The notes beneath the pieces were generated by a model. It did not search any database, was not told where the DNA came from, and saw only the letters and a program-made list of their open reading frames with translations. Source: Actinacidiphila epipremni (GTDB lineage: Bacteria; Actinomycetota; Actinomycetes; Streptomycetales; Streptomycetaceae). From it: a stretch of DNA of 64,000 nt. The position numbers and the translations under genes were made by a program. Location of the stretch: positions 1 through 64,000 of the forward strand of contig NZ_JAATEJ010000011.1 in assembly GCF_012034175.1 (NCBI RefSeq), in the 5' to 3' direction. Of this stretch, positions 1 to 64,000 are shown piece by piece. How positions within the stretch are numbered: position 1 is the stretch's first letter; every line of letters begins with the position of its first letter.

Positions 1-45
1 GGCAGTTTCCGGGTGCGGCCCCTTCCCGTACGAGCGGCAGCGGGG

Positions 46-758
46 TCAGTCCTCGCCGAGGTAGGTCTTGCGGACGCCCTCGTCGTGCAGGAGGTCCTGT
101 CCTGTGCCGGAGAGCTTGATCGCGCCGATCTCCATGACGTGCGCCTGGTCGGCGAGGGAGAGCGCGGCCTGGGCGTTCTGCTCGACGAGCAGGATGGTGG
201 TGCCCTGCTCCTTGAGTTCCTTGATGGTCGCCATGATCTTCTGCATCATGATCGGCGACAGCCCCATGGAGGGTTCGTCGAGCATGAGCAGCTTGGGCCG
301 GCACATCAGGGCGCGGCCCATGGCGAGCATCTGCTGCTCGCCGCCGGACAGGGTGCCGGCGGCCTGCTTGCGGCGTTCGCCGAGGATCGGGAAGAGCGTG
401 TAGGCGCGTTCGATGTCCTCGGTGACGCCGGCGGGGTCCTTGCGCAGGTAGGCGCCGAGCAGCAGGTTCTGCTCGATGGTCAGGCTGGGGAAGATGTGCC
501 GGCCCTCGGGTGAGTGGGCCAGCCCCAGGGCGACGATCTTGTGCGCGGGGACCCGGGTGAGGACCTTGCCGTCGAAGCGGACGCGTCCGCCGATGGGCTT
601 GAGCAGGCCGCTGAGGGTGCGCAGGGTGGTGGTCTTGCCGGCGCCGTTGGTGCCGATCAGGGTGACGATCTGGCCGGCTTCGACGGTGAAGGAGATGCCT
701 TTGACGGCCTCGATCTTGCCGTAGGCGACGCGCAGGTCGTCCACTTCGAGGAGTGCGG

Positions 759-762
<4 letters not shown>
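46..762 (-). CDS. livF: Branched-chain amino acid ABC importer, ATPase LivF
   Basis: 238-residue ATPase subunit that should power uptake of leucine, isoleucine and valine together with LivG. It begins MTALLEVDDLRVAYG and has Walker A GTNGAGKTT near residues 34-42, ABC signature LSGGEQQML and Walker B LLMLDEPSMGLSP. The length matches the LivF family (about 237). The start is the ATG at 760-762 because it overlaps the livG stop as ATGA, implying translational coupling; the frame stays open further upstream, but that extension is arginine-rich read-through of livG DNA. It is the last gene of a livKHMGF transcription unit, and only 45 bases of unassigned sequence remain to the window edge. Confidence 0.95.
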
Positions 763-1688
<926 letters not shown>

Positions 1689-1696
1689 GGTGTGCC

Positions 1697-3580
<1,884 letters not shown>

Positions 3581-3587
3581 GTCGCGA

Positions 3588-4517
3588 TCACGCCCTGTCC
3601 GCTACGCGCTCGCCGAGCAGGCCCTGGGGCCGCAGCAGCAGCACGATGATGAGCAGGACGAAGGCCCAGACGTTCTTCCAGCCTTCGCCGCCGAGCTGCT
3701 GCATTCCCGGGATGTTGGAGATGTAGGCCGAGGCGCAGGATTCGGCGATGCCGAGGACCACGCCGCCGAGCATGGCGCCGTAGATGTTGCCGATGCCGCC
3801 GAGGACGGCGGCGGTGAACGCCTTCAGGCCGGCCTGGAAGCCCATGTCGTATTTGATCTGGCCGTATTTCAGGCCGGAGGCGAGGCCGGCGACGGCGGCG
3901 AACAGGCCGCCGATGGCGAAGGCGATCACGATGATGCGGTTGGTGTCGATGCCCATGAGCTGCGCGGTGTCCGGGTCCTGGGCGGTGGCCTGCATGGCGC
4001 GGCCGGTGCGGGAGGTGCGGACGAACGTGGCGAGGGCGGACATGCAGACGACGGCGGCGACGACGAGGAAGATGTCGCCGGGGGCGACACTGACCGAGCC
4101 GATGTCGAAGCCGTCACCGGGCAGTTGCGGGAAGTGCTTGCCGGCGGTGGCGTGCGGGTACCACAGGAAGACCGCCTGCTGGAGTGCCAGCGACAGGCCG
4201 ATGGCGGTGATGAGCGGTGCGAGCCGGGGGGCGTTGCGCAGTGGCCGGTAGGCCAGACGTTCGGCTCCCACCGCGATCAGGACGGCCACGATGGCACCGC
4301 CGGCCAGCATGAGCGGTAGTGCCGCCCATATGGACATGCCGTCCGGGAGATTCGTGTAGACCGCCAGGGCGCCGAAGGCGCCGGTCATGTAGATCTCGCC
4401 GTGGGCGAAGTTGATGAGCTGGACGATGCCGTACACCATCGTGTAGCCGATGGCGATGAGCCCGTACATCGAGCCGATGAACAGCCCGTTGGCCAGCTGT
4501 TGCGGCAGGGTGTGCAC
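3588..4517 (-). CDS. livH: Branched-chain amino acid ABC importer, permease LivH
   Basis: 309-residue membrane permease with family landmarks NGLFIGSMYGLIAIGYTMVYG near the N-terminus, INFAHGEIYMTGAF, and AVLGGIGNIYGAMLGG near residue 240. The start is GTG (4515-4517), preceded by GGAGG 8 bases upstream. An ATG lies in another frame just before it. It is separated from livK by 128 bases that hold a strong hairpin, so its expression is probably lower than that of the binding protein. Confidence 0.94.
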   Translation of the reverse strand: MHTLPQQLANGLFIGSMYGLIAIGYTMVYGIVQLINFAHGEIYMTGAFGALAVYTNLPDGMSIWAALPLMLAGGAIVAVLIAVGAERLAYRPLRNAPRLAPLITAIGLSLALQQAVFLWYPHATAGKHFPQLPGDGFDIGSVSVAPGDIFLVVAAVVCMSALATFVRTSRTGRAMQATAQDPDTAQLMGIDTNRIIVIAFAIGGLFAAVAGLASGLKYGQIKYDMGFQAGLKAFTAAVLGGIGNIYGAMLGGVVLGIAESCASAYISNIPGMQQLGGEGWKNVWAFVLLIIVLLLRPQGLLGERVADRA

Positions 4518-4585
4518 CGCATGGCCTCCATGTCGCTGGGAGCGTGGGTGAGCGGATGGGCGTGCAGGTGGAGGGGGTGTGACGG

Positions 4586-4627
4586 GACGGGCCGCGCGGC
4601 CGGCGTGGCCGGTCCGCGCGGCCCGTC
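4586..4627 (-). terminator. Strong hairpin between livK and livH
   Basis: Two perfect 14-base arms (4586-4599 and 4614-4627) flank a 14-base loop that contains its own 4-bp stem. It begins 19 bases after the livK stop and has no T-run on the minus strand. It can act as a partial terminator or protect the 3' end of livK mRNA, which would let the binding protein be made in excess over the permease genes. The structure is seen; the role is inferred. Confidence 0.7.
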
Positions 4628-4645
4628 ACCAGGGTGCGGGCCGGG

Positions 4646-5899
4646 TCAGCCGGTGTACTCGCCGGTCTTGACGGCCACCCACTTGCCGCTCTTGACCTGG
4701 TAGACGGTCAGCTGCTTGTTGGTGGTGTCACCGAACTCGTCGAAGGAGACGTGGCCGGCGATGCCGTCGAAGTCGGTCTTCTGGACGGCGTCGATGAGCT
4801 TGGCCCGGGCGTCGGAGGGCAGCTTGCCGCCGTTGGCGTCCATGACGGCCTTGACGCCGTTGATGATGGCGGTGGTGGCGTCGTAGGAGTAGCCGCCGTA
4901 GGTGCCGTAGTCGCCGGGGTAGCCCTTGGCCTTGTAGGTGTCGATGAAGGTCTTGGCCGCGGGCAGGGTGTCGACGGGGACGCCGACGGAGGTCACCAGG
5001 TCGCCTTCGGCGGCGGCGCCGGCGGTCTTGATGTAGGTGTCGGAGTACATGCCGTCGCCGCCCATGAGCGGGATGTGCACGCCGGCCGCCTTGAGCTGCT
5101 TGGTGATCAGCTCGGACTCGTCGTACTGGCCGCCGTAGTAGAGGATGTCGGCGCCGGAGTTCTTGATCTTGGTGACGAGGGTGGAGAAGTCGCTGTCGCC
5201 GGTGTTGACGTGGTCGGTGCCGGCGATCTTGCCGCCCAGCGACTGGAACTTGCCCTTGAAGATGCCCGCGAGGCCGGCGCCGTAGGTCTGCTTGTCGTCG
5301 ACGACGAAGGCGTTCTTCTTGTTCAGGGTCTTGGCCGCGTAGTCGGCGGCGAAGTTGCCCTGGTTGGCGTCGGTGGTGGCGGTGCGGAAGTAGGACTTGA
5401 ACGGGCGGGTCTTGGTGCCGGTGGCCCAGTCCTTGCCCTGCGTGAGCGCGGGGTTGGTGTTGGAGGGCGAGATCTCCACCATCTTGGCGCTGTCGAAGAC
5501 CTGCTGCATCGACTGTGCGACACCGGAGTTGAGCGGGCCGACGGCGGCGATGACGTCGCTCTCGGCGACGAGCGCGGTGGCGTTCTGCTGGCCGGTGGCC
5601 GGCTGCGCCTTGTCGTCCAGCGCCTTGATCTTGAAGGTGACGCCCGGGACGAGCTTCTTGGTGTTGGCGTCGTCGACCGCGATCTGGGCGCCGTACTGGA
5701 TGCCGAGGCCCGTGGCGGAGTTTGCACCGGTAAGCGGAGCGTCGACACCGATCACCACCGTGGTGCTGCTCGTGCCGGCGCTGTTGCCGCCGCCGTCCGA
5801 GCTCTTCTTGTCGTCGTCGCTGCGGGAGCCGCAGGCGGAGAGCGTGAGGGCTCCGGTGGCGAGCACGGAGGTCAGAATCAGCAAGGAACGCTGTCGCAC
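4646..5899 (-). CDS. livK: Branched-chain amino acid-binding lipoprotein LivK
   Basis: 417-residue substrate-binding protein. A lipoprotein signal peptide is visible: MRQRSLLILTSVLATGAL followed by lipobox LSAC, so Cys23 should be lipidated and the protein anchored outside the membrane. The mature part has a Ser/Gly/Asp linker and then the type 1 periplasmic fold (VVIGVDAPLTGANSATG, AVGPLNSGVAQSMQ, YGGQYDESELITKQLK). The start is GTG at 5897-5899 with AAAGGA about 6-11 bases upstream. It is the first gene of the liv operon, and its lipidation would need Lgt and LspA, both encoded in this window. Confidence 0.94.
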   Translation of the reverse strand: MRQRSLLILTSVLATGALTLSACGSRSDDDKKSSDGGGNSAGTSSTTVVIGVDAPLTGANSATGLGIQYGAQIAVDDANTKKLVPGVTFKIKALDDKAQPATGQQNATALVAESDVIAAVGPLNSGVAQSMQQVFDSAKMVEISPSNTNPALTQGKDWATGTKTRPFKSYFRTATTDANQGNFAADYAAKTLNKKNAFVVDDKQTYGAGLAGIFKGKFQSLGGKIAGTDHVNTGDSDFSTLVTKIKNSGADILYYGGQYDESELITKQLKAAGVHIPLMGGDGMYSDTYIKTAGAAAEGDLVTSVGVPVDTLPAAKTFIDTYKAKGYPGDYGTYGGYSYDATTAIINGVKAVMDANGGKLPSDARAKLIDAVQKTDFDGIAGHVSFDEFGDTTNKQLTVYQVKSGKWVAVKTGEYTG

Positions 5900-6438
5900 G
5901 GTCAGTCCTTTCCCCTGAACGGCCTTCTCCGGTGAGAGACCGAAGTCGCGCGCCGGAACCCGGACTGACTAATCCGGAGGCGCGGTGACTGGCCGTGACT
6001 CTAGGCCCGGTTCGTCACCTAAGGCAGAGGTGTGGGGAAGAGTGTGACTGTCTTGTTATGCCGACCGGAAACTCTTGAGCTTTTATTGAGGTTGACTACG
6101 GCATTTGGGGGCATTGCTCCCCAGTGCTGCCGTGTCCGGATGCTGAGAACCCGCACTTCCGGTGTGGGACAAGGGCTCGGTGACCTGCCGGGGCCCGCGG
6201 GGCGGCCGGCGGCGGCGGGCGGGCGCGGCGCGCATAAGGCAGCGGCGGCGCGGGGGGCGGCGGCCGGCGGGCGCGGCGGAATGGTTATTGCACGCGTGTT
6301 ACGCAGCGTTAATTACGGTCGAATGACATTTACCGCGCGAGTACCCCGGGTCCGGGGAACCGGCCGAAAGGGTGCGCCCCCGTCGGCGGGGGCCGGCGGG
6401 GGCGCGCGATAAGTCAGCACCAAATTCGCGGTGACGCA
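5900..6438. other. Gene-free gap between livK and pyk
   Basis: 539 bases with no convincing gene. The stretch around 6045-6120 is AT-rich for this genome and is the likely livK promoter region, although no clean -35/-10 pair was found. From about 6185 to 6285 the sequence is an extreme G/C tract. The pyk terminator hairpin lies at 6374-6405. An open frame across 6032-6412 on the plus strand lacks a ribosome site and any recognisable protein, and was rejected. Confidence 0.6.
6374..6405 (-). terminator. Hairpin downstream of pyk
   Basis: Arms 6374-6387 and 6392-6405 pair over 14 bp (one G-T) around a GGGG loop, beginning 34 bases after the pyk stop codon. It has the form of a factor-independent or I-shaped actinobacterial terminator without a U tract. 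Confidence 0.7.
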
Positions 6439-7875
6439 TTACGCGTGCGGGGAGTCGTCCTCGCCGATGCGGTGGACGCGGACCATGTTGGTGGTGCCGG
6501 ACATTCCGGGCGGGGAGCCGGCGGTGATGATGACGACGTCGCCCTTGGCGCAGCGGCCGATCCGCAGCAGTTCCTCGTCCACCTGTTGGACCATCTCGTC
6601 GGTCGTCTGCACCATCGGGCCGAGGAAGGTCTCCACGCCCCAGGTGAGGTTGAGCTGCGAGCGGGTGGCGGGCTCGGGGGTGAAGGCGAGCACCGGGATG
6701 GGCGAGCGGTAGCGGGACAGCCGGCGCACGGTGTCGCCGGACTGGGTGAAGGCGACCAGGAAGCGGGCGTCGAGGAAGTCGCCGATCTCGGCGGCGGCCC
6801 GGGCGACCGCGCCGCCCTGGGTGCGCGGCTTGGAGCTGTCGGTGAGCGGGGCGAGCCCGGCGGTGAGCATGTCCTCCTCGGCCGCCCGGACGATCCGCGC
6901 CATGGTCTTGACGGTCTCGATCGGGTACTTGCCGACGCTGGTCTCGCCGGACAGCATCACCGCGTCGGTGCCGTCCATCACCGCGTTGGCCACGTCGCTG
7001 GCCTCGGCGCGGGTGGGGCGGGAGTTGTCGATCATCGAGTCCAGCATCTGGGTGGCGACGATGACCGGCTTGGCGTTGCGGCGGGCGAGCGCGACCGCGC
7101 GCTTCTGCACCAGCGGCACCGCCTCCAGCGGCATCTCGACGCCGAGGTCGCCGCGGGCGACCATGATGCCGTCGAAGGCGTCGACGATCTCGTCGAGGGC
7201 GTCGACGGCCTGCGGCTTCTCGATCTTGGCGATGACCGGGACCCGGCGGCCCTCCTCGGTCATGACCTTGAGCACGTCGTCCATGTCCCGGCCCGAGCGC
7301 ACGAACGACAGCGCGACGATGTCGGCGCCGGTGCGCAGCGCCCAGCGCAGGTCGCGGATGTCCTTGTCGGACAGCGCCGGCACGGAGACCGCGACGCCGG
7401 GCAGGTTGAGGCCCTTGTGGTCGGAGATCATGCCGCCCTCGATGCACATGGTGTGCACCCGCGGGCCCTCGACGTCGGTGACCTCCAGGGTGACCCGGCC
7501 GTCGTCGACCAGGATACGCTCGCCGCGCGCGACATCGGCGGGCAGCCCCTTGTAGGTGGTGCCGCAGATCTGCTGGTCACCCTCGATGTCGTCGGCGGTG
7601 ATGGTGAACTCGTCGCCGCGTTCAAGCAGTACAGGGCCCTCGGCGAAACGGCCGAGCCTGATCTTCGGGCCCTGAAGGTCGGCCAGGACGCCCACGCTGC
7701 GGCCGGTCTCGTCGGACGCCTTGCGCACCCGTCGGTAGCGGTCCTCGTGCTCGGCGTAGCTTCCATGGCTCAGGTTGAGGCGTGCCACGTCCATGCCGGC
7801 CTCGACCAGTGCCTTGATCTGGTCGTAGGAGTCGGTGGCAGGTCCCAGGGTGCAGACAATTTTGGCTCGGCGCAT
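6439..7875 (-). CDS. pyk: Pyruvate kinase
   Basis: 478-residue cytoplasmic enzyme converting phosphoenolpyruvate and ADP to pyruvate and ATP. Visible family motifs in order are MRRAKIVCTLGPATDS, DVARLNLSHG, LADLQGPKIRLG, VIAKIEKPQAVDALDEI (catalytic Lys region), MVARGDLGVEMPLE and NSRPTRAEASDVANAVMDG, followed by the allosteric C-terminal domain. Length is typical (about 470-480). No Shine-Dalgarno sequence precedes the ATG; a TACGCT hexamer 6 bases upstream suggests a leaderless mRNA. It is transcribed alone, divergent from the nucleotidase gene. Streptomycetes usually have two pyk genes, so a second copy may exist elsewhere. Confidence 0.97.
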   Translation of the reverse strand: MRRAKIVCTLGPATDSYDQIKALVEAGMDVARLNLSHGSYAEHEDRYRRVRKASDETGRSVGVLADLQGPKIRLGRFAEGPVLLERGDEFTITADDIEGDQQICGTTYKGLPADVARGERILVDDGRVTLEVTDVEGPRVHTMCIEGGMISDHKGLNLPGVAVSVPALSDKDIRDLRWALRTGADIVALSFVRSGRDMDDVLKVMTEEGRRVPVIAKIEKPQAVDALDEIVDAFDGIMVARGDLGVEMPLEAVPLVQKRAVALARRNAKPVIVATQMLDSMIDNSRPTRAEASDVANAVMDGTDAVMLSGETSVGKYPIETVKTMARIVRAAEEDMLTAGLAPLTDSSKPRTQGGAVARAAAEIGDFLDARFLVAFTQSGDTVRRLSRYRSPIPVLAFTPEPATRSQLNLTWGVETFLGPMVQTTDEMVQQVDEELLRIGRCAKGDVVIITAGSPPGMSGTTNMVRVHRIGEDDSPHA

Positions 7876-7881
7876 GTGTCG

Positions 7882-7887
7882 AGCGTA
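7882..7887 (-). promoter_or_regulatory. Candidate -10 element of pyk
   Basis: TACGCT on the minus strand, 6 bases before the ATG of pyk. If used, transcription would start at or next to the start codon. No good -35 match was found at 17-18 bases spacing. Confidence 0.35.
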
Positions 7888-8128
7888 TGACTTACCCGTT
7901 GGTAGTCGTGGCCTCTACGGGCAACTGCCCAACGACAGCTGAATTAACGCTTGTTGACAACTTCCGAAGTGTGCGGGGGGTCGCTCGGATGAGCGCCGCG
8001 GGGCGGTGGTCAGCAGCAGTTCACCTGCCGGGGCTGTTGCGGGGACGCCATGTGGGCCACAATCTACGCGCGTTGTGGCCGTCAGGTGCGCCGCGACGCG
8101 TCCGTGACCGTCGAGGAGACGAGACAAC

Positions 8129-9964
8129 ATGCCGCTCAACCGCAGGGACTTCATCAACCGCTCCGCCGCCACCGGCGCCGGCGTGGCGCTGGCCGGCGCC
8201 GGCGCGGTCGCCGCGGCCGGGCCCGCCGAGGCCGCGGAGCCCCACGGACACGGCCACCAGGGCGGCCACGGCCGCAAGAAGAGCTTCAGCCTGCGCGTGC
8301 TCGGCACCACCGACCTGCACGGCCACGCCGTGAACTGGGACTACTTCACCAACGCCGAGTACGACGACGCCACCCACAACGACGTGGGCCTGGCCAAGAT
8401 CGCCACCCTCGTCGAGCAGGCCCGCGCCGAGAAGGGCCACGACAAGACCCTCCTCATCGACGCCGGCGACATCATCCAGGGCACCCAGCTGTCGTACTAC
8501 TACGCCCGCGTCGAGCCGATCACCGGCGCGCGCAAGGGCCCGCGGCACCCGATGGCGCTCGCGATGAACCACATGAAGTACGACGCGGCGGCGCTCGGCA
8601 ACCACGAGTTCAACTACGGCATCCCGCTGCTGCGCGCCTTCCAGGAGCAGTGCGACTTCCCGCTGCTGGCCGCCAACGCCGTGGACGCCAAGACCCTCAG
8701 GCCCGCCTTCCCGCCCTACCTGGTCAAGGAGCTGAAGGTGCCCGGCCTGCCGCCGGTCAAGGTCGGCGTCCTGGGCCTGACCAACCCCGGCATCGCGGTG
8801 TGGGACAAGGCCAACGTGCAGGGCAGGATGGCCTTCCCCGGCCTGGTCGAGCAGGCAAAGGTGTACGTGCCGAAGCTGCGCGCCCTCGGCTGCGACGTGG
8901 TGATCTGCACCGACCACTCCGGCCTGGACGGCGGCACCACGTACGGCGACGCGGTGCCGTACCCGGAGAACGCCTCCTCGCAGGTCGCCGCGCAGGTGCC
9001 GGGCATCGACGCGATCCTGGTCGGCCACACCCACGTCGAGCGCCCGCAGACGCTGGTGGTCAACGAGCAGACCGGCAGGACCGTGGTGCTCTCCGAGCCG
9101 CTGTACTGGGGCATGCGGCTGTCGGTGTTCGACATCGACCTGTCCTTCGAGCGGGGCCGCTGGCACGTGGAGTCGGTCACCGCCGAGGTGCGCAACGCCA
9201 ACACCGTCGCCGAGGACCCGCAGGTGGCCCGGCTGGTGCGGGCCGAGCACCAGAAGGTCGTGGACTACGTCAATCAGATCGTCGGGACGTGCACGGTCGC
9301 GATGTCCGCGGCGGAGTCGACGTACAAGGACACCCCCATCATCGACTTCATCAACCTGGTGCAGTCCGACACCGTGAAGGCGGCGCTGGCCGGCACCGAG
9401 TACGCCGACCTGCCGGTGCTGTCGGAGGCCTCGCCGTTCTCCCGCACCGCCGCGATCCCGGCCGGGCAGGTGTCGCTGCGCGACGTCGCGGGCCTCTACG
9501 TCTACGAGAACACCCTGGACGCCAAGATCCTCACCGGCGCGCAGGTCAAGGACTACCTGGAGTGGTCGGCGGAGTATTTCGTGCAGACCGCGCCGGACGC
9601 GCCCGTGGACCCGGCGAAGATCACCAACGCCAACAACACGCCGGACTTCAGCTACGACGTGCTCAGCGGGGTGTCGTACGACATCGACATCGCGCAGCCG
9701 GCCGGTTCCCGGATCGTGAACCTCACCGCGGGCGGGCAGCCGGTCGACCCGGCCGCGCGGTTCGTGCTCGCGGTCAACAACTACCGCTCCAGCGGCGGCA
9801 GCAACTACCCGCACGTGGCGGCGGCCCAGTCGGTGTGGTCCAACTCCGACGAGATCCGCAACACGATCATCGCGTGGGTGCAGGCGCACGGCGGCATCGA
9901 CCCGGCGACCTTCCCGGCCGACCAGTGGCGGCTCACCCGCGCCGGAGTGCCGCTGTTCGCGTGA
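8129..9964 (+). CDS. Secreted 5'-nucleotidase / cyclic-nucleotide phosphodiesterase family
   Basis: 611-residue metallophosphoesterase of the UshA/CpdB type, expected to dephosphorylate extracellular nucleotides. The N-terminus MPLNRRDFINRSAATGAG resembles a Tat signal (twin Arg, Phe-Ile) followed by a hydrophobic stretch to about residue 35. Metal ligands are visible: D62 and H64 (TTDLHGH), D111/D114 (DAGDIIQG), N158-H159-E160 (GNHEF) and VGHTHVE. The C-terminal substrate domain has LPVLSEASPFSRT, LYVYENTL and VNNYRSSGG. GAGGAG at 8113-8118 supports the ATG. Its last 32 bases overlap, tail to tail, the end of the hydroxylase gene on the other strand. The exact substrate (2',3'-cyclic or 5' nucleotides) cannot be told. 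Confidence 0.9.
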   Translation: MPLNRRDFINRSAATGAGVALAGAGAVAAAGPAEAAEPHGHGHQGGHGRKKSFSLRVLGTTDLHGHAVNWDYFTNAEYDDATHNDVGLAKIATLVEQARAEKGHDKTLLIDAGDIIQGTQLSYYYARVEPITGARKGPRHPMALAMNHMKYDAAALGNHEFNYGIPLLRAFQEQCDFPLLAANAVDAKTLRPAFPPYLVKELKVPGLPPVKVGVLGLTNPGIAVWDKANVQGRMAFPGLVEQAKVYVPKLRALGCDVVICTDHSGLDGGTTYGDAVPYPENASSQVAAQVPGIDAILVGHTHVERPQTLVVNEQTGRTVVLSEPLYWGMRLSVFDIDLSFERGRWHVESVTAEVRNANTVAEDPQVARLVRAEHQKVVDYVNQIVGTCTVAMSAAESTYKDTPIIDFINLVQSDTVKAALAGTEYADLPVLSEASPFSRTAAIPAGQVSLRDVAGLYVYENTLDAKILTGAQVKDYLEWSAEYFVQTAPDAPVDPAKITNANNTPDFSYDVLSGVSYDIDIAQPAGSRIVNLTAGGQPVDPAARFVLAVNNYRSSGGSNYPHVAAAQSVWSNSDEIRNTIIAWVQAHGGIDPATFPADQWRLTRAGVPLFA

Positions 9965-11510
9965 CGGCGTCCTCGCCGGGGCGCCGGGCCTGCGGGACGC
10001 CCCCTCCCCCGGCGGCCCCGGCGCCCCTGGCCTGGGGGACGCCCGGCAGGCCGAAGGTGGTGAAGGCGGTCCTGGCCGGCAGCGGGTAGTGCTCCGCGCC
10101 GGTCAGGAGCGCGGTGAGGTCGTTGAGGATCACCGCGGAGCGCCAGGCGGCCAGGCCCAGGTCCGGGGCGCCGACGCCGTGCGTGTGGCGCTCGGCGTTC
10201 TGGACGTAGATCCGCCCGGTGACCTGCCGGTCCAGCTGGAGGCGGTGCCGGGCGTCGACGGCCGGCCGGCCCGCGGCGTCCCGGACCAGCAGGTCGTCCA
10301 GCGGGGCGAGCAGCTGGTCCAGCGGGCGCTCGCGGTAGCCGGTGGCCAGCACCACGGCGCTGGTGACCAGCCGGCTGCGGGCGCCCTGCTCGGCGTGCTC
10401 CAGGTGCAGCTCGACACCGGTGGTGCCGATCCGGCCTGCGGTGCGTACCGTCACGCCGGGTGTGAGCACCGCGTCCGGCCAGCCGCCGTCCAGGGTGCGG
10501 CGGTAGAGCTCGTCGTGGATCGCGGTGATCGTCTCGGTGTCGATGCCCTTGTGGAGCTGCCACTGCTGCGGCAGCAGCCGGTCGCGTACGTCCTCGGGCA
10601 GGCCGTGGAAGTAGCGGGTGTAGTCGGGGGTGAAGTGCTCCAGGCCCAGCTTGCTGTACTCCATCGGGGAGAACGCCGGGGTGCGGGCGAGCCAGGTCAG
10701 GCCCTCGCGGCCCACCGGGCGCGAGCGCAGCAGGTCCAGGAAGACCTCGGCGCCGGACTGGCCCGAGCCGATCACGGTGACGTGCTCGGCGGCCAGCAGC
10801 TTCTCGCGCTGCGGCAGGTAGTCGGCGCTGTGCAGGACGGGTACGGCCGGCTGCTCGGCGAGCGGGCGCAGCGGCTCGGGGACGTAGGGGGCGGTGCCGA
10901 CGCCCAGCACGAGGTGCCGGGCGTAGGTGCGGCCGAGGGCCTCGGCCTCGCCGTGGGCGTCGAGTTGGGTGTGGTCGACCTCGAAGTGGCCGCGTCCGGC
11001 GTCCCAGCGGACGGTGTCGACCTGCCGGCCGAAGTGCGTGGTGGGCAGCGACTGGGCGACCCAGCGGCAGTAGGCGTCGTATTCGGCGCGGTGCACATGG
11101 AAGCGCTCGGCGAAGTAGAAGGGGAAGAGCCGCTCGCGGGTCTTGAGGTAGTTCAGGAACGACCAGGGGCTCGCGGGGTCGGCGAGCGTGACGAGGTCGG
11201 CGAGGAAGGGGACCTGGAGGGTGGCGCCGTCCACCAGCAGGCCGGGGTGCCAGTGGAAGCCGGGTGCCTGGTCGTAGAAGGCGGCGGCCAGGTCCGGGAC
11301 GGCGTCGGCGAGGGCGGCGAGCGAGAGGTTGAAGGGGCCGATGCCGATGCCGAGCAGGTCGAAGGGGCGGGGCCCGCCGGGGGCGGCGGCGGGGCCGGGC
11401 TCCTCGACGGACGCCGCGGGGTGGCCGGGCGCCGCGTGGTGGCCGGGTGCCTGGGCGGCCGGTGCGGGCTCCGGGTCCGGTTCCGGCGGCTGTGCGGTGG
11501 GGGTGGTCAT
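9933..11510 (-). CDS. FAD-dependent lysine/ornithine/diamine N-hydroxylase (DesB/IucD type)
   Basis: 525-residue flavin monooxygenase of the siderophore family. Motifs are the FAD site GIGIGPFNLSL (about 54-64), LVDGATLQVPFLADLV, the NADPH site VIGSGQSGAEVFLDLL and ATGYRERPLD near the end. With the decarboxylase gene 40 bases upstream it matches the desA-desB arrangement, so N-hydroxylation of cadaverine is the best guess. GAAGG precedes the ATG. Two oddities: an Ala/Pro-rich N-terminal extension of about 48 residues, and a Gly/Ala/Arg-rich C-terminal extension with a repeated GVPQAR that runs into the nucleotidase gene. No acyltransferase or NIS synthetase gene is nearby. Confidence 0.85.
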   Translation of the reverse strand: MTTPTAQPPEPDPEPAPAAQAPGHHAAPGHPAASVEEPGPAAAPGGPRPFDLLGIGIGPFNLSLAALADAVPDLAAAFYDQAPGFHWHPGLLVDGATLQVPFLADLVTLADPASPWSFLNYLKTRERLFPFYFAERFHVHRAEYDAYCRWVAQSLPTTHFGRQVDTVRWDAGRGHFEVDHTQLDAHGEAEALGRTYARHLVLGVGTAPYVPEPLRPLAEQPAVPVLHSADYLPQREKLLAAEHVTVIGSGQSGAEVFLDLLRSRPVGREGLTWLARTPAFSPMEYSKLGLEHFTPDYTRYFHGLPEDVRDRLLPQQWQLHKGIDTETITAIHDELYRRTLDGGWPDAVLTPGVTVRTAGRIGTTGVELHLEHAEQGARSRLVTSAVVLATGYRERPLDQLLAPLDDLLVRDAAGRPAVDARHRLQLDRQVTGRIYVQNAERHTHGVGAPDLGLAAWRSAVILNDLTALLTGAEHYPLPARTAFTTFGLPGVPQARGAGAAGGGGVPQARRPGEDAVTRTAALRRG

Positions 11511-11550
11511 CGGTACGGGGCCTTCCTTCGGGGGTGCGGCGCCGGGCGGT

Positions 11551-12951
11551 TCACGGCGTGCCGTCGCTCTGGCGGGTACGGGCGTCGGCCACCAGGCGCA
11601 GCAGGGCGTCCAGGTCCTGCGGGCGGATGTGCGGGTTGAGCAGCGTCGCCTTGAGCCACAGCCGGCCGGTCGCGGTGGCCCGGCCGAGCACCGCGCGGCC
11701 CTCGTACATCAGCCCGCGCCGCAGCTCGGCGACCTGCTCGTCGTCGGCGCCCGCGGGGCGGAACAGGACGGTGCTGATGGACGGGCGGCCGTACAGCTCC
11801 AGCGCCGGGTGCCGTTCGACGGCGGCGGCCAGTTGCCGGGCGTGCCCGCACACCGCGTCGACCAGCGCGCCCATGCCCTCGCGGCCGAGCGCCCGCAGCG
11901 TGATGGCGATCTTGAGCACGTCGGGGCGGCGGGTGGTGCGCAGTGAGCGGCCCAGCAGGTCGGGCAGGCCCGCGTCGGTGTCGTCGGCGGCGTTGAGGTA
12001 GTCGGCCTGGTGGCCCAGCGGGCGCAGCGCGGCGCCGTCCGGTACGGCCAGCAGGCCCGCGGCGACCGGCTGCCAGCCGAGTTTGTGCAGGTCGAGGGTG
12101 ACCGAAACGGCGGACTGGAGCCCGTCGAGCTTGCCGGACTCGTGCCGGCTGAAGAGCAGGGGCCCGCCGTACGCGGCGTCCACGTGCAGCTCGGCGCCGT
12201 GCCGGGCGGCGGTCTGGGCGAGCTGCGGCAGCGGGTCGATTGTGCCGGTGTCGGTGGTGCCGGCGGTGGCCACCAGCAGGGCGCGGCCGGGCAGTTCGTC
12301 GAGGGCGGCGTCCACGGCGGCCGGGTCCAGGACGCCGGCGGGGGTGTCGACGACGATGGGCCGGGGCAGGCCCAGCAGCCATGCGGCGCGCTGCACGCTG
12401 TGGTGGGCGTTGCCGCCGCACACCACCTGGACGCGGGGCCCGCCGGCGGCCCGCTCGCGGGCCAGCAGCAGGGCGAGCTGGTTGGACTCGGTGCCGCCGG
12501 TGGTCATCAGGGCGTCGGGGGCGGGCAGGTCGGGGTAGACCAGCGCGGCGAGCCCCGCGGCGGTGCGGGTCTCGATCTCGGTGGCCGCGGGGGCCTGGTC
12601 CCAGGAGTCCAGCGAGGGGTTGAGAGAGGCGGCGGCCAGCTCGGCGGCGGCGGCGACCGCGAGCGGCGGGCAGTGCAGATGCGCCGCGCAGTACGGGTCG
12701 GCGGGGTCGGCGGCGCCGCGGGCCATTTCCCGTACGAGGGTGTGCAGCGCCTCGTGTGCGCCGGTGCCCTCGGGCCTGAGCGGGCGGCCGAGCGCGCCGG
12801 CGACCCGGCGGGCGGTCTCCTTCGGCCCGCCGCCCGGCAACGGCCCGCCGCGCGCGGTCGCGCCGTCCTCCAACGCGGCGAGCACCGTCTCGACCAGCGG
12901 TCTGAGCTCCGCGGGCCCGTACCGCCCGCCCGCCAGGCCGGGCATCTCCAT
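11551..12951 (-). CDS. PLP-dependent decarboxylase (DesA-like, group II)
   Basis: 466-residue pyridoxal-phosphate decarboxylase resembling DesA/L-2,4-diaminobutyrate decarboxylases. The PLP lysine is K290 in SVTLDLHKLGWQP, with D258 in HVDAAYGG; LMTTGGTESNQLALL and LGRSLRTTRRPDVLK are family motifs. The start ATG 12949-12951 follows GGGAGG at a 10-base spacing; an upstream in-frame ATG at 13005 lacks a ribosome site. Lysine to cadaverine is the likely reaction given the hydroxylase partner downstream. No iron-box palindrome of the TTAGGTTAGGCTCACCTAA type is visible in the 186 bases upstream, so iron control is not supported by sequence. Confidence 0.88.
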   Translation of the reverse strand: MEMPGLAGGRYGPAELRPLVETVLAALEDGATARGGPLPGGGPKETARRVAGALGRPLRPEGTGAHEALHTLVREMARGAADPADPYCAAHLHCPPLAVAAAAELAAASLNPSLDSWDQAPAATEIETRTAAGLAALVYPDLPAPDALMTTGGTESNQLALLLARERAAGGPRVQVVCGGNAHHSVQRAAWLLGLPRPIVVDTPAGVLDPAAVDAALDELPGRALLVATAGTTDTGTIDPLPQLAQTAARHGAELHVDAAYGGPLLFSRHESGKLDGLQSAVSVTLDLHKLGWQPVAAGLLAVPDGAALRPLGHQADYLNAADDTDAGLPDLLGRSLRTTRRPDVLKIAITLRALGREGMGALVDAVCGHARQLAAAVERHPALELYGRPSISTVLFRPAGADDEQVAELRRGLMYEGRAVLGRATATGRLWLKATLLNPHIRPQDLDALLRLVADARTRQSDGTP

Positions 12952-13137
12952 CTTTGTCGGTCCTCCCGCGTACGTGGCTCTCCTCCGCAGAACCCAACGA
13001 CGCACCCCCGCCCGGCGGTACGGCTGCGGGCGATTGCGTCGCGCGGGGCGGCGCGGCCGGCACCCGGTGCGCTCAGCGCTCGGCAGCGGCGGGCGGGACC
13101 CGGCGGGAGGCGTGGGCAGCGCCGCCCGCCGTACGGC

Positions 13138-15645
13138 TCACCTCGCCGCCGCCCGGATGCGCAGGGTGCGGGCGAGGTCGTCGAGCCGGTCGGACAGGGT
13201 GCGGTGGAAGGCCGCGGTGACGTCGGGCCCTTCCAGGCAGGTACGGCCGAGGTCCAGGGTGGCCTGGGAGACCGCGGTGGAGGGGAAGGCGGTGCGGCCG
13301 GCCTGCTCGGCGAGCGCGGTGCCGCGGCGGGCGGCGAGCGCGGGCGCGTCGTCGAAGTAGCGGCGGACGTAAGGGCCGGTCAGCGCGGTGTGCTCGGGCT
13401 GCCAGAAGCCCTGGGCGTGGGCGGTGAACAGGTAGTTGGACAGCGAGTCGTCGCCGTACATCGCCTGCCACGCGGCCTGCTTGGCGTCCGCGTCGGGCAG
13501 CGCGGCCCGGCAGCGTGCCGCGCCCTCCCGGCCGGTGGCGCCGGGGTCGCGGGCGAGTGCGGTGTCGATGTCGGCGGCGGTGGCCGCGCCGAGCACGGCG
13601 AGCCGCAGCAGCATCCGCCAGCGCAGGTCGGCGTCCACGGGTGTGCCGCCGGGGATGGCGCCCTGGTCGTACCACGCGCGCAGCCGCGCGGCGGACTCCT
13701 TGTCGCAGGCGCTGTCGACGAGGGTCCGGGTGGCGCTGAGCCGGTTGCCGTCGAGCCCGGCGTCCAGCAGCTGCCGGGCGAGGGCGGCGAGGTCGCGCAG
13801 CGCCGCCGGGCGGGCGGCGGGGTCGAGGTACTGGTCGGTGATCTGGCCGCGGCAGAAGGTGAGGACGGCGGAGACGATGCCGGGCTCGGTCTCGCCGGGC
13901 AGGTGGTCCGCGGCCAGCGCGAGGTAGGCGGCGGGGGCGAGGCCGCCGTCCTGGACGAGGGTGCGGGCGGCGTTCCAGGCGACGGCCCGGGACAGCGGGT
14001 CGGGCACGCCGCCGAGGGTGTCGCGCAGCGTCTGCCAGGACTGCGGGTCGAAGTGGACCTTGGTGTAGGTGAGGTCGCCGTCGTTGAGGAGGATCAGGTC
14101 GGGCCGCGGGCCGGGCAGGTCGTGGTGCTCGCTGACCGTCCCGGCGGCGATGTCGACGGTCAGCCGCTCGCGCAGCACCAGCGTGCCGGGCGCGGCGACG
14201 GCCCGGTCGTACAGCCCGACGCCGACGTGGTGCGGGCGGGTGCCGCGGTGCCGGATCTCCAGCCGCCAGTGGCCCTCGGGCGCGCCGGGCGGGGTGTCGG
14301 GGGTGAGGGTGTCGACGCCGGAGGTGCGCAGCCAGGCCGCGGCCCAGGCGGGCAGGTCGCGTGCGGTGGCGCTGCCGAGGGAGTCCAGGAAGTCGGCGAG
14401 GGCGGCGTTGCCGAAGCGGTGCCGGGCGAAGTGGGTGTTGAGGCCGGCCAGGAAGTCCTTGCGGCCGAGCCAGGCGACGAGCTGGCGCAGCGCGGAGGCG
14501 CCCTTGGCGTAGGAGATGCCGTCGAAGTTGTTCATGGCCGACGCGGTGTCGGGCACGGCCTCGGGGTCGGGGGCGACGGGGTGCGTCGAGGGCCGCTGGT
14601 CGGCGTCGTAGCCCCACGCCTTGCGGGCGACGGCGAAGTCGGTCCAGGTGCCGGTGAAGCCGGTGGCCTCGCTGAGCACCTGGAAGCCCATGTACTCGGC
14701 GAAGGACTCGTTGAGCCAGATGTCGTCCCACCAGCGCAGCGTGACGAGGTCGCCGAACCACATGTGCGCCATCTCGTGGGCGATGACGACCCCGCGGAAC
14801 TGCTTCTCCGCGGGGGTGACGGCCGAGCGGTGCAGGAACTCCTCGCGGAAGGTGACCAGGCCCGGGTTCTCCATGGCGCCGGCGTTGAACTCGGGCACGA
14901 ACGCCTGGTCGTAGGAGTCGTACGGGTAGGGCTCGTCGAACATCTCGTGGTAGCGGTCGAAGCAGCGCCGGGTGATGTCGAACAGGGCGGCGGCGTCCCG
15001 GTCCAGGTGCTCGGCGAGCGAGCGGCGGCAGTGCAGGCCGAAGGGCAGCCCGGCGTGCTCGGTGCGCACCGAGTGCCAGGGGCCGGCGGCGACCGCGACG
15101 AAGTAGGTGGCCAGCGGCGGGGTGGTGGCCAGCCGCCAGCGGCCGGGCGCGATCCGGGTCGCGACGCCGTTGCCGAGCACCTTCCACTCGGGCGGCGCGG
15201 TCACGGTGACGTCGAAGACCGCCTTGAGGTCGGGCTGGTCGAAGGACGCGGCGACGCGCTGCATGTCGTTCATGAACAGCTGGCTGTGGACGTACGCCTC
15301 GCCGTCCTCGGGGTCGGTGAAGCGGTGCATGCCCTCGCCGGTGCGGGAGTAGGTCATGTCCGCCTCGACCCGCAGTTCGTGCGGGCCCGCGGTGAGCCCG
15401 GCGAGCGGCAGCCGGTTGCCGGCCAGCAGGTCGGTGTCGAGGTGCCGGCCGTCCAGGACGACGCGGGTCAGCGCCGCGGGGCGGATCTCGGCGAAGGTGT
15501 CGCAGTCGCGCCGGGCCTCGAACCGGATCACGGCCGTGGAGCCGAACACCTCGTCCCCGCGGGTGAGGTCGAGGTCGAGCGCGTAGCTGTGGACGGTGAG
15601 GTCGCGGGCCCGGGTCTCGGCCTCCGCGTGGGTCAGAACAGGCAT
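13138..15645 (-). CDS. pepN: Aminopeptidase N (M1 family)
   Basis: 835-residue cytoplasmic zinc aminopeptidase that trims N-terminal residues from peptides. The exopeptidase motif GAMEN (in FNAGAMENPG), the zinc site H290-E291-xx-H294 (HEMAHMWFGD) and the third ligand E313 (NESFAEY) are all present, followed by the helical ERAP1-like C-terminal domain. Length is normal for actinobacterial PepN. The start is uncertain between ATG 15643-15645 and an ATG three codons upstream (15652-15654); neither has a strong ribosome site. The gene is divergent from the metalloprotease-like gene after it. Confidence 0.95.
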   Translation of the reverse strand: MPVLTHAEAETRARDLTVHSYALDLDLTRGDEVFGSTAVIRFEARRDCDTFAEIRPAALTRVVLDGRHLDTDLLAGNRLPLAGLTAGPHELRVEADMTYSRTGEGMHRFTDPEDGEAYVHSQLFMNDMQRVAASFDQPDLKAVFDVTVTAPPEWKVLGNGVATRIAPGRWRLATTPPLATYFVAVAAGPWHSVRTEHAGLPFGLHCRRSLAEHLDRDAAALFDITRRCFDRYHEMFDEPYPYDSYDQAFVPEFNAGAMENPGLVTFREEFLHRSAVTPAEKQFRGVVIAHEMAHMWFGDLVTLRWWDDIWLNESFAEYMGFQVLSEATGFTGTWTDFAVARKAWGYDADQRPSTHPVAPDPEAVPDTASAMNNFDGISYAKGASALRQLVAWLGRKDFLAGLNTHFARHRFGNAALADFLDSLGSATARDLPAWAAAWLRTSGVDTLTPDTPPGAPEGHWRLEIRHRGTRPHHVGVGLYDRAVAAPGTLVLRERLTVDIAAGTVSEHHDLPGPRPDLILLNDGDLTYTKVHFDPQSWQTLRDTLGGVPDPLSRAVAWNAARTLVQDGGLAPAAYLALAADHLPGETEPGIVSAVLTFCRGQITDQYLDPAARPAALRDLAALARQLLDAGLDGNRLSATRTLVDSACDKESAARLRAWYDQGAIPGGTPVDADLRWRMLLRLAVLGAATAADIDTALARDPGATGREGAARCRAALPDADAKQAAWQAMYGDDSLSNYLFTAHAQGFWQPEHTALTGPYVRRYFDDAPALAARRGTALAEQAGRTAFPSTAVSQATLDLGRTCLEGPDVTAAFHRTLSDRLDDLARTLRIRAAAR

Positions 15646-15745
15646 GCGCCTCATGCTGCCGCACCCGGTCCCCGGGCGGGAACCTCCCAGGGGCCCCCGC
15701 CTTCCCGCGGCGGCGCGTAGGCTCGTGCCGTACGGGGAGGTGGGC

Positions 15746-16669
15746 ATGGCCGAGTACGCGGACCAGGGCGCGGCCACGGTGCCGGGCGGGCCCATCGTGC
15801 ACGGCTTCCCGCATCTGGCGACGGTGCGTACCGCGCTGACCGCGCTCTACCGGCGGCTGTCGGCGGACGGGGTGCTGCGTTTCCCGGCGAGCGTGCTGCC
15901 GGAGCTGGTGGATTTCCCGGCGGACGAGGATCCGTATCTGGGGGCGCAGCGGGTGGCGCGGGCGCTGGTGCAGCACTTCCGGCTGCCGGACGCCCGGATG
16001 GTGGTGGGCTTCCGCGACATGGTGCACGCCGGTGACGTCGAACTGGCGGCGGGCCCGGAGTATTTCATCGAGCTGCACTCGCGGTTCAAGACCGACCGGC
16101 GGGACGTGGGGGCGGCGCTCGCGCACGAGGTGATGCACGTCTATCTGCACCGGCTGGGCCTGGAGCTGCCGGGGACGCGCGACAACGAGATCCTCACCGA
16201 CACCGCGACGACGTATCTGGGCGCGGGCTGGCTGCTGCTGGACGCCTACCGGGAGGAGGCGGCGATCCGCGGTGAGCGGCTGCGGATGTCCGCGTACAAG
16301 CTGGGCTATCTCACGCCGGAGGAGTTCGGCTATGTGCTGGCCAAGCGGGCGGAGGTCTTCGGGGACGACGTCGAGCCGTGGTTCCGCTCGGCGCAGGCGG
16401 CCGACGCCTACCGTGCGGGCCGGGAGCGGGCTCGCGAGGACTGGCGGCGGGCCCCGCTGGCGGGCGCGGGCTGGGGCGCCCGGCGCCGCTACGCCCGGGA
16501 CCGCCGGGCGCTGGCGGCCGGGCCGGACTACTCCTTCGACGCCGGGGCGGCGGGCCCGCGGGTCTCCTTCCCGTGCCCGGCGTGCTTCCAGCGGCTGCGG
16601 CTGCCGTGCCGGGGGCGGATGCGGGCGCGCTGCGGGCTGTGCCGCACGGAGCTGGACGTCGACACATGA
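15746..16669 (+). CDS. HEXXH metalloprotease-like protein with C-terminal zinc ribbon
   Basis: 307 residues, not a family I can name. The middle holds AHEVMHVYLH (H127, E128, H131), and NEILTDTATTYLG about 17 residues later could supply the third metal ligand, as in gluzincin-like proteases. The last 35 residues contain two CxxC pairs in a zinc-ribbon pattern (FPCPACFQRL and CGLCRTEL). There is no signal peptide or membrane segment, so it should be cytoplasmic. GGGGAGG at 15734-15740 sits 5 bases before the ATG. The stop codon falls in the first unit of a 14-base tandem repeat. It is divergent from pepN with 100 bases between them. Protease activity is inferred only from the motif. Confidence 0.75.
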   Translation: MAEYADQGAATVPGGPIVHGFPHLATVRTALTALYRRLSADGVLRFPASVLPELVDFPADEDPYLGAQRVARALVQHFRLPDARMVVGFRDMVHAGDVELAAGPEYFIELHSRFKTDRRDVGAALAHEVMHVYLHRLGLELPGTRDNEILTDTATTYLGAGWLLLDAYREEAAIRGERLRMSAYKLGYLTPEEFGYVLAKRAEVFGDDVEPWFRSAQAADAYRAGRERAREDWRRAPLAGAGWGARRRYARDRRALAAGPDYSFDAGAAGPRVSFPCPACFQRLRLPCRGRMRARCGLCRTELDVDT

Positions 16670-16721
16670 CCGCCGGCACGTCATCGCCGGCGCGTGACCG
16701 CCGGCACATGACCGCCGGTGC
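16666..16721. repeat. Four tandem copies of a 14-base unit
   Basis: Units start at 16666, 16680, 16694 and 16708 and follow the pattern RTgAcCGCCGGcac. Units 1 and 3 differ at one base, unit 2 is the most diverged. The array overlaps the stop codon of the HEXXH gene and lies 50 bases before the DinB-type gene. Confidence 0.85.
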
Positions 16722-16770
16722 GGGGCGGCTCCGGTAACCCGGTGGCGGACCGGGCCGCCCAGGGCCCACC

Positions 16771-17337
16771 ATGCAGCGCATGACCGGTGAACCAGTGCGA
16801 TGGACCAAGGCGACCGTCTACCCCGACATGTGGGTCGATCCGGCCGACGACCCCCGCGAGAGCGCCGCGGCCCCGCAGGGCGAGCTCGCGACGTTGCAGG
16901 ACTACCTGCGCAGCTACCGCATCACCGTGGCGATGAAGTGCGACGGCCTGGACGCCGGGCAGCTCGCCCGCCGCTCGGTGCCGCCCTCGACGATGTCCCT
17001 GCTCGGCCTGCTGCGCCACCTCGCCGAGGCCGAGCGCGACTGGCGCAACTGGATCACCGAGGGCGAGCCGCTGCCGAAGCTGTACGGGCCGAAGGACGCG
17101 GACTTCGACGGTGCCGTGGCCGACCCGGCGGTGGTGGAAGCCGCGTACGCCGACCTGGCGCGCGAGCAGGCGGCGACCGACGCGGAGCTGGACCGGCACA
17201 CGGACCTCGGCGCGAAGGTGGGCCGGGAGCAGGTCGTGGTGCGCGAGCTGCTGGTGCACCGGGTGGAGGAGTACGCCCGGCACGCCGGGCACGCCGACCT
17301 GCTGCGCGAGTGCGTCGACGGCCGGGTCGGGCAGTAG
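16771..17337 (+). CDS. DinB-fold / DUF664 protein
   Basis: 188-residue small soluble protein of the DinB/DUF664 four-helix-bundle type. Visible traits are the N-terminal TVYPDMWVDP, LGLLRHLAEAERDW with the typical first metal-ligand histidine, and VVVRELLVHRVEEYARHAGHADLLRE with the two C-terminal histidines. Members are often thiol-dependent metalloenzymes, but the substrate here is unknown. The start is either ATG 16771 or the in-frame ATG at 16780; AGGG lies 7 bases before the first. Strong bidirectional terminator follows. Confidence 0.85.
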   Translation: MQRMTGEPVRWTKATVYPDMWVDPADDPRESAAAPQGELATLQDYLRSYRITVAMKCDGLDAGQLARRSVPPSTMSLLGLLRHLAEAERDWRNWITEGEPLPKLYGPKDADFDGAVADPAVVEAAYADLAREQAATDAELDRHTDLGAKVGREQVVVRELLVHRVEEYARHAGHADLLRECVDGRVGQ

Positions 17338-17364
17338 CCCGGGGGGTGCCGCGGCCGGACATGA

Positions 17365-17409
17365 CACAGCGCCCGGCTCCGAGTGGTCGGGGGGAGCCGG
17401 GGCGCTGTG
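17365..17409. terminator. Bidirectional terminator between the DinB gene and gltD
   Basis: Arms 17365-17380 and 17393-17409 pair over 16 bp with one bulged base around a 12-base loop; CTGTTT follows on the plus strand. It lies between two convergent genes and can stop both transcripts. Confidence 0.8.
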
Positions 17410-17473
17410 CTGTTTCCGCGTTCCGCACGCCGTTGTGCGGGACGGATCGGGGTGGACCCCCGAGGTGCGGGGG

Positions 17474-18929
17474 TCAGACCGCCAGCGGGCGGTCGGTCGG
17501 GCGGATCGGGGCGGGCAGCGCGGAGGGCAGGCCCGTCAGGTACGCGTCGACCGCCCTGGCCGCGGAGCGGCCCTCGGCGATGGCCCACACGATGAGGGAC
17601 TGGCCGCGCCCGGCGTCGCCGGCGACGAACACGCCGTCGACGTTGGTCGCGTACGAGGCGTCGCGGGCGATGTTGCCGCGGGCGTCGAGTTCCAGGCCGA
17701 GCTGCTCGACCAGGCCGTTGGACTGGTCGGTGCCGGTGAAGCCCATCGCGAGGGTGACCAGGTCGGCGGGGATGACCCGCTCGGTGCCCTCCTGCGGGAC
17801 GAACTTCCCGCCCTCGAAGACCACCTCGACCAGGTGCAGCTCGCGGACGTTGCCGTCCTCGTCACCGGTGAAGCGCATGGTGTTGACGGCGTAGAGGCGC
17901 TCGCCGCCCTCCTCGTGCGCGGAGGTGACCTTGTAGACGGCCGGCATCGTCGGCCACGGCTGGTGGGCCGGGCGGTCGTCGGACGGGCGCGGCATGATCT
18001 CCAGCTGGGTGACGCTGAGCGCGCCCTGCCGGTGGGCGGTGCCGACGCAGTCCGCGCCGGTGTCGCCGCCGCCGATGACGACGACGTGCTTGCCCTCGGC
18101 GGTGATGGGGGGCGCCACGAAGTCGCCCTCCTGCACCTTGTTGGCCAGCGGCAGGTACTCCATCGCCAGGTGCACGCCGTTCAGCTCCCGGCCGGGGACC
18201 GGCAGGTCGCGCGAGACGGTGGCGCCGGCGGCGATGACGACGGCGTCGTAGCGCTTGGCGAGCGCGGCGGCGTCCAGGTCGGTGCCGATCTGCACACCGG
18301 TGCGGAACTTCGTGCCCTCCGCGCGCATCTGCTCGATACGGCGGTTGATGTGCCGCTTCTCCATCTTGAACTCGGGGATGCCGTAGCGCAGCAGCCCGCC
18401 GATGCGGTCGGCCCGCTCGTAGACCGCGACGGTGTGGCCGGCCCGGGTGAGCTGCTGGGCGGCGGCCAGGCCCGCGGGGCCCGAGCCGATGACGGCGACG
18501 GTCTTGCCGGACAGCCGCTCGGGGGGCTGCGGGGTCACGTCGCCGGCGTCCCACGCCTTGTCGATGATGGTGACTTCGACGTTCTTGATGGTGACGGGGG
18601 GCTGGTTGATGCCGAGCACGCACGCGGACTCGCACGGCGCCGGGCACAGCCGCCCGGTGAACTCCGGGAAGTTGTTGGTGGCGTGCAGCCGCTCGGCGGC
18701 GGCCTGCCAGTCCTCGCGGTAGGCGTAGTCGTTCCACTCGGGGATCAGGTTCCCCAGCGGACAGCCGTTGTGGCAGAACGGGATGCCGCAGTCCATGCAG
18801 CGGCCGGCCTGCTTGCTGATGATCGGCAGCAGCCCGCCGGGGACGTAGACCTCGTTCCAGTCCTGCCTGCGCTCCTCGACCGGGCGGGTCGGCGCGTTCT
18901 CGCGGCCGGTGGTGAGGAAGCCCTTGGGG

Positions 18930-18937
<8 letters not shown>
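17474..18937 (-). CDS. gltD: Glutamate synthase small subunit
   Basis: 487-residue NADPH-binding subunit of GOGAT. The N-terminus has the iron-sulfur cysteine pattern [17 protein letters not shown] and CPAPCESAC, then the FAD site [15 protein letters not shown], the NADPH site [16 protein letters not shown] and the closing [21 protein letters not shown]. It passes electrons from NADPH to the large subunit. The ATG at 18935-18937 lies inside the end of gltB (8-base overlap), so the two subunits are translated in a coupled way. Confidence 0.97.
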
Positions 18938-23486
<4,549 letters not shown>

Positions 23487-23814
23487 GGCTCTCCCGTCGT
23501 CGTCTGATTGGCTTGTATGCATCGCCTGTCCCCAGGCATGCGCAACAGGGACGACGTTGGCCCTCTGCGATTTCGTGCAGGTTACATGATGGCCGAGTGT
23601 TCGAGAAGCGGATACTCAGTTCCACCATATGGACGTGCGCGGGTGGCGGAGCAGTGGTTTCGGGCCAACGACGTGATCGGGGTGATCGACCGGCGATGCG
23701 GTCACAGGCCCTGGCGGCTCTGCCGGTGGGTTACCGAGTGATGCCCCGCCGCGGCGTGCCTGAAACGGCGGGGAAACACAAGGCTTGTATCGATGTGCGG
23801 GAAGCGGTATCGCG
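23487..23814. other. Upstream region of gltB
   Basis: 328 bases between gltB and the VIT-family gene, both on the minus strand. The part near 23520-23660 is less GC-rich and should hold the gltB promoter, but no confident -10/-35 pair stands out. A hairpin at 23744-23773 probably ends the upstream transcript. No gene seen. Confidence 0.55.
23744..23773 (-). terminator. Candidate terminator of the VIT-family gene
   Basis: Perfect 8-bp stem (23744-23751 with 23766-23773) around a 14-base loop, 42 bases after the stop codon on the minus strand. Confidence 0.5.
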
Positions 23815-24558
23815 TCAGCCGACGGCGTGGCCGATGAGCGCCCCGATAACGAAGGTAACTCCGCCGGCCGCCGCACCCAAGACCAGCTGGCGCAGTCCGC
23901 TGAACCACCAGGACCGCGCGGTGACCCGCGCCACGGCCGCCCCGCAGCCGAACAGCCCGGCGAGCGCGAGCAGCACCGCGGGCCACAGCACGTCGGCGCC
24001 CAGCAGGTAGGGCAGCACCGGCAGCAGCGCGCCGAGCGCGAAGGACACGAAGGACGAGGCGGCGGCGACCAGCGGCGAGGGCAGGTCGCCGGGGTCGATG
24101 CCCAGCTCCTCGCGGGCGTGGATCTCCAGCGCCTGCTCGGGGTCCTGCGACATCTGCCGGGCCACCTCGTACGCCAGCGCCGGCTCGACCCCGCGCGACT
24201 CGTACAGCGCGGCGAGCTCGCGCAGCTCGTCCTCGGGGTTGCGGCGCAGCTCGATCCGCTCGACGTCGAGCTCGGCCTCGACCAGCTCGCGCTGGGAGGC
24301 GACCGAGGTGTACTCGCCGGCGGCCATGGAGAAGGCGCCGGCCGCGAGCCCGGCGAGGCCCGTGACCACCAGGGTGCGGGTGCCGGCGTCGCCGCCGGCG
24401 ACGCCGGTCATGAGGGCCAGGTTGGACACCAGGCCGTCCATGGCGCCGAAGACGGCCGGCCGCAGCCAGCCGCCGGAGACGTCGCGGTGCTCGTGGTGCG
24501 GGACGTGGGTCGGCCGGTACGGGCCGGCCGCGGCGCTCTCGACGGCTGCGCTGGTCAT
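23815..24558 (-). CDS. VIT1/CCC1-family iron/manganese transporter
   Basis: 247-residue membrane protein of the VIT family, which moves Fe2+ or Mn2+ across membranes. Landmarks are RPAVFGAMDGLVSNLALMTGVAGG (first helix), GLAAGAFSMAAGEYTSVASQRE, a cytoplasmic Glu-rich metal-binding loop (ELDVERIELRRNPEDELREL) and three C-terminal helices. Start ATG 24556-24558 has GGAGGGG about 8 bases upstream; a longer frame starting 14 codons earlier is unlikely. A role in metal detoxification is inferred from the family. Confidence 0.9.
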   Translation of the reverse strand: MTSAAVESAAAGPYRPTHVPHHEHRDVSGGWLRPAVFGAMDGLVSNLALMTGVAGGDAGTRTLVVTGLAGLAAGAFSMAAGEYTSVASQRELVEAELDVERIELRRNPEDELRELAALYESRGVEPALAYEVARQMSQDPEQALEIHAREELGIDPGDLPSPLVAAASSFVSFALGALLPVLPYLLGADVLWPAVLLALAGLFGCGAAVARVTARSWWFSGLRQLVLGAAAGGVTFVIGALIGHAVG

Positions 24559-24677
24559 CCGGTCCACCCCTCCCCCGTGCGGCCCGGCCGGCCGCGACAC
24601 CTCGGAAACAGGTTCGACCGTACCTGGGGGCGCGGGGCCCCCGCCAGCAAGGAAAGGCTGACCTGACCTGCGGAAAC

Positions 24678-25724
24678 CTACCCGGCGGCGGGCTTGCCCG
24701 CGGGCTCGGCGGCGTCGTCCTCCAACGGCTCGGCCGACTCGGCCGGCTCGTCGGCGAGCGCTGCGGCGTCCGGTGCGGCAGCCGGCTCGGCGCCCTCTTC
24801 GGCCTGCTCAGCGGCGTCGTCCGCGCCGGCACGGGCGGTCCCGTCGGCGTTCTCGGCGGCTCCTTCGGCGGTCTCGGCAGCCCCGTCGGCGGCGACCGCG
24901 GCAACCGGCTCCACCGTCTGCTCACGCCCCGGGTACAGCCGCTGGGAGAGCACGAGATAGGCCACGGCGGCGGCGAAGACCAGGATCGCTGTCCAGTCGT
25001 TGAGACGCATGCCCAGGATGTGGTGGGCGTAGTCGACGCGCATGTGCTCGATCCAGAACCGGCCCACCGTGTACGCGGCCACGTACAGCGCGAAGGCCCG
25101 GCCGTGGCCCAGCTTGAAGCGGCGGTCGGCCCAGATCACCAGCAGCGCGACGCCGACGCACCACAGCGACTCGTACAGGAACGTCGGGTGGTACGTGGCC
25201 AGGTCCGGCGTGGCGTCGGGGCGGTGGTCCACGTCGATCTTCAGGCCCCACGGCAGCGTGGTGGGCCGGCCGTACAGCTCCTGGTTGAACCAGTTCCCCC
25301 AGCGGCCCACGGCCTGCGCGAAGGCGATGCCCGGGGCGATGGCGTCGGCGTAGGCCGGCAGCGCGATGCCGCGGCGGCGGCAGCCGATCCAGGCGCCCAG
25401 CGCGCCCATGGCGATGGCGCCCCAGATGCCGAGGCCGCCCTGCCACACCTTGAAGGCGTCGACCCAGTCCTTGCCGTCGGTGAAGTACAGCTCGTAATCG
25501 GTGATCACGTGGTACAGACGGCCGCCGATCAGGCCGAAGGGCACCGCCCACACGGCGATGTCGGCGACCGTGCCGGCCGTGCCACCGCGGGCGATCCAGC
25601 GCTTGTTGCCGTACCAGACGGCGATGAAGACGCCCACGATGATGCAGAACGCGTAGCCGCGCAGCGGGATCGGTCCGAGGTGGACGACGCCGTGCGAGGG
25701 GCTGGGGATGAATGCGAGTTCCAT
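24678..25724 (-). CDS. lgt: Prolipoprotein diacylglyceryl transferase
   Basis: 348-residue membrane enzyme that adds diacylglycerol to the lipobox cysteine of prolipoproteins. The signature GRWGNWFNQELYGRP and WQGGLGIWGAI are present, with about seven hydrophobic segments up to residue 275. The last 75 residues form a cytoplasmic-type tail rich in Ala, Glu and Asp, a frequent but poorly understood feature of actinomycete Lgt. Start ATG 25722-25724. LivK in this window is a plausible substrate. Confidence 0.96.
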   Translation of the reverse strand: MELAFIPSPSHGVVHLGPIPLRGYAFCIIVGVFIAVWYGNKRWIARGGTAGTVADIAVWAVPFGLIGGRLYHVITDYELYFTDGKDWVDAFKVWQGGLGIWGAIAMGALGAWIGCRRRGIALPAYADAIAPGIAFAQAVGRWGNWFNQELYGRPTTLPWGLKIDVDHRPDATPDLATYHPTFLYESLWCVGVALLVIWADRRFKLGHGRAFALYVAAYTVGRFWIEHMRVDYAHHILGMRLNDWTAILVFAAAVAYLVLSQRLYPGREQTVEPVAAVAADGAAETAEGAAENADGTARAGADDAAEQAEEGAEPAAAPDAAALADEPAESAEPLEDDAAEPAGKPAAG

Positions 25725-25831
25725 GGCAATGTCCGACGCTACCGTGCCGGGGCGGTACGCGGCAGCCCGCCCGGCTACGTATGGATAACGGCCGGGCGTG
25801 CCGCGCGGGTGTCAGGACGACGGGGTGCGGG

Positions 25832-26647
25832 TCAGGACGAGGGGGTGGCGGTGGCCGTGCCGGGCTGCTTGCCCTTGTTGGCGGCGGTGACCATCGCCTT
25901 GAGGCTGTCGGGGGTGAGCGCCGGGCTGGTGCCGTAGATGCTCTTGCCGTTCAGCAGCACGGTCGGGGTGGCGTTGAAGCCGGAGTTGCCGAACGCCTGG
26001 TTGGACTTGCGCACCCAGTCGTTGTGCGTGCCGTCCTCGACACAGCGGGTGAAGGCCGGCGTCTTGAGGTCCGGCACCTTGTCGGCGAGGTCGAGCAGGG
26101 TGTCCTTGTCGCCGAACTTGTCGTCCTGCTCGTCGGGCTGGTTGGCGTAGAGCACGTCGTGGTAGGCGCGGAACTTCCCGGCGTCCTGGGCGCACGCGGC
26201 GGCGTTCGCGGCGTTGAGCGAGCCGCTGCCGCCGAGATTGCCGTCGATCAGCGTCACCAGGTGGTATTCGGTGCGGATCTGCCCGCTGTCCTCCAGGGAG
26301 TGGATGGTGGGCGTGAACTGCTTCTCGAACGCGTCGCAGGCCGGGCAGCGGAAGTCCTCGTAGATCGTCAGGACCGAGGGCGCGTCGGCGGCGCCGACCG
26401 GGATCACCAGGCTGTCCTTGCCGGTGGCGCCGGTGGGCGCGGCGGCCGGGTTGGCCGAGCCGCCGGTGCCGCGGGTGCTGTGGTCGACGGTCACCACGCC
26501 GATCACCGCCGCGATGCCCAGCACGCCGGCCACCACGCCCGCCGCGATCAGGGCCCGGTTGCGCCGCCGGCGGGCCTGCTCCCGGGCGCGCTGCTCGCGC
26601 AGCGCCTCGCGGGCGTTGCGTTTTCCGTCTCGATTGCGTTCACTCAC
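25832..26647 (-). CDS. Membrane-anchored thioredoxin-fold protein (DsbA-like, CPAC)
   Basis: 271-residue protein with a strongly basic cytoplasmic N-terminus (RNAREALREQRAREQARRRR), one membrane segment at about 31-53, a Ser/Ala/Gly linker and an extracytoplasmic thioredoxin fold. The redox motif is CPAC in IYEDFRCPACDAFEKQF, and FNATPTVLLNG carries the cis-Pro loop. It probably acts in disulfide exchange of exported proteins. Start is GTG 26645-26647 with no good ribosome site; a strong hairpin ends 9 bases upstream. A direct duplication of about 20 bases spans the stop codon (25812-25850). A CPYC paralogue lies at 59353-60153. Confidence 0.85.
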   Translation of the reverse strand: MSERNRDGKRNAREALREQRAREQARRRRNRALIAAGVVAGVLGIAAVIGVVTVDHSTRGTGGSANPAAAPTGATGKDSLVIPVGAADAPSVLTIYEDFRCPACDAFEKQFTPTIHSLEDSGQIRTEYHLVTLIDGNLGGSGSLNAANAAACAQDAGKFRAYHDVLYANQPDEQDDKFGDKDTLLDLADKVPDLKTPAFTRCVEDGTHNDWVRKSNQAFGNSGFNATPTVLLNGKSIYGTSPALTPDSLKAMVTAANKGKQPGTATATPSS

Positions 26648-26656
26648 GCCCAGCGC

Positions 26657-26695
26657 AACGGCGGGGGGATGCGCTCAGCGCCTCCCCCCGCCGTT
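26657..26695. terminator. 13-bp hairpin between trpA and the thioredoxin-fold gene
   Basis: Perfect arms 26657-26669 and 26683-26695 with a 13-base loop that can itself pair. A T5 run follows on the plus strand, but the flanking genes run on the minus strand, where the hairpin begins 73 bases after trpA and stops 9 bases before the GTG of the next gene. It may end the trp transcript or hold back translation of the thioredoxin gene. Confidence 0.7.
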
Positions 26696-26767
26696 TTTCG
26701 CCCTCGGGAGTGACAAGATCCGCTCCCACGGGTGACCGGCGTCACCCGGCTGCCGCACGGCCGGGCG

Positions 26768-27582
26768 TCAGGCCCGCTTGCGTACCCCCTCGGCCAGCTC
26801 GGCGGCCAGCGCCCGCACCGCGGCGAGCCCGGCGGCCTCGTCGCCGGCGGCGTCCAGCAGCCGCTTGACGAAGGCCGAGCCGACGATCACGCCGTCCGCG
26901 AAGCCCGCGACCTCGGCGGCCTGCGCCGCGTTGGACACCCCGAGGCCGACGCACACCGGCAGGTCCGTGCCGGCCTTGGTCCGGCGTACGAGGTCGGCCG
27001 CCTGCTCGCCGACGCTGGCGCGGGTGCCGGTCACGCCCATCAGGGAGGCGGCGTAGACGAAGCCGGAGCCGGCCGCGGTGATCCGGGCCAGCCGCTCGTC
27101 CCGGCTGGAGGGGGCGACGACGAAGACGGTGGCCAGGCCGTGCTCGCCGGCCGCCGCCCGCCATGCCTCGGACTCCTCGACCGGCAGGTCGGGCAGGATG
27201 CAGCCGGCGCCGCCCGCCTGCGCCAGTTCCGCGGCGAAGCGCGCGACGCCGTAGCGGTCGACAGGGTTCCAGTACGTCATGACCAGCACCGGCTTGCCCG
27301 TGGCCTGGTGCGCCTCGCGTACCGTCCGCAGCACGTCGGCGATCCGGACGCCGCCGCGCAGCGCGATGTCGTCGGCGGTCTGGATGACCGGCCCGTCGAG
27401 CACCGGGTCGCTGTGCGGCAGGCCCACCTCGACGACGTCGGCGCCGCCGTCGAAGGCGGCCTTGACGGCCTCGATGCCGCCCTCGACGGTCGGGAAGCCG
27501 GCCGGGAGGTAGGCGATGAGGGCGGCGCGGTCCTCGGCCCTGGCGGCGGCGAGGGTGTCGCTCAGCAGTTGGATGTTCCCGC

Positions 27583-27586
<4 letters not shown>
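26768..27586 (-). CDS. trpA: Tryptophan synthase alpha chain
   Basis: 272 residues; cleaves indole-3-glycerol phosphate to indole. Family motifs include [32 protein letters not shown] (catalytic acid region; the classical Pro-Phe-Ser-Asp is Pro-His-Ser-Asp here), [10 protein letters not shown] and [11 protein letters not shown]. The start is GTG 27584-27586, overlapping the trpB stop as GTGA. Confidence 0.97.
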
Positions 27587-28881
<1,295 letters not shown>

Positions 28882-28987
28882 GGGTGTCCCCTGGTCGGGT
28901 GTACGGACGCGGCGCGCGCGGGGCTCGACCGGCCAGGACCCGGGTCCTGGTGGCGGTGTGCCGGCCGCGCACGGGCGCGGTGAAGGG

Positions 28988-29026
28988 GCCGTACCGGTAC
29001 GGCGGAGGGCCGTACGGATACGGCGG
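28988..29026. repeat. Two palindromic 18-base direct repeats in the trpM-trpB gap
   Basis: Copies at 28988-29005 and 29009-29026 (pattern gccgtac-g-tacggcgg, 2-3 differences, 21-base period). The first contains a perfect 14-base palindrome. A separate perfect 18-base palindrome, ccaggacccgggtcctgg, lies at 28933-28950. These could be protein sites or RNA stems in front of trpB. Confidence 0.6.
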
Positions 29027-29040
29027 CGGTCAGCGGCTGC

Positions 29041-29193
29041 TCAGGCGGCTGCGCCGCGGCGCCATCGCCTGCCGTTCACCTGGCCGGGCTCGCACCCGAT
29101 GACGTACCGCACGCGCCGGCCCAGCACCCGCCGCGCGGGCGCCCTGCACCCGCGGGGGCGGCAGCCCGGTCCGAGACGCGATTCCAGCGACAC
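29041..29193 (-). CDS. trpM: TrpM/TrpX tryptophan biosynthesis modulator
   Basis: Small 50-residue basic protein found by translating the trpC-trpB gap: MSLESRLGPGC then RRVRYVIGCEPGQVNG near the C-terminus. The RYVIG-EPGQVNG core and the position between trpC and trpB match TrpM of Streptomyces coelicolor, reported to modulate tryptophan synthesis, possibly through an aminopeptidase PepA. The GTG start (29191-29193) follows AGGGTGG at 6 bases; the gene begins 27 bases after trpC. Confidence 0.85.
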   Translation of the reverse strand: MSLESRLGPGCRPRGCRAPARRVLGRRVRYVIGCEPGQVNGRRWRRGAAA

Positions 29194-29220
29194 GCCGGCC
29201 ACCCTACCGTGCGGGCGCCG

Positions 29221-30030
29221 TCAGTCGCGGCCGGGCCGCAGGGCCGGGTGGGCGCCGGCGGCGACGAGGTCGGCGACCGCGGTGCGCGGGTCCCGGCCGG
29301 TGACCAGGGACTCGCCGACCAGGACGGCGTCGGCGCCGTCGTTGGCGTACGCGATCAGGTCGTGCGGGCCGCGGACGCCGGACTCGGCGATCTTGACGAT
29401 GTGGTCGGGGATCTCCGGGGCGATCCGGCCGAAGTTGCCGCGGTCCACCTGGAGGGTCTTCAGGTCGCGCGCGTTGACGCCGATGACGCGGGCGCCGGCG
29501 TCGACCGCGCGGGCGACCTCCTCCTCGTCGTGGACCTCCACGATCGGGGTGAGGCCGATGGACTCGGCGCGCTCGATGAGCGAGACCAGCGCGGGCTGGT
29601 CGAGGGCCGACACGATGAGCAGGGCGAGGTCGGCGCCGTACGCGCGGGCCTCCCACAGCTGGTAGGCGGTGACGATGAAGTCCTTGCGCAGCACCGGGAT
29701 GTCGACCTTGCCGCGGACCGCCTCCAGGTCGGCGAGCGAGCCGCCGAACCGGCGCTGCTCGGTCAGCACGCTGATGACCGCGGCGCCGCCCGCCTCGTAG
29801 TCGGCGGCGAGCCCGGCGGGGTCGGCGATCGCGGCGAGCGCGCCCTTGGAGGGGCTGGAGCGCTTGACCTCGCAGATGACCTTGACCGCGTCGCCGCGCA
29901 GCGCCGCGACGCCGTCCTTGGCGTCCCGCGCCTTGGCGGCGCGCTCCTTGAGCTGGTCGAGGGACACGCGGGCCTGTCGCTCGGCGAGGTCGGCACGGAC
30001 TCCGTCGATGATCTCGTCGAGCACACTCAC
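29221..30030 (-). CDS. trpC: Indole-3-glycerol phosphate synthase
   Basis: 269-residue TIM-barrel enzyme that closes the indole ring. Active-site motifs are [38 protein letters not shown] and [11 protein letters not shown]. The start is GTG 30028-30030 with GGGGAG about 8 bases upstream. Followed by trpM, trpB and trpA on the same strand. Confidence 0.96.
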
Positions 30031-30221
30031 GCGAGAGCTCCCCTTCCGGCCGGCCGTGCAGCGAAATGATCAAGCCAGTGGCGGGAACCACGGCCATGAC
30101 GATGGTATCCGGCGGGGGCGCGGCAGCCCGCATCCGGTGATCCGCGGTCCCAGTACCTGGACAATCTTGCCCCGCGGAGGGGGCGGTGTTTGGGCCCTAC
30201 TCCCGGCGTACGACCCGGGGT

Positions 30222-30899
30222 TCAGGGCGCGAGCACCGCGCCGAAGGGGAGGTTGCGCACGACGGTGAAGGCCAGCAGCAGGGCGCCCAGCGCGTAGAGC
30301 GCCGCGCGCGGCAGCGCGGGCTCGAAGCGCCGGCCGCGCAGGGTGCGGGTGAACCACACGCACCAGACGACGGCGAAGACGGCGTATCCGGCGAGGGCGG
30401 CGGCGTTGCACCCGGCGGCGGTACGCAACTGGCCGTGCGCGAGCGCGTGGGCGCCCCGCAGGCCGCCGCAGCCGGGGCAGTAGACGCCCGTGTAGTACAG
30501 CAGCGGGCACGCCGGGTAGTGACCCGGCTCATTGGGGTCCACGGCAGCGACGTAGCCGAACCCGGCGAGGACGGCGCCCAGCACGCCGAGCGGCACGGCG
30601 ACGGCCCGCAACCGCGACACGGCTGCGCCGGCGGCGGGGGGCGGGGCCGCGGCGGGCGCGGCGCCCGCGGAAGCGCCCGCGGCGGTGGCGGGGCCGGAGC
30701 CGGTGCGGGAGACCGCGGGACCGGCGGTGGCGGTGCCGTCGGCCGTTGCGGCGGGCGGCGGGGCCGCAGGGCCGGTGGTGGCTTGCGGAGGGCCGGCCGC
30801 TTCGGCGGTCGCGGCGGGCGGCGCGAGCGGGGCCGGCGCGGGTGCGGGGCCGGGGCCGGTTCCGGCGGCTGCCGCGGAGGGGGGCGGGATGGGGGGCAC
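30222..30899 (-). CDS. DUF2752 membrane protein, trp-cluster associated
   Basis: 225 residues by the chosen GTG (30897-30899). The C-terminal part is the DUF2752 domain: PLLYYTGVYCPGCGGLRGAHAL with its CPGCG motif, and three hydrophobic helices. The first 80 residues are an Ala/Pro/Gly-rich tail of uncertain reality; the frame remains open up to 31094, so the start is weakly supported (a poor GGGGTC/CAGG site precedes this GTG). It belongs with the next two membrane proteins to a set normally linked to trp genes in streptomycetes. Function unknown. Confidence 0.75.
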   Translation of the reverse strand: MPPIPPPSAAAAGTGPGPAPAPAPLAPPAATAEAAGPPQATTGPAAPPPAATADGTATAGPAVSRTGSGPATAAGASAGAAPAAAPPPAAGAAVSRLRAVAVPLGVLGAVLAGFGYVAAVDPNEPGHYPACPLLYYTGVYCPGCGGLRGAHALAHGQLRTAAGCNAAALAGYAVFAVVWCVWFTRTLRGRRFEPALPRAALYALGALLLAFTVVRNLPFGAVLAP

Positions 30900-31133
30900 G
30901 GGTTCAGCCTGACCCCGGACGCGCGGCGGCGCAGCGCGTGCACCCCTGCCGGGGTGACGGGCTGCGCCGGACGGTAGGACCCGAGGCGTACGGGCCGGGC
31001 GCACGCCGCGCGGACGGCGGGCGCGCCGCGGACGGCTCGCACCGGGCGCGCGGGCCACTGCCCGAGGACTCAGGCCGCCGGGCGGGGCATGCACCGCAGG
31101 CGGCCCGGGTCGGGCGGGCGGACCGCAGGGCGG

Positions 31134-31418
31134 TTACGCGCCGGCGTGGGCGGCGGCCTGCTCCTTTTCCTGGGCCTCCTCGCGCAGGGCGGCGCGGTCC
31201 TGGCCGGTCAGCAGGTGCGGATCGGACTTGCGGCCGAGGCCCATCGTCCGCATGATCCCGCCCACGAGCGGGCCGAGCAGGACGACGCCCATGCTGACCC
31301 AGAAGGCGACCGGCTCCGCAGCGACGATGAAACCGCCCGCGGCGCAGAAGCCGAGGAAGGAGATGATCACGCCGGTCCACGCAGCCGGGGTGTGTCCGTG
31401 GTCGTAGTGGGCCGCCAT
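31134..31418 (-). CDS. HGxxPAAW family small membrane protein
   Basis: 94 residues with the diagnostic N-terminal HGHTPAAWTGV, two membrane helices (about 15-35 and 38-58) and a charged, Ala/Glu-rich cytoplasmic tail (GRKSDPHLLTGQDRAALREE). AGGGAG lies about 8 bases before the ATG at 31416-31418. The family is actinobacterial, often beside trp genes, and of unknown function. Confidence 0.88.
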   Translation of the reverse strand: MAAHYDHGHTPAAWTGVIISFLGFCAAGGFIVAAEPVAFWVSMGVVLLGPLVGGIMRTMGLGRKSDPHLLTGQDRAALREEAQEKEQAAAHAGA

Positions 31419-31539
31419 GAAGACTCCCTAGATGCTCACATCAGGGGGCGACCTTCGCCTCCTGCTCCGCCTCCATTGTTGCGCGTCCGGCGGGCGGAAC
31501 GCGCAGCGGGGTGGACGCGGCGGGACGGGGGGTGCGCGG

Positions 31540-32412
31540 TCAGCCCGCGGCCTCGGTGGGGTCCTCGCCGCGGTCCAGGGCCTTCCACAGGTCCTCGGCC
31601 CGGTCCGGGTCGACGGCGACCGGCCGCCGGGAGGCGGCGGCGGAGGCCCGGGCCCGCTCGCGGACCGGGCGGGCGGCGCCGGGGCGGTCGTAGCGGCCGG
31701 ACATCGCGGGCCAGGCCGGGCCGTAGCGCAGCGCGAGCAGTCCGGCGGCGAGCAGCAGCAGGCCGCCGGCGGCGCACACCAGGGGCCAGCCGGTGGTGCT
31801 GACGTGCCGCGCGGTCTCGTGCGCGAGCCCGGAGGCGGAGGAGGCCGCCTCGTTCAGCGCCGCCCGGTCGCCGCGCCGGGTGAGCGCGGTGACGGTGGCG
31901 CCGAGGCCGCTGAGGGTGAGCAGCGCGGCGACCACGTACCGCCCGACCCGGCGGACGGCGAAGACGGCGACGAGCGAGGCGAGGCCGACCAGGGCGAGCG
32001 CGCCGGGCAGCGCGGTGGTGTCGCTCCCGGTGGCGTGCACCGGCAGGCTCGACTGCCCGAAGGCGGCATAGCCCCGCGCCCACGTCTTCCCGGCCGCGAC
32101 CAGCACGAGGCTCGCCCCGACGGCCCCGGCGGGCAGCGCGACCGCCAGCGTCCGCATCCCCGCCTTGCGCCGCGCGGCAGCCTCGGCACCCGGCCCCCCG
32201 GCGACCGGTGCGCCGGGGTCGGCCGCGCAGGCGCCCTGCGCGGAGCCGGACCCCCCGTCCGGCGACGCGGCGACGGCCCCCGCGGGCGCGGCCCCGGCGG
32301 CCGGCGCGTCCGCCGGCGCGGCCTCGGCGGCCGGCGCGGGCTCCGGTGTCGGCGGGGCCGGGGAGGCGGGCTGGTCCGGGGTCGGGGCGGGCTGGTGCGG
32401 GGCGGAGGTCAC
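31540..32412 (-). CDS. TIGR02234-type Trp-associated membrane protein
   Basis: 290-residue membrane protein, with four predicted helices after an Ala/Pro-rich N-terminal tail of about 85 residues. The core (AALPGALALVGLASLVAVFAV, STTGWPLVCAAGGLLLLAAG) and the C-terminal LWKALDRGEDPT fit the tryptophan-associated family. The start GTG (32410-32412) has AGGGG about 12 bases upstream, so it is only moderately secure. In related genomes it usually follows trpE directly; here the S53 peptidase gene lies between. Confidence 0.82.
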   Translation of the reverse strand: MTSAPHQPAPTPDQPASPAPPTPEPAPAAEAAPADAPAAGAAPAGAVAASPDGGSGSAQGACAADPGAPVAGGPGAEAAARRKAGMRTLAVALPAGAVGASLVLVAAGKTWARGYAAFGQSSLPVHATGSDTTALPGALALVGLASLVAVFAVRRVGRYVVAALLTLSGLGATVTALTRRGDRAALNEAASSASGLAHETARHVSTTGWPLVCAAGGLLLLAAGLLALRYGPAWPAMSGRYDRPGAARPVRERARASAAASRRPVAVDPDRAEDLWKALDRGEDPTEAAG

Positions 32413-32603
32413 GGGACCACTATCCCCTGCCGCCGCGCCGCCCCGGCGAGGGGGGCGGCCATCACGGTGCGTACCGGGTGGTCGCCGGGCGGGACGGGAC
32501 GGGCCAGGACGGACCGGCACAACCCGTATCCATGCCTGTCCGGCGGTCATGACCTGGTCAAGAATCGGTCAACTCCCGCCCCCTGAAAGGCAAAGCGGCG
32601 GCA

Positions 32604-32609
32604 TAGGTT
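32604..32609 (+). promoter_or_regulatory. Candidate -10 of the S53 peptidase gene
   Basis: TAGGTT matches the streptomycete -10 consensus TAGRRT and would put the start of transcription near 32616. The -35 match is poor. Confidence 0.3.
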
Positions 32610-32631
32610 CCCCTTCCGCCGCCCCCGCGCC

Positions 32632-33984
32632 TTGTTGACCTGCGCCGGTCACCCTACGTTCTCGGCCAGTCCCCTGCCCCCCACTCATCGCAGGGGCACC
32701 ACCCCCCCCACCCCCCCGCACGGAAGGACCCGCGGGCACATACCCCCCCACACCCCCGCCCGCCATACCTGGCCGGCCCTCGCCGCGGCGGCAGCGCTCG
32801 CCGCGACCGGGCTGGTCGCCCTCGCCCCCACCGCGGACGCCACCGCCGACGCCACGGCCACCGCCCCCGCCCACCGGCTCACCGCCGCGCGCTCCTGCGC
32901 GGTCGCCACCGTGCCCGGCGCGATGGCCTGCAAGGCGCTGAAGGTCACCAGCGGCGCCGACACCCTCGCACCCTCGGTGCGTTCCGCGCACCCGGCGGCC
33001 ATCCCGTCGGGTTACGGACCGGCCGAGCTGCGGGCCGCCTACGCCCTGCCCGACACCGGCGGCGAGGGCGCCACCGTCGCGATCGTCGACGCCTACGACA
33101 ATCCCAACGCCGAGGCGGACCTGGCCACGTACCGCGCCCAGTACGGGCTGCCGGCGTGCACCACGGACAACGGCTGCTTCCGCAAGGTCGACCAGCGCGG
33201 CGGTTCCGGCTACCCGGTGACGGACCCGGGCTGGGCCGAGGAGATCTCGCTGGACGTGGACATGGTCAGCGCGACCTGCCCGGCCTGCCACATCCTGCTC
33301 GTCGAGGCGGACACCAACCTGCTCACCGACCTCGGCGCGGCCGTCGACACCGCGGTCGCGCTCGGCGCGCGGTTCGTGTCCAACAGCTACGGCGGCGGCG
33401 AGTCCGCGGCCGACGCCGACTACGACGCCCAGTTCTTCGACCACCCGGGCGTCGCGATCACCGCCAGCTCCGGCGACGCCGGCTACGGCGTGGAGTACCC
33501 GGCCGGCTCGCAGTACGTGACGGCCGTCGGCGGTACGTCACTGCGGCCGGACGGCACCGAGCGCGGCTGGACGGACACCGTCTGGGGCGGCGCGGGCTCG
33601 GGCTGCTCGGCGTACGACCCCAAGCCCGCGTGGCAGCGGGACACCGAGTGCGCGACCCGTACCGTCGCCGACGTCTCCGCGGTGGCCGACCCGGCGACCG
33701 GGGTGGCCGTCTACGACACCTTCGGCACCGACCGCGGCTGGGAGGTCTTCGGCGGCACCAGCGCCGCGGCCCCGCTCATCGCGTCGGCGTACGCGCTGGC
33801 GGGGACGCCGGCGGAGGGCTCGTACCCGGCGTCGTACCCGTATGCGCACGGTGACGCGCTCAACGACGTGTTGACCGGCACGAACGGCGAGTGCGCCGGC
33901 TCGTACCTGTGCACGGGCGCGGTCGGCTACGACGGGCCGACCGGCGTCGGCACGCCGAACGGCCTGGCGGCCTTCACCGGCTGA
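32632..33984 (+). CDS. Secreted S53 (sedolisin-type) serine peptidase
   Basis: Up to 450 residues. A hydrophobic signal-like stretch (WPALAAAAALAATGLVALAP, about 47-66) is followed by a short prosegment and the sedolisin domain. The catalytic set is visible: E204 and D208 (WAEEISLDVDM), oxyanion D282 (SSGDAGYG) and S377 (FGGTSAAAP); GYDGPTGVGTPNG near the end resembles the calcium-binding region. The start is unresolved: the frame opens at TTG 32632 without a ribosome site, while GGAAGG at 32722-32727 is followed 12 bases later by ATA, not by ATG/GTG/TTG. Long C runs nearby could hide a frameshift. It stands alone on the plus strand between trpE and the trp-associated genes. Confidence 0.82.
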   Translation: MLTCAGHPTFSASPLPPTHRRGTTPPTPPHGRTRGHIPPHTPARHTWPALAAAAALAATGLVALAPTADATADATATAPAHRLTAARSCAVATVPGAMACKALKVTSGADTLAPSVRSAHPAAIPSGYGPAELRAAYALPDTGGEGATVAIVDAYDNPNAEADLATYRAQYGLPACTTDNGCFRKVDQRGGSGYPVTDPGWAEEISLDVDMVSATCPACHILLVEADTNLLTDLGAAVDTAVALGARFVSNSYGGGESAADADYDAQFFDHPGVAITASSGDAGYGVEYPAGSQYVTAVGGTSLRPDGTERGWTDTVWGGAGSGCSAYDPKPAWQRDTECATRTVADVSAVADPATGVAVYDTFGTDRGWEVFGGTSAAAPLIASAYALAGTPAEGSYPASYPYAHGDALNDVLTGTNGECAGSYLCTGAVGYDGPTGVGTPNGLAAFTG

Positions 33985-33994
33985 CCCGGCCGGC

Positions 33995-34029
33995 GGGGGC
34001 GGGGCGGACGTGACGGCCGCCCCGCCCCC
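33995..34029. terminator. Convergent terminator between the S53 gene and trpE
   Basis: Perfect 13-bp stem (33995-34007 with 34017-34029) around a 9-base loop, between two convergent genes. Confidence 0.75.
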
Positions 34030-34061
34030 TCAGCCCTGCCCCTTCACCCGCCCCGCCGCGT

Positions 34062-35570
34062 TCAGCCGCGCGGCATCGCGTTGGCGATCGCGACCGCCCG
34101 CAGCACCGCCGCCGCCTTGTTGCGGCACTCCGTGTCCTCCGCCTCCGGGTCGGAGTCGGCGACGACACCCGCTCCCGCCTGCACGTACGCCACGCCGTCG
34201 CGCAGCACCGCGGTGCGGATGGCGATCGCGGTGTCGGAGTCGCCGGCGAAGTCCAGGTAGCCGACGCAGCCGCCGTACACCCCGCGGCGGATCGGCTCCA
34301 GCTCCTCGATGATCTGCATGGCGCGCGGCTTGGGCGCGCCCGACAGCGTGCCGGCCGGGAAGCACGCGGTGAGCACGTCGAAGGCGGTGCGGCCGGCCGC
34401 GACCTTGCCGGTGACGGTCGAGACGATGTGCATGACGTGCGAGTAGCGCTCGATCGACATGAAGTCGACGACCTCGACGCTGCCCGGCTCGCACACCCGG
34501 CCCAGGTCGTTGCGCCCGAGGTCGACGAGCATCAGGTGCTCGGCGCGCTCCTTGGGGTCGGCCAGCAGCTCCTCGGCGAGCGCGGCGTCGGCCTGCGGGG
34601 TGGCGCCGCGCCAGCGGGTGCCGGCGATGGGGTGCAGCATGGCCCGGCCGTCCTCGACCTTGACCAGCGCCTCCGGGCTGGAGCCGACGACGTCGAAGCC
34701 GTCGAGGCGCAGCAGGTACATGTACGGCGAGGGGTTGGTGGTGCGCAGCACCCGGTAGACGTCCAGCGCGCTCGCCTCGCACTCGGTCGTCATCTGCTGC
34801 GAGACGACGACCTGGAAGGCGTCGCCGGCGTGGATGCGCTCCTTGATGTCCACGACCGCCGACTGGTAGCGCTCGCCGCCGAAGCTCCACGACACCCCGA
34901 AGTCGACGGCCGACGGCAGCTCCACCGGGGTCTGCGGCAGCGCCTTGGCGAGGTCGGCCTGCATCGCGTCCAGCCGGGCGACGGCGTCGGCGTACGCCTC
35001 GTCGACGCCGGTGGCCTCGTCGTTGTGGTTGATCGCGTTGGCGATCAGCAGCACGGTGCCGTCCCAGTGGTCGAGCACCGCGAGGTCGGAGGTCAGCAGC
35101 ATCGTCAACTCGGGCAGGCCGAGCGAGTCGTACGTGCTGTCGCCGATCTTCTCCAGCCGCCGCACGATGTCGTAGCCGAGGTACCCGACCATGCCGCCGG
35201 TGAAGGGCGGCATGCCGGAGGTGAGGTCGCGCGGGGTGTGCAGCGCCTCGACGGTGGCGCGCAGCGCCTGGAGCGGGTCGCCGTCGACGGGAACGCCCAC
35301 CGGCGGGGTGCCCAGCCAGTGCGTCTGCCCGTCGCGTACGGTCAGCGTCGCCGCCGAGCGCACCCCGACGAAGCTGTAGCGCGACCAGGACCCGCCGCCC
35401 GAGCCGCTGTTGGAGCTGGTGTCCGCGGACTCCAGCAGGAAGGTGCCGACCCGCTCCGCCGCGAGCTTGCGGTACAGCCCGACCGGTGTGTCCCCGTCCG
35501 CGAGGAGGCGCCGGCTGACCGGGATCACGCGGCGGTCGACCGCGAGCTTGCGGAATGTGTCGAGGTCCAT
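34062..35570 (-). CDS. trpE: Anthranilate synthase component I
   Basis: 502 residues; converts chorismate to anthranilate with a TrpG partner not encoded here. The N-terminal feedback motif is LLESAD, followed by a short Ser/Gly insertion; the catalytic half has DAFQVVVSQQM, PIAGTRWRG, LVDLGRNDLGRV and FPAGTLSGAPKPRAM. Start ATG 35568-35570, with AAGG about 9 bases upstream, 11 bases after the hisI stop. Probably co-transcribed with hisI. Confidence 0.97.
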   Translation of the reverse strand: MDLDTFRKLAVDRRVIPVSRRLLADGDTPVGLYRKLAAERVGTFLLESADTSSNSGSGGGSWSRYSFVGVRSAATLTVRDGQTHWLGTPPVGVPVDGDPLQALRATVEALHTPRDLTSGMPPFTGGMVGYLGYDIVRRLEKIGDSTYDSLGLPELTMLLTSDLAVLDHWDGTVLLIANAINHNDEATGVDEAYADAVARLDAMQADLAKALPQTPVELPSAVDFGVSWSFGGERYQSAVVDIKERIHAGDAFQVVVSQQMTTECEASALDVYRVLRTTNPSPYMYLLRLDGFDVVGSSPEALVKVEDGRAMLHPIAGTRWRGATPQADAALAEELLADPKERAEHLMLVDLGRNDLGRVCEPGSVEVVDFMSIERYSHVMHIVSTVTGKVAAGRTAFDVLTACFPAGTLSGAPKPRAMQIIEELEPIRRGVYGGCVGYLDFAGDSDTAIAIRTAVLRDGVAYVQAGAGVVADSDPEAEDTECRNKAAAVLRAVAIANAMPRG

Positions 35571-35581
35571 GGCCGCAGACC

Positions 35582-35935
35582 TTACTGGCCCGCGGCGGGC
35601 AGCAGGACGTCCTTGTCGAAGCATGTGCGGTCCCCGGTGTGGCAGGCCGCGCCGACCTGGTCGACCTGCACCAGCAGGGTGTCGCCGTCGCAGTCCAGCG
35701 CCACGGACTTCACGTGCTGGACATGCCCGGAGGTGTCCCCCTTGGCCCAGAACTCGCCGCGGCTGCGGCTCCAGTACGTGCAGCGCCCGGTGGTCAGGGT
35801 GCGGTGCAGGGCCTCGTCGTTCATCCAGCCCATCATCAGCACCTCCCCGGTGTCGTACTGCTGGGCGATCGCGGGCACCAGCCCGTCGGGGGTGCGCTTG
35901 AGGCGGGCGGCGATGGCGGGGTCGAGCTGCGGCAT
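35582..35935 (-). CDS. hisI: Phosphoribosyl-AMP cyclohydrolase
   Basis: 117 residues; third step of histidine synthesis. Metal-site motifs [15 protein letters not shown] and [10 protein letters not shown] are present, with [12 protein letters not shown]-like [13 protein letters not shown] at the N-terminus. The start is ATG 35933-35935 or the ATG three codons upstream; both lack a strong ribosome site. The other his genes of the window are 4.4 kb away, so hisI is grouped with trpE instead. Confidence 0.95.
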
Positions 35936-36094
35936 GCGTCCCATGATGCCGCCGGGGGCCCGGCCCGCGGAAATACCATGTCCGGATGGTGGACGGCGGC
36001 CACAACCGGCAAAGGGGACAAGCCGGTTGACTGTCACCAAGCTGTCGCGGGGTTGTTACGCGCGGCTGTCACCCGTATGGGGCATCCTTCGTGC

Positions 36095-37012
36095 ATGGGT
36101 TTTCCTCCGCCGCCGCACAATGGTCCGCCTCCTGAGCAGGGAGGCGGCTTTGGCCCGCCTCCGCAGGGCTTCGGCCCGCCGCCTCCGCCGAACGACGGTT
36201 ACGGCTACCCGCAGCAGGGTGGCGGGTACGGGCAGCCGGGTCCGCCCGGGCCGCCGGCGCCGCCCGGCGGCGGGTACGGCTACCCGGACGGCGGCCAGGG
36301 CGGGCAGGGCGGCGGCTGGGGGCAGGGCGGGCCCGGCGGGTTCGGGCCCGGCGGTTACGGCCAGGGCCCGTACCCGCCGCCACCGCCGCCGCCGAACAAC
36401 ACCAAGCGCAACGTGTGGATAGCCGTCGGCGCGGTCGTGGTGGTCGGCGCGGTCATCGGCGGCGTCGTGGCCGCCAACAGCGGCAAGGACGACGACAAGC
36501 CGTCCGCCCAGAAGTCCATATCGATGCCGACGACCACGCACATGCCGTCGATCCCGATGCCGACCTTCAGCCTGCCCACCGACTTCCCGAGCCTGGACCT
36601 GCCGACCGACCTCCCCACGGACCCCGACGAGTCCGAGCCGTCGTCCTCGCCGACGGACTCCAAGGAGGTGCCGTACGTCGTCGTCGATCCGGGCAAGTGC
36701 TTCAACGCGCCCTCGATGACGCGGACCATCGACGAGGTGACGGTCGTCGCGTGCACCTCGCCGCACGACGCGCAGTCGGTGGCCACCAAGACGCTGTCGG
36801 GCACCTTCACCGACGACCAGGAGATCGAGGACAAGGCGTTCGACCTGTGCAAGGCGGACGCCGAGAAGCACGCGACGTCCAACGACTACTACGAGTACGT
36901 GCTGTACCCGCAGTTGATCACCTATGAGGTGCAGGGCCGCAAGACGGTGACCTGCGCGCTGACCCTCAACGACGGCAAGAACGGCAAGAAGCTCTCCCAC
37001 AAGCTGAGCTGA
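36095..37012 (+). CDS. Proline-rich membrane protein with septum-formation-like outer domain
   Basis: 305 residues. The first 100 residues are Pro/Gly/Tyr-rich (repeated PPP and GYGYP), followed by a single membrane helix (NVWIAVGAVVVVGAVIGG) and a Thr/Pro/Ser linker. The C-terminal 100 residues contain four cysteines (PGKCFNAP, VVACTSPHDAQ, FDLCKAD, TVTCALTL), the pattern of the septum-formation/DUF4190-associated family. The alternative ATG at 36077 is in frame; neither has a ribosome site. Function is unknown; a cell-envelope role is inferred from topology. Confidence 0.75.
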   Translation: MGFPPPPHNGPPPEQGGGFGPPPQGFGPPPPPNDGYGYPQQGGGYGQPGPPGPPAPPGGGYGYPDGGQGGQGGGWGQGGPGGFGPGGYGQGPYPPPPPPPNNTKRNVWIAVGAVVVVGAVIGGVVAANSGKDDDKPSAQKSISMPTTTHMPSIPMPTFSLPTDFPSLDLPTDLPTDPDESEPSSSPTDSKEVPYVVVDPGKCFNAPSMTRTIDEVTVVACTSPHDAQSVATKTLSGTFTDDQEIEDKAFDLCKADAEKHATSNDYYEYVLYPQLITYEVQGRKTVTCALTLNDGKNGKKLSHKLS

Positions 37013-37066
37013 ACCGCCGGGCGCGGGGAGCGGGCGGCGCGCGGTCCGGGTCGCTAACCTGGCGGT

Positions 37067-37699
37067 ATGACGACCCATGCGCAGCGTGAACGTCTGCTCC
37101 TCGCCGACCTGCTGGAGTCCACCGGCCCCGACGCCCCGACGCTCTGCGACGGTTGGCGGACCCGGGACCTCGCCGCCCATGTCGTGGTACGGGAGCGGCG
37201 CGGCGACGCGGCGGCCGGCATCGTCGTGCCGCGGCTCGCGGAGCGCCTGGAGCGGGTGCGCGGCGAGTACGCGCAGCGCCCGTACGCCGAGCTGATCCGG
37301 CTGATCAGGACCGGGCCGCCGCGCCTGTCGCCGTTCGCGCTCAAGCAGCTGGACGAGGCGTCCAACACGGTGGAGTTCTACGTCCACACCGAGGACGTAC
37401 GGCGGGCGCAGCCGGACTGGACGCCGCGGGAGATCGACCCGGTGTTCGCCGACGCGCTGTGGAGCCGGCTGGAGCGGGCCGCCCGGGTGCTGGGCCGGCG
37501 CGCTCCGGTCGGGCTGGTGCTGCGCCGGCCCGACGGGCAGACGGTGGTGGCGCACCGGGGCTCCCCGGTCGTGACGGTCACCGGCGAGCCGTCGGAGCTG
37601 ACGCTCTACGCCTTCGGCCGGCAGTCCGCCGCGGACGTCACGGCCGAGGGCGACAAGGCGGCGGTCGCGGCGGCGGAGTCGGCGCCGCTGGGCATCTGA
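37067..37699 (+). CDS. TIGR03085-family DinB/mycothiol-dependent-enzyme-like protein
   Basis: 210 residues matching the TIGR03085 metal-binding family: RERLLLADLLESTGPDAPTLCDGWRTRDLAAHVVVRER at the start and LDEASNTVEFYVHTEDVRRAQP in the middle. Related folds are maleylpyruvate isomerases using mycothiol, but the reaction here is unknown. No ribosome site precedes the ATG; TAACCT at 37055-37060, 6 bases upstream, suggests a leaderless transcript. Confidence 0.85.
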   Translation: MTTHAQRERLLLADLLESTGPDAPTLCDGWRTRDLAAHVVVRERRGDAAAGIVVPRLAERLERVRGEYAQRPYAELIRLIRTGPPRLSPFALKQLDEASNTVEFYVHTEDVRRAQPDWTPREIDPVFADALWSRLERAARVLGRRAPVGLVLRRPDGQTVVAHRGSPVVTVTGEPSELTLYAFGRQSAADVTAEGDKAAVAAAESAPLGI

Positions 37700-37718
37700 G
37701 CGGGCATCTGAGCGGCGC

Positions 37719-38963
37719 TCAGCGCGGCAGCTCCGCCCGGCGGACCGCCGGGGTGAGGGCGGTCAGGACCGCGCCGGAGGTGGCGAGGGCGGCGCTGGCC
37801 AGGAAGACCACGGGCAGGCCGAAGGCGGCGCCGGCGGCGGCGAAGGCGGGGTAGGCCAGCGGGGCGAGGCCGAAGCTGCTCAGGCTCATCACGGAGGTGA
37901 CCCGGCCGAGGTAGGCGGGGTCGGTGGCCGTCTGGATCAGCGCGGTGGCGAGCCCGCCGCACACCCCGCACACGAGCCCGGCGACGAAGGCCGCCGCCGT
38001 GGCCGCGGGCAGCGCGGGCGTGACGCCGATGAAGCCCACGCCGACCGATCCGGCCACCAGCGTGGCCGCCTGGACCGCGCCGGCCCGCCGGATGCCGCCG
38101 CGTACCGCCAGCAGCAGCGCGCTGAGCGCGGCCCCGGCGCCGAACGCGCCGATGACCCAGCCGTATCCGCTCGCGCCCCAGCCGCGCCGCTGGGCGAGCA
38201 GCACCATGCCGACGTTGAGCGGCCCGACGAGCCCGAGCTCGCACAGCGCGCCGGACAGCACGAGCGGGCCGACGAGGCGGTGCCGGCGGATGTAGCCGAG
38301 CCCGTCGCGCAGTTGGTGGCCCGCGGTGGCCCGGTCCGGCGTTTTCGCGGGCAGGGCGTGCAGGCGGGTGGTGAGCAGCAGCGGCACGGACAGCGCGAAG
38401 AGCGCCCCGGCGGTCGCGAAGGCCGCGGCGGCGCCGCCGAGCCCCATCGCGAGCCCGCCCGCGGGGGGACCGGCGATCTGTCCGAACCGGGAGACCAGGG
38501 AGCGCAGGCCCTGGAGGCGTACGAGCTGGTCCGGTGCGGTGATCCGGGGCGGCAGCGCGCCGACCGCGGGCATGAACAGCGCGTCCACCGCGCCGAAGAC
38601 CAGGGCGAGCGCGATCAGCAGCCACAGCCCCGGCGAGGTCAGCGCGAGCGCGCCGGCCGCGGCGAGGATGAGCACGCAGCGCACGGCGTCGCCGCCGATG
38701 ACCACCAGGCGCGGCCCGAACCGGTCGGCGACCACTCCCCCGCCGAGCATGAGCACCGCCCGCGGCACCGCGCCCGCCGCCATGACCAGGCCGACCTGCG
38801 TGGGCGGCGCGGTGCGGGCGGCGGCGAAGCCGAGGGCGACGAAGTAGACGGAGTCGCCGAGCAGGGAGGCGGTGTAGGCGGTGAGCCAGCGCAGGACGTT
38901 GCCGTCGCGGTGGGCGGGTGTGCCGGGCCGGTCGGCGGCCTGGGATATCGCGGGCGCGGTCAT
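37719..38963 (-). CDS. MFS efflux transporter
   Basis: 414-residue major facilitator with about 12 hydrophobic segments; the loop GGGVVADRFGPRLVVIGGD is the A-type signature between helices 2 and 3. The fold resembles MFS-3-type (enterobactin exporter/macrolide efflux) proteins. The ATG at 38961-38963 overlaps the stop of the regulator gene (ATGA) and has no ribosome site of its own, so translation depends on the upstream gene. The cargo is unknown; drug or metabolite export is likely. Confidence 0.85.
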   Translation of the reverse strand: MTAPAISQAADRPGTPAHRDGNVLRWLTAYTASLLGDSVYFVALGFAAARTAPPTQVGLVMAAGAVPRAVLMLGGGVVADRFGPRLVVIGGDAVRCVLILAAAGALALTSPGLWLLIALALVFGAVDALFMPAVGALPPRITAPDQLVRLQGLRSLVSRFGQIAGPPAGGLAMGLGGAAAAFATAGALFALSVPLLLTTRLHALPAKTPDRATAGHQLRDGLGYIRRHRLVGPLVLSGALCELGLVGPLNVGMVLLAQRRGWGASGYGWVIGAFGAGAALSALLLAVRGGIRRAGAVQAATLVAGSVGVGFIGVTPALPAATAAAFVAGLVCGVCGGLATALIQTATDPAYLGRVTSVMSLSSFGLAPLAYPAFAAAGAAFGLPVVFLASAALATSGAVLTALTPAVRRAELPR

Positions 38964-39574
38964 GGCCGGAAGGGGAAGCCGTACATCTGGACCGCGACGT
39001 GCTCGCGCCCCTCGGTCTCGCCGGCGTCCTCCGCGGCGCGCCCGCGGTCGGTCCAGCGCTGCATGAGGGCGCCGATCTCCTCGGCCATCTGCTGGAGCTC
39101 GTCGGCGGTGAGCAGCGGCATGTACTCCGAGGAGAAGGAGGCGTTGGTCCACTCCCGCGCCCAGGCCGCGTGCTGGTCGAGGAACTGCTGGTAGCGCTCG
39201 GCGCGGGTGGCGAGCAGCTGCCGGGTCACCTGGGCGAGGACGGCGGCGCCCTCGGGGCGGTCGTCGAAGTCGGCGGTGCGGAAGGAGAAGCCGCGCTCGG
39301 CGGACACCTTCCACCAGCGCTCGCGGCCGTCGGTGCCGTGGTCGCGGTCCTCGGTGATGAAGCCGTGCGCGGCCATCTTGCGCAAGTGGTAGCTCACGAG
39401 CGAGACCGCCTCGTCGACCTGGTCGGCCAGGTGCGAGGCGGTCGCGGTGCGGGCGATGAACAGCGCGCGGTACAGGCGGATGCGCAAGGGGTGGGTGAAG
39501 ACCTTCAGCGCGTCGAGGTCGGTGATGCGCTGGTCCCGGTCGGGGGCGTCGGTGGTGCGGTCGTCGTCGGTCAC
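38960..39574 (-). CDS. ArsR-type winged-helix regulator
   Basis: 204 residues from GTG 39572-39574. The DNA-binding domain is at about 10-85: LKVFTHPLRIRLYRALF, ATASHLADQVDEAVSLVSYHLRKMAAHGFI. A C-terminal helical region of about 110 residues (YQQFLDQHAAWAREWTN, ADELQQMAEEIGALMQRW) may bind a ligand or form dimers. TAGCCT at 39582-39587, 7 bases before the GTG, suggests a leaderless transcript. The 14-base repeat array begins next to that -10 element and is the likely operator. Confidence 0.88.
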   Translation of the reverse strand: MTDDDRTTDAPDRDQRITDLDALKVFTHPLRIRLYRALFIARTATASHLADQVDEAVSLVSYHLRKMAAHGFITEDRDHGTDGRERWWKVSAERGFSFRTADFDDRPEGAAVLAQVTRQLLATRAERYQQFLDQHAAWAREWTNASFSSEYMPLLTADELQQMAEEIGALMQRWTDRGRAAEDAGETEGREHVAVQMYGFPFRP

Positions 39575-39581
39575 CTCACCG

Positions 39582-39587
39582 AGGCTA
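39582..39587 (-). promoter_or_regulatory. Candidate -10 of the ArsR-MFS operon
   Basis: TAGCCT on the minus strand, 7 bases before the GTG. The repeat array at 39589-39672 would cover the -35 region and everything upstream. Confidence 0.4.
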
Positions 39588-39588
39588 G

Positions 39589-39672
39589 ATACACAAGGAA
39601 AGTTGCGCAAGAGAATTTGCACAACTCTTCTTGCGCAACTTCCTTTGCGCAAATTCACGTGCGCAAGGTTTC
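39589..39672. repeat. 14-base-period array of TTGCGCAA sites (likely operator)
   Basis: Core sites start at 39603, 39617, 39631, 39645 and 39659, exactly 14 bases apart: TTGCGCAA, TTGCACAA, TTGCGCAA, TTGCGCAA, GTGCGCAA; a degenerate sixth (ATACACAA) is at 39589. Each core is self-palindromic. An overlapping inverted repeat of about 20 bases pairs 39595-39613 with 39625-39645. The tract is strikingly AT-rich against its surroundings and lies between divergent start codons at 39574 and 39717. Confidence 0.85.
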
Positions 39673-39716
39673 TTTCTCAGCTGATCGGTCCCCTCCGCAC
39701 CCGCAGGACCGGCAGG

Positions 39717-40328
39717 ATGGCCGCCATGTCCCTCGACGGCACCCGCGCGCACCTCAGCGGCACCGGTGACCTGCCGGCCCTGGTGGAGCGCGCCGCGCAG
39801 CACGCGACCCGGCTCGGCTTCCGCTACTCCTGCCGCCCCGAGCAGGGCCGGCTGCTGCACGCGCTCGCCGCGGGCGCCGAGCGGATCGGCGAGACCGGCA
39901 CCGGCTGCGGGGTGGGCCTGGCGTGGCTGGTGTCGGGGATGCGCGGCGGCGCGACCGCGGTCAGCGTCGAGCAGGACGCCGAGCGGGCCCGGGAGGCCGC
40001 CGGCCTCTTCGCCGGGTACGCCCCGCGGGTCACCGTGCGGCACGCGGACTGGCCGGCGATCGCCGAGCACGGCCCCTTCGACCTGCTCGTCCTCGACGGC
40101 GGCGGCCAGGCCAAGGACGGCGCCCCGGCCGCCGACCCGGCCGCGCTGCTGCGCCCCGGCGGGGTGCTCGTCATCGACGACTTCACCCCCGCGCGCGGCG
40201 CCCCGCCCGTCCACGCCGGCGCCCCGGACACCGCCCGGCTGCACTGGCTGGACCACCCGGCCCTGCGCACGGTGGAGATACCCCTGGCGCCGGACCTGGC
40301 GACCCTGGTCTGTACGAGGAAGGGCTAG
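39717..40328 (+). CDS. Class I SAM-dependent O-methyltransferase-like protein
   Basis: 203 residues with a Rossmann methyltransferase fold: IGETGTGCGVGLAWLVSGM (SAM motif I), TAVSVEQDAERAREAA (motif II acid), FDLLVLDGGGQAKDGA and LLRPGGVLVIDDFTP. It resembles caffeoyl-CoA O-methyltransferase-type enzymes; the substrate is unknown. The start is ATG 39717 (AGGACC 8 bases upstream) or ATG 39726. It is divergent from the ArsR-MFS pair and shares its control region. Confidence 0.8.
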   Translation: MAAMSLDGTRAHLSGTGDLPALVERAAQHATRLGFRYSCRPEQGRLLHALAAGAERIGETGTGCGVGLAWLVSGMRGGATAVSVEQDAERAREAAGLFAGYAPRVTVRHADWPAIAEHGPFDLLVLDGGGQAKDGAPAADPAALLRPGGVLVIDDFTPARGAPPVHAGAPDTARLHWLDHPALRTVEIPLAPDLATLVCTRKG

Positions 40329-40359
40329 CCCGGCCGCGGGAAGGGCCGGCCGGAGCCGC

Positions 40360-41118
40360 TCAGCGCACCGGGTGGCCGGCCGAGCGCAGCGCGGACTTGA
40401 CCTCGCCGATGCGCAGGTCGCCGAAGTGGAAGACGGACGCCGCGAGCACTGCGTCCGCGCCCGAGGCCACCGCGGGCGCGAAGTCCTCCCGCCGCCCGGC
40501 GCCGCCGGAGGCGATGACCGGCACCGACACCCGGGCCCGTACCGCCGCGATCATCTCGGTGTCGTAGCCGTCCTTGGTGCCGTCGGCGTCCATCGAGTTG
40601 AGCAGGATCTCGCCCGCGCCCAGCTCCGCCGCGCGCTCGGCCCACTCGACCGCGTCGATGCCCGTGCCGCGCCGGCCGCCGTGCGTGGTGACCTCGAAGC
40701 CCTCGCCGGAGGCGGCCCTGCGGGCGTCCACCGACAGCACGAGCACCTGCCGCCCGAAGCGCTCGGCGATCTCCCGGATCAGCTCGGGCCGGGCGATGGC
40801 GGCGGTGTTGACGCCGACCTTGTCCGCCCCGGCCCGCAGCAGCTTGTCGACGTCGTCGGTGCTGCGCACCCCGCCGCCGACCGTCAGCGGGATGAAGACC
40901 TGCTCGGCGGTGCGCCGCACCACGTCGTACGTCGTCTCCCGGTCGCCGGAGGAGGCGGTGATGTCCAGGAACGTCAACTCGTCGGCGCCCTCGGCGTCGT
41001 AGAGCCGGGCCATCTCGACCGGGTCGCCGGCGTCCCGCAGGTTGCGGAAGTTGACGCCCTTGACGACCCGTCCGCCGTCCACGTCGAGACAGGGGATGAC
41101 GCGTACGGCGAGGGTCAT
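40360..41118 (-). CDS. hisF: Imidazole glycerol phosphate synthase, cyclase subunit
   Basis: 252-residue TIM barrel that works with HisH. Motifs are [19 protein letters not shown] (catalytic Asp), [44 protein letters not shown] (second catalytic Asp) and [15 protein letters not shown] lies about 8 bases before the ATG at 41116-41118, which overlaps the stop of the ridA-type gene (ATGA). Last gene of the his run. Confidence 0.97.
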
Positions 41119-41555
41119 GATGGGTCTCCTCCTGCTGCTCCGTCGGCTCCGGCCGCCGCGTCGGCGCGGAAAGCCTCGATCTCCACTTCCACCAGCACCC
41201 CGGGCTCGGTGAAGCCGCCGACCACCACCATGGTCGCCGCCGGCCTGACCGCGCCGAAGACCTCGCTGTGGGCGCGGCCCACGTCCTCGGCGTCCCGGGT
41301 GTGGCCCAGGTACGTACGGGTCCTGATGACGCTGTCCGCGCCGAGCCCGAACGGTTCGAGGGCGGCCAGCGCGTTGCGGTACGCCAGCAGCGCCTGCTCG
41401 TACGGGCTGCCCTCGCCGCCCACGACGCCCTCGGTGAAGGGCTTGGTGCCGGACACCAGCACCCGGTCCCCCGCGGCGACGGCGCTCGCGTAGCCGATGG
41501 TCTCCTCCGGCGCGCTGCCGGACTGCTCGCGCCGCACCACGGGTTCCGGGCTCAT
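41115..41555 (-). CDS. RidA family protein
   Basis: 146 residues of the YjgF/YER057c/RidA fold: [50 protein letters not shown] and [24 protein letters not shown]. Canonical RidA hydrolyses reactive enamines/imines; the catalytic Arg appears within [13 protein letters not shown] lies upstream of the ATG 41553-41555. It overlaps hisA and hisF by 4 bases each, so it is locked into the his operon. Confidence 0.9.
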
Positions 41556-42277
41556 CGTGACACTGCCTCCAGGGCCTCTTCGAGAGTGAAAGCCTCCGCG
41601 TAGAGTGCCTTTCCCACGATCGCGCCCTCCACGCCCCGCGGGACGAGCGAGGCGATCGCACGCAGGTCGTCCAGGCTGCTGACGCCGCCGGAGGCGACGA
41701 CCGGGCGGTCGGTGGCCGCGCACACATTCGCCAGCAGCTCCAGGTTGGGGCCCTGGAGGGTGCCGTCCTTGTTGATGTCGGTGACGACGTAGCGGGCGCA
41801 GCCCTCGGAGTCCAGCCGGGCCAGCGTCTCGTACAGGTCGCCGCCGTCGCGGGTCCAGCCCCGGCCGCGCAGGGTGGTGCCGCGCACGTCGAGGCCGACG
41901 GCGATCTTGTCGCCGTGCTCGGCGATGACCTTGGCGACCCACTCCGGGGTCTCCAGCGCGGCGGTGCCGAGGTTGACCCGGGTGCAGCCGGTGGCCAGGG
42001 CCGCGGCGAGCGTGTCGTCGTCGCGGATGCCGCCGGACAGCTCCACCTTGATGTCCATGCTGCGGGCGACCTCGGCGATCCGCGCCCGGTTGTCGCCGGT
42101 GCCGAAGGCCGCGTCGAGGTCGACCAGGTGCAGCCACCGGGCGCCCGCGCGCTGCCAGGTGAGGGCCGCGGCCAGCGGGTCGCCGTACGACGTCTCGGAG
42201 CCGGACTCGCCGTGCACGAGGCGGACGGCCCGGCCGTCGCGGACGTCGACGGCGGGGAGCAGTTCGAGCGTGGTCAT
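41552..42277 (-). CDS. priA: Phosphoribosyl isomerase A (bifunctional HisA/TrpF)
   Basis: 241-residue TIM barrel: [18 protein letters not shown] with the catalytic Asp, [38 protein letters not shown] and [16 protein letters not shown] with the second Asp. Actinobacteria that lack trpF use this enzyme for both ProFAR and phosphoribosylanthranilate isomerisation, and no trpF is seen here. GAGGAC lies about 9 bases before the ATG 42275-42277. Often annotated hisA. Confidence 0.95.
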
Positions 42278-42397
42278 CGGGGTGCGTCCTCGCGGGGGTG
42301 TCGGGTGGGGCGGTACGGACGGGGCGGACGGGCGGTCGGGGCGGTACGGGCGGGTGCGGGCGCGGGTGGTGGCGCCGGGTCCCGGTCCCGGTGGGGC

Positions 42398-43042
42398 CTA
42401 GAACGAGTCGAGCCAGTTGCGCAGCAGCTGCGCGCCGGCCTCGCCGGACTTCTCCGGGTGGAACTGCGTGGCCCACAGCGGCCCGTTCTCCACCGCGGCG
42501 ACGAACGGCTCGCCGTGCGTGGACCAGGTGACCCGGGGGCTGCGGATGTGGTCGCCGCGCTCCTCCATCTCCCAGCGGCGGACGGCGTAGGAGTGGACGA
42601 AGTAGAAGCGGGTGTCCTCGTCGGTGCCGGCGAACAGCCGGGAGCCCTCGGGGGCCTTCACCGTGTTCCAGCCCATGTGCGGCACGACGGGCGCCCGGAG
42701 CGGTTCGACGGTGCCGGGCCACTGGTCCAGGCCCTCGGTCTCGACGCCGTGCTCGATGCCGCGGGCGAAGAGGATCTGCATGCCGACGCAGATGCCCATG
42801 ACCGGCCGCCCGCCGGCCAGCCGCCGGCCGACGATCCAGTCGCCGCGCACCGCCGTGAGCCCGGCCATGCACGCGGCGAACGCGCCGACGCCGGGCACCA
42901 GCAGCCCGTCGGCGGCCATCGCCTTGTCGTAGTCGGAGGTGATCTCGACGTCGGCCCCGGCGTGCGCGAGGGCGCGCTCGGCGGAGCGGATGTTGCCGAA
43001 GCCGTAGTCCAGGACGACGACGCTTCTGCTCTTCGTGCCCAT
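42398..43042 (-). CDS. hisH: Imidazole glycerol phosphate synthase, glutaminase subunit
   Basis: 214-residue class I amidotransferase. The nucleophile is Cys in [11 protein letters not shown]; the His-Glu pair is [28 protein letters not shown] is the family N-terminus. The ATG 43040-43042 was chosen over the GTG just before it because AGGGG is 5 bases upstream of the ATG. Between it and priA is a 120-base G/C tract with repeated ggggcggtacgg. Confidence 0.96.
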
Positions 43043-43051
43043 CACGTCCCC

Positions 43052-43204
43052 TTAGAGCTGGAGCAGGCCGGTGACCAGCGCCATGACCGAGCCTATGGCC
43101 AGCAGCGCGATCAGCGACTTGGACTGCTTCTGCTGCCAGAACGAGTAGACGCCGCCGGCCAGGAACAGCCCCAGCAGGATGAAGAGAGTCGAGCCCTTGC
43201 TCAC
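43052..43204 (-). CDS. 50-residue two-helix membrane protein between hisB and hisH
   Basis: [20 protein letters not shown], then WQQKQSKSL and a second hydrophobic helix [19 protein letters not shown]. The GTG (43202-43204) overlaps the hisB stop as GTGA and the TAA is 9 bases before hisH, so it is embedded in the his operon. Comparable small proteins occur at this place in other streptomycetes as far as I recall. Function unknown. Confidence 0.8.
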
Positions 43205-43794
43205 AGCGCGCCCTTCGTGGAAGGAAGAATCCCGGCGGCCCGCGGGTCGCGTTCGCTGGCGTAGCGCAGCGCGCGGGCCAGCGCCTTGAACTGGCACTCC
43301 ACGATGTGGTGCGCGTTGCGCCCGTACGGCACGTGGACGTGCAGCGCGACCTGCGCCTGCGCGACGAACGACTCCAGGATGTGCCGGGTCATCGTGGTGT
43401 CGTACGAGCCGATCATCGGCGCCATGCCCTCGGGCTCGGTGTGCACCAGGTACGGGCGGCCGGACAGGTCCACGGTGACCTGGGCGAGTGACTCGTCCAG
43501 CGGGACCGTGCAGTTGCCGAAGCGGTAGATGCCCACCTTGTCGCCGAGCGCCTGCTTGAAGGCGGCGCCGAGCGCGAGAGCGGTGTCCTCGATGGTGTGG
43601 TGGGTGTCGATGTGCAGGTCGCCGTCGGTCTTGACCGTGAGGTCGAACAGGCCGTGCCGGCCGAGCTGGTCCAGCATGTGGTCGAAGAAGCCGACGCCGG
43701 TGGACACCGACACCTGCCCGGTGCCGTCGAGGTCGAGCTCGACGACCACCGAGGTCTCCTTGGTGGTGCGCTCGACGCGGCCCACGCGGGTCAT
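43201..43794 (-). CDS. hisB: Imidazoleglycerol-phosphate dehydratase
   Basis: 197 residues, monofunctional dehydratase without the phosphatase domain of enterobacteria. Metal-binding motifs are [44 protein letters not shown] and [23 protein letters not shown] lies about 7 bases before the ATG 43792-43794. Confidence 0.97.
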
Positions 43795-43818
43795 GCTCGT
43801 TCCTCCGTCGTCCTGTGC

Positions 43819-43845
43819 GACACGCGGTACACGCTGTACACGCCG
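43819..43845. repeat. Three 9-base tandem units between hisC and hisB
   Basis: Units of the pattern tacacgcNg start at 43819, 43828 and 43837 in the 55-base hisC-hisB gap. Short and imperfect. Confidence 0.5.
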
Positions 43846-43849
43846 TACG

Positions 43850-44956
43850 TCATGCCGTGTGCTCCTTGAAGACCGCCCGCGCCGCGTCCAGGAACGCGTC
43901 GTTCTCGGCGGGGGTGCCGACCGAGACCCGCAGCCAGCCGGGCACTCCGTTGTCCCGGACCAGCACGCCGTGCGCGAGCACGGCCTGCCAGGCGGCGTGG
44001 CTGTCGGCGAACCGGCCGAACTGCACGAAGTTCGCGTCGGACTCGACGACCTCGTAGCCGGTCGCGCGCAGCTCGCCGACGACCCGGTCCCGCTCGGCCT
44101 TGAGCTGCTCGACGTAGCCGAGCAGCGTGTCGGTGTGCTCCAGCGCGGCCAGCGCGGTGGCCTGCGTGACCGCCGACAGGTGGTACGGCAGCCGCACCAG
44201 CTGCACGGCCTCGACGACCGCCGGGTCCGCGGCGAGGTAGCCGAGCCGCAGCCCGGCCGCGCCGAACGCCTTGGACATCGTACGGGTCAGCACCAGGTGC
44301 GGGCGGCCGGCGATCAGCGGCAGCAGCGAGGGGCGGTGCGAGAACTCGCCGTACGCCTCGTCGATGACCACCAGCGAGGGCCGGGCGGCCTGCGCGGCCT
44401 CGTAGAGGGCGAGCACGGTCCCGGCGGACACGGCGGTGCCGGTGGGGTTGTTGGGCGAGCAGATGAACACCACCTCGGGGCGGCGCTCGGCGATCTCCCG
44501 TACGGCCGCGCCCGTGTCGATGGTGAAGTCGGCGTTGCGCGGGCCCGAGACCCAGCCCGTACCGGTGCCGCGGGAGATCAGCGCATGCATCGAGTAGGAC
44601 GGCTCGAAGCCGATCGCGGTACGGCCGGGGCCGCCGAAGGTCTGCAGCAGCTGCTGGATGACCTCGTTGGAGCCGTTGGCCGCCCACACCTGGTCCACGC
44701 CGACCGGGTGCCCGGCGGTGCGGGTCAGGTAGGCCGCGAGGGCGGTGCGCAGCTCGACCGCGTCCCGGTCCGGGTAGCGGTTCAGGCCGCGGGCGGCCTC
44801 GGCGACCCGCTCGGCGATCCGGGCGACCAGCGGCTCGGGCAGCGGATACGGGTTCTCGTTGGTGTTGAGCCGCACCGGCACGTCGAGCTGCGGGGCGCCG
44901 TACGCGGACTGGCCGCGCAGCTCGTCGCGGATGGGCAGGTCGTCGACGCCGGTCAC
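43850..44956 (-). CDS. hisC: Histidinol-phosphate aminotransferase
   Basis: 368-residue PLP aminotransferase: [52 protein letters not shown] and the PLP lysine in [21 protein letters not shown] start 44954-44956 overlaps the hisD stop (GTGA). Start at GTG fits the family length of about 365. Confidence 0.96.
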
Positions 44957-46266
44957 GCCCGGCCTCCCGCGAACCTGACGCTGACCGCCTCGCCGTGCGC
45001 GGGCAGGTCCTCGGCGGTGGCGAGCGTCACGACGTGGCCGGCGACCTCGGCGAGCGCGGCGCGCGAGTAGTCCACGACGTGGATGCCGCGCAGGAAGGAC
45101 TGCACCGAGAGCCCCGAGGAGTGGCAGGCGCAGCCGCCGGTGGGCAGCACATGGTTGGAGCCGGCGCAGTAGTCGCCGAGCGAGACCGGGGCGTGCGGGC
45201 CGACGAAGACGGCGCCGGCGTTGCGCACCCGGGCGGCGACGGCCGCGGCGTCCCGGGTCTGGATCTCCAGGTGCTCGGCGGCGTAGGCGTCCACCACGGC
45301 CAGGCCCTGCTCCAGGGTGTCGACCAGCACGGTCGCGGACTGCCGGCCGGTCAGGGCCGCGGTGATCCGCTCGCGGTGCTTGGCGGCGGCGACCTGGGCG
45401 TCCAGCTCCTTGTCGACCGCGTCGGCCAGCTCCGCGGAGGTGCTGACCAGCACGGCGGCGGCCAGCGGGTCGTGCTCGGCCTGGCTGATCAGGTCGGCGG
45501 CGACGAAGGCGGGCTCGGCGGACTCGTCGGCGAGGATCGCGATCTCGGTGGGCCCGGCCTCGGCGTCGATGCCGATCCGGCCCTTGAGCAGCCGCTTGGC
45601 GGCGGCGACGTAGATGTTGCCGGGGCCGGTCACGAGGTTGACCGGGCGGCAGTCCTCGGTGCCGTACGCGAACATCGCGACGGCCTGGGCGCCGCCGGCC
45701 GCGTACACCTCGGTGACGCCGAGCAGCGCGCACGCGGCGAGGATCGTGGGGTGCGGCAGGCCGCCGGACTCCTTCTGCGCGGGCGAGGCCACCGCGATGC
45801 CCTCGACGCCGGCCTCCTGCGCCGGGACGACGTTCATCACGACGGACGACGGGTAGACCGCCAGGCCGCCCGGTACGTACAGCCCGACGCGCTCGACCGG
45901 CACCCACCGCTCGGTGACCGTGCCGCCGGGCACGACCTGCGTGGTGACGTCGGTACGGCGCTGCTCGTGGTGCACGATGCGGGCCCGCCGGATCGACTCC
46001 TCCAGCGCCGCGCGCACCGCCGGGTCCAGGCCCGCGAGCGCGTCGCCGATCGCCTGCTCCGGCACCCGCAGCGAGGCCGGGCGCACCCCGTCGAAGCGCT
46101 CCCCGAAGTCGAGCACCGCCGCCGAGCCCCGATGGCGGACGTCGTCGCAGATCGGCCGCACCGCCTCAAGGGCGGCCTCGACGTCGAAGTCGGCACGGGG
46201 CAGCAGGTCGCGGTCGATCCCGCCCTCCGGGAAGGCGGCACCGCGCAGATCGATTCGGGAGATCAC
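44953..46266 (-). CDS. hisD: Histidinol dehydrogenase
   Basis: 437 residues; the last two oxidation steps of histidine synthesis, NAD and Zn dependent. Motifs: [65 protein letters not shown] and [10 protein letters not shown]. The start is GTG 46264-46266; TACACT 7 bases upstream points to a leaderless message. First gene of the his operon hisD-C-B-x-H-priA-ridA-F; hisG is not in the window. Confidence 0.96.
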
Positions 46267-46273
46267 GCCCCCA

Positions 46274-46279
46274 AGTGTA
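46274..46279 (-). promoter_or_regulatory. Candidate -10 of the his operon
   Basis: TACACT on the minus strand, 7 bases before the GTG of hisD. No convincing -35 was found. Confidence 0.35.
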
Positions 46280-46415
46280 GAGACCCCCGCACTCCCCCCG
46301 GCCGCGCCATCCACTCCGTGATACGCGTCGCCCGCGTGTGCCGTACGGGGACGGGCGGGCGCGCCGGGCGGGGCGCTACGGTGAGCGGCGCCACGACGAC
46401 GGGGAGGGGATCGCG

Positions 46416-48026
46416 GTGACGGAGGTCGCGGGCGGGAGCGGGGCGGGGGCGCCGCCGCAGGGCTGGACGGCGGTGGAGCGGCGGGTGTGGGAGGCGTTCC
46501 GGCAGGGCCGCACGCTGGACCTGCGCACCGGCGACCCGGCGGTCGACGACCCGCTGGCCGGCCCGCCGTGGGGCGCGCAGCGGACCGTACGCGCGCAGGT
46601 GCTCGCCGAGCTGCTGCTGGACGGCCCGCCGGCCGCGCCGGGGCGGGTGACGGCGCTCAAGCTCGCCGGGGTGCGGGTCAGCGGGCGGCTGATGCTCGCC
46701 GGGGCGACCGTGACGCCGTACGTCCAGCTCGACGACTGCCGGTTCGACGAGCAGCTGATGCTCCAGGAGTGCCGGGTCGGCAGCATGCGCCTGGTGCGCT
46801 GCCTGATCCCGCGGGTCGAGGCGGCCCGGCTCCAGGTCGGCGGCGACCTGCACCTGCCGCAGTGCCGGATCACCAGCGGCCTGCGGATGACCGACGCGCA
46901 CATCGGCACCGATCTGCTGCTCAACCAGCTCACCGTGCTCGGCGGCGCCGCCTCCCGGGCGATCGCCGCCGACGGGCTCACCGTCGCGCAGGACCTGGAC
47001 GCGGAACTCATCGACGTCACGGGCGAGTTCAGCCTGCGCAGCGCGCGGATCGGCGGCCGGTTCAGCCTGCGCGGCGCGGTGCTGCGCAACCCGGGCGGCC
47101 GGCAGGCCCTCAACGCGGCGCGCATCACCGTCGAGCACACGCTGTACCTGTCCGGCGCGCGGGTCGGCGCGCCGCCCGGCTCCCATGCGCCGGCCGAGCG
47201 GGCCGGGCGGGCCGAGCCGGGCGTGGAGATCCGCGACTTCACCTGCCGGGGCGGGCTGCGGCTGGACGACGGGCGGTTCGGCAACGCCGTCATCATCAGC
47301 CGGGCCCGCTTCGTCGCGAGCCGCCCCGACCACCAGGTGTCGCTGCGCCGGCTCCAGACGCCCGAGCTGTGCTTCACCGTGCCGCGGGCGCCGGTCTGCC
47401 CGGTGGTGCTGTCCGGCGCGAAGGTCGGCAAGCTCAACGACACCCCGGGCGCGTGGCCGGGGCCCGGCCGGCTGCGGATGACCGGCTTCGGCTACGACAC
47501 GCTGCCGCCGCTCGCCGACTTCCCGCTGCGGGCCCGGCTGGAGTGGCTGCACGCGGCGACCCCGGAATTCCGGCCCGAGCCGTACGAGCGGCTGGCGGCG
47601 GCGCTGCGGGCGGCGGGCGAGGACGCCGAGGCGCGCGAGGTGCTGCTGGCCCGGCAGCGGCGGCGCCGCGAGACGCTGCCGGTCGCGGGGCGGGTGTGGG
47701 GCTGGCTCCAGGACGTGACCGTCGGCTACGGCTACCGGCCCGGGCGGGCCGCGGTGTGGATGGCGGTGCTGTGGGCGCTGGGCGCGGTCTACTTCGCCCT
47801 CCACAAGGCGCCGCCGCCCGCGGACACCGGCGGCTACCACCCGCACTGGAGCCCGCCGCTGTACGCCCTGGACCTGCTGCTGCCGGTCATCGACCTGGGC
47901 CAGGACAACGCGTGGCGGGAGGCGGGGCCGGGCCAGTGGGTGGCGTCGGTGCTGACGCTGCTGGGCTGGATGCTCGCGACGACCGCGGCGGCGGGCGCGA
48001 CGCGGCTGCTGCGGCGTACGGCGTAG
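46416..48026 (+). CDS. Beta-helix repeat protein with C-terminal membrane helices
   Basis: 536 residues. Residues about 70-340 are short hydrophobic/acidic repeats resembling a right-handed beta-helix or pentapeptide-like solenoid ([55 protein letters not shown]). A helical region ([28 protein letters not shown]) follows, then two membrane helices near 450 and 510 with [17 protein letters not shown] between. Relatives are sometimes labelled membrane-associated oxidoreductase, without visible cofactor motifs here. GGAGGGG lies about 6 bases before the GTG. Function not recognised. Confidence 0.75.
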
Positions 48027-48028
48027 GG

Positions 48029-48074
48029 CGTGGTGGCGTAGGGGTGTAGTGGCGTGGGGCGTGGAGGCGTGGGG
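48029..48074. repeat. Three 15-16-base GT-rich tandem units
   Basis: Units of the pattern YGTRGNGGCGTRGGGG start at 48029, 48045 and 48060, directly after the stop of the beta-helix gene. Confidence 0.55.
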
Positions 48075-48118
48075 TGGTTCCGCGGGGGAAGGCGGGGACC
48101 GGGTCGCCGGTCAGGCCG

Positions 48119-48124
48119 TACGCT
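48119..48124 (+). promoter_or_regulatory. Candidate -10 of the LON-domain gene
   Basis: TACGCT, 8 bases before the GTG at 48133, with no ribosome site in between; consistent with a leaderless transcript. Confidence 0.35.
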
Positions 48125-48132
48125 GGCTCATT

Positions 48133-48852
48133 GTGACCGACAGCATTCCGCTCTTCCCGCTGGGCAGCGCCCTCTTCCCCGGCCTCGTGCTGCCGCTGAA
48201 CGTCTTCGAGGACCGCTACCGGGCCCTCGTCGCGGATCTGCTCGCCCTGCCGGAGGGGGCCCCGCGGAGGTTCGGCGTCGTCGCGATCAGGAACGGCCAG
48301 GAGGTCGCCCCCACCGGCCAGGACGGCCGGGCGACCGGCCCCGCGGCGGGCCTGGGCGAGGATCCGCTGGCCGCGCTGTACGGCGTGGGCTGCATCGCCG
48401 ACGCGACGGGCGTCGCCGAGCGCGAGGGCGGCGGGTACGAGCTGGTCGCGACCGGGCTGCTGCGCTTCCGGCTGCTGTCGCTCGACACGAGCGGGGCGTA
48501 TCTGACGGCGGAGGTCGAGGAGATCCCCGAGGAGGCGGGCGGCGGCTCCGGGGCGCTCGCGGCCGAGGTCCGCCGGGTCTTCGGCACGTACCAGAAGCGG
48601 CTCGCGGGCGCCCGGGAGCGCACCCTCGCGCCGGGGCAGGAATTCCCCGACGACCCGACGGTGCTGTCGTACCTGGTCGCGGCGGCGCTCATCGCGGAGA
48701 CGCCGGTGAAGCAGTCGCTGCTGGAGGAGCCGGACGCGGCGGCGCGGCTCGCGGCGGAACTGCGGCTGCTGCGCAGGGAGTCGGCGGTGATCGAGAAGCT
48801 GCCGTCGCTGCCGGCGGTGGATCTGACCAGCCAGCCGATCAGTGCGAACTGA
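48133..48852 (+). CDS. LON substrate-binding-domain protein
   Basis: 239-residue stand-alone LON N-terminal domain: IPLFPLGSALFPGLVLPLNVFEDRYRALV at the start, GVVAIRNGQEV, GVGCIADATG and ELVATGLLRFRLLS. No ATPase or protease domain is attached. Such proteins are common in actinobacteria; their partner is unknown. The GTG start fits the domain boundary. The YbaK gene follows immediately. Confidence 0.88.
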   Translation: MTDSIPLFPLGSALFPGLVLPLNVFEDRYRALVADLLALPEGAPRRFGVVAIRNGQEVAPTGQDGRATGPAAGLGEDPLAALYGVGCIADATGVAEREGGGYELVATGLLRFRLLSLDTSGAYLTAEVEEIPEEAGGGSGALAAEVRRVFGTYQKRLAGARERTLAPGQEFPDDPTVLSYLVAAALIAETPVKQSLLEEPDAAARLAAELRLLRRESAVIEKLPSLPAVDLTSQPISAN

Positions 48853-48853
48853 C

Positions 48854-49357
48854 GTGGCGAGGAAGAGGGGCGCTGCCGCGGGCGGGGGGACGCCGGCCAC
48901 CGTCGCGCTGGAGAAGGCCGGGGCGGCCTTCACGGTCCACGCGTACGTCCACGATCCGGCCTCCGGCCTCGGTTACGGGGAGGAGGCGGCGCTCGCGCTC
49001 GGGACGTCGCCGGAGCGGGTGTTCAAGACGCTGGTCGCCGAGGTCGACGGCGCGCTGACCGTCGCGGTGGTGCCGGTGGCCGGCTCCCTCGACCTCAAGG
49101 CGCTGGCCGCGGCGGTGGGCGGCAAGCGCGCGAGCATGGCGGACCCGGCCGCGGCCGAACGCGCCACGGGTTACGTCCGCGGCGGTATCTCCCCGCTGGG
49201 CCAGCGCAAGCGCCTCCCCACGGTCCTCGACGCCTCCGCGCTGACCCACCCCACGATCTTCGTCTCCGCCGGCAAACGCGGCCTAGAGGTCGAACTCCCG
49301 CCCGCCCTCCTCCTCACCCTGACCTCCGCGACCCCCTCCCCCATCACCCGCCCTTAG
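48854..49357 (+). CDS. ybaK: Cys-tRNA(Pro)/Cys-tRNA(Cys) deacylase YbaK
   Basis: 167 residues of the YbaK/EbsC editing family: GGTPATVALEKAGAAFTVHAYVHD, LGTSPERVFKTLVAEVDG (catalytic Lys) and GYVRGGISPLGQRKRLPTVLD. It removes wrongly attached Cys from tRNA(Pro). The start is taken as GTG 48854, giving the typical MA+KR N-terminus; a GTG at 48842 overlapping the LON gene is possible. Probably translated together with the LON-domain gene. Confidence 0.9.
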   Translation: MARKRGAAAGGGTPATVALEKAGAAFTVHAYVHDPASGLGYGEEAALALGTSPERVFKTLVAEVDGALTVAVVPVAGSLDLKALAAAVGGKRASMADPAAAERATGYVRGGISPLGQRKRLPTVLDASALTHPTIFVSAGKRGLEVELPPALLLTLTSATPSPITRP

Positions 49358-49362
49358 CCCTA

Positions 49363-49381
49363 CCTGCGGCTCCGCCGCAGG
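49363..49381. terminator. Short hairpin after ybaK
   Basis: Perfect 8-bp stem (49363-49370 with 49374-49381) and a 3-base loop, 5 bases after the ybaK stop. It merges into the repeat cluster. Confidence 0.5.
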
Positions 49382-49444
49382 CCAGCAAACCAGGAGCGCG
49401 GGGCTGTGCTCGATCTGCGGCTACCGCCGCGCGGGCGCGACCGG
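49381..49444 (-). repeat. Repeat family C, inverted and diverged copy
   Basis: Reverse complement of the C-family sequence at 49615-49695 (runs from ggccagcaaaccagg to gggcgcgaccgg when read on the plus strand) with several substitutions. It marks the left edge of the repeat cluster. Confidence 0.65.
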
Positions 49445-49477
49445 TCCGGCGCCGCGTCTGCGCGGGACGCCAACCAC

Positions 49478-49607
49478 CAGGGGCGCGAGGAACTGCGCGC
49501 GCAACCCACCACCGGCCGGTGGTCCGGATCGGACCGAACAGCCCCTTTGGGTCGGTGACGACGTGCACGCCGGTTCCTGGCTGGTCGCGCAGTTCCCCGC
49601 GCCCCTG
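49478..49607. repeat. 130-bp inverted-repeat element, copy A
   Basis: Terminal inverted repeats 49478-49499 and 49586-49607 (22 bases, one mismatch), beginning caggggcgcg and ending cgcgcccctg. The interior has a perfect 16-base palindrome accaccggccggtggt. No coding capacity. Same length and about 95% identical to copy B. Confidence 0.85.
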
Positions 49608-49614
49608 GTTTGCT

Positions 49615-49695
49615 GGCCAGCGGCGCAGCCGCAAGCCCCGCCGGTCGCGCCCACGCGGCGGCAGCCGCACAACAAACACAGCCCCGCACCCCTGG
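49615..49695 (+). repeat. Repeat family C, copy 1
   Basis: 81 bases from ggccagcggcgcagccgc to the gcacccctgg end. Its first 55 bases are identical to 49986-50040. Confidence 0.8.
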
Positions 49696-49761
49696 GTGTC
49701 GCCCTGCGGCGCAAGCCGCAGCCTGCCGGAGTGAGCTCACTCGGCGCAGGACGCCAACCAC

Positions 49762-49891
49762 CAGGGGCGCGGGGAACTGCGCGCGCAACCACCCACCGGC
49801 CGGTGGCCCGGATCGAACCGAACAGCCCCTTTGGGTCAGTGACGACGTGCACGCCGGTTCCTGGCTGGTCGCGCAGTTCCCCGCGCCCCTG
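49762..49891. repeat. 130-bp inverted-repeat element, copy B
   Basis: Terminal inverted repeats 49762-49783 and 49870-49891 match perfectly over 22 bases. The interior differs from copy A by a handful of bases. It starts 284 bases after copy A. Confidence 0.85.
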
Positions 49892-49907
49892 AAAAGCAAC
49901 GCCCGAC

Positions 49908-49979
49908 GCAGCCGCAAACCCCCGCCGGTCGCGCCCACGCGGCGGCAGCCGCACAACAAACACAGCCCCGCGCCCCTGG
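49908..49979 (+). repeat. Repeat family C, copy 2
   Basis: 72 bases, nearly identical to the corresponding part of copy 1, including the acaacaaacacagccccgc segment. Confidence 0.8.
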
Positions 49980-49985
49980 TTTGCC

Positions 49986-50040
49986 GGCCAGCGGCGCAGC
50001 CGCAAGCCCCGCCGGTCGCGCCCACGCGGCGGCAGCCGCA
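49986..50040 (+). repeat. Repeat family C, copy 3 (truncated)
   Basis: 55 bases identical to the first 55 of copy 1; ends 5 bases before the stop codon of the DUF2567 gene. The whole 49358-50045 interval is gene-free. Confidence 0.85.
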
Positions 50041-50045
50041 GGGGG

Positions 50046-50684
50046 CTACTGCTGGTCCGGCGGAGTCGGGGGTGGGAGGGGGAGCTCTTGTTTTGGAGGG
50101 GCGGGGTCCTTCGGGATGAAGGCGGAGGTCAGGATGAGGTGGAGGATCATCGCTGCGGCCGGCCAGGCGACAAGCGCGGACTTGGCCCGCAGCTCCAGGG
50201 GCGCGTCGAAGACGACCTTCGGGCCGACTCGCGTGGCGTGAGCCACGATGTTCGTGTCCGGGCCGAGCCAGACGCCCACGCGCCAGCCGATGACGGACGC
50301 GGCGACCCCGCCGAGCGCAAGCCCGAGCACGGGGCCGATCCCCCCGCGCCGGTAGCGCAGGAAGACCGCCGCGCCGGTCAAAAGCCCGAGCCCCGCCGCG
50401 ATGAGCACGAACGTCCCGTCGCCCCCGATCGCCTCCTCGCCCTCCGTGTCCTTGAGGTACACCGCCTTGCCGTCGGAGACGAGTGGTACGCGTGGCGAGA
50501 GCCACAGCCACAGCAGCCCGAGCGCGACCCCGCACACGGCGACGAGCAGCGCGACGAGCGCCCCCCTGGCGACCTCGGTGAGCACCGCCTTCCTGCGGTC
50601 CTCACCCGTGCCGGGGCCGGTTTCCGCCCCGGGGTACGGCGGAAGGTGCGGCGAGTGGTCGTGGGGAGTCAGCGGAGCGGTCAC
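50046..50684 (-). CDS. DUF2567 membrane protein
   Basis: 212 residues. Four hydrophobic segments (about 38-62, 90-112, 117-137, 170-190) surround LSPRVPLVSDGKAVYLKDTEGEEAIGGDGTFVLI, the recognisable DUF2567 block. The cytoplasmic ends are Pro-rich. GTG start 50682-50684, no clear ribosome site. Function unknown. Confidence 0.82.
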   Translation of the reverse strand: MTAPLTPHDHSPHLPPYPGAETGPGTGEDRRKAVLTEVARGALVALLVAVCGVALGLLWLWLSPRVPLVSDGKAVYLKDTEGEEAIGGDGTFVLIAAGLGLLTGAAVFLRYRRGGIGPVLGLALGGVAASVIGWRVGVWLGPDTNIVAHATRVGPKVVFDAPLELRAKSALVAWPAAAMILHLILTSAFIPKDPAPPKQELPLPPPTPPDQQ

Positions 50685-50718
50685 CTGCCCATCGTGCCAG
50701 GTCCATACGGATGACGCC

Positions 50719-51567
50719 TCACCGGCAGGCCGCCCTGCGGTACGCCCAGGTGGCGACGCCGAGCGAGACCACGCCGACGCCCGCGCACACCGACAGATCG
50801 CCGGCGACCGCGGCCCAGTCGGTGTGGGCGCTCCCTCCGAGGGTACGGGCGAATGCCTGCACGCCGTACGTGGATGGCAGCAGGTCGCGCGCCCAGCGGA
50901 TGACCTCGGGCAGGTGCGAGGCGGGCAGCACGCCGAGCAGCAGCGCGGCGGACATGCCGAGCTGGCCGAGCAGCGTGGCGATCTCCTGCCGGGGCGCGAG
51001 CAGCCCGAGCGCCGCGCCGAGCCCGGAGAGGGCCGCGCCGGCGAGCGGGATGACCACGGCGAGCACCCACACCGTGGTGAGCGTCAGATGGAAGAGCACG
51101 CACCCGGCGACCGCGGTGAGCAGCGTCCCGGGCACGGTGAAGGACGCGTACGCGCCCGCCGCGCCGAGCACGACGGACGCGGGCGGCACCGGCAGCGTCG
51201 CGTAGTGGTCCAGGCCGCCGGACGCGCGCAGCTGGCCGAAGTACTGGGCGAGCAGGTTGAGCGCGACGAAGGCCACGACGAGGACGCTGGAGCCGGCCAC
51301 GACCGCGCGTGCGGCCTCGCCGTCGCCGGCGTCGACGACCCCGCGCATCATGATCATGATGCCGACGGACTGGAAGGTGGCCACGAACAGCAGCGGGATG
51401 CGGGCCACCCGCGCACGGGAGAGCTGCGCGCGGTAGACGGCCGCGAAGGCGGGCCACAGCCGGGCTCGGGGCGCGAGTTCCGCGGGGGCCTGCGCCGGGC
51501 CGCCGGCGGCCGGCGCGGCGATGCCGCCCTGCCCGGGCCCAGGCCCGCTCTGTGCGATCACGGTCAC
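50719..51567 (-). CDS. ABC exporter permease (ABC-2 type)
   Basis: 282-residue permease with six hydrophobic segments, including IPLLFVATFQSVGIMIMM, VVAFVALNLLAQYFGQL and GMSAALLLGVLPASHLPEV, the last resembling the ABC-2 motif region (LPEVIRWARDLLPSTYGVQAFA). GGAGGT lies 6-11 bases before the GTG at 51565-51567. It should pair with the ATPase encoded 82 bases upstream as a drug or lipid exporter; the substrate is unknown. Confidence 0.87.
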   Translation of the reverse strand: MTVIAQSGPGPGQGGIAAPAAGGPAQAPAELAPRARLWPAFAAVYRAQLSRARVARIPLLFVATFQSVGIMIMMRGVVDAGDGEAARAVVAGSSVLVVAFVALNLLAQYFGQLRASGGLDHYATLPVPPASVVLGAAGAYASFTVPGTLLTAVAGCVLFHLTLTTVWVLAVVIPLAGAALSGLGAALGLLAPRQEIATLLGQLGMSAALLLGVLPASHLPEVIRWARDLLPSTYGVQAFARTLGGSAHTDWAAVAGDLSVCAGVGVVSLGVATWAYRRAACR

Positions 51568-51649
51568 CGCGGACCTCCGCCCGTACAGCGGCGGGCGGGC
51601 GTGGCGGGCCGCCACGGGGCCGCCACGGGGAGCGGGTGCGGGGTGCGGG

Positions 51650-52705
<1,056 letters not shown>

Positions 52706-52713
52706 GAGGATCG

Positions 52714-52719
52714 AGCCTA
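52714..52719 (-). promoter_or_regulatory. -10 element of the ABC exporter operon
   Basis: TAGGCT on the minus strand, an exact consensus hexamer, 8 bases before the GTG start. The -35 at optimal spacing is weak. Confidence 0.5.
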
Positions 52720-52860
52720 CGCGGCGCGGACGGCTTGCGCCGCAAGGGGGGTTGTACGAGTGGACCCCACCCGCGCGTGTCCCGCGCGGGGCAGCGGCTG
52801 TGGGCAGCATCACGACACGGATGTGCGCGGCATCACGGGGCGGCCGTGCGCCGCGCCCCG

Positions 52861-53035
52861 CACGGGCGTGCGCCGACACCCGGCGCCGGCGCGCGCCTCG
52901 TCCGGCACGTAGGTGCGCGGTCCGGCGTGTACGTGCGCGCCGGGCACGGCACGGGCGTGCGCAGCCTCCCGGCGCCGGCGTGCGCACCGTCCGGTACGTA
53001 CGTGCGCGCCCGGCACGGCGTCGGCGTGCGCCCTC
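52861..53035. repeat. Two degenerate units of an 89-base repeat
   Basis: Units start at 52861 and 52950 with cacgggcgtgcgc and share about 85% identity over the first 59 bases, including ccggcgccggcg and cgtccgg. A sub-repeat, tacgtgcgcgcc-ggcacgg, recurs at 52930 and 52998. Confidence 0.7.
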
Positions 53036-53066
53036 CGTCAGGCGCCCCCCGACCCGCGGCGCGTAC

Positions 53067-54311
53067 TCAGTCCTCCGCCGTGCCGTGGACGCCGCCCGTG
53101 TGGGTGTCGACCTCGCGCCAGAAGCCGGCTCGGATCGCGTAGCGGTCGTGCTCGTCGATCTGGTCGTCCTTGTGGGCCAGCAGCCCGAAGCGCGCGGCGT
53201 AGCGGAGCAGCTCGCCGTCGATGCGGTGCGGGACGCGCGGGTAGTGGGTGGACAGCTGGTGGAGCTGGGCGGGGTCGCTGATCCGGGCGGTCCAGCGGCG
53301 GGCGAAGACCTGGCCGACCTCGTAGGGGTCGCCGCTGACCGCGGTGATGTCGGCCTCGCGGTCGGCCCAGCGCTGCTCGGCGGTGGTGAGCTGGGCGAGC
53401 GTGGGCAGGCCGCTGGTGTCGACGTCGGAGCCGGGGCCGCGGTCGGCCCAGCCCTTGTCGGAGGACCAGCGCAGGGTGGCGTTCGCCGCGGGGTGCGGTC
53501 CAGGCGCCGGCGCGGGGTGCGGTTTGCCGAGTCCCGCGAGGTCCTTGGGGGTGGGTACGCCCTTGCCGCCGCTGCCGGCCGCGGGCGCGGGGGCGGTGCC
53601 GTCGTCGGCGGGGCGGGGGGCCTGCGAGGGGTGCTCGGGGTGCTGCTCCTGCGGCGGCGGGGGCGGGGTGCCGGTCGCGGACTCGGGCAGCGGCGCGGAC
53701 AGGATCGCGGCGATCTCCGGCCCGATGTCGGCGTGGCTGGTGCCGCTGGGCGGACAGACGCCGTCGCGGGCCCGGATCGCCGCGGTGATCCACTCGCGGT
53801 CCAGCACCCGCCGCTCGTCGGCCTCGGCGACCAGGTCCTCGGACTGGTTGTAGTCGCCGTCGGCGGCCTGGACGGCCCACAGGTGCACGGCCACGCCGTG
53901 CTCCTTCGCGGACATCATGCCGGGCAGCAGGTCGCCGTCGCCGGTGACCAGCACGATGTCGGAGCAGGCCCGGTTGCGGGCGAGCTCGGACAGCTCGGCG
54001 TGCATCGCGGCGTCCACGCCCTTCTGCGCCCAGCGGCCGTCCGTCCGGGTGAGCGCGCCGAGCCGTACCGTCACCCGGGGCATCACCCGCAGCCGGCGGT
54101 GCTCGGGTTGCGGAACCCGGTCGGGCGCTCCGTCGAACCAGTAGATCCGCAGCAGCGGCTGGCCCGTCTCGCGTTCGGCTCTTTCCCGCAGGCCAGCCAC
54201 GACGCCGGCATGATCGACGACGATGCGCGAGCGGGAGGGCTCACCGGCCAGAAGGCTCGCTGCTGCGCCGAGCAGGTATCCGGCGTCCACCAGGACGACG
54301 CAGCGGTCCAA
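53067..54311 (-). CDS. NYN-domain putative ribonuclease
   Basis: 414 residues. The N-terminal 170 residues form a NYN (PIN-like) domain with acidic residues in CVVLVDAGYLLG, KGVDAAMHAEL and DIVLVTGDGDLLPGM, the pattern expected of metal-dependent RNases. A Pro/Ala-rich linker (about 215-275) leads to a conserved C-terminal domain of 130 residues (ISDPAQLHQLSTHYPRVPHRIDGELLRYAARFGLL). The start is TTG 54309-54311, backed by AGAGG 6 bases upstream. The RNA target is unknown. Confidence 0.85.
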   Translation of the reverse strand: MDRCVVLVDAGYLLGAAASLLAGEPSRSRIVVDHAGVVAGLRERAERETGQPLLRIYWFDGAPDRVPQPEHRRLRVMPRVTVRLGALTRTDGRWAQKGVDAAMHAELSELARNRACSDIVLVTGDGDLLPGMMSAKEHGVAVHLWAVQAADGDYNQSEDLVAEADERRVLDREWITAAIRARDGVCPPSGTSHADIGPEIAAILSAPLPESATGTPPPPPQEQHPEHPSQAPRPADDGTAPAPAAGSGGKGVPTPKDLAGLGKPHPAPAPGPHPAANATLRWSSDKGWADRGPGSDVDTSGLPTLAQLTTAEQRWADREADITAVSGDPYEVGQVFARRWTARISDPAQLHQLSTHYPRVPHRIDGELLRYAARFGLLAHKDDQIDEHDRYAIRAGFWREVDTHTGGVHGTAED

Positions 54312-54601
54312 ATCGCACCTCTTCCGGTCGCCCCCTCGATCAGGAATCCCCCAGGTCCCCCCGAGTCTGCCCGAATGCGGGGGCGTTATGAGCCCGAACG
54401 CGATCTTCGGCGTGGCGGTCGCGGCTTTTCACCGCACCCGTCCCACCAACTGCCCGAAATGCGCGCTTCGTCCCGCCGTGCAAGTCTGATCTCGGCCGCT
54501 CGGCCGTGAGCCCCCGGGGCGTGAACCCCGCCGGGAGGCAGGCCCTTCGGCCCTCACCCCTCATCGGGCCCTCATCCGGCCCTCATCAGGAAGGCACGAC
54601 A

Positions 54602-54778
54602 GTGGCTAAGAACCGCAACCAGAACCCGAACCGCCGCGCCGAGCAGCCGCAGCCGCAGCGCGGCCCGGCCGTGGACGCCCAGGAGCAGGGCCGCAGCCAC
54701 CAGGCCGAGGAGCACATGATGCCCGCCGCGACGCAGGTCTCGCGCAACAAGCAGGGCAAGCGGTTCGGCCACAACTGA
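54602..54778 (+). CDS. Small basic hydrophilic protein
   Basis: 58 residues: MAKNRNQNPNRRAEQ, then Gln/His-rich sequence and VSRNKQGKRFGHN at the end. AGGAAGG at 54588-54594 lies 7 bases before the GTG. The sequence is low in complexity but has a firm ribosome site and terminator. Similar small Asn/Gln/Lys-rich proteins are common in streptomycetes. An 11-base tandem repeat (ctcatcNggcc, 54560-54590) lies in its leader. Confidence 0.75.
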   Translation: MAKNRNQNPNRRAEQPQPQRGPAVDAQEQGRSHQAEEHMMPAATQVSRNKQGKRFGHN

Positions 54779-54808
54779 ACCACCGGTGCCGCTGGTTCGG
54801 CATCGCCC

Positions 54809-54840
54809 GCGGGGGCGCCGCACTGCTGGGGCGCCCCCGC
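54809..54840. terminator. Convergent terminator upstream of the dnaE end
   Basis: Perfect 11-bp stem (54809-54819 with 54830-54840) around a 10-base loop between the small basic protein gene and dnaE. Confidence 0.8.
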
Positions 54841-54871
54841 CCCCTCATGAGGCCCTACGCGTGCGGTCCGG

Positions 54872-57800
54872 TCAGCCCGCCTGCTGGCCCGCGCCCAGGC
54901 ACGCCGGGCCGAGCAGCGCCTTGAGGTCGCCGAACAGCGACGGGTCGGCGGTCACCCGGTGCCGGTCAAGACGCAGCACGGTGGTGGACCGTACGCCCTG
55001 CAACCGCACCCGTACCTCGGTGTTGCCCTTGTGGCTCTCCAGCACCTCGCCGAGCCGGGCCACCAGCGGCGGGGTGACCTTGACCGTCGGGATGGAGATG
55101 CTCACCGGCGCGTTGGTGCCCACGTCGGTGAGGTCGGGGACCATCAGCTCCATGGCCACCAGCCGCGGGATGTCCTCGCGCTTGTCCAGCCGGCCCTTGA
55201 CGAAGACGATGGCGTCCTCGACGAGTTGGGTGGACACCAGCTGGTAGGTGGCGGGGAAGAACATGCAGTCCACCGAGCCGCCCAGGTCCTCCACGGTGGC
55301 GATGGCCCACGCGTTGCCCTGCTTGGTCATCTTGCGCTGCAGGCCCGAGATGATGCCGCCGATCGTCACGATCGCGCCGTCGGAGTAGTCGCCGGCCAGC
55401 GCCATGATCGCCGCGTCGGTCTTGTCGTTGAGGATGTGCTCGATGCCGAACAGCGGGTGGTCGGAGACGTACAGGCCCAGCATCTCCCGCTCCTGGGCGA
55501 GCAGATAGGACTTGTCCCACTCCACGTCGGAGAAGACCACGTCCATCCCGAAGGCCGGCCCGTCGTCGGCGCCGTCGTCGCCCATCCCGCCGAACAGGTC
55601 GAACTGCCCCTCGGCCTCCTTGCGTTTGACCTGCACGACGTTGTCGATCATCGTCTCGAAGTGCTCGGTCAGGCCGCGCCGGGTGTGCTGCATGGTGTCG
55701 AACGCGCCGGCCTTGATCAGCGACTCGACGGTCCGCTTGTTGCACACCACCGCCTCGACCTTGTCCAGGAAGTCCGGGAAGGTGCCGTAACGGCCCTTGG
55801 ACCTGCGGCACTTGACGATGGAGTCCACGACGTTCTGCCCGACGTTGCGGACCGCGGTCAGGCCGAAGACGATTGTGTCGTCGCCGCGCGGGGTGAAGTT
55901 GGCGTTGGACTCGTTCACGTCCGGGGGCAGCACCTTGATGCCCATCCGGCGGCACTCGTTGAGGTAGAGCGCCATCTTGTCCTTGTCGTCCTTGACCGAG
56001 GTGAGCAGCCCCGCCATGTACTCGGCCGGGTAGTTCGCCTTGAGGTACGCCGTCCAGTACGACACCAGGCCGTAGGCGGCGGAGTGGGCCTTGTTGAAGG
56101 CGTAGCCGGCGAACGGCACCAGCACGTCCCACACGGCCTGGATGGCCTGGTCGGAGTAGCCGCGCTCGCGCATGCCGGCCTGGAAGGGGATGAACTCCTT
56201 GTCCAGGACCTCCTTCTTCTTCTTGCCCATCGCCCGGCGCAGCAGGTCGGCCTGGCCGAGCGAGTAGCCGGCGAGCACCTGCGCGGCCTTCTGCACCTGC
56301 TCCTGGTAGACGATCAGGCCGTAGGTGACCTCCAGCACCTCGCGGAGCGGTTCCTCCAGCTCCGGGTGGATGGGGGTGATCTCCTGCTGCTTGTTCTTGC
56401 GCAGGGCGTAGTTGATGTGCGAGTTCATGCCCATCGGGCCCGGCCGGTAGAGGGCCGAGACGGCGGAGATGTCCTCGAAGTTGTCGGGCTTCATCATGCG
56501 CAGCAGGGCGCGCATGGGGCCGCCGTCGAACTGGAAGACGCCGAGCGTGTCACCGCGGCTGAGCAGCGCGTACGTGTTGGGGTCGTCCAGCGGCAGGGCG
56601 AGCAGGTCGATGTCGATGCCCTTGTTGGCCTTGATCGACTTGACCGCGTCGTCCATGATCGTCAGGTTGCGCAGGCCCAGGAAGTCCATCTTCAGCAGGC
56701 CGAGCGACTCGCAGCTCGGGTAGTCCCACTGCGTGACGACCGCGCCGTCGTTCTTGGGCGAGAAGATCGGCACATGGTCGATAAGCGGCTCGGCGGACAT
56801 GATCACGCCGGCCGCGTGCACGCCCATCTGCCGCACCAGGCCCTCGATGCCGCGCGCGGCGTCGATGACCTTGGTCACGTCCGGCTCGTTCTCGTACATC
56901 GCCCGGACCTCGCCGGCCTCGCTGTAGCGCGGGTGGTCCTTGTCGGTGATGCCGGACAGCGGGATGCCCTTGCCGAGGACGTCGGCGGGCATCGCCTTGG
57001 TGATCCGGTCGCCCATCGAGAAGGGGTAGCCCAGCACGCGGGCGGAGTCCTTGATCGCGGCCTTGGCCTTGATGGTGCCGTAGGTGGCGATCTGCGCGAC
57101 CTTGTCGGAGCCGTACTTCTCGGTCACGTAGCGGATGACCTCGCCGCGCCTGCGCTCGTCGAAGTCGATGTCGACGTCGGGCATGGAGATGCGCTCGGGG
57201 TTGAGGAACCGCTCGAAGATCAGGCCGTGCGGGACGGGGTCGAGGTCGGTGATGCCCATCGCGTACGCCACGATCGAGCCGGCCGCGGAGCCGCGGCCGG
57301 GGCCGACGGCGATGCCGTTGTTCTTGGCCCACATGATGAAGTCGGCGACGACGAGGAAGTAGCCGGGGAAGCCCATCTGGATGATGGTGTCCATCTCGTA
57401 CTCGGCGAGCTTCTGCCGGTCCTCGGGGATGCCGGCCGGGAAGCGCCGGGCCATGCCGCGGGCGACCTCCTCGCGGAACCAGGTGACCTCGGTGTAGCCC
57501 TCGGGCACGTCGAACTTCGGCATGAGGTTGCGGAACTGGAACATGCCCTCGGTCTCGACCCGCTCGGCGATCAGCAGCTGGCTGTTGCGGCAGCCCTCCT
57601 GCCAGGCGTCGGAGCTGTCGATCGCGTACATCTCGGCGGCCGACTTCAGGTAGTAGCCGGAGCCGTCGAACTTGAAGCGGTCCGGGTCCGACATGTTCGA
57701 ACCGGTCTGGATGCACAGCAGCGTGTCGTGGGCCGCCGACTCCTGGGCGTATGTGTAGTGCGAGTCGTTGGTCACCACGAAGGGCGCCTGGAGCTTCCTG

Positions 57801-58426
57801 GCGATCTCCTCCAGGCCCTGCCGGGCCCGGCGGTCGATGTCGATGCCGTGGTCCATGATCTCGACGAAGAAGTTCTCCTTGCCGAAGATGTCCTGGTACT
57901 CGCCGGCGGCCTTGATCGCCTCGTCCATCTGCCCGAGCCGGATCCGGGTGGAGATCTCGCCCGACGGGCAGCCCGTGGTGCCCATGAGCCCCTCGGAATA
58001 CTCGCTCAGCAGCTCGCGGTCCATCCGGGGCTTGCGGAAGTAGCCCTCGAAGGACGCGCGGGACTGGGCGCGGAAGAGGTTGTGCAGCCCGGTCTTGTTG
58101 CGCGCCCAGATCGTCATGTGGGTGTACGCGCCGGCGCCGGACACGTCGTCGTTCTTCTGGTGCGGGGCGCCCCACTTGACCGGCTTGTTGTAGCGCCGCG
58201 ACTCCGGCGCCAGATACGCCTCGATGCCCATGACCGGGGTCACACCGGCGGCCTGCGCCTGGTGGAAGAAGTCGTAGGCGCCGTGCAGGTTGCCGTGGTC
58301 GGTGATGGCCACATGGCTCATCCCCATCTCGTTGCACGCCTTGAACATGTCCTTCAGTCGCGCCGCTCCGTCCAGCAGCGAGTACTGGGTGTGGACGTGC
58401 AGATGAGCGAAGGGCTGGTCGGACAA
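54872..58426 (-). CDS. dnaE: DNA polymerase III alpha subunit
   Basis: 1184-residue replicative polymerase. Domains in order: PHP domain (HLHVHTQYSLLDG, ITDHGNLHGAY), palm with catalytic Asp residues (PDVDIDFDERRR), fingers (YGTIKAKAAIKDSARVLGYP), tandem helix-hairpin-helix region and OB fold (GAIVTIGGIISGLQRKMTKQG). The start codon is TTG (58424-58426) with GGAGGTG 8-14 bases upstream. Family length fits. Transcribed alone. Confidence 0.97.
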   Translation of the reverse strand: MSDQPFAHLHVHTQYSLLDGAARLKDMFKACNEMGMSHVAITDHGNLHGAYDFFHQAQAAGVTPVMGIEAYLAPESRRYNKPVKWGAPHQKNDDVSGAGAYTHMTIWARNKTGLHNLFRAQSRASFEGYFRKPRMDRELLSEYSEGLMGTTGCPSGEISTRIRLGQMDEAIKAAGEYQDIFGKENFFVEIMDHGIDIDRRARQGLEEIARKLQAPFVVTNDSHYTYAQESAAHDTLLCIQTGSNMSDPDRFKFDGSGYYLKSAAEMYAIDSSDAWQEGCRNSQLLIAERVETEGMFQFRNLMPKFDVPEGYTEVTWFREEVARGMARRFPAGIPEDRQKLAEYEMDTIIQMGFPGYFLVVADFIMWAKNNGIAVGPGRGSAAGSIVAYAMGITDLDPVPHGLIFERFLNPERISMPDVDIDFDERRRGEVIRYVTEKYGSDKVAQIATYGTIKAKAAIKDSARVLGYPFSMGDRITKAMPADVLGKGIPLSGITDKDHPRYSEAGEVRAMYENEPDVTKVIDAARGIEGLVRQMGVHAAGVIMSAEPLIDHVPIFSPKNDGAVVTQWDYPSCESLGLLKMDFLGLRNLTIMDDAVKSIKANKGIDIDLLALPLDDPNTYALLSRGDTLGVFQFDGGPMRALLRMMKPDNFEDISAVSALYRPGPMGMNSHINYALRKNKQQEITPIHPELEEPLREVLEVTYGLIVYQEQVQKAAQVLAGYSLGQADLLRRAMGKKKKEVLDKEFIPFQAGMRERGYSDQAIQAVWDVLVPFAGYAFNKAHSAAYGLVSYWTAYLKANYPAEYMAGLLTSVKDDKDKMALYLNECRRMGIKVLPPDVNESNANFTPRGDDTIVFGLTAVRNVGQNVVDSIVKCRRSKGRYGTFPDFLDKVEAVVCNKRTVESLIKAGAFDTMQHTRRGLTEHFETMIDNVVQVKRKEAEGQFDLFGGMGDDGADDGPAFGMDVVFSDVEWDKSYLLAQEREMLGLYVSDHPLFGIEHILNDKTDAAIMALAGDYSDGAIVTIGGIISGLQRKMTKQGNAWAIATVEDLGGSVDCMFFPATYQLVSTQLVEDAIVFVKGRLDKREDIPRLVAMELMVPDLTDVGTNAPVSISIPTVKVTPPLVARLGEVLESHKGNTEVRVRLQGVRSTTVLRLDRHRVTADPSLFGDLKALLGPACLGAGQQAG

Positions 58427-58548
58427 GGCGCGACACCTCCGGTGGGAACGGCAAGGGCGTCCGCGAGTCTACGACCCGGGTGTGACACCGGGCGGACGGC
58501 GGCGGGATCGCGCCGCTCGGCCCGGCGATCCGCGGATCTTAGGTCACA

Positions 58549-58554
58549 TATACA
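58549..58554 (+). promoter_or_regulatory. Candidate -10 of the membrane protein gene
   Basis: TATACA, 7 bases before the GTG at 58562, in an AT-rich patch between divergent genes. Confidence 0.4.
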
Positions 58555-58561
58555 GGTTGCC

Positions 58562-59290
58562 GTGGCACACTCTGCTGCCATGGAGGAGATACGCCGGCTG
58601 CGGGCACTGAGGGCGCTGCGCGCTGCCCTCTTCGCCGCACTGTGCGTGACGCTCTCCTCCACCTCGCACGTCCTGATGGCGAAGGTCCCGCTGCCGCTGC
58701 CCGCGGTCGGCGGCGCCTTCGCCGCGGTGTTCGCCCTGGCCTACCTGGTCACGTCCCGGCCCGAGTGCGGCTTCTGGACGCTGGCGGGCCTGATGGTGCC
58801 GCTGGAGCTGGCCCTTGACACGCTGCTGACCACCGGGCAGCAGGCCTGCTACGGGCCGGCCGGCGGCCCGGTGACCGGCTCGTGGCGGTCCTTCAACGAG
58901 GCGGTGCTCTGCCACGGCGGCCACGTCGGCCGGCTCGGGCCGCAGCACGCGGCGCTCTCGGCGGTACCGGGCAGCGCCGAGGCCACCGCCGCGGTCGCCT
59001 CGGCGGGGGCCCTGCCGTGGCTGCTGCTGGCCGGGCACGTCTCGATGGGGCTGCTGGCCGCCTTCTGGCTGCGGCGCGGCGAGAGCGCCGCACACCGGCT
59101 GCTGCGGGCCGCGGTGCTCACCGCCTTCCGCCCGCTGCTGCTCGCCGTCGCCGCGGTACGCGCCGACCTCGCGGTGCTGCCGCGCCGGGTGCTGCCGGCC
59201 TCCCGTACCGCCGCGGCGGGGCAGCCCGCCGCCCGCTGGCTCCACCACGCCGTCGTACGCCGTGGGCCGCCCGTCCCGGTCGCCCTCTGA
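58562..59290 (+). CDS. Integral membrane protein of unknown function
   Basis: 242 residues from GTG 58562 (236 from ATG 58580). Four hydrophobic segments are seen: ALFAALCVTLSSTSHVLMA, VGGAFAAVFALAYLV, CGFWTLAGLMVPLELALD and LPWLLLAGHVSMGLLAAFWL. The region between helices 3 and 4 carries CYGPAGG and CHGGHVG. The C-terminal tail is Arg/Ala-rich. The thioredoxin-fold gene follows 62 bases downstream, so the two may be co-transcribed. Confidence 0.75.
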   Translation: MAHSAAMEEIRRLRALRALRAALFAALCVTLSSTSHVLMAKVPLPLPAVGGAFAAVFALAYLVTSRPECGFWTLAGLMVPLELALDTLLTTGQQACYGPAGGPVTGSWRSFNEAVLCHGGHVGRLGPQHAALSAVPGSAEATAAVASAGALPWLLLAGHVSMGLLAAFWLRRGESAAHRLLRAAVLTAFRPLLLAVAAVRADLAVLPRRVLPASRTAAAGQPAARWLHHAVVRRGPPVPVAL

Positions 59291-59352
59291 CCGCCGGACC
59301 CCGGCAACCCCCCCACACCACGCGTCTTACGGTATCCACGGAGAAAACTGTC

Positions 59353-60153
59353 ATGAGCCAGCGCAACAGCAAGACCGCCAAGGCCGCCGCGCGCGAGCGG
59401 CTGCGCGCCCAGCGCGAGAAGGAGGCCAAGCGGGCCAAGGTCCGCCGCCAGTTCATGGTCGGCGGCGGCGTCGTCGTCCTGCTGGCGATAGCCGGCGGCG
59501 TCGCCTTCGCCGTCAACGAGATGAACAAGCCGAAGTACTGGGAGAAGGCGGCCGACAACAAGCTGGTCGCGCCCGCGAACTCCTCGGGCAAGAACGGCAC
59601 GATCGTCGTCGTCGGCGACAAGGACAACAAGAACGTCGTCCACGAGTACGAGGACCTGCGCTGCCCGTACTGCGCCGCCTACGAGCAGACCGCGGGCGCC
59701 GCGGTGCTGCAGGGCGCCAAGGACGGCAAGTACCAGATCAACTACTCCTTCGCGGCCTTCATCGACAACCACGGCGGCACCGGCTCGAAGAAGGCGCTCA
59801 GCGCGCTCGGCGCGGCCCTGAACGTCTCGACGGACGCCTTCGAGCAGTACCACACCCTGCTGTACTCCAAGGACGTCCACCCCGACGAGACCGAGGACAA
59901 GTTCGGCAACGGCGACACGCTGATCAAGCTCGCCCAGCAGGTGCCCGCGCTGAAGAACAACGCCAAGTTCTCCGACGCGGTGAAGAAGGGCACCTTCGAC
60001 AAGTGGGCGCTCACCGTCGCCGACGCCTACAACAAGGACCCGGCGTCCGCCAAGGGCACCCCGTACGTCCTGGTCAACGGGCAGCAGGTGGAGGTCAACG
60101 GGGTGGCCTCGGACCAGGTGATGGCCGGCATCGAGGCCCAGCTGAAGAAGTAG
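59353..60153 (+). CDS. Membrane-anchored thioredoxin-fold protein (DsbA-like, CPYC)
   Basis: 266 residues: basic N-terminus (AARERLRAQREKEAKRAKVRR), one membrane helix (MVGGGVVVLLAIAGGVAF), then an outside thioredoxin fold with the redox motif CPYC in EYEDLRCPYCAAYEQ and GTPYVLVNGQQVEVNG carrying the cis-Pro. Same architecture as the CPAC protein at 25832-26647. GGAG lies about 9 bases before the ATG. Probably a disulfide oxidase or isomerase for exported proteins. Confidence 0.88.
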   Translation: MSQRNSKTAKAAARERLRAQREKEAKRAKVRRQFMVGGGVVVLLAIAGGVAFAVNEMNKPKYWEKAADNKLVAPANSSGKNGTIVVVGDKDNKNVVHEYEDLRCPYCAAYEQTAGAAVLQGAKDGKYQINYSFAAFIDNHGGTGSKKALSALGAALNVSTDAFEQYHTLLYSKDVHPDETEDKFGNGDTLIKLAQQVPALKNNAKFSDAVKKGTFDKWALTVADAYNKDPASAKGTPYVLVNGQQVEVNGVASDQVMAGIEAQLKK

Positions 60154-60171
60154 CCCGGCAGGGCGAGCGGC

Positions 60172-60205
60172 AGCCCCGCGCCGGCAGCGAGCGCCGCGCG
60201 GGGCT
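60172..60205. terminator. Convergent terminator after the CPYC protein gene
   Basis: Stem of 9 bp (60172-60180 with 60197-60205), extendable inward with a bulge; followed by a pyrimidine stretch on the plus strand. Confidence 0.7.
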
Positions 60206-60213
60206 TCCTCCGG

Positions 60214-60789
60214 TCAGCCGTCCAGCTCCTGGAGGAAGTCCCGCGCGACCGCCCAGGTCCGCTCCGCCGCCTCGGCGTCGTAGTCGGGCAGGTCGGGGTC
60301 GGTGAACAGGTGGCCCGCGCCGTGGTAGCGGTGGATCTCCACGTCGGCGCCGGCCTTGAGCATCCGCAGGTACCAGGCGTTCAGCCAGTCGTCGGGCTCG
60401 AACGGGTCGGGCTCGGCGACATGCAGCTGCACCGGGATGCCGGTCGAGGCGTCGTCGGCGATGTCGGACGTGCCGTGCAGGAGCAGCAGCCCGCGGGCCC
60501 GCTCGTCGCCGAGCGCCAGGTTCTGCGCGATGGAGCCGCCGAGCGAGAAGCCGGCGTAGACCAGGCCGCCCTGCGAGTACGGCGCCGCCGCGGCCACCGC
60601 GCGGCGCAGCAGCTCGTCGCGGCCGATCTCCTCGCGCAGCTGCATGCCCTCCTCGATCGTCTGCGCCGTCCTGCCGTCGAACAGGTCGGGGACCACCACC
60701 TCGTGCCCGGCGGCCCGCAGCCGGTCGGCGGCGGCCGTCACGGCGGGCCGCAGCCCGTAGGTGGAGTGGAACAGGACGATCGTCGTCAC
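60214..60789 (-). CDS. Dienelactone hydrolase family protein
   Basis: 191-residue alpha/beta hydrolase: VVVPDLFDG, nucleophile Ser in YAGFSLGGSIAQ (the usual Cys of true dienelactone hydrolases is replaced by Ser), acid in the VAEPDPFEPDD region and His in YHGAGHLF. AAGGGAG lies upstream of the GTG 60787-60789. The substrate is unknown. Confidence 0.88.
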   Translation of the reverse strand: MTTIVLFHSTYGLRPAVTAAADRLRAAGHEVVVPDLFDGRTAQTIEEGMQLREEIGRDELLRRAVAAAAPYSQGGLVYAGFSLGGSIAQNLALGDERARGLLLLHGTSDIADDASTGIPVQLHVAEPDPFEPDDWLNAWYLRMLKAGADVEIHRYHGAGHLFTDPDLPDYDAEAAERTWAVARDFLQELDG

Positions 60790-60944
60790 AGCGGCTCCCT
60801 TGCGGCCTCGTGCGTCCGTGCTGCGTGCAGCATTGGTGCGTGCTGCGTATTACGTGCTACGTGCACGGTTGTTGCTGCTCGTGCTGCCCCCATCGTGCCA
60901 GCCGCCACCGGCGCCGCGCCGCCCGGCGTACGGGAGCGGGGCGC

Positions 60945-62537
60945 TCAGCCGCCCCGTATCGAGCGCAGGTCCAGGTGCCGCAGGACCCGGTCGACGACCT
61001 CCGGGTCGTTGCCCGGCTCGCTGCGGGCGGCCAGCACCTCGTGGCGGGCGGCGGACATCATGTCGTCCTGGATCCGCCGCAGCGACCGCACCCGCTTCAG
61101 CCGCCGGGCGTGCGACTCGCGGCGCTCCTCGTCGACGATGTCCGGCGAGATGCGGGCACCGAGGTCGAAGGCCCGGCGGTGCAGCATCTCCGACAGCTCC
61201 TCGTCGATCGGCTCGCTCTGCTCGATCTCCTTGAGCCGGTTGCGGGCCGCGGCCATCGCGCGGACCGCGAGCGCGTGCTCCAGCTCGTGCTCGGCGTCGA
61301 TGTCGCTGCTGACGCCGAGCCGCGCCACCAGCCACGGCAGGGTGAGCCCCTGGAGCACCAGGGTGGCCAGCACCACGGCGAAGGCGATGAAGAGCAGTTC
61401 GGCGCGGGCCGGGAAGGCGCCGTCGTGGTGGGTCTCCAGCGGGATCGCGAGCGCCAGCGCGACGGAGGCCACCCCGCGCATCCCCGACCACCACATGATC
61501 ACCGTCTCCCGCCACGTCATGGGGATGTCCTCGTCCATGTCCCGCAGCTTGTGCAGCCGGCGGGCGATCCACGCGGCCGGCAGCAGCCACAGCAGCCGCA
61601 CCCCGACGACGACGGCGACGACCAGTGCCGCATGCCGGGTCATCGGGCCCCAGTTGCCCGAGCCGACGCTGAACACATGGTGCAGCTCCAGGCCGATGAG
61701 CCCGAAGGCGATGCCCGTCACGAGGGTGTCGACGATGTCCCAGAAGGTGTTGCCGGCCAGCCGCGCGGTCACGTCGTCGGCGGCGTAGGCGTATTCGGCC
61801 AGGAACAGGCCGCTGGTGAGCACCGCGAGGACGCCGGAGCCGGACAGCTCCTCGGCGAGCGCGTAGGAGGCGAACGGCACCAGCAGCGACAGGCCGACCT
61901 GGAGCGTGGGGTCGCCGACCACGCCCATCAGCTTGTTGGCGCCCCAGCCCAGCACCAGCCCGACGGCGACCGCGACGACCGCCGAGAGCACGAACTCCAG
62001 CAGCGCGTGCGGCACCGAGAAGTGCCCGGAGACCGCGGCCTCCACCGCCACGTGGTAGAGCACGATCGCGGTGACGTCGTTGAACAGCCCCTCGCCCTCC
62101 AGGATGGAGATCATCCGGCGCGGCAGCCCGAGCCGGCCGGCCACCGCGGTCGCCGCTACCGGGTCGGGCGGTGCGACGAGCGCGCCCAGGGTGAAGGCGG
62201 CGGCGAGCGTGATGCCCGGCACCACCGCGTCCACGACGGCGGCGACGGCCGCGGTGGTGACGAAGACCAGCGCGACCGCGAGCAGGAAGATCGCCCGCCG
62301 GTTCGCCGCGAACTGCCGCCAGGAGGTGCGCTGGACGGCCGCGTACAGCAGCGGCGGCAGCACCAGCGGGAGGATCAGGTCCGGGTCGATGCGGACGTTG
62401 GGGACCTGCGGGATCAGCGCGAGCACCCCGCCGAGCAGCGTCATCAGCACCGGCGAGGGCAGGTTGACGCGTTCCGCGAGCGGCACGACGATCACGGCGG
62501 CGAGCATGAGCGAGAAGAACAGGGCGAGCTGATCCAC
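60945..62537 (-). CDS. Na+/H+ antiporter (CPA1 type)
   Basis: 530 residues: about twelve membrane helices to residue 405, with the ion-binding core LGALVAPPDPVAATAV and EGLFNDVTAIVLY, and WSGMRGVASVALALA. A hydrophilic C-terminal domain of 120 residues (EHELEHALAVRAMAAARNRLKEIE) is probably a regulatory coiled region. GTG start 62535-62537, weak ribosome site. Role in pH and sodium homeostasis. Confidence 0.92.
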   Translation of the reverse strand: MDQLALFFSLMLAAVIVVPLAERVNLPSPVLMTLLGGVLALIPQVPNVRIDPDLILPLVLPPLLYAAVQRTSWRQFAANRRAIFLLAVALVFVTTAAVAAVVDAVVPGITLAAAFTLGALVAPPDPVAATAVAGRLGLPRRMISILEGEGLFNDVTAIVLYHVAVEAAVSGHFSVPHALLEFVLSAVVAVAVGLVLGWGANKLMGVVGDPTLQVGLSLLVPFASYALAEELSGSGVLAVLTSGLFLAEYAYAADDVTARLAGNTFWDIVDTLVTGIAFGLIGLELHHVFSVGSGNWGPMTRHAALVVAVVVGVRLLWLLPAAWIARRLHKLRDMDEDIPMTWRETVIMWWSGMRGVASVALALAIPLETHHDGAFPARAELLFIAFAVVLATLVLQGLTLPWLVARLGVSSDIDAEHELEHALAVRAMAAARNRLKEIEQSEPIDEELSEMLHRRAFDLGARISPDIVDEERRESHARRLKRVRSLRRIQDDMMSAARHEVLAARSEPGNDPEVVDRVLRHLDLRSIRGG

Positions 62538-62643
62538 GCCCGTCAGCGTGCCACGCGGCGGCCCCGGGGCCGTGGACCCGGCCTACGAACGCCGGGTGCG
62601 GCGGATCACCCGGCGCTCGGCCGTCACTGTCCGCTCGCGGCCG

Positions 62644-63585
62644 TCACCGGCTGTCGTCGCGTACGGTCTCCAGCGCGTGCCGCAGGTCGTCGGGGTACTC
62701 GCTCTCGAACTGCACCCAGCTGCCGTCCGCGGGGTGCTCGAAGCCGAGTTGCTTGGCGTGCAGCCACTGCCGGGTCAGGCCGAGGCGGCGGGCCATGGTG
62801 GGGTCGGCGCCGTAGGTGAGGTCGCCGACGCACGGGTGGCGGTGGGCGGCCATGTGGACCCGGATCTGGTGGGTGCGGCCGGTCTCCAGCTTGATGTCGA
62901 GCAGGCTCGCGGAGCGGAACGCCTCGACGAGGTCGTAGTGGGTGACCGACGGCTTGCCGTCGGCGACGACCGCCCACTTGTAGTCGTGCGTGGGGTGCCG
63001 GCCGATGGGGGCGTCGATGGTGCCGCTCAGCGGGTCGGGGTGGCCCTGCACGAGGGCGTGGTAGCGCTTGTCGACGACCCGGTCGCGGAACTGCTGCTTG
63101 AGCCGGCTGTAGGCGTTCTCCGACTTGGCGACGACCATCAGGCCGGACGTGCCGACGTCCAGCCGGTGCACGATGCCCTGCCGCTCTGCGGCGCCGGAGG
63201 TCGCGATGCGGTAGCCGGCCGCGGCCAGGCCCCCGATCACGGTGGGGCCGGTCCAGCCGGGGCTGGGGTGGGCGGCGACGCCGACCGGCTTCATGACGAC
63301 CACGACGTCCTCGTCGTCGTACACGATCTCCATGCCGTCGACGGGCTCGGCGACGATCCGCACCGGCGCCGCGGGCGCCGGCATCTCGACCTCCAGCCAC
63401 GCGCCGCCGTGCACCCGCTCCGACTTGGCGGCCACCGCCCCGTCCAGCGACACCTTGCCGCCCGCGGCGAGCTCGGCGGCCTTGGTCCTGGAGAACCCGA
63501 ACATTCGGGCGAGGGCGGCGTCGACCCGCTCGCCCTCCAGGCCGTCGGGCACGGGAAGGGAGCGGATTTCGGGAACGGTACTCAC
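62644..63585 (-). CDS. rluD: RluA-family rRNA pseudouridine synthase
   Basis: 313 residues: S4-like RNA-binding domain ([30 protein letters not shown]) followed by the catalytic domain with Asp in [17 protein letters not shown], and [10 protein letters not shown] and DLTYG. The position next to lspA matches rluD of other bacteria. GTG start 63583-63585 without a ribosome site; CATACT at 63592-63597, 6 bases upstream, suggests a leaderless message besides possible read-through from lspA. Confidence 0.95.
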
Positions 63586-63591
63586 GCAACG

Positions 63592-63597
63592 AGTATG
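63592..63597 (-). promoter_or_regulatory. Candidate -10 of rluD
   Basis: CATACT on the minus strand, 6 bases before the GTG of rluD, in the 61-base lspA-rluD gap. Confidence 0.3.
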
Positions 63598-63646
63598 CCG
63601 GACGCCGCGTGGCGCCCGGCCCGCAGCGGTGGTGCGCCCGCGGGGC

Positions 63647-64000
63647 TCAGTCGCGGTGGCGGGTGCCGTCGGGGTCGATGCCGCGGAAGGAGAGCAGGAC
63701 GATCAGCACGCCGCCGCAGGTGATCGCGGAGTCGGCGAGGTTGAAGACGGCGAAGTGGGCCGGGGCGATGAAGTCCACGACCCGGCCCTGGAAGCCGCCC
63801 GGGGAGCGCAGGACCCGGTCGGTGAGGTTGCCGAAGGCGCCGCCGAGCAGCAGGCCGAGGGCGATCGCCCACGGCGTGCTGTACAGCCGGCGCGACAGCC
63901 GGACGATGACCACGATCACGCCCACCGCGATCGCCGTGAAGACGATCGTCATGCCCTGCCCCATGCCGAAGGCCGCACCGGCATTGCGCAGCGCGTCCAG
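63647..64000 (-). CDS. lspA: Signal peptidase II (partial, 5' end outside the window)
   Basis: 117 C-terminal residues are visible; the gene runs off the right edge. Family motifs [26 protein letters not shown] (first catalytic Asp) and [12 protein letters not shown] (second catalytic Asp) are present, with three hydrophobic helices. It removes lipoprotein signal peptides after Lgt has acted. Ends 61 bases before rluD, probably co-transcribed. Confidence 0.95.

Follow-up and report, generated by a model that had tools for sequence, protein, structure and literature searches.

Half-sites of ArsR/SmtB repressors typically face each other across about 6 bp (TGAA-N6-TTCA). In the portions of the literature compared here, an operator of this family comprises one or two imperfect inverted repeats of the 12-2-12 type, and that of AzuR overlaps the predicted -35 element (PMC8790569). 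Rv2034 of Mycobacterium tuberculosis is presented, in the sections available, as an autorepressing ArsR-like dimer that binds a palindrome at its own promoter, a single one with two 8-bp arms separated by 4 bp (PMC3338718). Assemblies extending along DNA have been described for other regulators. BldC of Streptomyces, a 68-residue MerR-like protein, is depicted head to tail on 9-bp directional repeats (PMC5859096, in excerpt). At zitB of Streptomyces coelicolor, dimeric Zur forms oligomers that spread along the DNA by the exporter promoter, where it activates at high zinc from what the excerpted account gives as one Zur box plus an undefined upstream feature (PMC5472717).

The window (the whole 64,000-nucleotide stretch of DNA analysed here) carries a putative operator of another layout, located between a regulator gene, which overlaps an exporter gene, and a divergent methyltransferase gene. 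Its features are the following.

37719..38963, minus strand: MFS exporter, 414 aa, with a 4-nt overlap with the regulator stop (ATGA)
38960..39574, minus strand: HTH_20/ArsR-type regulator, 204 aa, winged helix plus helical C-terminal part, no cysteine
39582..39587, minus strand: candidate -10 hexamer TAGCCT, separated from the -35 by 17 bp and from the GTG start at 39574 by 7 nt
39589..39596, strand (.): promoter-side terminal unit ATACACAA (minus strand TTGTGTAT), between -35 and -10
39603..39666, strand (.): five strong operator units with a 14-bp period, putative operator, the single such array in the genome; cores in order 39603 TTGCGCAA, 39617 TTGCACAA, 39631 TTGCGCAA, 39645 TTGCGCAA, 39659 GTGCGCAA
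39605..39610, minus strand: candidate -35 hexamer TTGCGC of the regulator promoter, within the 39603 core
39673..39680, strand (.): distal weak terminal unit TTTCTCAG (minus strand CTGAGAAA), in register
39713..39718, plus strand: CAGGAT, candidate -10 of the methyltransferase, conserved in the alignment, 7 nt before ATG
39726..40328, plus strand: methyltransferase (Methyltransf_24), divergent neighbour within the genus only

Scoring bore out the five positions, exactly 14 bp apart, that an earlier sequence-only reading had assigned to the cores. The five cores match TTGCGCAA at 8, 7, 8, 8 and 7 of 8 positions, respectively, and only three are exact. The sixth, degenerate core that it had placed at 39589 is present and in register, matching at 5/8 positions. 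An equally weak unit (5/8) at 39673 was absent from its list; most close relatives carry GTGAGAAA at that position. The inverted repeat said to overlap the array was also found, with 26-nt arms (39594-39619 and 39622-39647) that are 81% complementary around 39620. Neighbouring 14-bp units are turned by 120 degrees, and three periods, or 42 bp, make 4.00 turns at 10.5 bp per turn, so that every third site lies on the same face of the helix, as that reading had calculated.

The array is far beyond chance. The best five-unit sum in the window was 38/40, compared to a maximum of 27 in 40 first-order Markov windows, and the next best period (sum of 28) overlaps the same array. Searching the whole 8,245,155-base genome (8.2 Mb) with a two-core pattern at up to 2 mismatches returned the array, one stray match with 2 mismatches and no second array, while the reversed-pattern control gave 1+1 matches. 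Between the five units, the cores are 90% identical and the spacers 22% identical (26% expected).

Other repeats and one isolated site were observed in the window. Four copies of a 14-bp unit, CACGTGACCGCCGG, were reported by Tandem Repeats Finder at 16663-16718, with a sequence unlike that of the array at 39589-39680, and a 284-bp unit is repeated 1.9 times with 90% matches at 49460-50004. A perfect TTGCGCAA lies at 39378-39385 inside the regulator gene (codons 64-66), out of register with the array. It was rejected as an additional intragenic operator because, of 51 readable loci including the window, just 3 have TTG at codon 64; this leucine codon is CTG in 44 of the 51, and the nearest relatives do not have TTG there.

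The regulator is a member of the ArsR/SmtB superfamily with an ArsR-type winged helix-turn-helix. It matches Pfam HTH_20 with 37.4 bits (cut-off 27), and its best PDB sequence match is 3f6v, an ArsR-family protein (E 0.0087). We did not file it as an ArsR/SmtB metalloregulator because its NCBIfam HTH_metalloreg score (34.5 bits) falls below the cut-off of 55 and cysteine ligands are missing, there being no cysteine among its 204 residues. An AlphaFold monomer model (mean pLDDT 85.1) consists of a winged helix, then one long helix, then a C-terminal part that is helical. The nearest solved fold, 4g6q, matches along almost the entire protein (Z 12.3, rmsd 4.3, 169 residues, 15% identity) and the ArsR repressors CzrA, SmtB and CadC match the winged helix (Z about 9, 83-92 residues), at a level of fold match where, as the tool warns, helical parts may match by common arrangement. 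The MFS exporter was matched at 44 of 52 orthologous loci and unmatched at L014, at five Nonomuraea loci (L053, L054, L056, L064 and L065), at L069 (short flank) and at L075.

Conservation of the array was followed both from its pattern and from the regulator. Among 394 genomes sampled from the family, 11, with this one among them, carry a three-core pattern (at most 1 mismatch), and none its reversed control. In all 11, the array adjoins either the regulator itself or an orthologue with 50-90% identity, which upholds the proposed tie to an ArsR-type regulator. A genus search matched the regulator in 28 of 35 genomes (24 of them with at least 55% identity, counting the genome of the window), and a scan of genome contigs gave 53 loci, twelve of them identical with genus-search loci. 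Deduplication by an identical 100-nt coding stretch, which removes L062 and the duplicate copies L035-L046, left 52 loci of at least 42% identity, window included, which were not selected for the array. Four further loci found by the array pattern (L094, L095, L096 and L098) stand outside these 52 and are included in the 56-locus start-codon set and the 58-row tree. Two strong cores exactly 14 bp apart occur at 42 of the 52 loci and at 0 loci in shuffles; a search beside orthologues was the check advised by the sequence-only reading, and its expectation was confirmed by both approaches.

The register is equally well kept. Successive cores at the 52 loci are spaced by 14 bp in 54 of 58 cases, the others being 13 (two, both at L064), 8 (one) and 60 (one). 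Motif-free autocorrelation of 53 orthologue sequences peaks at lag 14 with z = 20, followed by lag 9 with z = 7.0. For 18 homologues that share 28-40% identity, z is 6.3 at lag 14 and 4.0 and 4.8 at lags 13 and 15; all these values are inflated by the relatedness of the sequences. Ten of the 52 loci do not have the strong 14-bp pair. The second core is degenerate at L018; L050, L053, L054, L056 and L070 have one strong core plus weaker in-register units; and the upstream regions of L051, L055 and L075 (the last a partial match) have diverged. The tenth, L064 of Nonomuraea antri, has three cores at 13-bp steps upstream of its regulator homologue, and the 14-bp step is therefore not absolute. 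By eye, no 14-bp ladder was found in the Amycolatopsis homologues L080-L087. Still, the array is very probably the operator of the adjacent HTH_20 (ArsR-type) regulator, judging from this co-occurrence.

A 14-bp layout is not a general rule for HTH_20 regulators. This genome has 44 HTH_20 matches, and among the 30 loci examined lag 14 was best at p < 0.01 only here and at L105, which rules out such a rule; p values of 0.01 or less were obtained at other lags for L102, L109 and L124. Upstream of the L105 regulator (G000:C1, near 399337) lies a palindrome with 14-bp phasing and another core, TATCTAAA-N6-TTGCTAAA-N6-TTTAGATA. Two distant regulators of 35-36% identity with MFS neighbours, L029 and L033, have four-unit 14-bp operators built on AGAA-N6-TTCT dyads.

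The sequence-only reading had the array start beside a candidate -10 of the regulator gene. This can be sharpened: the -35 is part of the core at 39603, and 17 bp separate it from the -10. TTGYRC is the start of the gene-nearest core as read from the regulator, and TTGYRC-N17-TANNNT was found at 45 of the 52 loci (all except L051, L055 and L071-L075). No other spacer length between 12 and 22 gave more than 2 loci, and shuffles averaged 0.05. It is because of this recurrence that we take the cores to contain the regulator -35. At all 49 promoter-bearing loci of the 56-locus set (four array-selected), the start codon lies 6-7 nt past the -10, the layout of a leaderless transcript, which makes this a candidate leaderless promoter. 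Any protein occupying the ladder would lie over the promoter, so that repression is the expected outcome, and the regulator promoter is probably autorepressed.

The number of units is far less constant than their spacing. Operators contain 3 to 7 in-register units, and in many relatives they consist of a weak unit, two strong cores and another weak unit. Two strong in-register cores were counted at 32 of 50 loci, one in the Nocardia loci L050 and L070, three at L069, four at L094 and five in the window. Aligned to ten relatives chosen out of 23 in the genus, the window has a single 42-bp insertion of exactly three units; one of the ten, L039, does not have the methyltransferase and aligns poorly on that side. 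Unit number is scattered on the 58-row tree: it takes 20 changes, shuffling gives 22.2 on average, and 18 of 200 shuffles have as few. It was rejected as a clade marker. Also rejected was a recent 14-bp or 42-bp tandem duplication, because the spacers show no direct-repeat likeness. Some window spacers are alike as inverted copies (gtgaat and the reverse complement of attctc agree at 5/6 positions), and inverted duplication is a possible origin of the extra units. From these comparisons, the operator appears to have been lengthened or shortened in whole 14-bp steps during evolution.

How the regulator would be placed on these units can be read in two ways, and dimers probably sit on GCAA-N6-TTGC across the 6-bp spacers rather than on the TTGCGCAA cores. 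This placement is favoured because of the half-site distance, the inward halves of the end units and the dyads of L029, L033 and L105. Half-sites of GCAA-N6-TTGC are 10 bp apart, about one turn, while those of TTGCGCAA are 4 bp apart (137 degrees), a poor fit for a typical winged-helix dimer. In the end units of 50 loci it is mainly the inward half that is kept (GAAA in 30, TTTC in 33), with mean matches of 2.58 and 2.76 of 4 compared to 1.66 and 1.58 for the outward halves; the next units outward average 1.08-1.80. Conservation is also seen to some degree in the outward halves: 24 of the 50 promoter-side ones read GTAT or CTAT, and part of the end-unit pattern on that side may stem from constraints on the promoter. 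Seven loci picked by eye were scored for core and spacer symmetry, and at three of them, L029, L033 and L105, no core is fully palindromic (at most 3/4) and the spacer dyads, at 4,3,4, 4,4,4 and 2,4, mostly are. We regard it as rather unlikely that the same regulator would instead place one dimer on each TTGCGCAA core, as independent, non-cooperative sites that merely raise local occupancy. The strong cores are indeed palindromic, perfectly or nearly so. Their symmetry (3-4/4) equals or exceeds that of the spacer dyads (3-4) at L066, at L070 and in the window, so that these three do not decide the placement; moreover, operators with an odd number of units (L070, L050) have their overall dyad on a core. 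However, independent sites would need no exact 14-bp spacing, and neither the end units nor the half-site distance fits them.

Other explanations concern the nature of the array and its target. A head-to-tail monomer polymer on direct repeats, without symmetric dimers, is suggested by the variable repeat number before a promoter in a streptomycete-like genome and by BldC, which in the excerpts available occupies 9-bp direct repeats of varying number (PMC5859096). It seems very improbable here: the units are dyad-symmetric and whole operators are palindromic in many relatives, unlike the directional BldC repeats, and the regulator, at 204 residues, is ArsR-like in fold and has a C-terminal part made of helices. 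Variable copy number and an exact unit period would also be produced by a neutral repeat arising by chance or slippage, with no regulatory role, but the chance that this is the case is practically negligible. The cores are alike while the spacers are no more so than expected, and the layout is kept across genera and families beside one gene; chance is ruled out by the Markov-window scores, the singularity of the array in the genome, the contrast between cores and spacers, and the 42 of 52 loci. Finally, the sequence-only reading had the array control both divergent transcripts, and control of the methyltransferase, for instance from an upstream site of activation or repression, would agree with the matches to this gene at 16 of 23 nonredundant genus relatives and with the partly conserved stretch from array to gene. 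Yet the gene was matched at none of 41 loci from outside the genus (L047-L087), the operator being retained at many of these, and it goes unmatched at 26 of the 42 loci that have the 14-bp pair. The likely methyltransferase -10 is downstream of the array and left uncovered by it, the nearest strong core ending 60 bp before the start. Because operator-bearing loci do without the gene and no core covers its -10, this part of the earlier proposal is not supported. We consider it unlikely, and the methyltransferase is probably outside the regulator/exporter system.

Taken together, it is likely, and we hold this with good confidence, that the array serves the neighbouring ArsR-type (HTH_20) autorepressor as its operator, in the form of a ladder of 14-bp units that controls regulator and exporter. 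From the layout we infer regulator binding, repression, dimer placement, cooperativity and ligand alike. The regulator would repress its own leaderless promoter, and hence the downstream MFS exporter, by occupying a ladder that includes the -35 in its last units and extends to the -10. Most likely, each dimer would lie across a 6-bp spacer, with its GCAA-N6-TTGC half-sites about one helical turn apart. Adjacent dimers would then share one TTGCGCAA core and be turned by 120 degrees, every third facing the same way, which would give six dimers along the seven in-register units here and about three in most relatives. An exporter substrate may release the regulator and open the promoter. The cooperative, filament-like binding suggested by the sequence-only reading is plausible, and it is favoured because of the exact register in most relatives and the length changes by whole units. 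More tentatively, and with somewhat more doubt than belief, one may think of a subfamily of exporter repressors with a modular ladder, in which dimers bind every 14 bp on GCAA-N6-TTGC in 120-degree steps and whole-unit changes, such as that from four to seven units in one lineage, tune repression strength and induction threshold.

The closest solved fold to the regulator is that of Kfla_6221 from Kribbella flavida (PDB 4g6q), titled functionally unknown, and we know of no operator for it. Like the ArsR/SmtB systems SmtB, ZiaR and AzuR, the present one combines a CzrA/SmtB-like winged-helix fold with an operator at or near the promoter. It differs in having, in place of the classical 12-2-12 repeats, a ladder of in-register units, as many as seven, that repeat every 14 bp and have another half-site sequence, and a regulator without cysteine and with a longer C-terminal part. 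BldC is similar in its variable number of phased repeats and in forming a multimer on DNA (here only proposed), but a BldC-type filament does not match the 14-bp dyad-symmetric units and the ArsR-type HTH_20 protein of this locus. Zur belongs to the Fur family. It resembles the present regulator in being a dimer (proposed here) that spreads near an exporter promoter, although zitB has no ladder of equal sites. Rv2034 is likewise an actinobacterial ArsR-like autorepressor, as the present regulator probably is, but with a single palindrome and not a ladder. A fixed-word search of one collection of open-licence papers, which is no proof of absence, brought up no description that we recognised of a 14-bp modular ArsR operator.

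If this interpretation is right, these loci form a natural operator series, in which one repressor type faces from one to five strong cores and the relation of site number to cooperativity and induction threshold becomes directly measurable. ArsR-type efflux regulators would gain a DNA-coating mode that, in the portions of the literature compared, is described for Zur (PMC5472717) and BldC (PMC5859096) and not for ArsR proteins. The search signature, a 14-bp register with the -35 inside a core, would help to assign operators to uncharacterised actinobacterial regulators. The array would work like the operator of an ArsR autorepressor, but on a repeated lattice of variable length.
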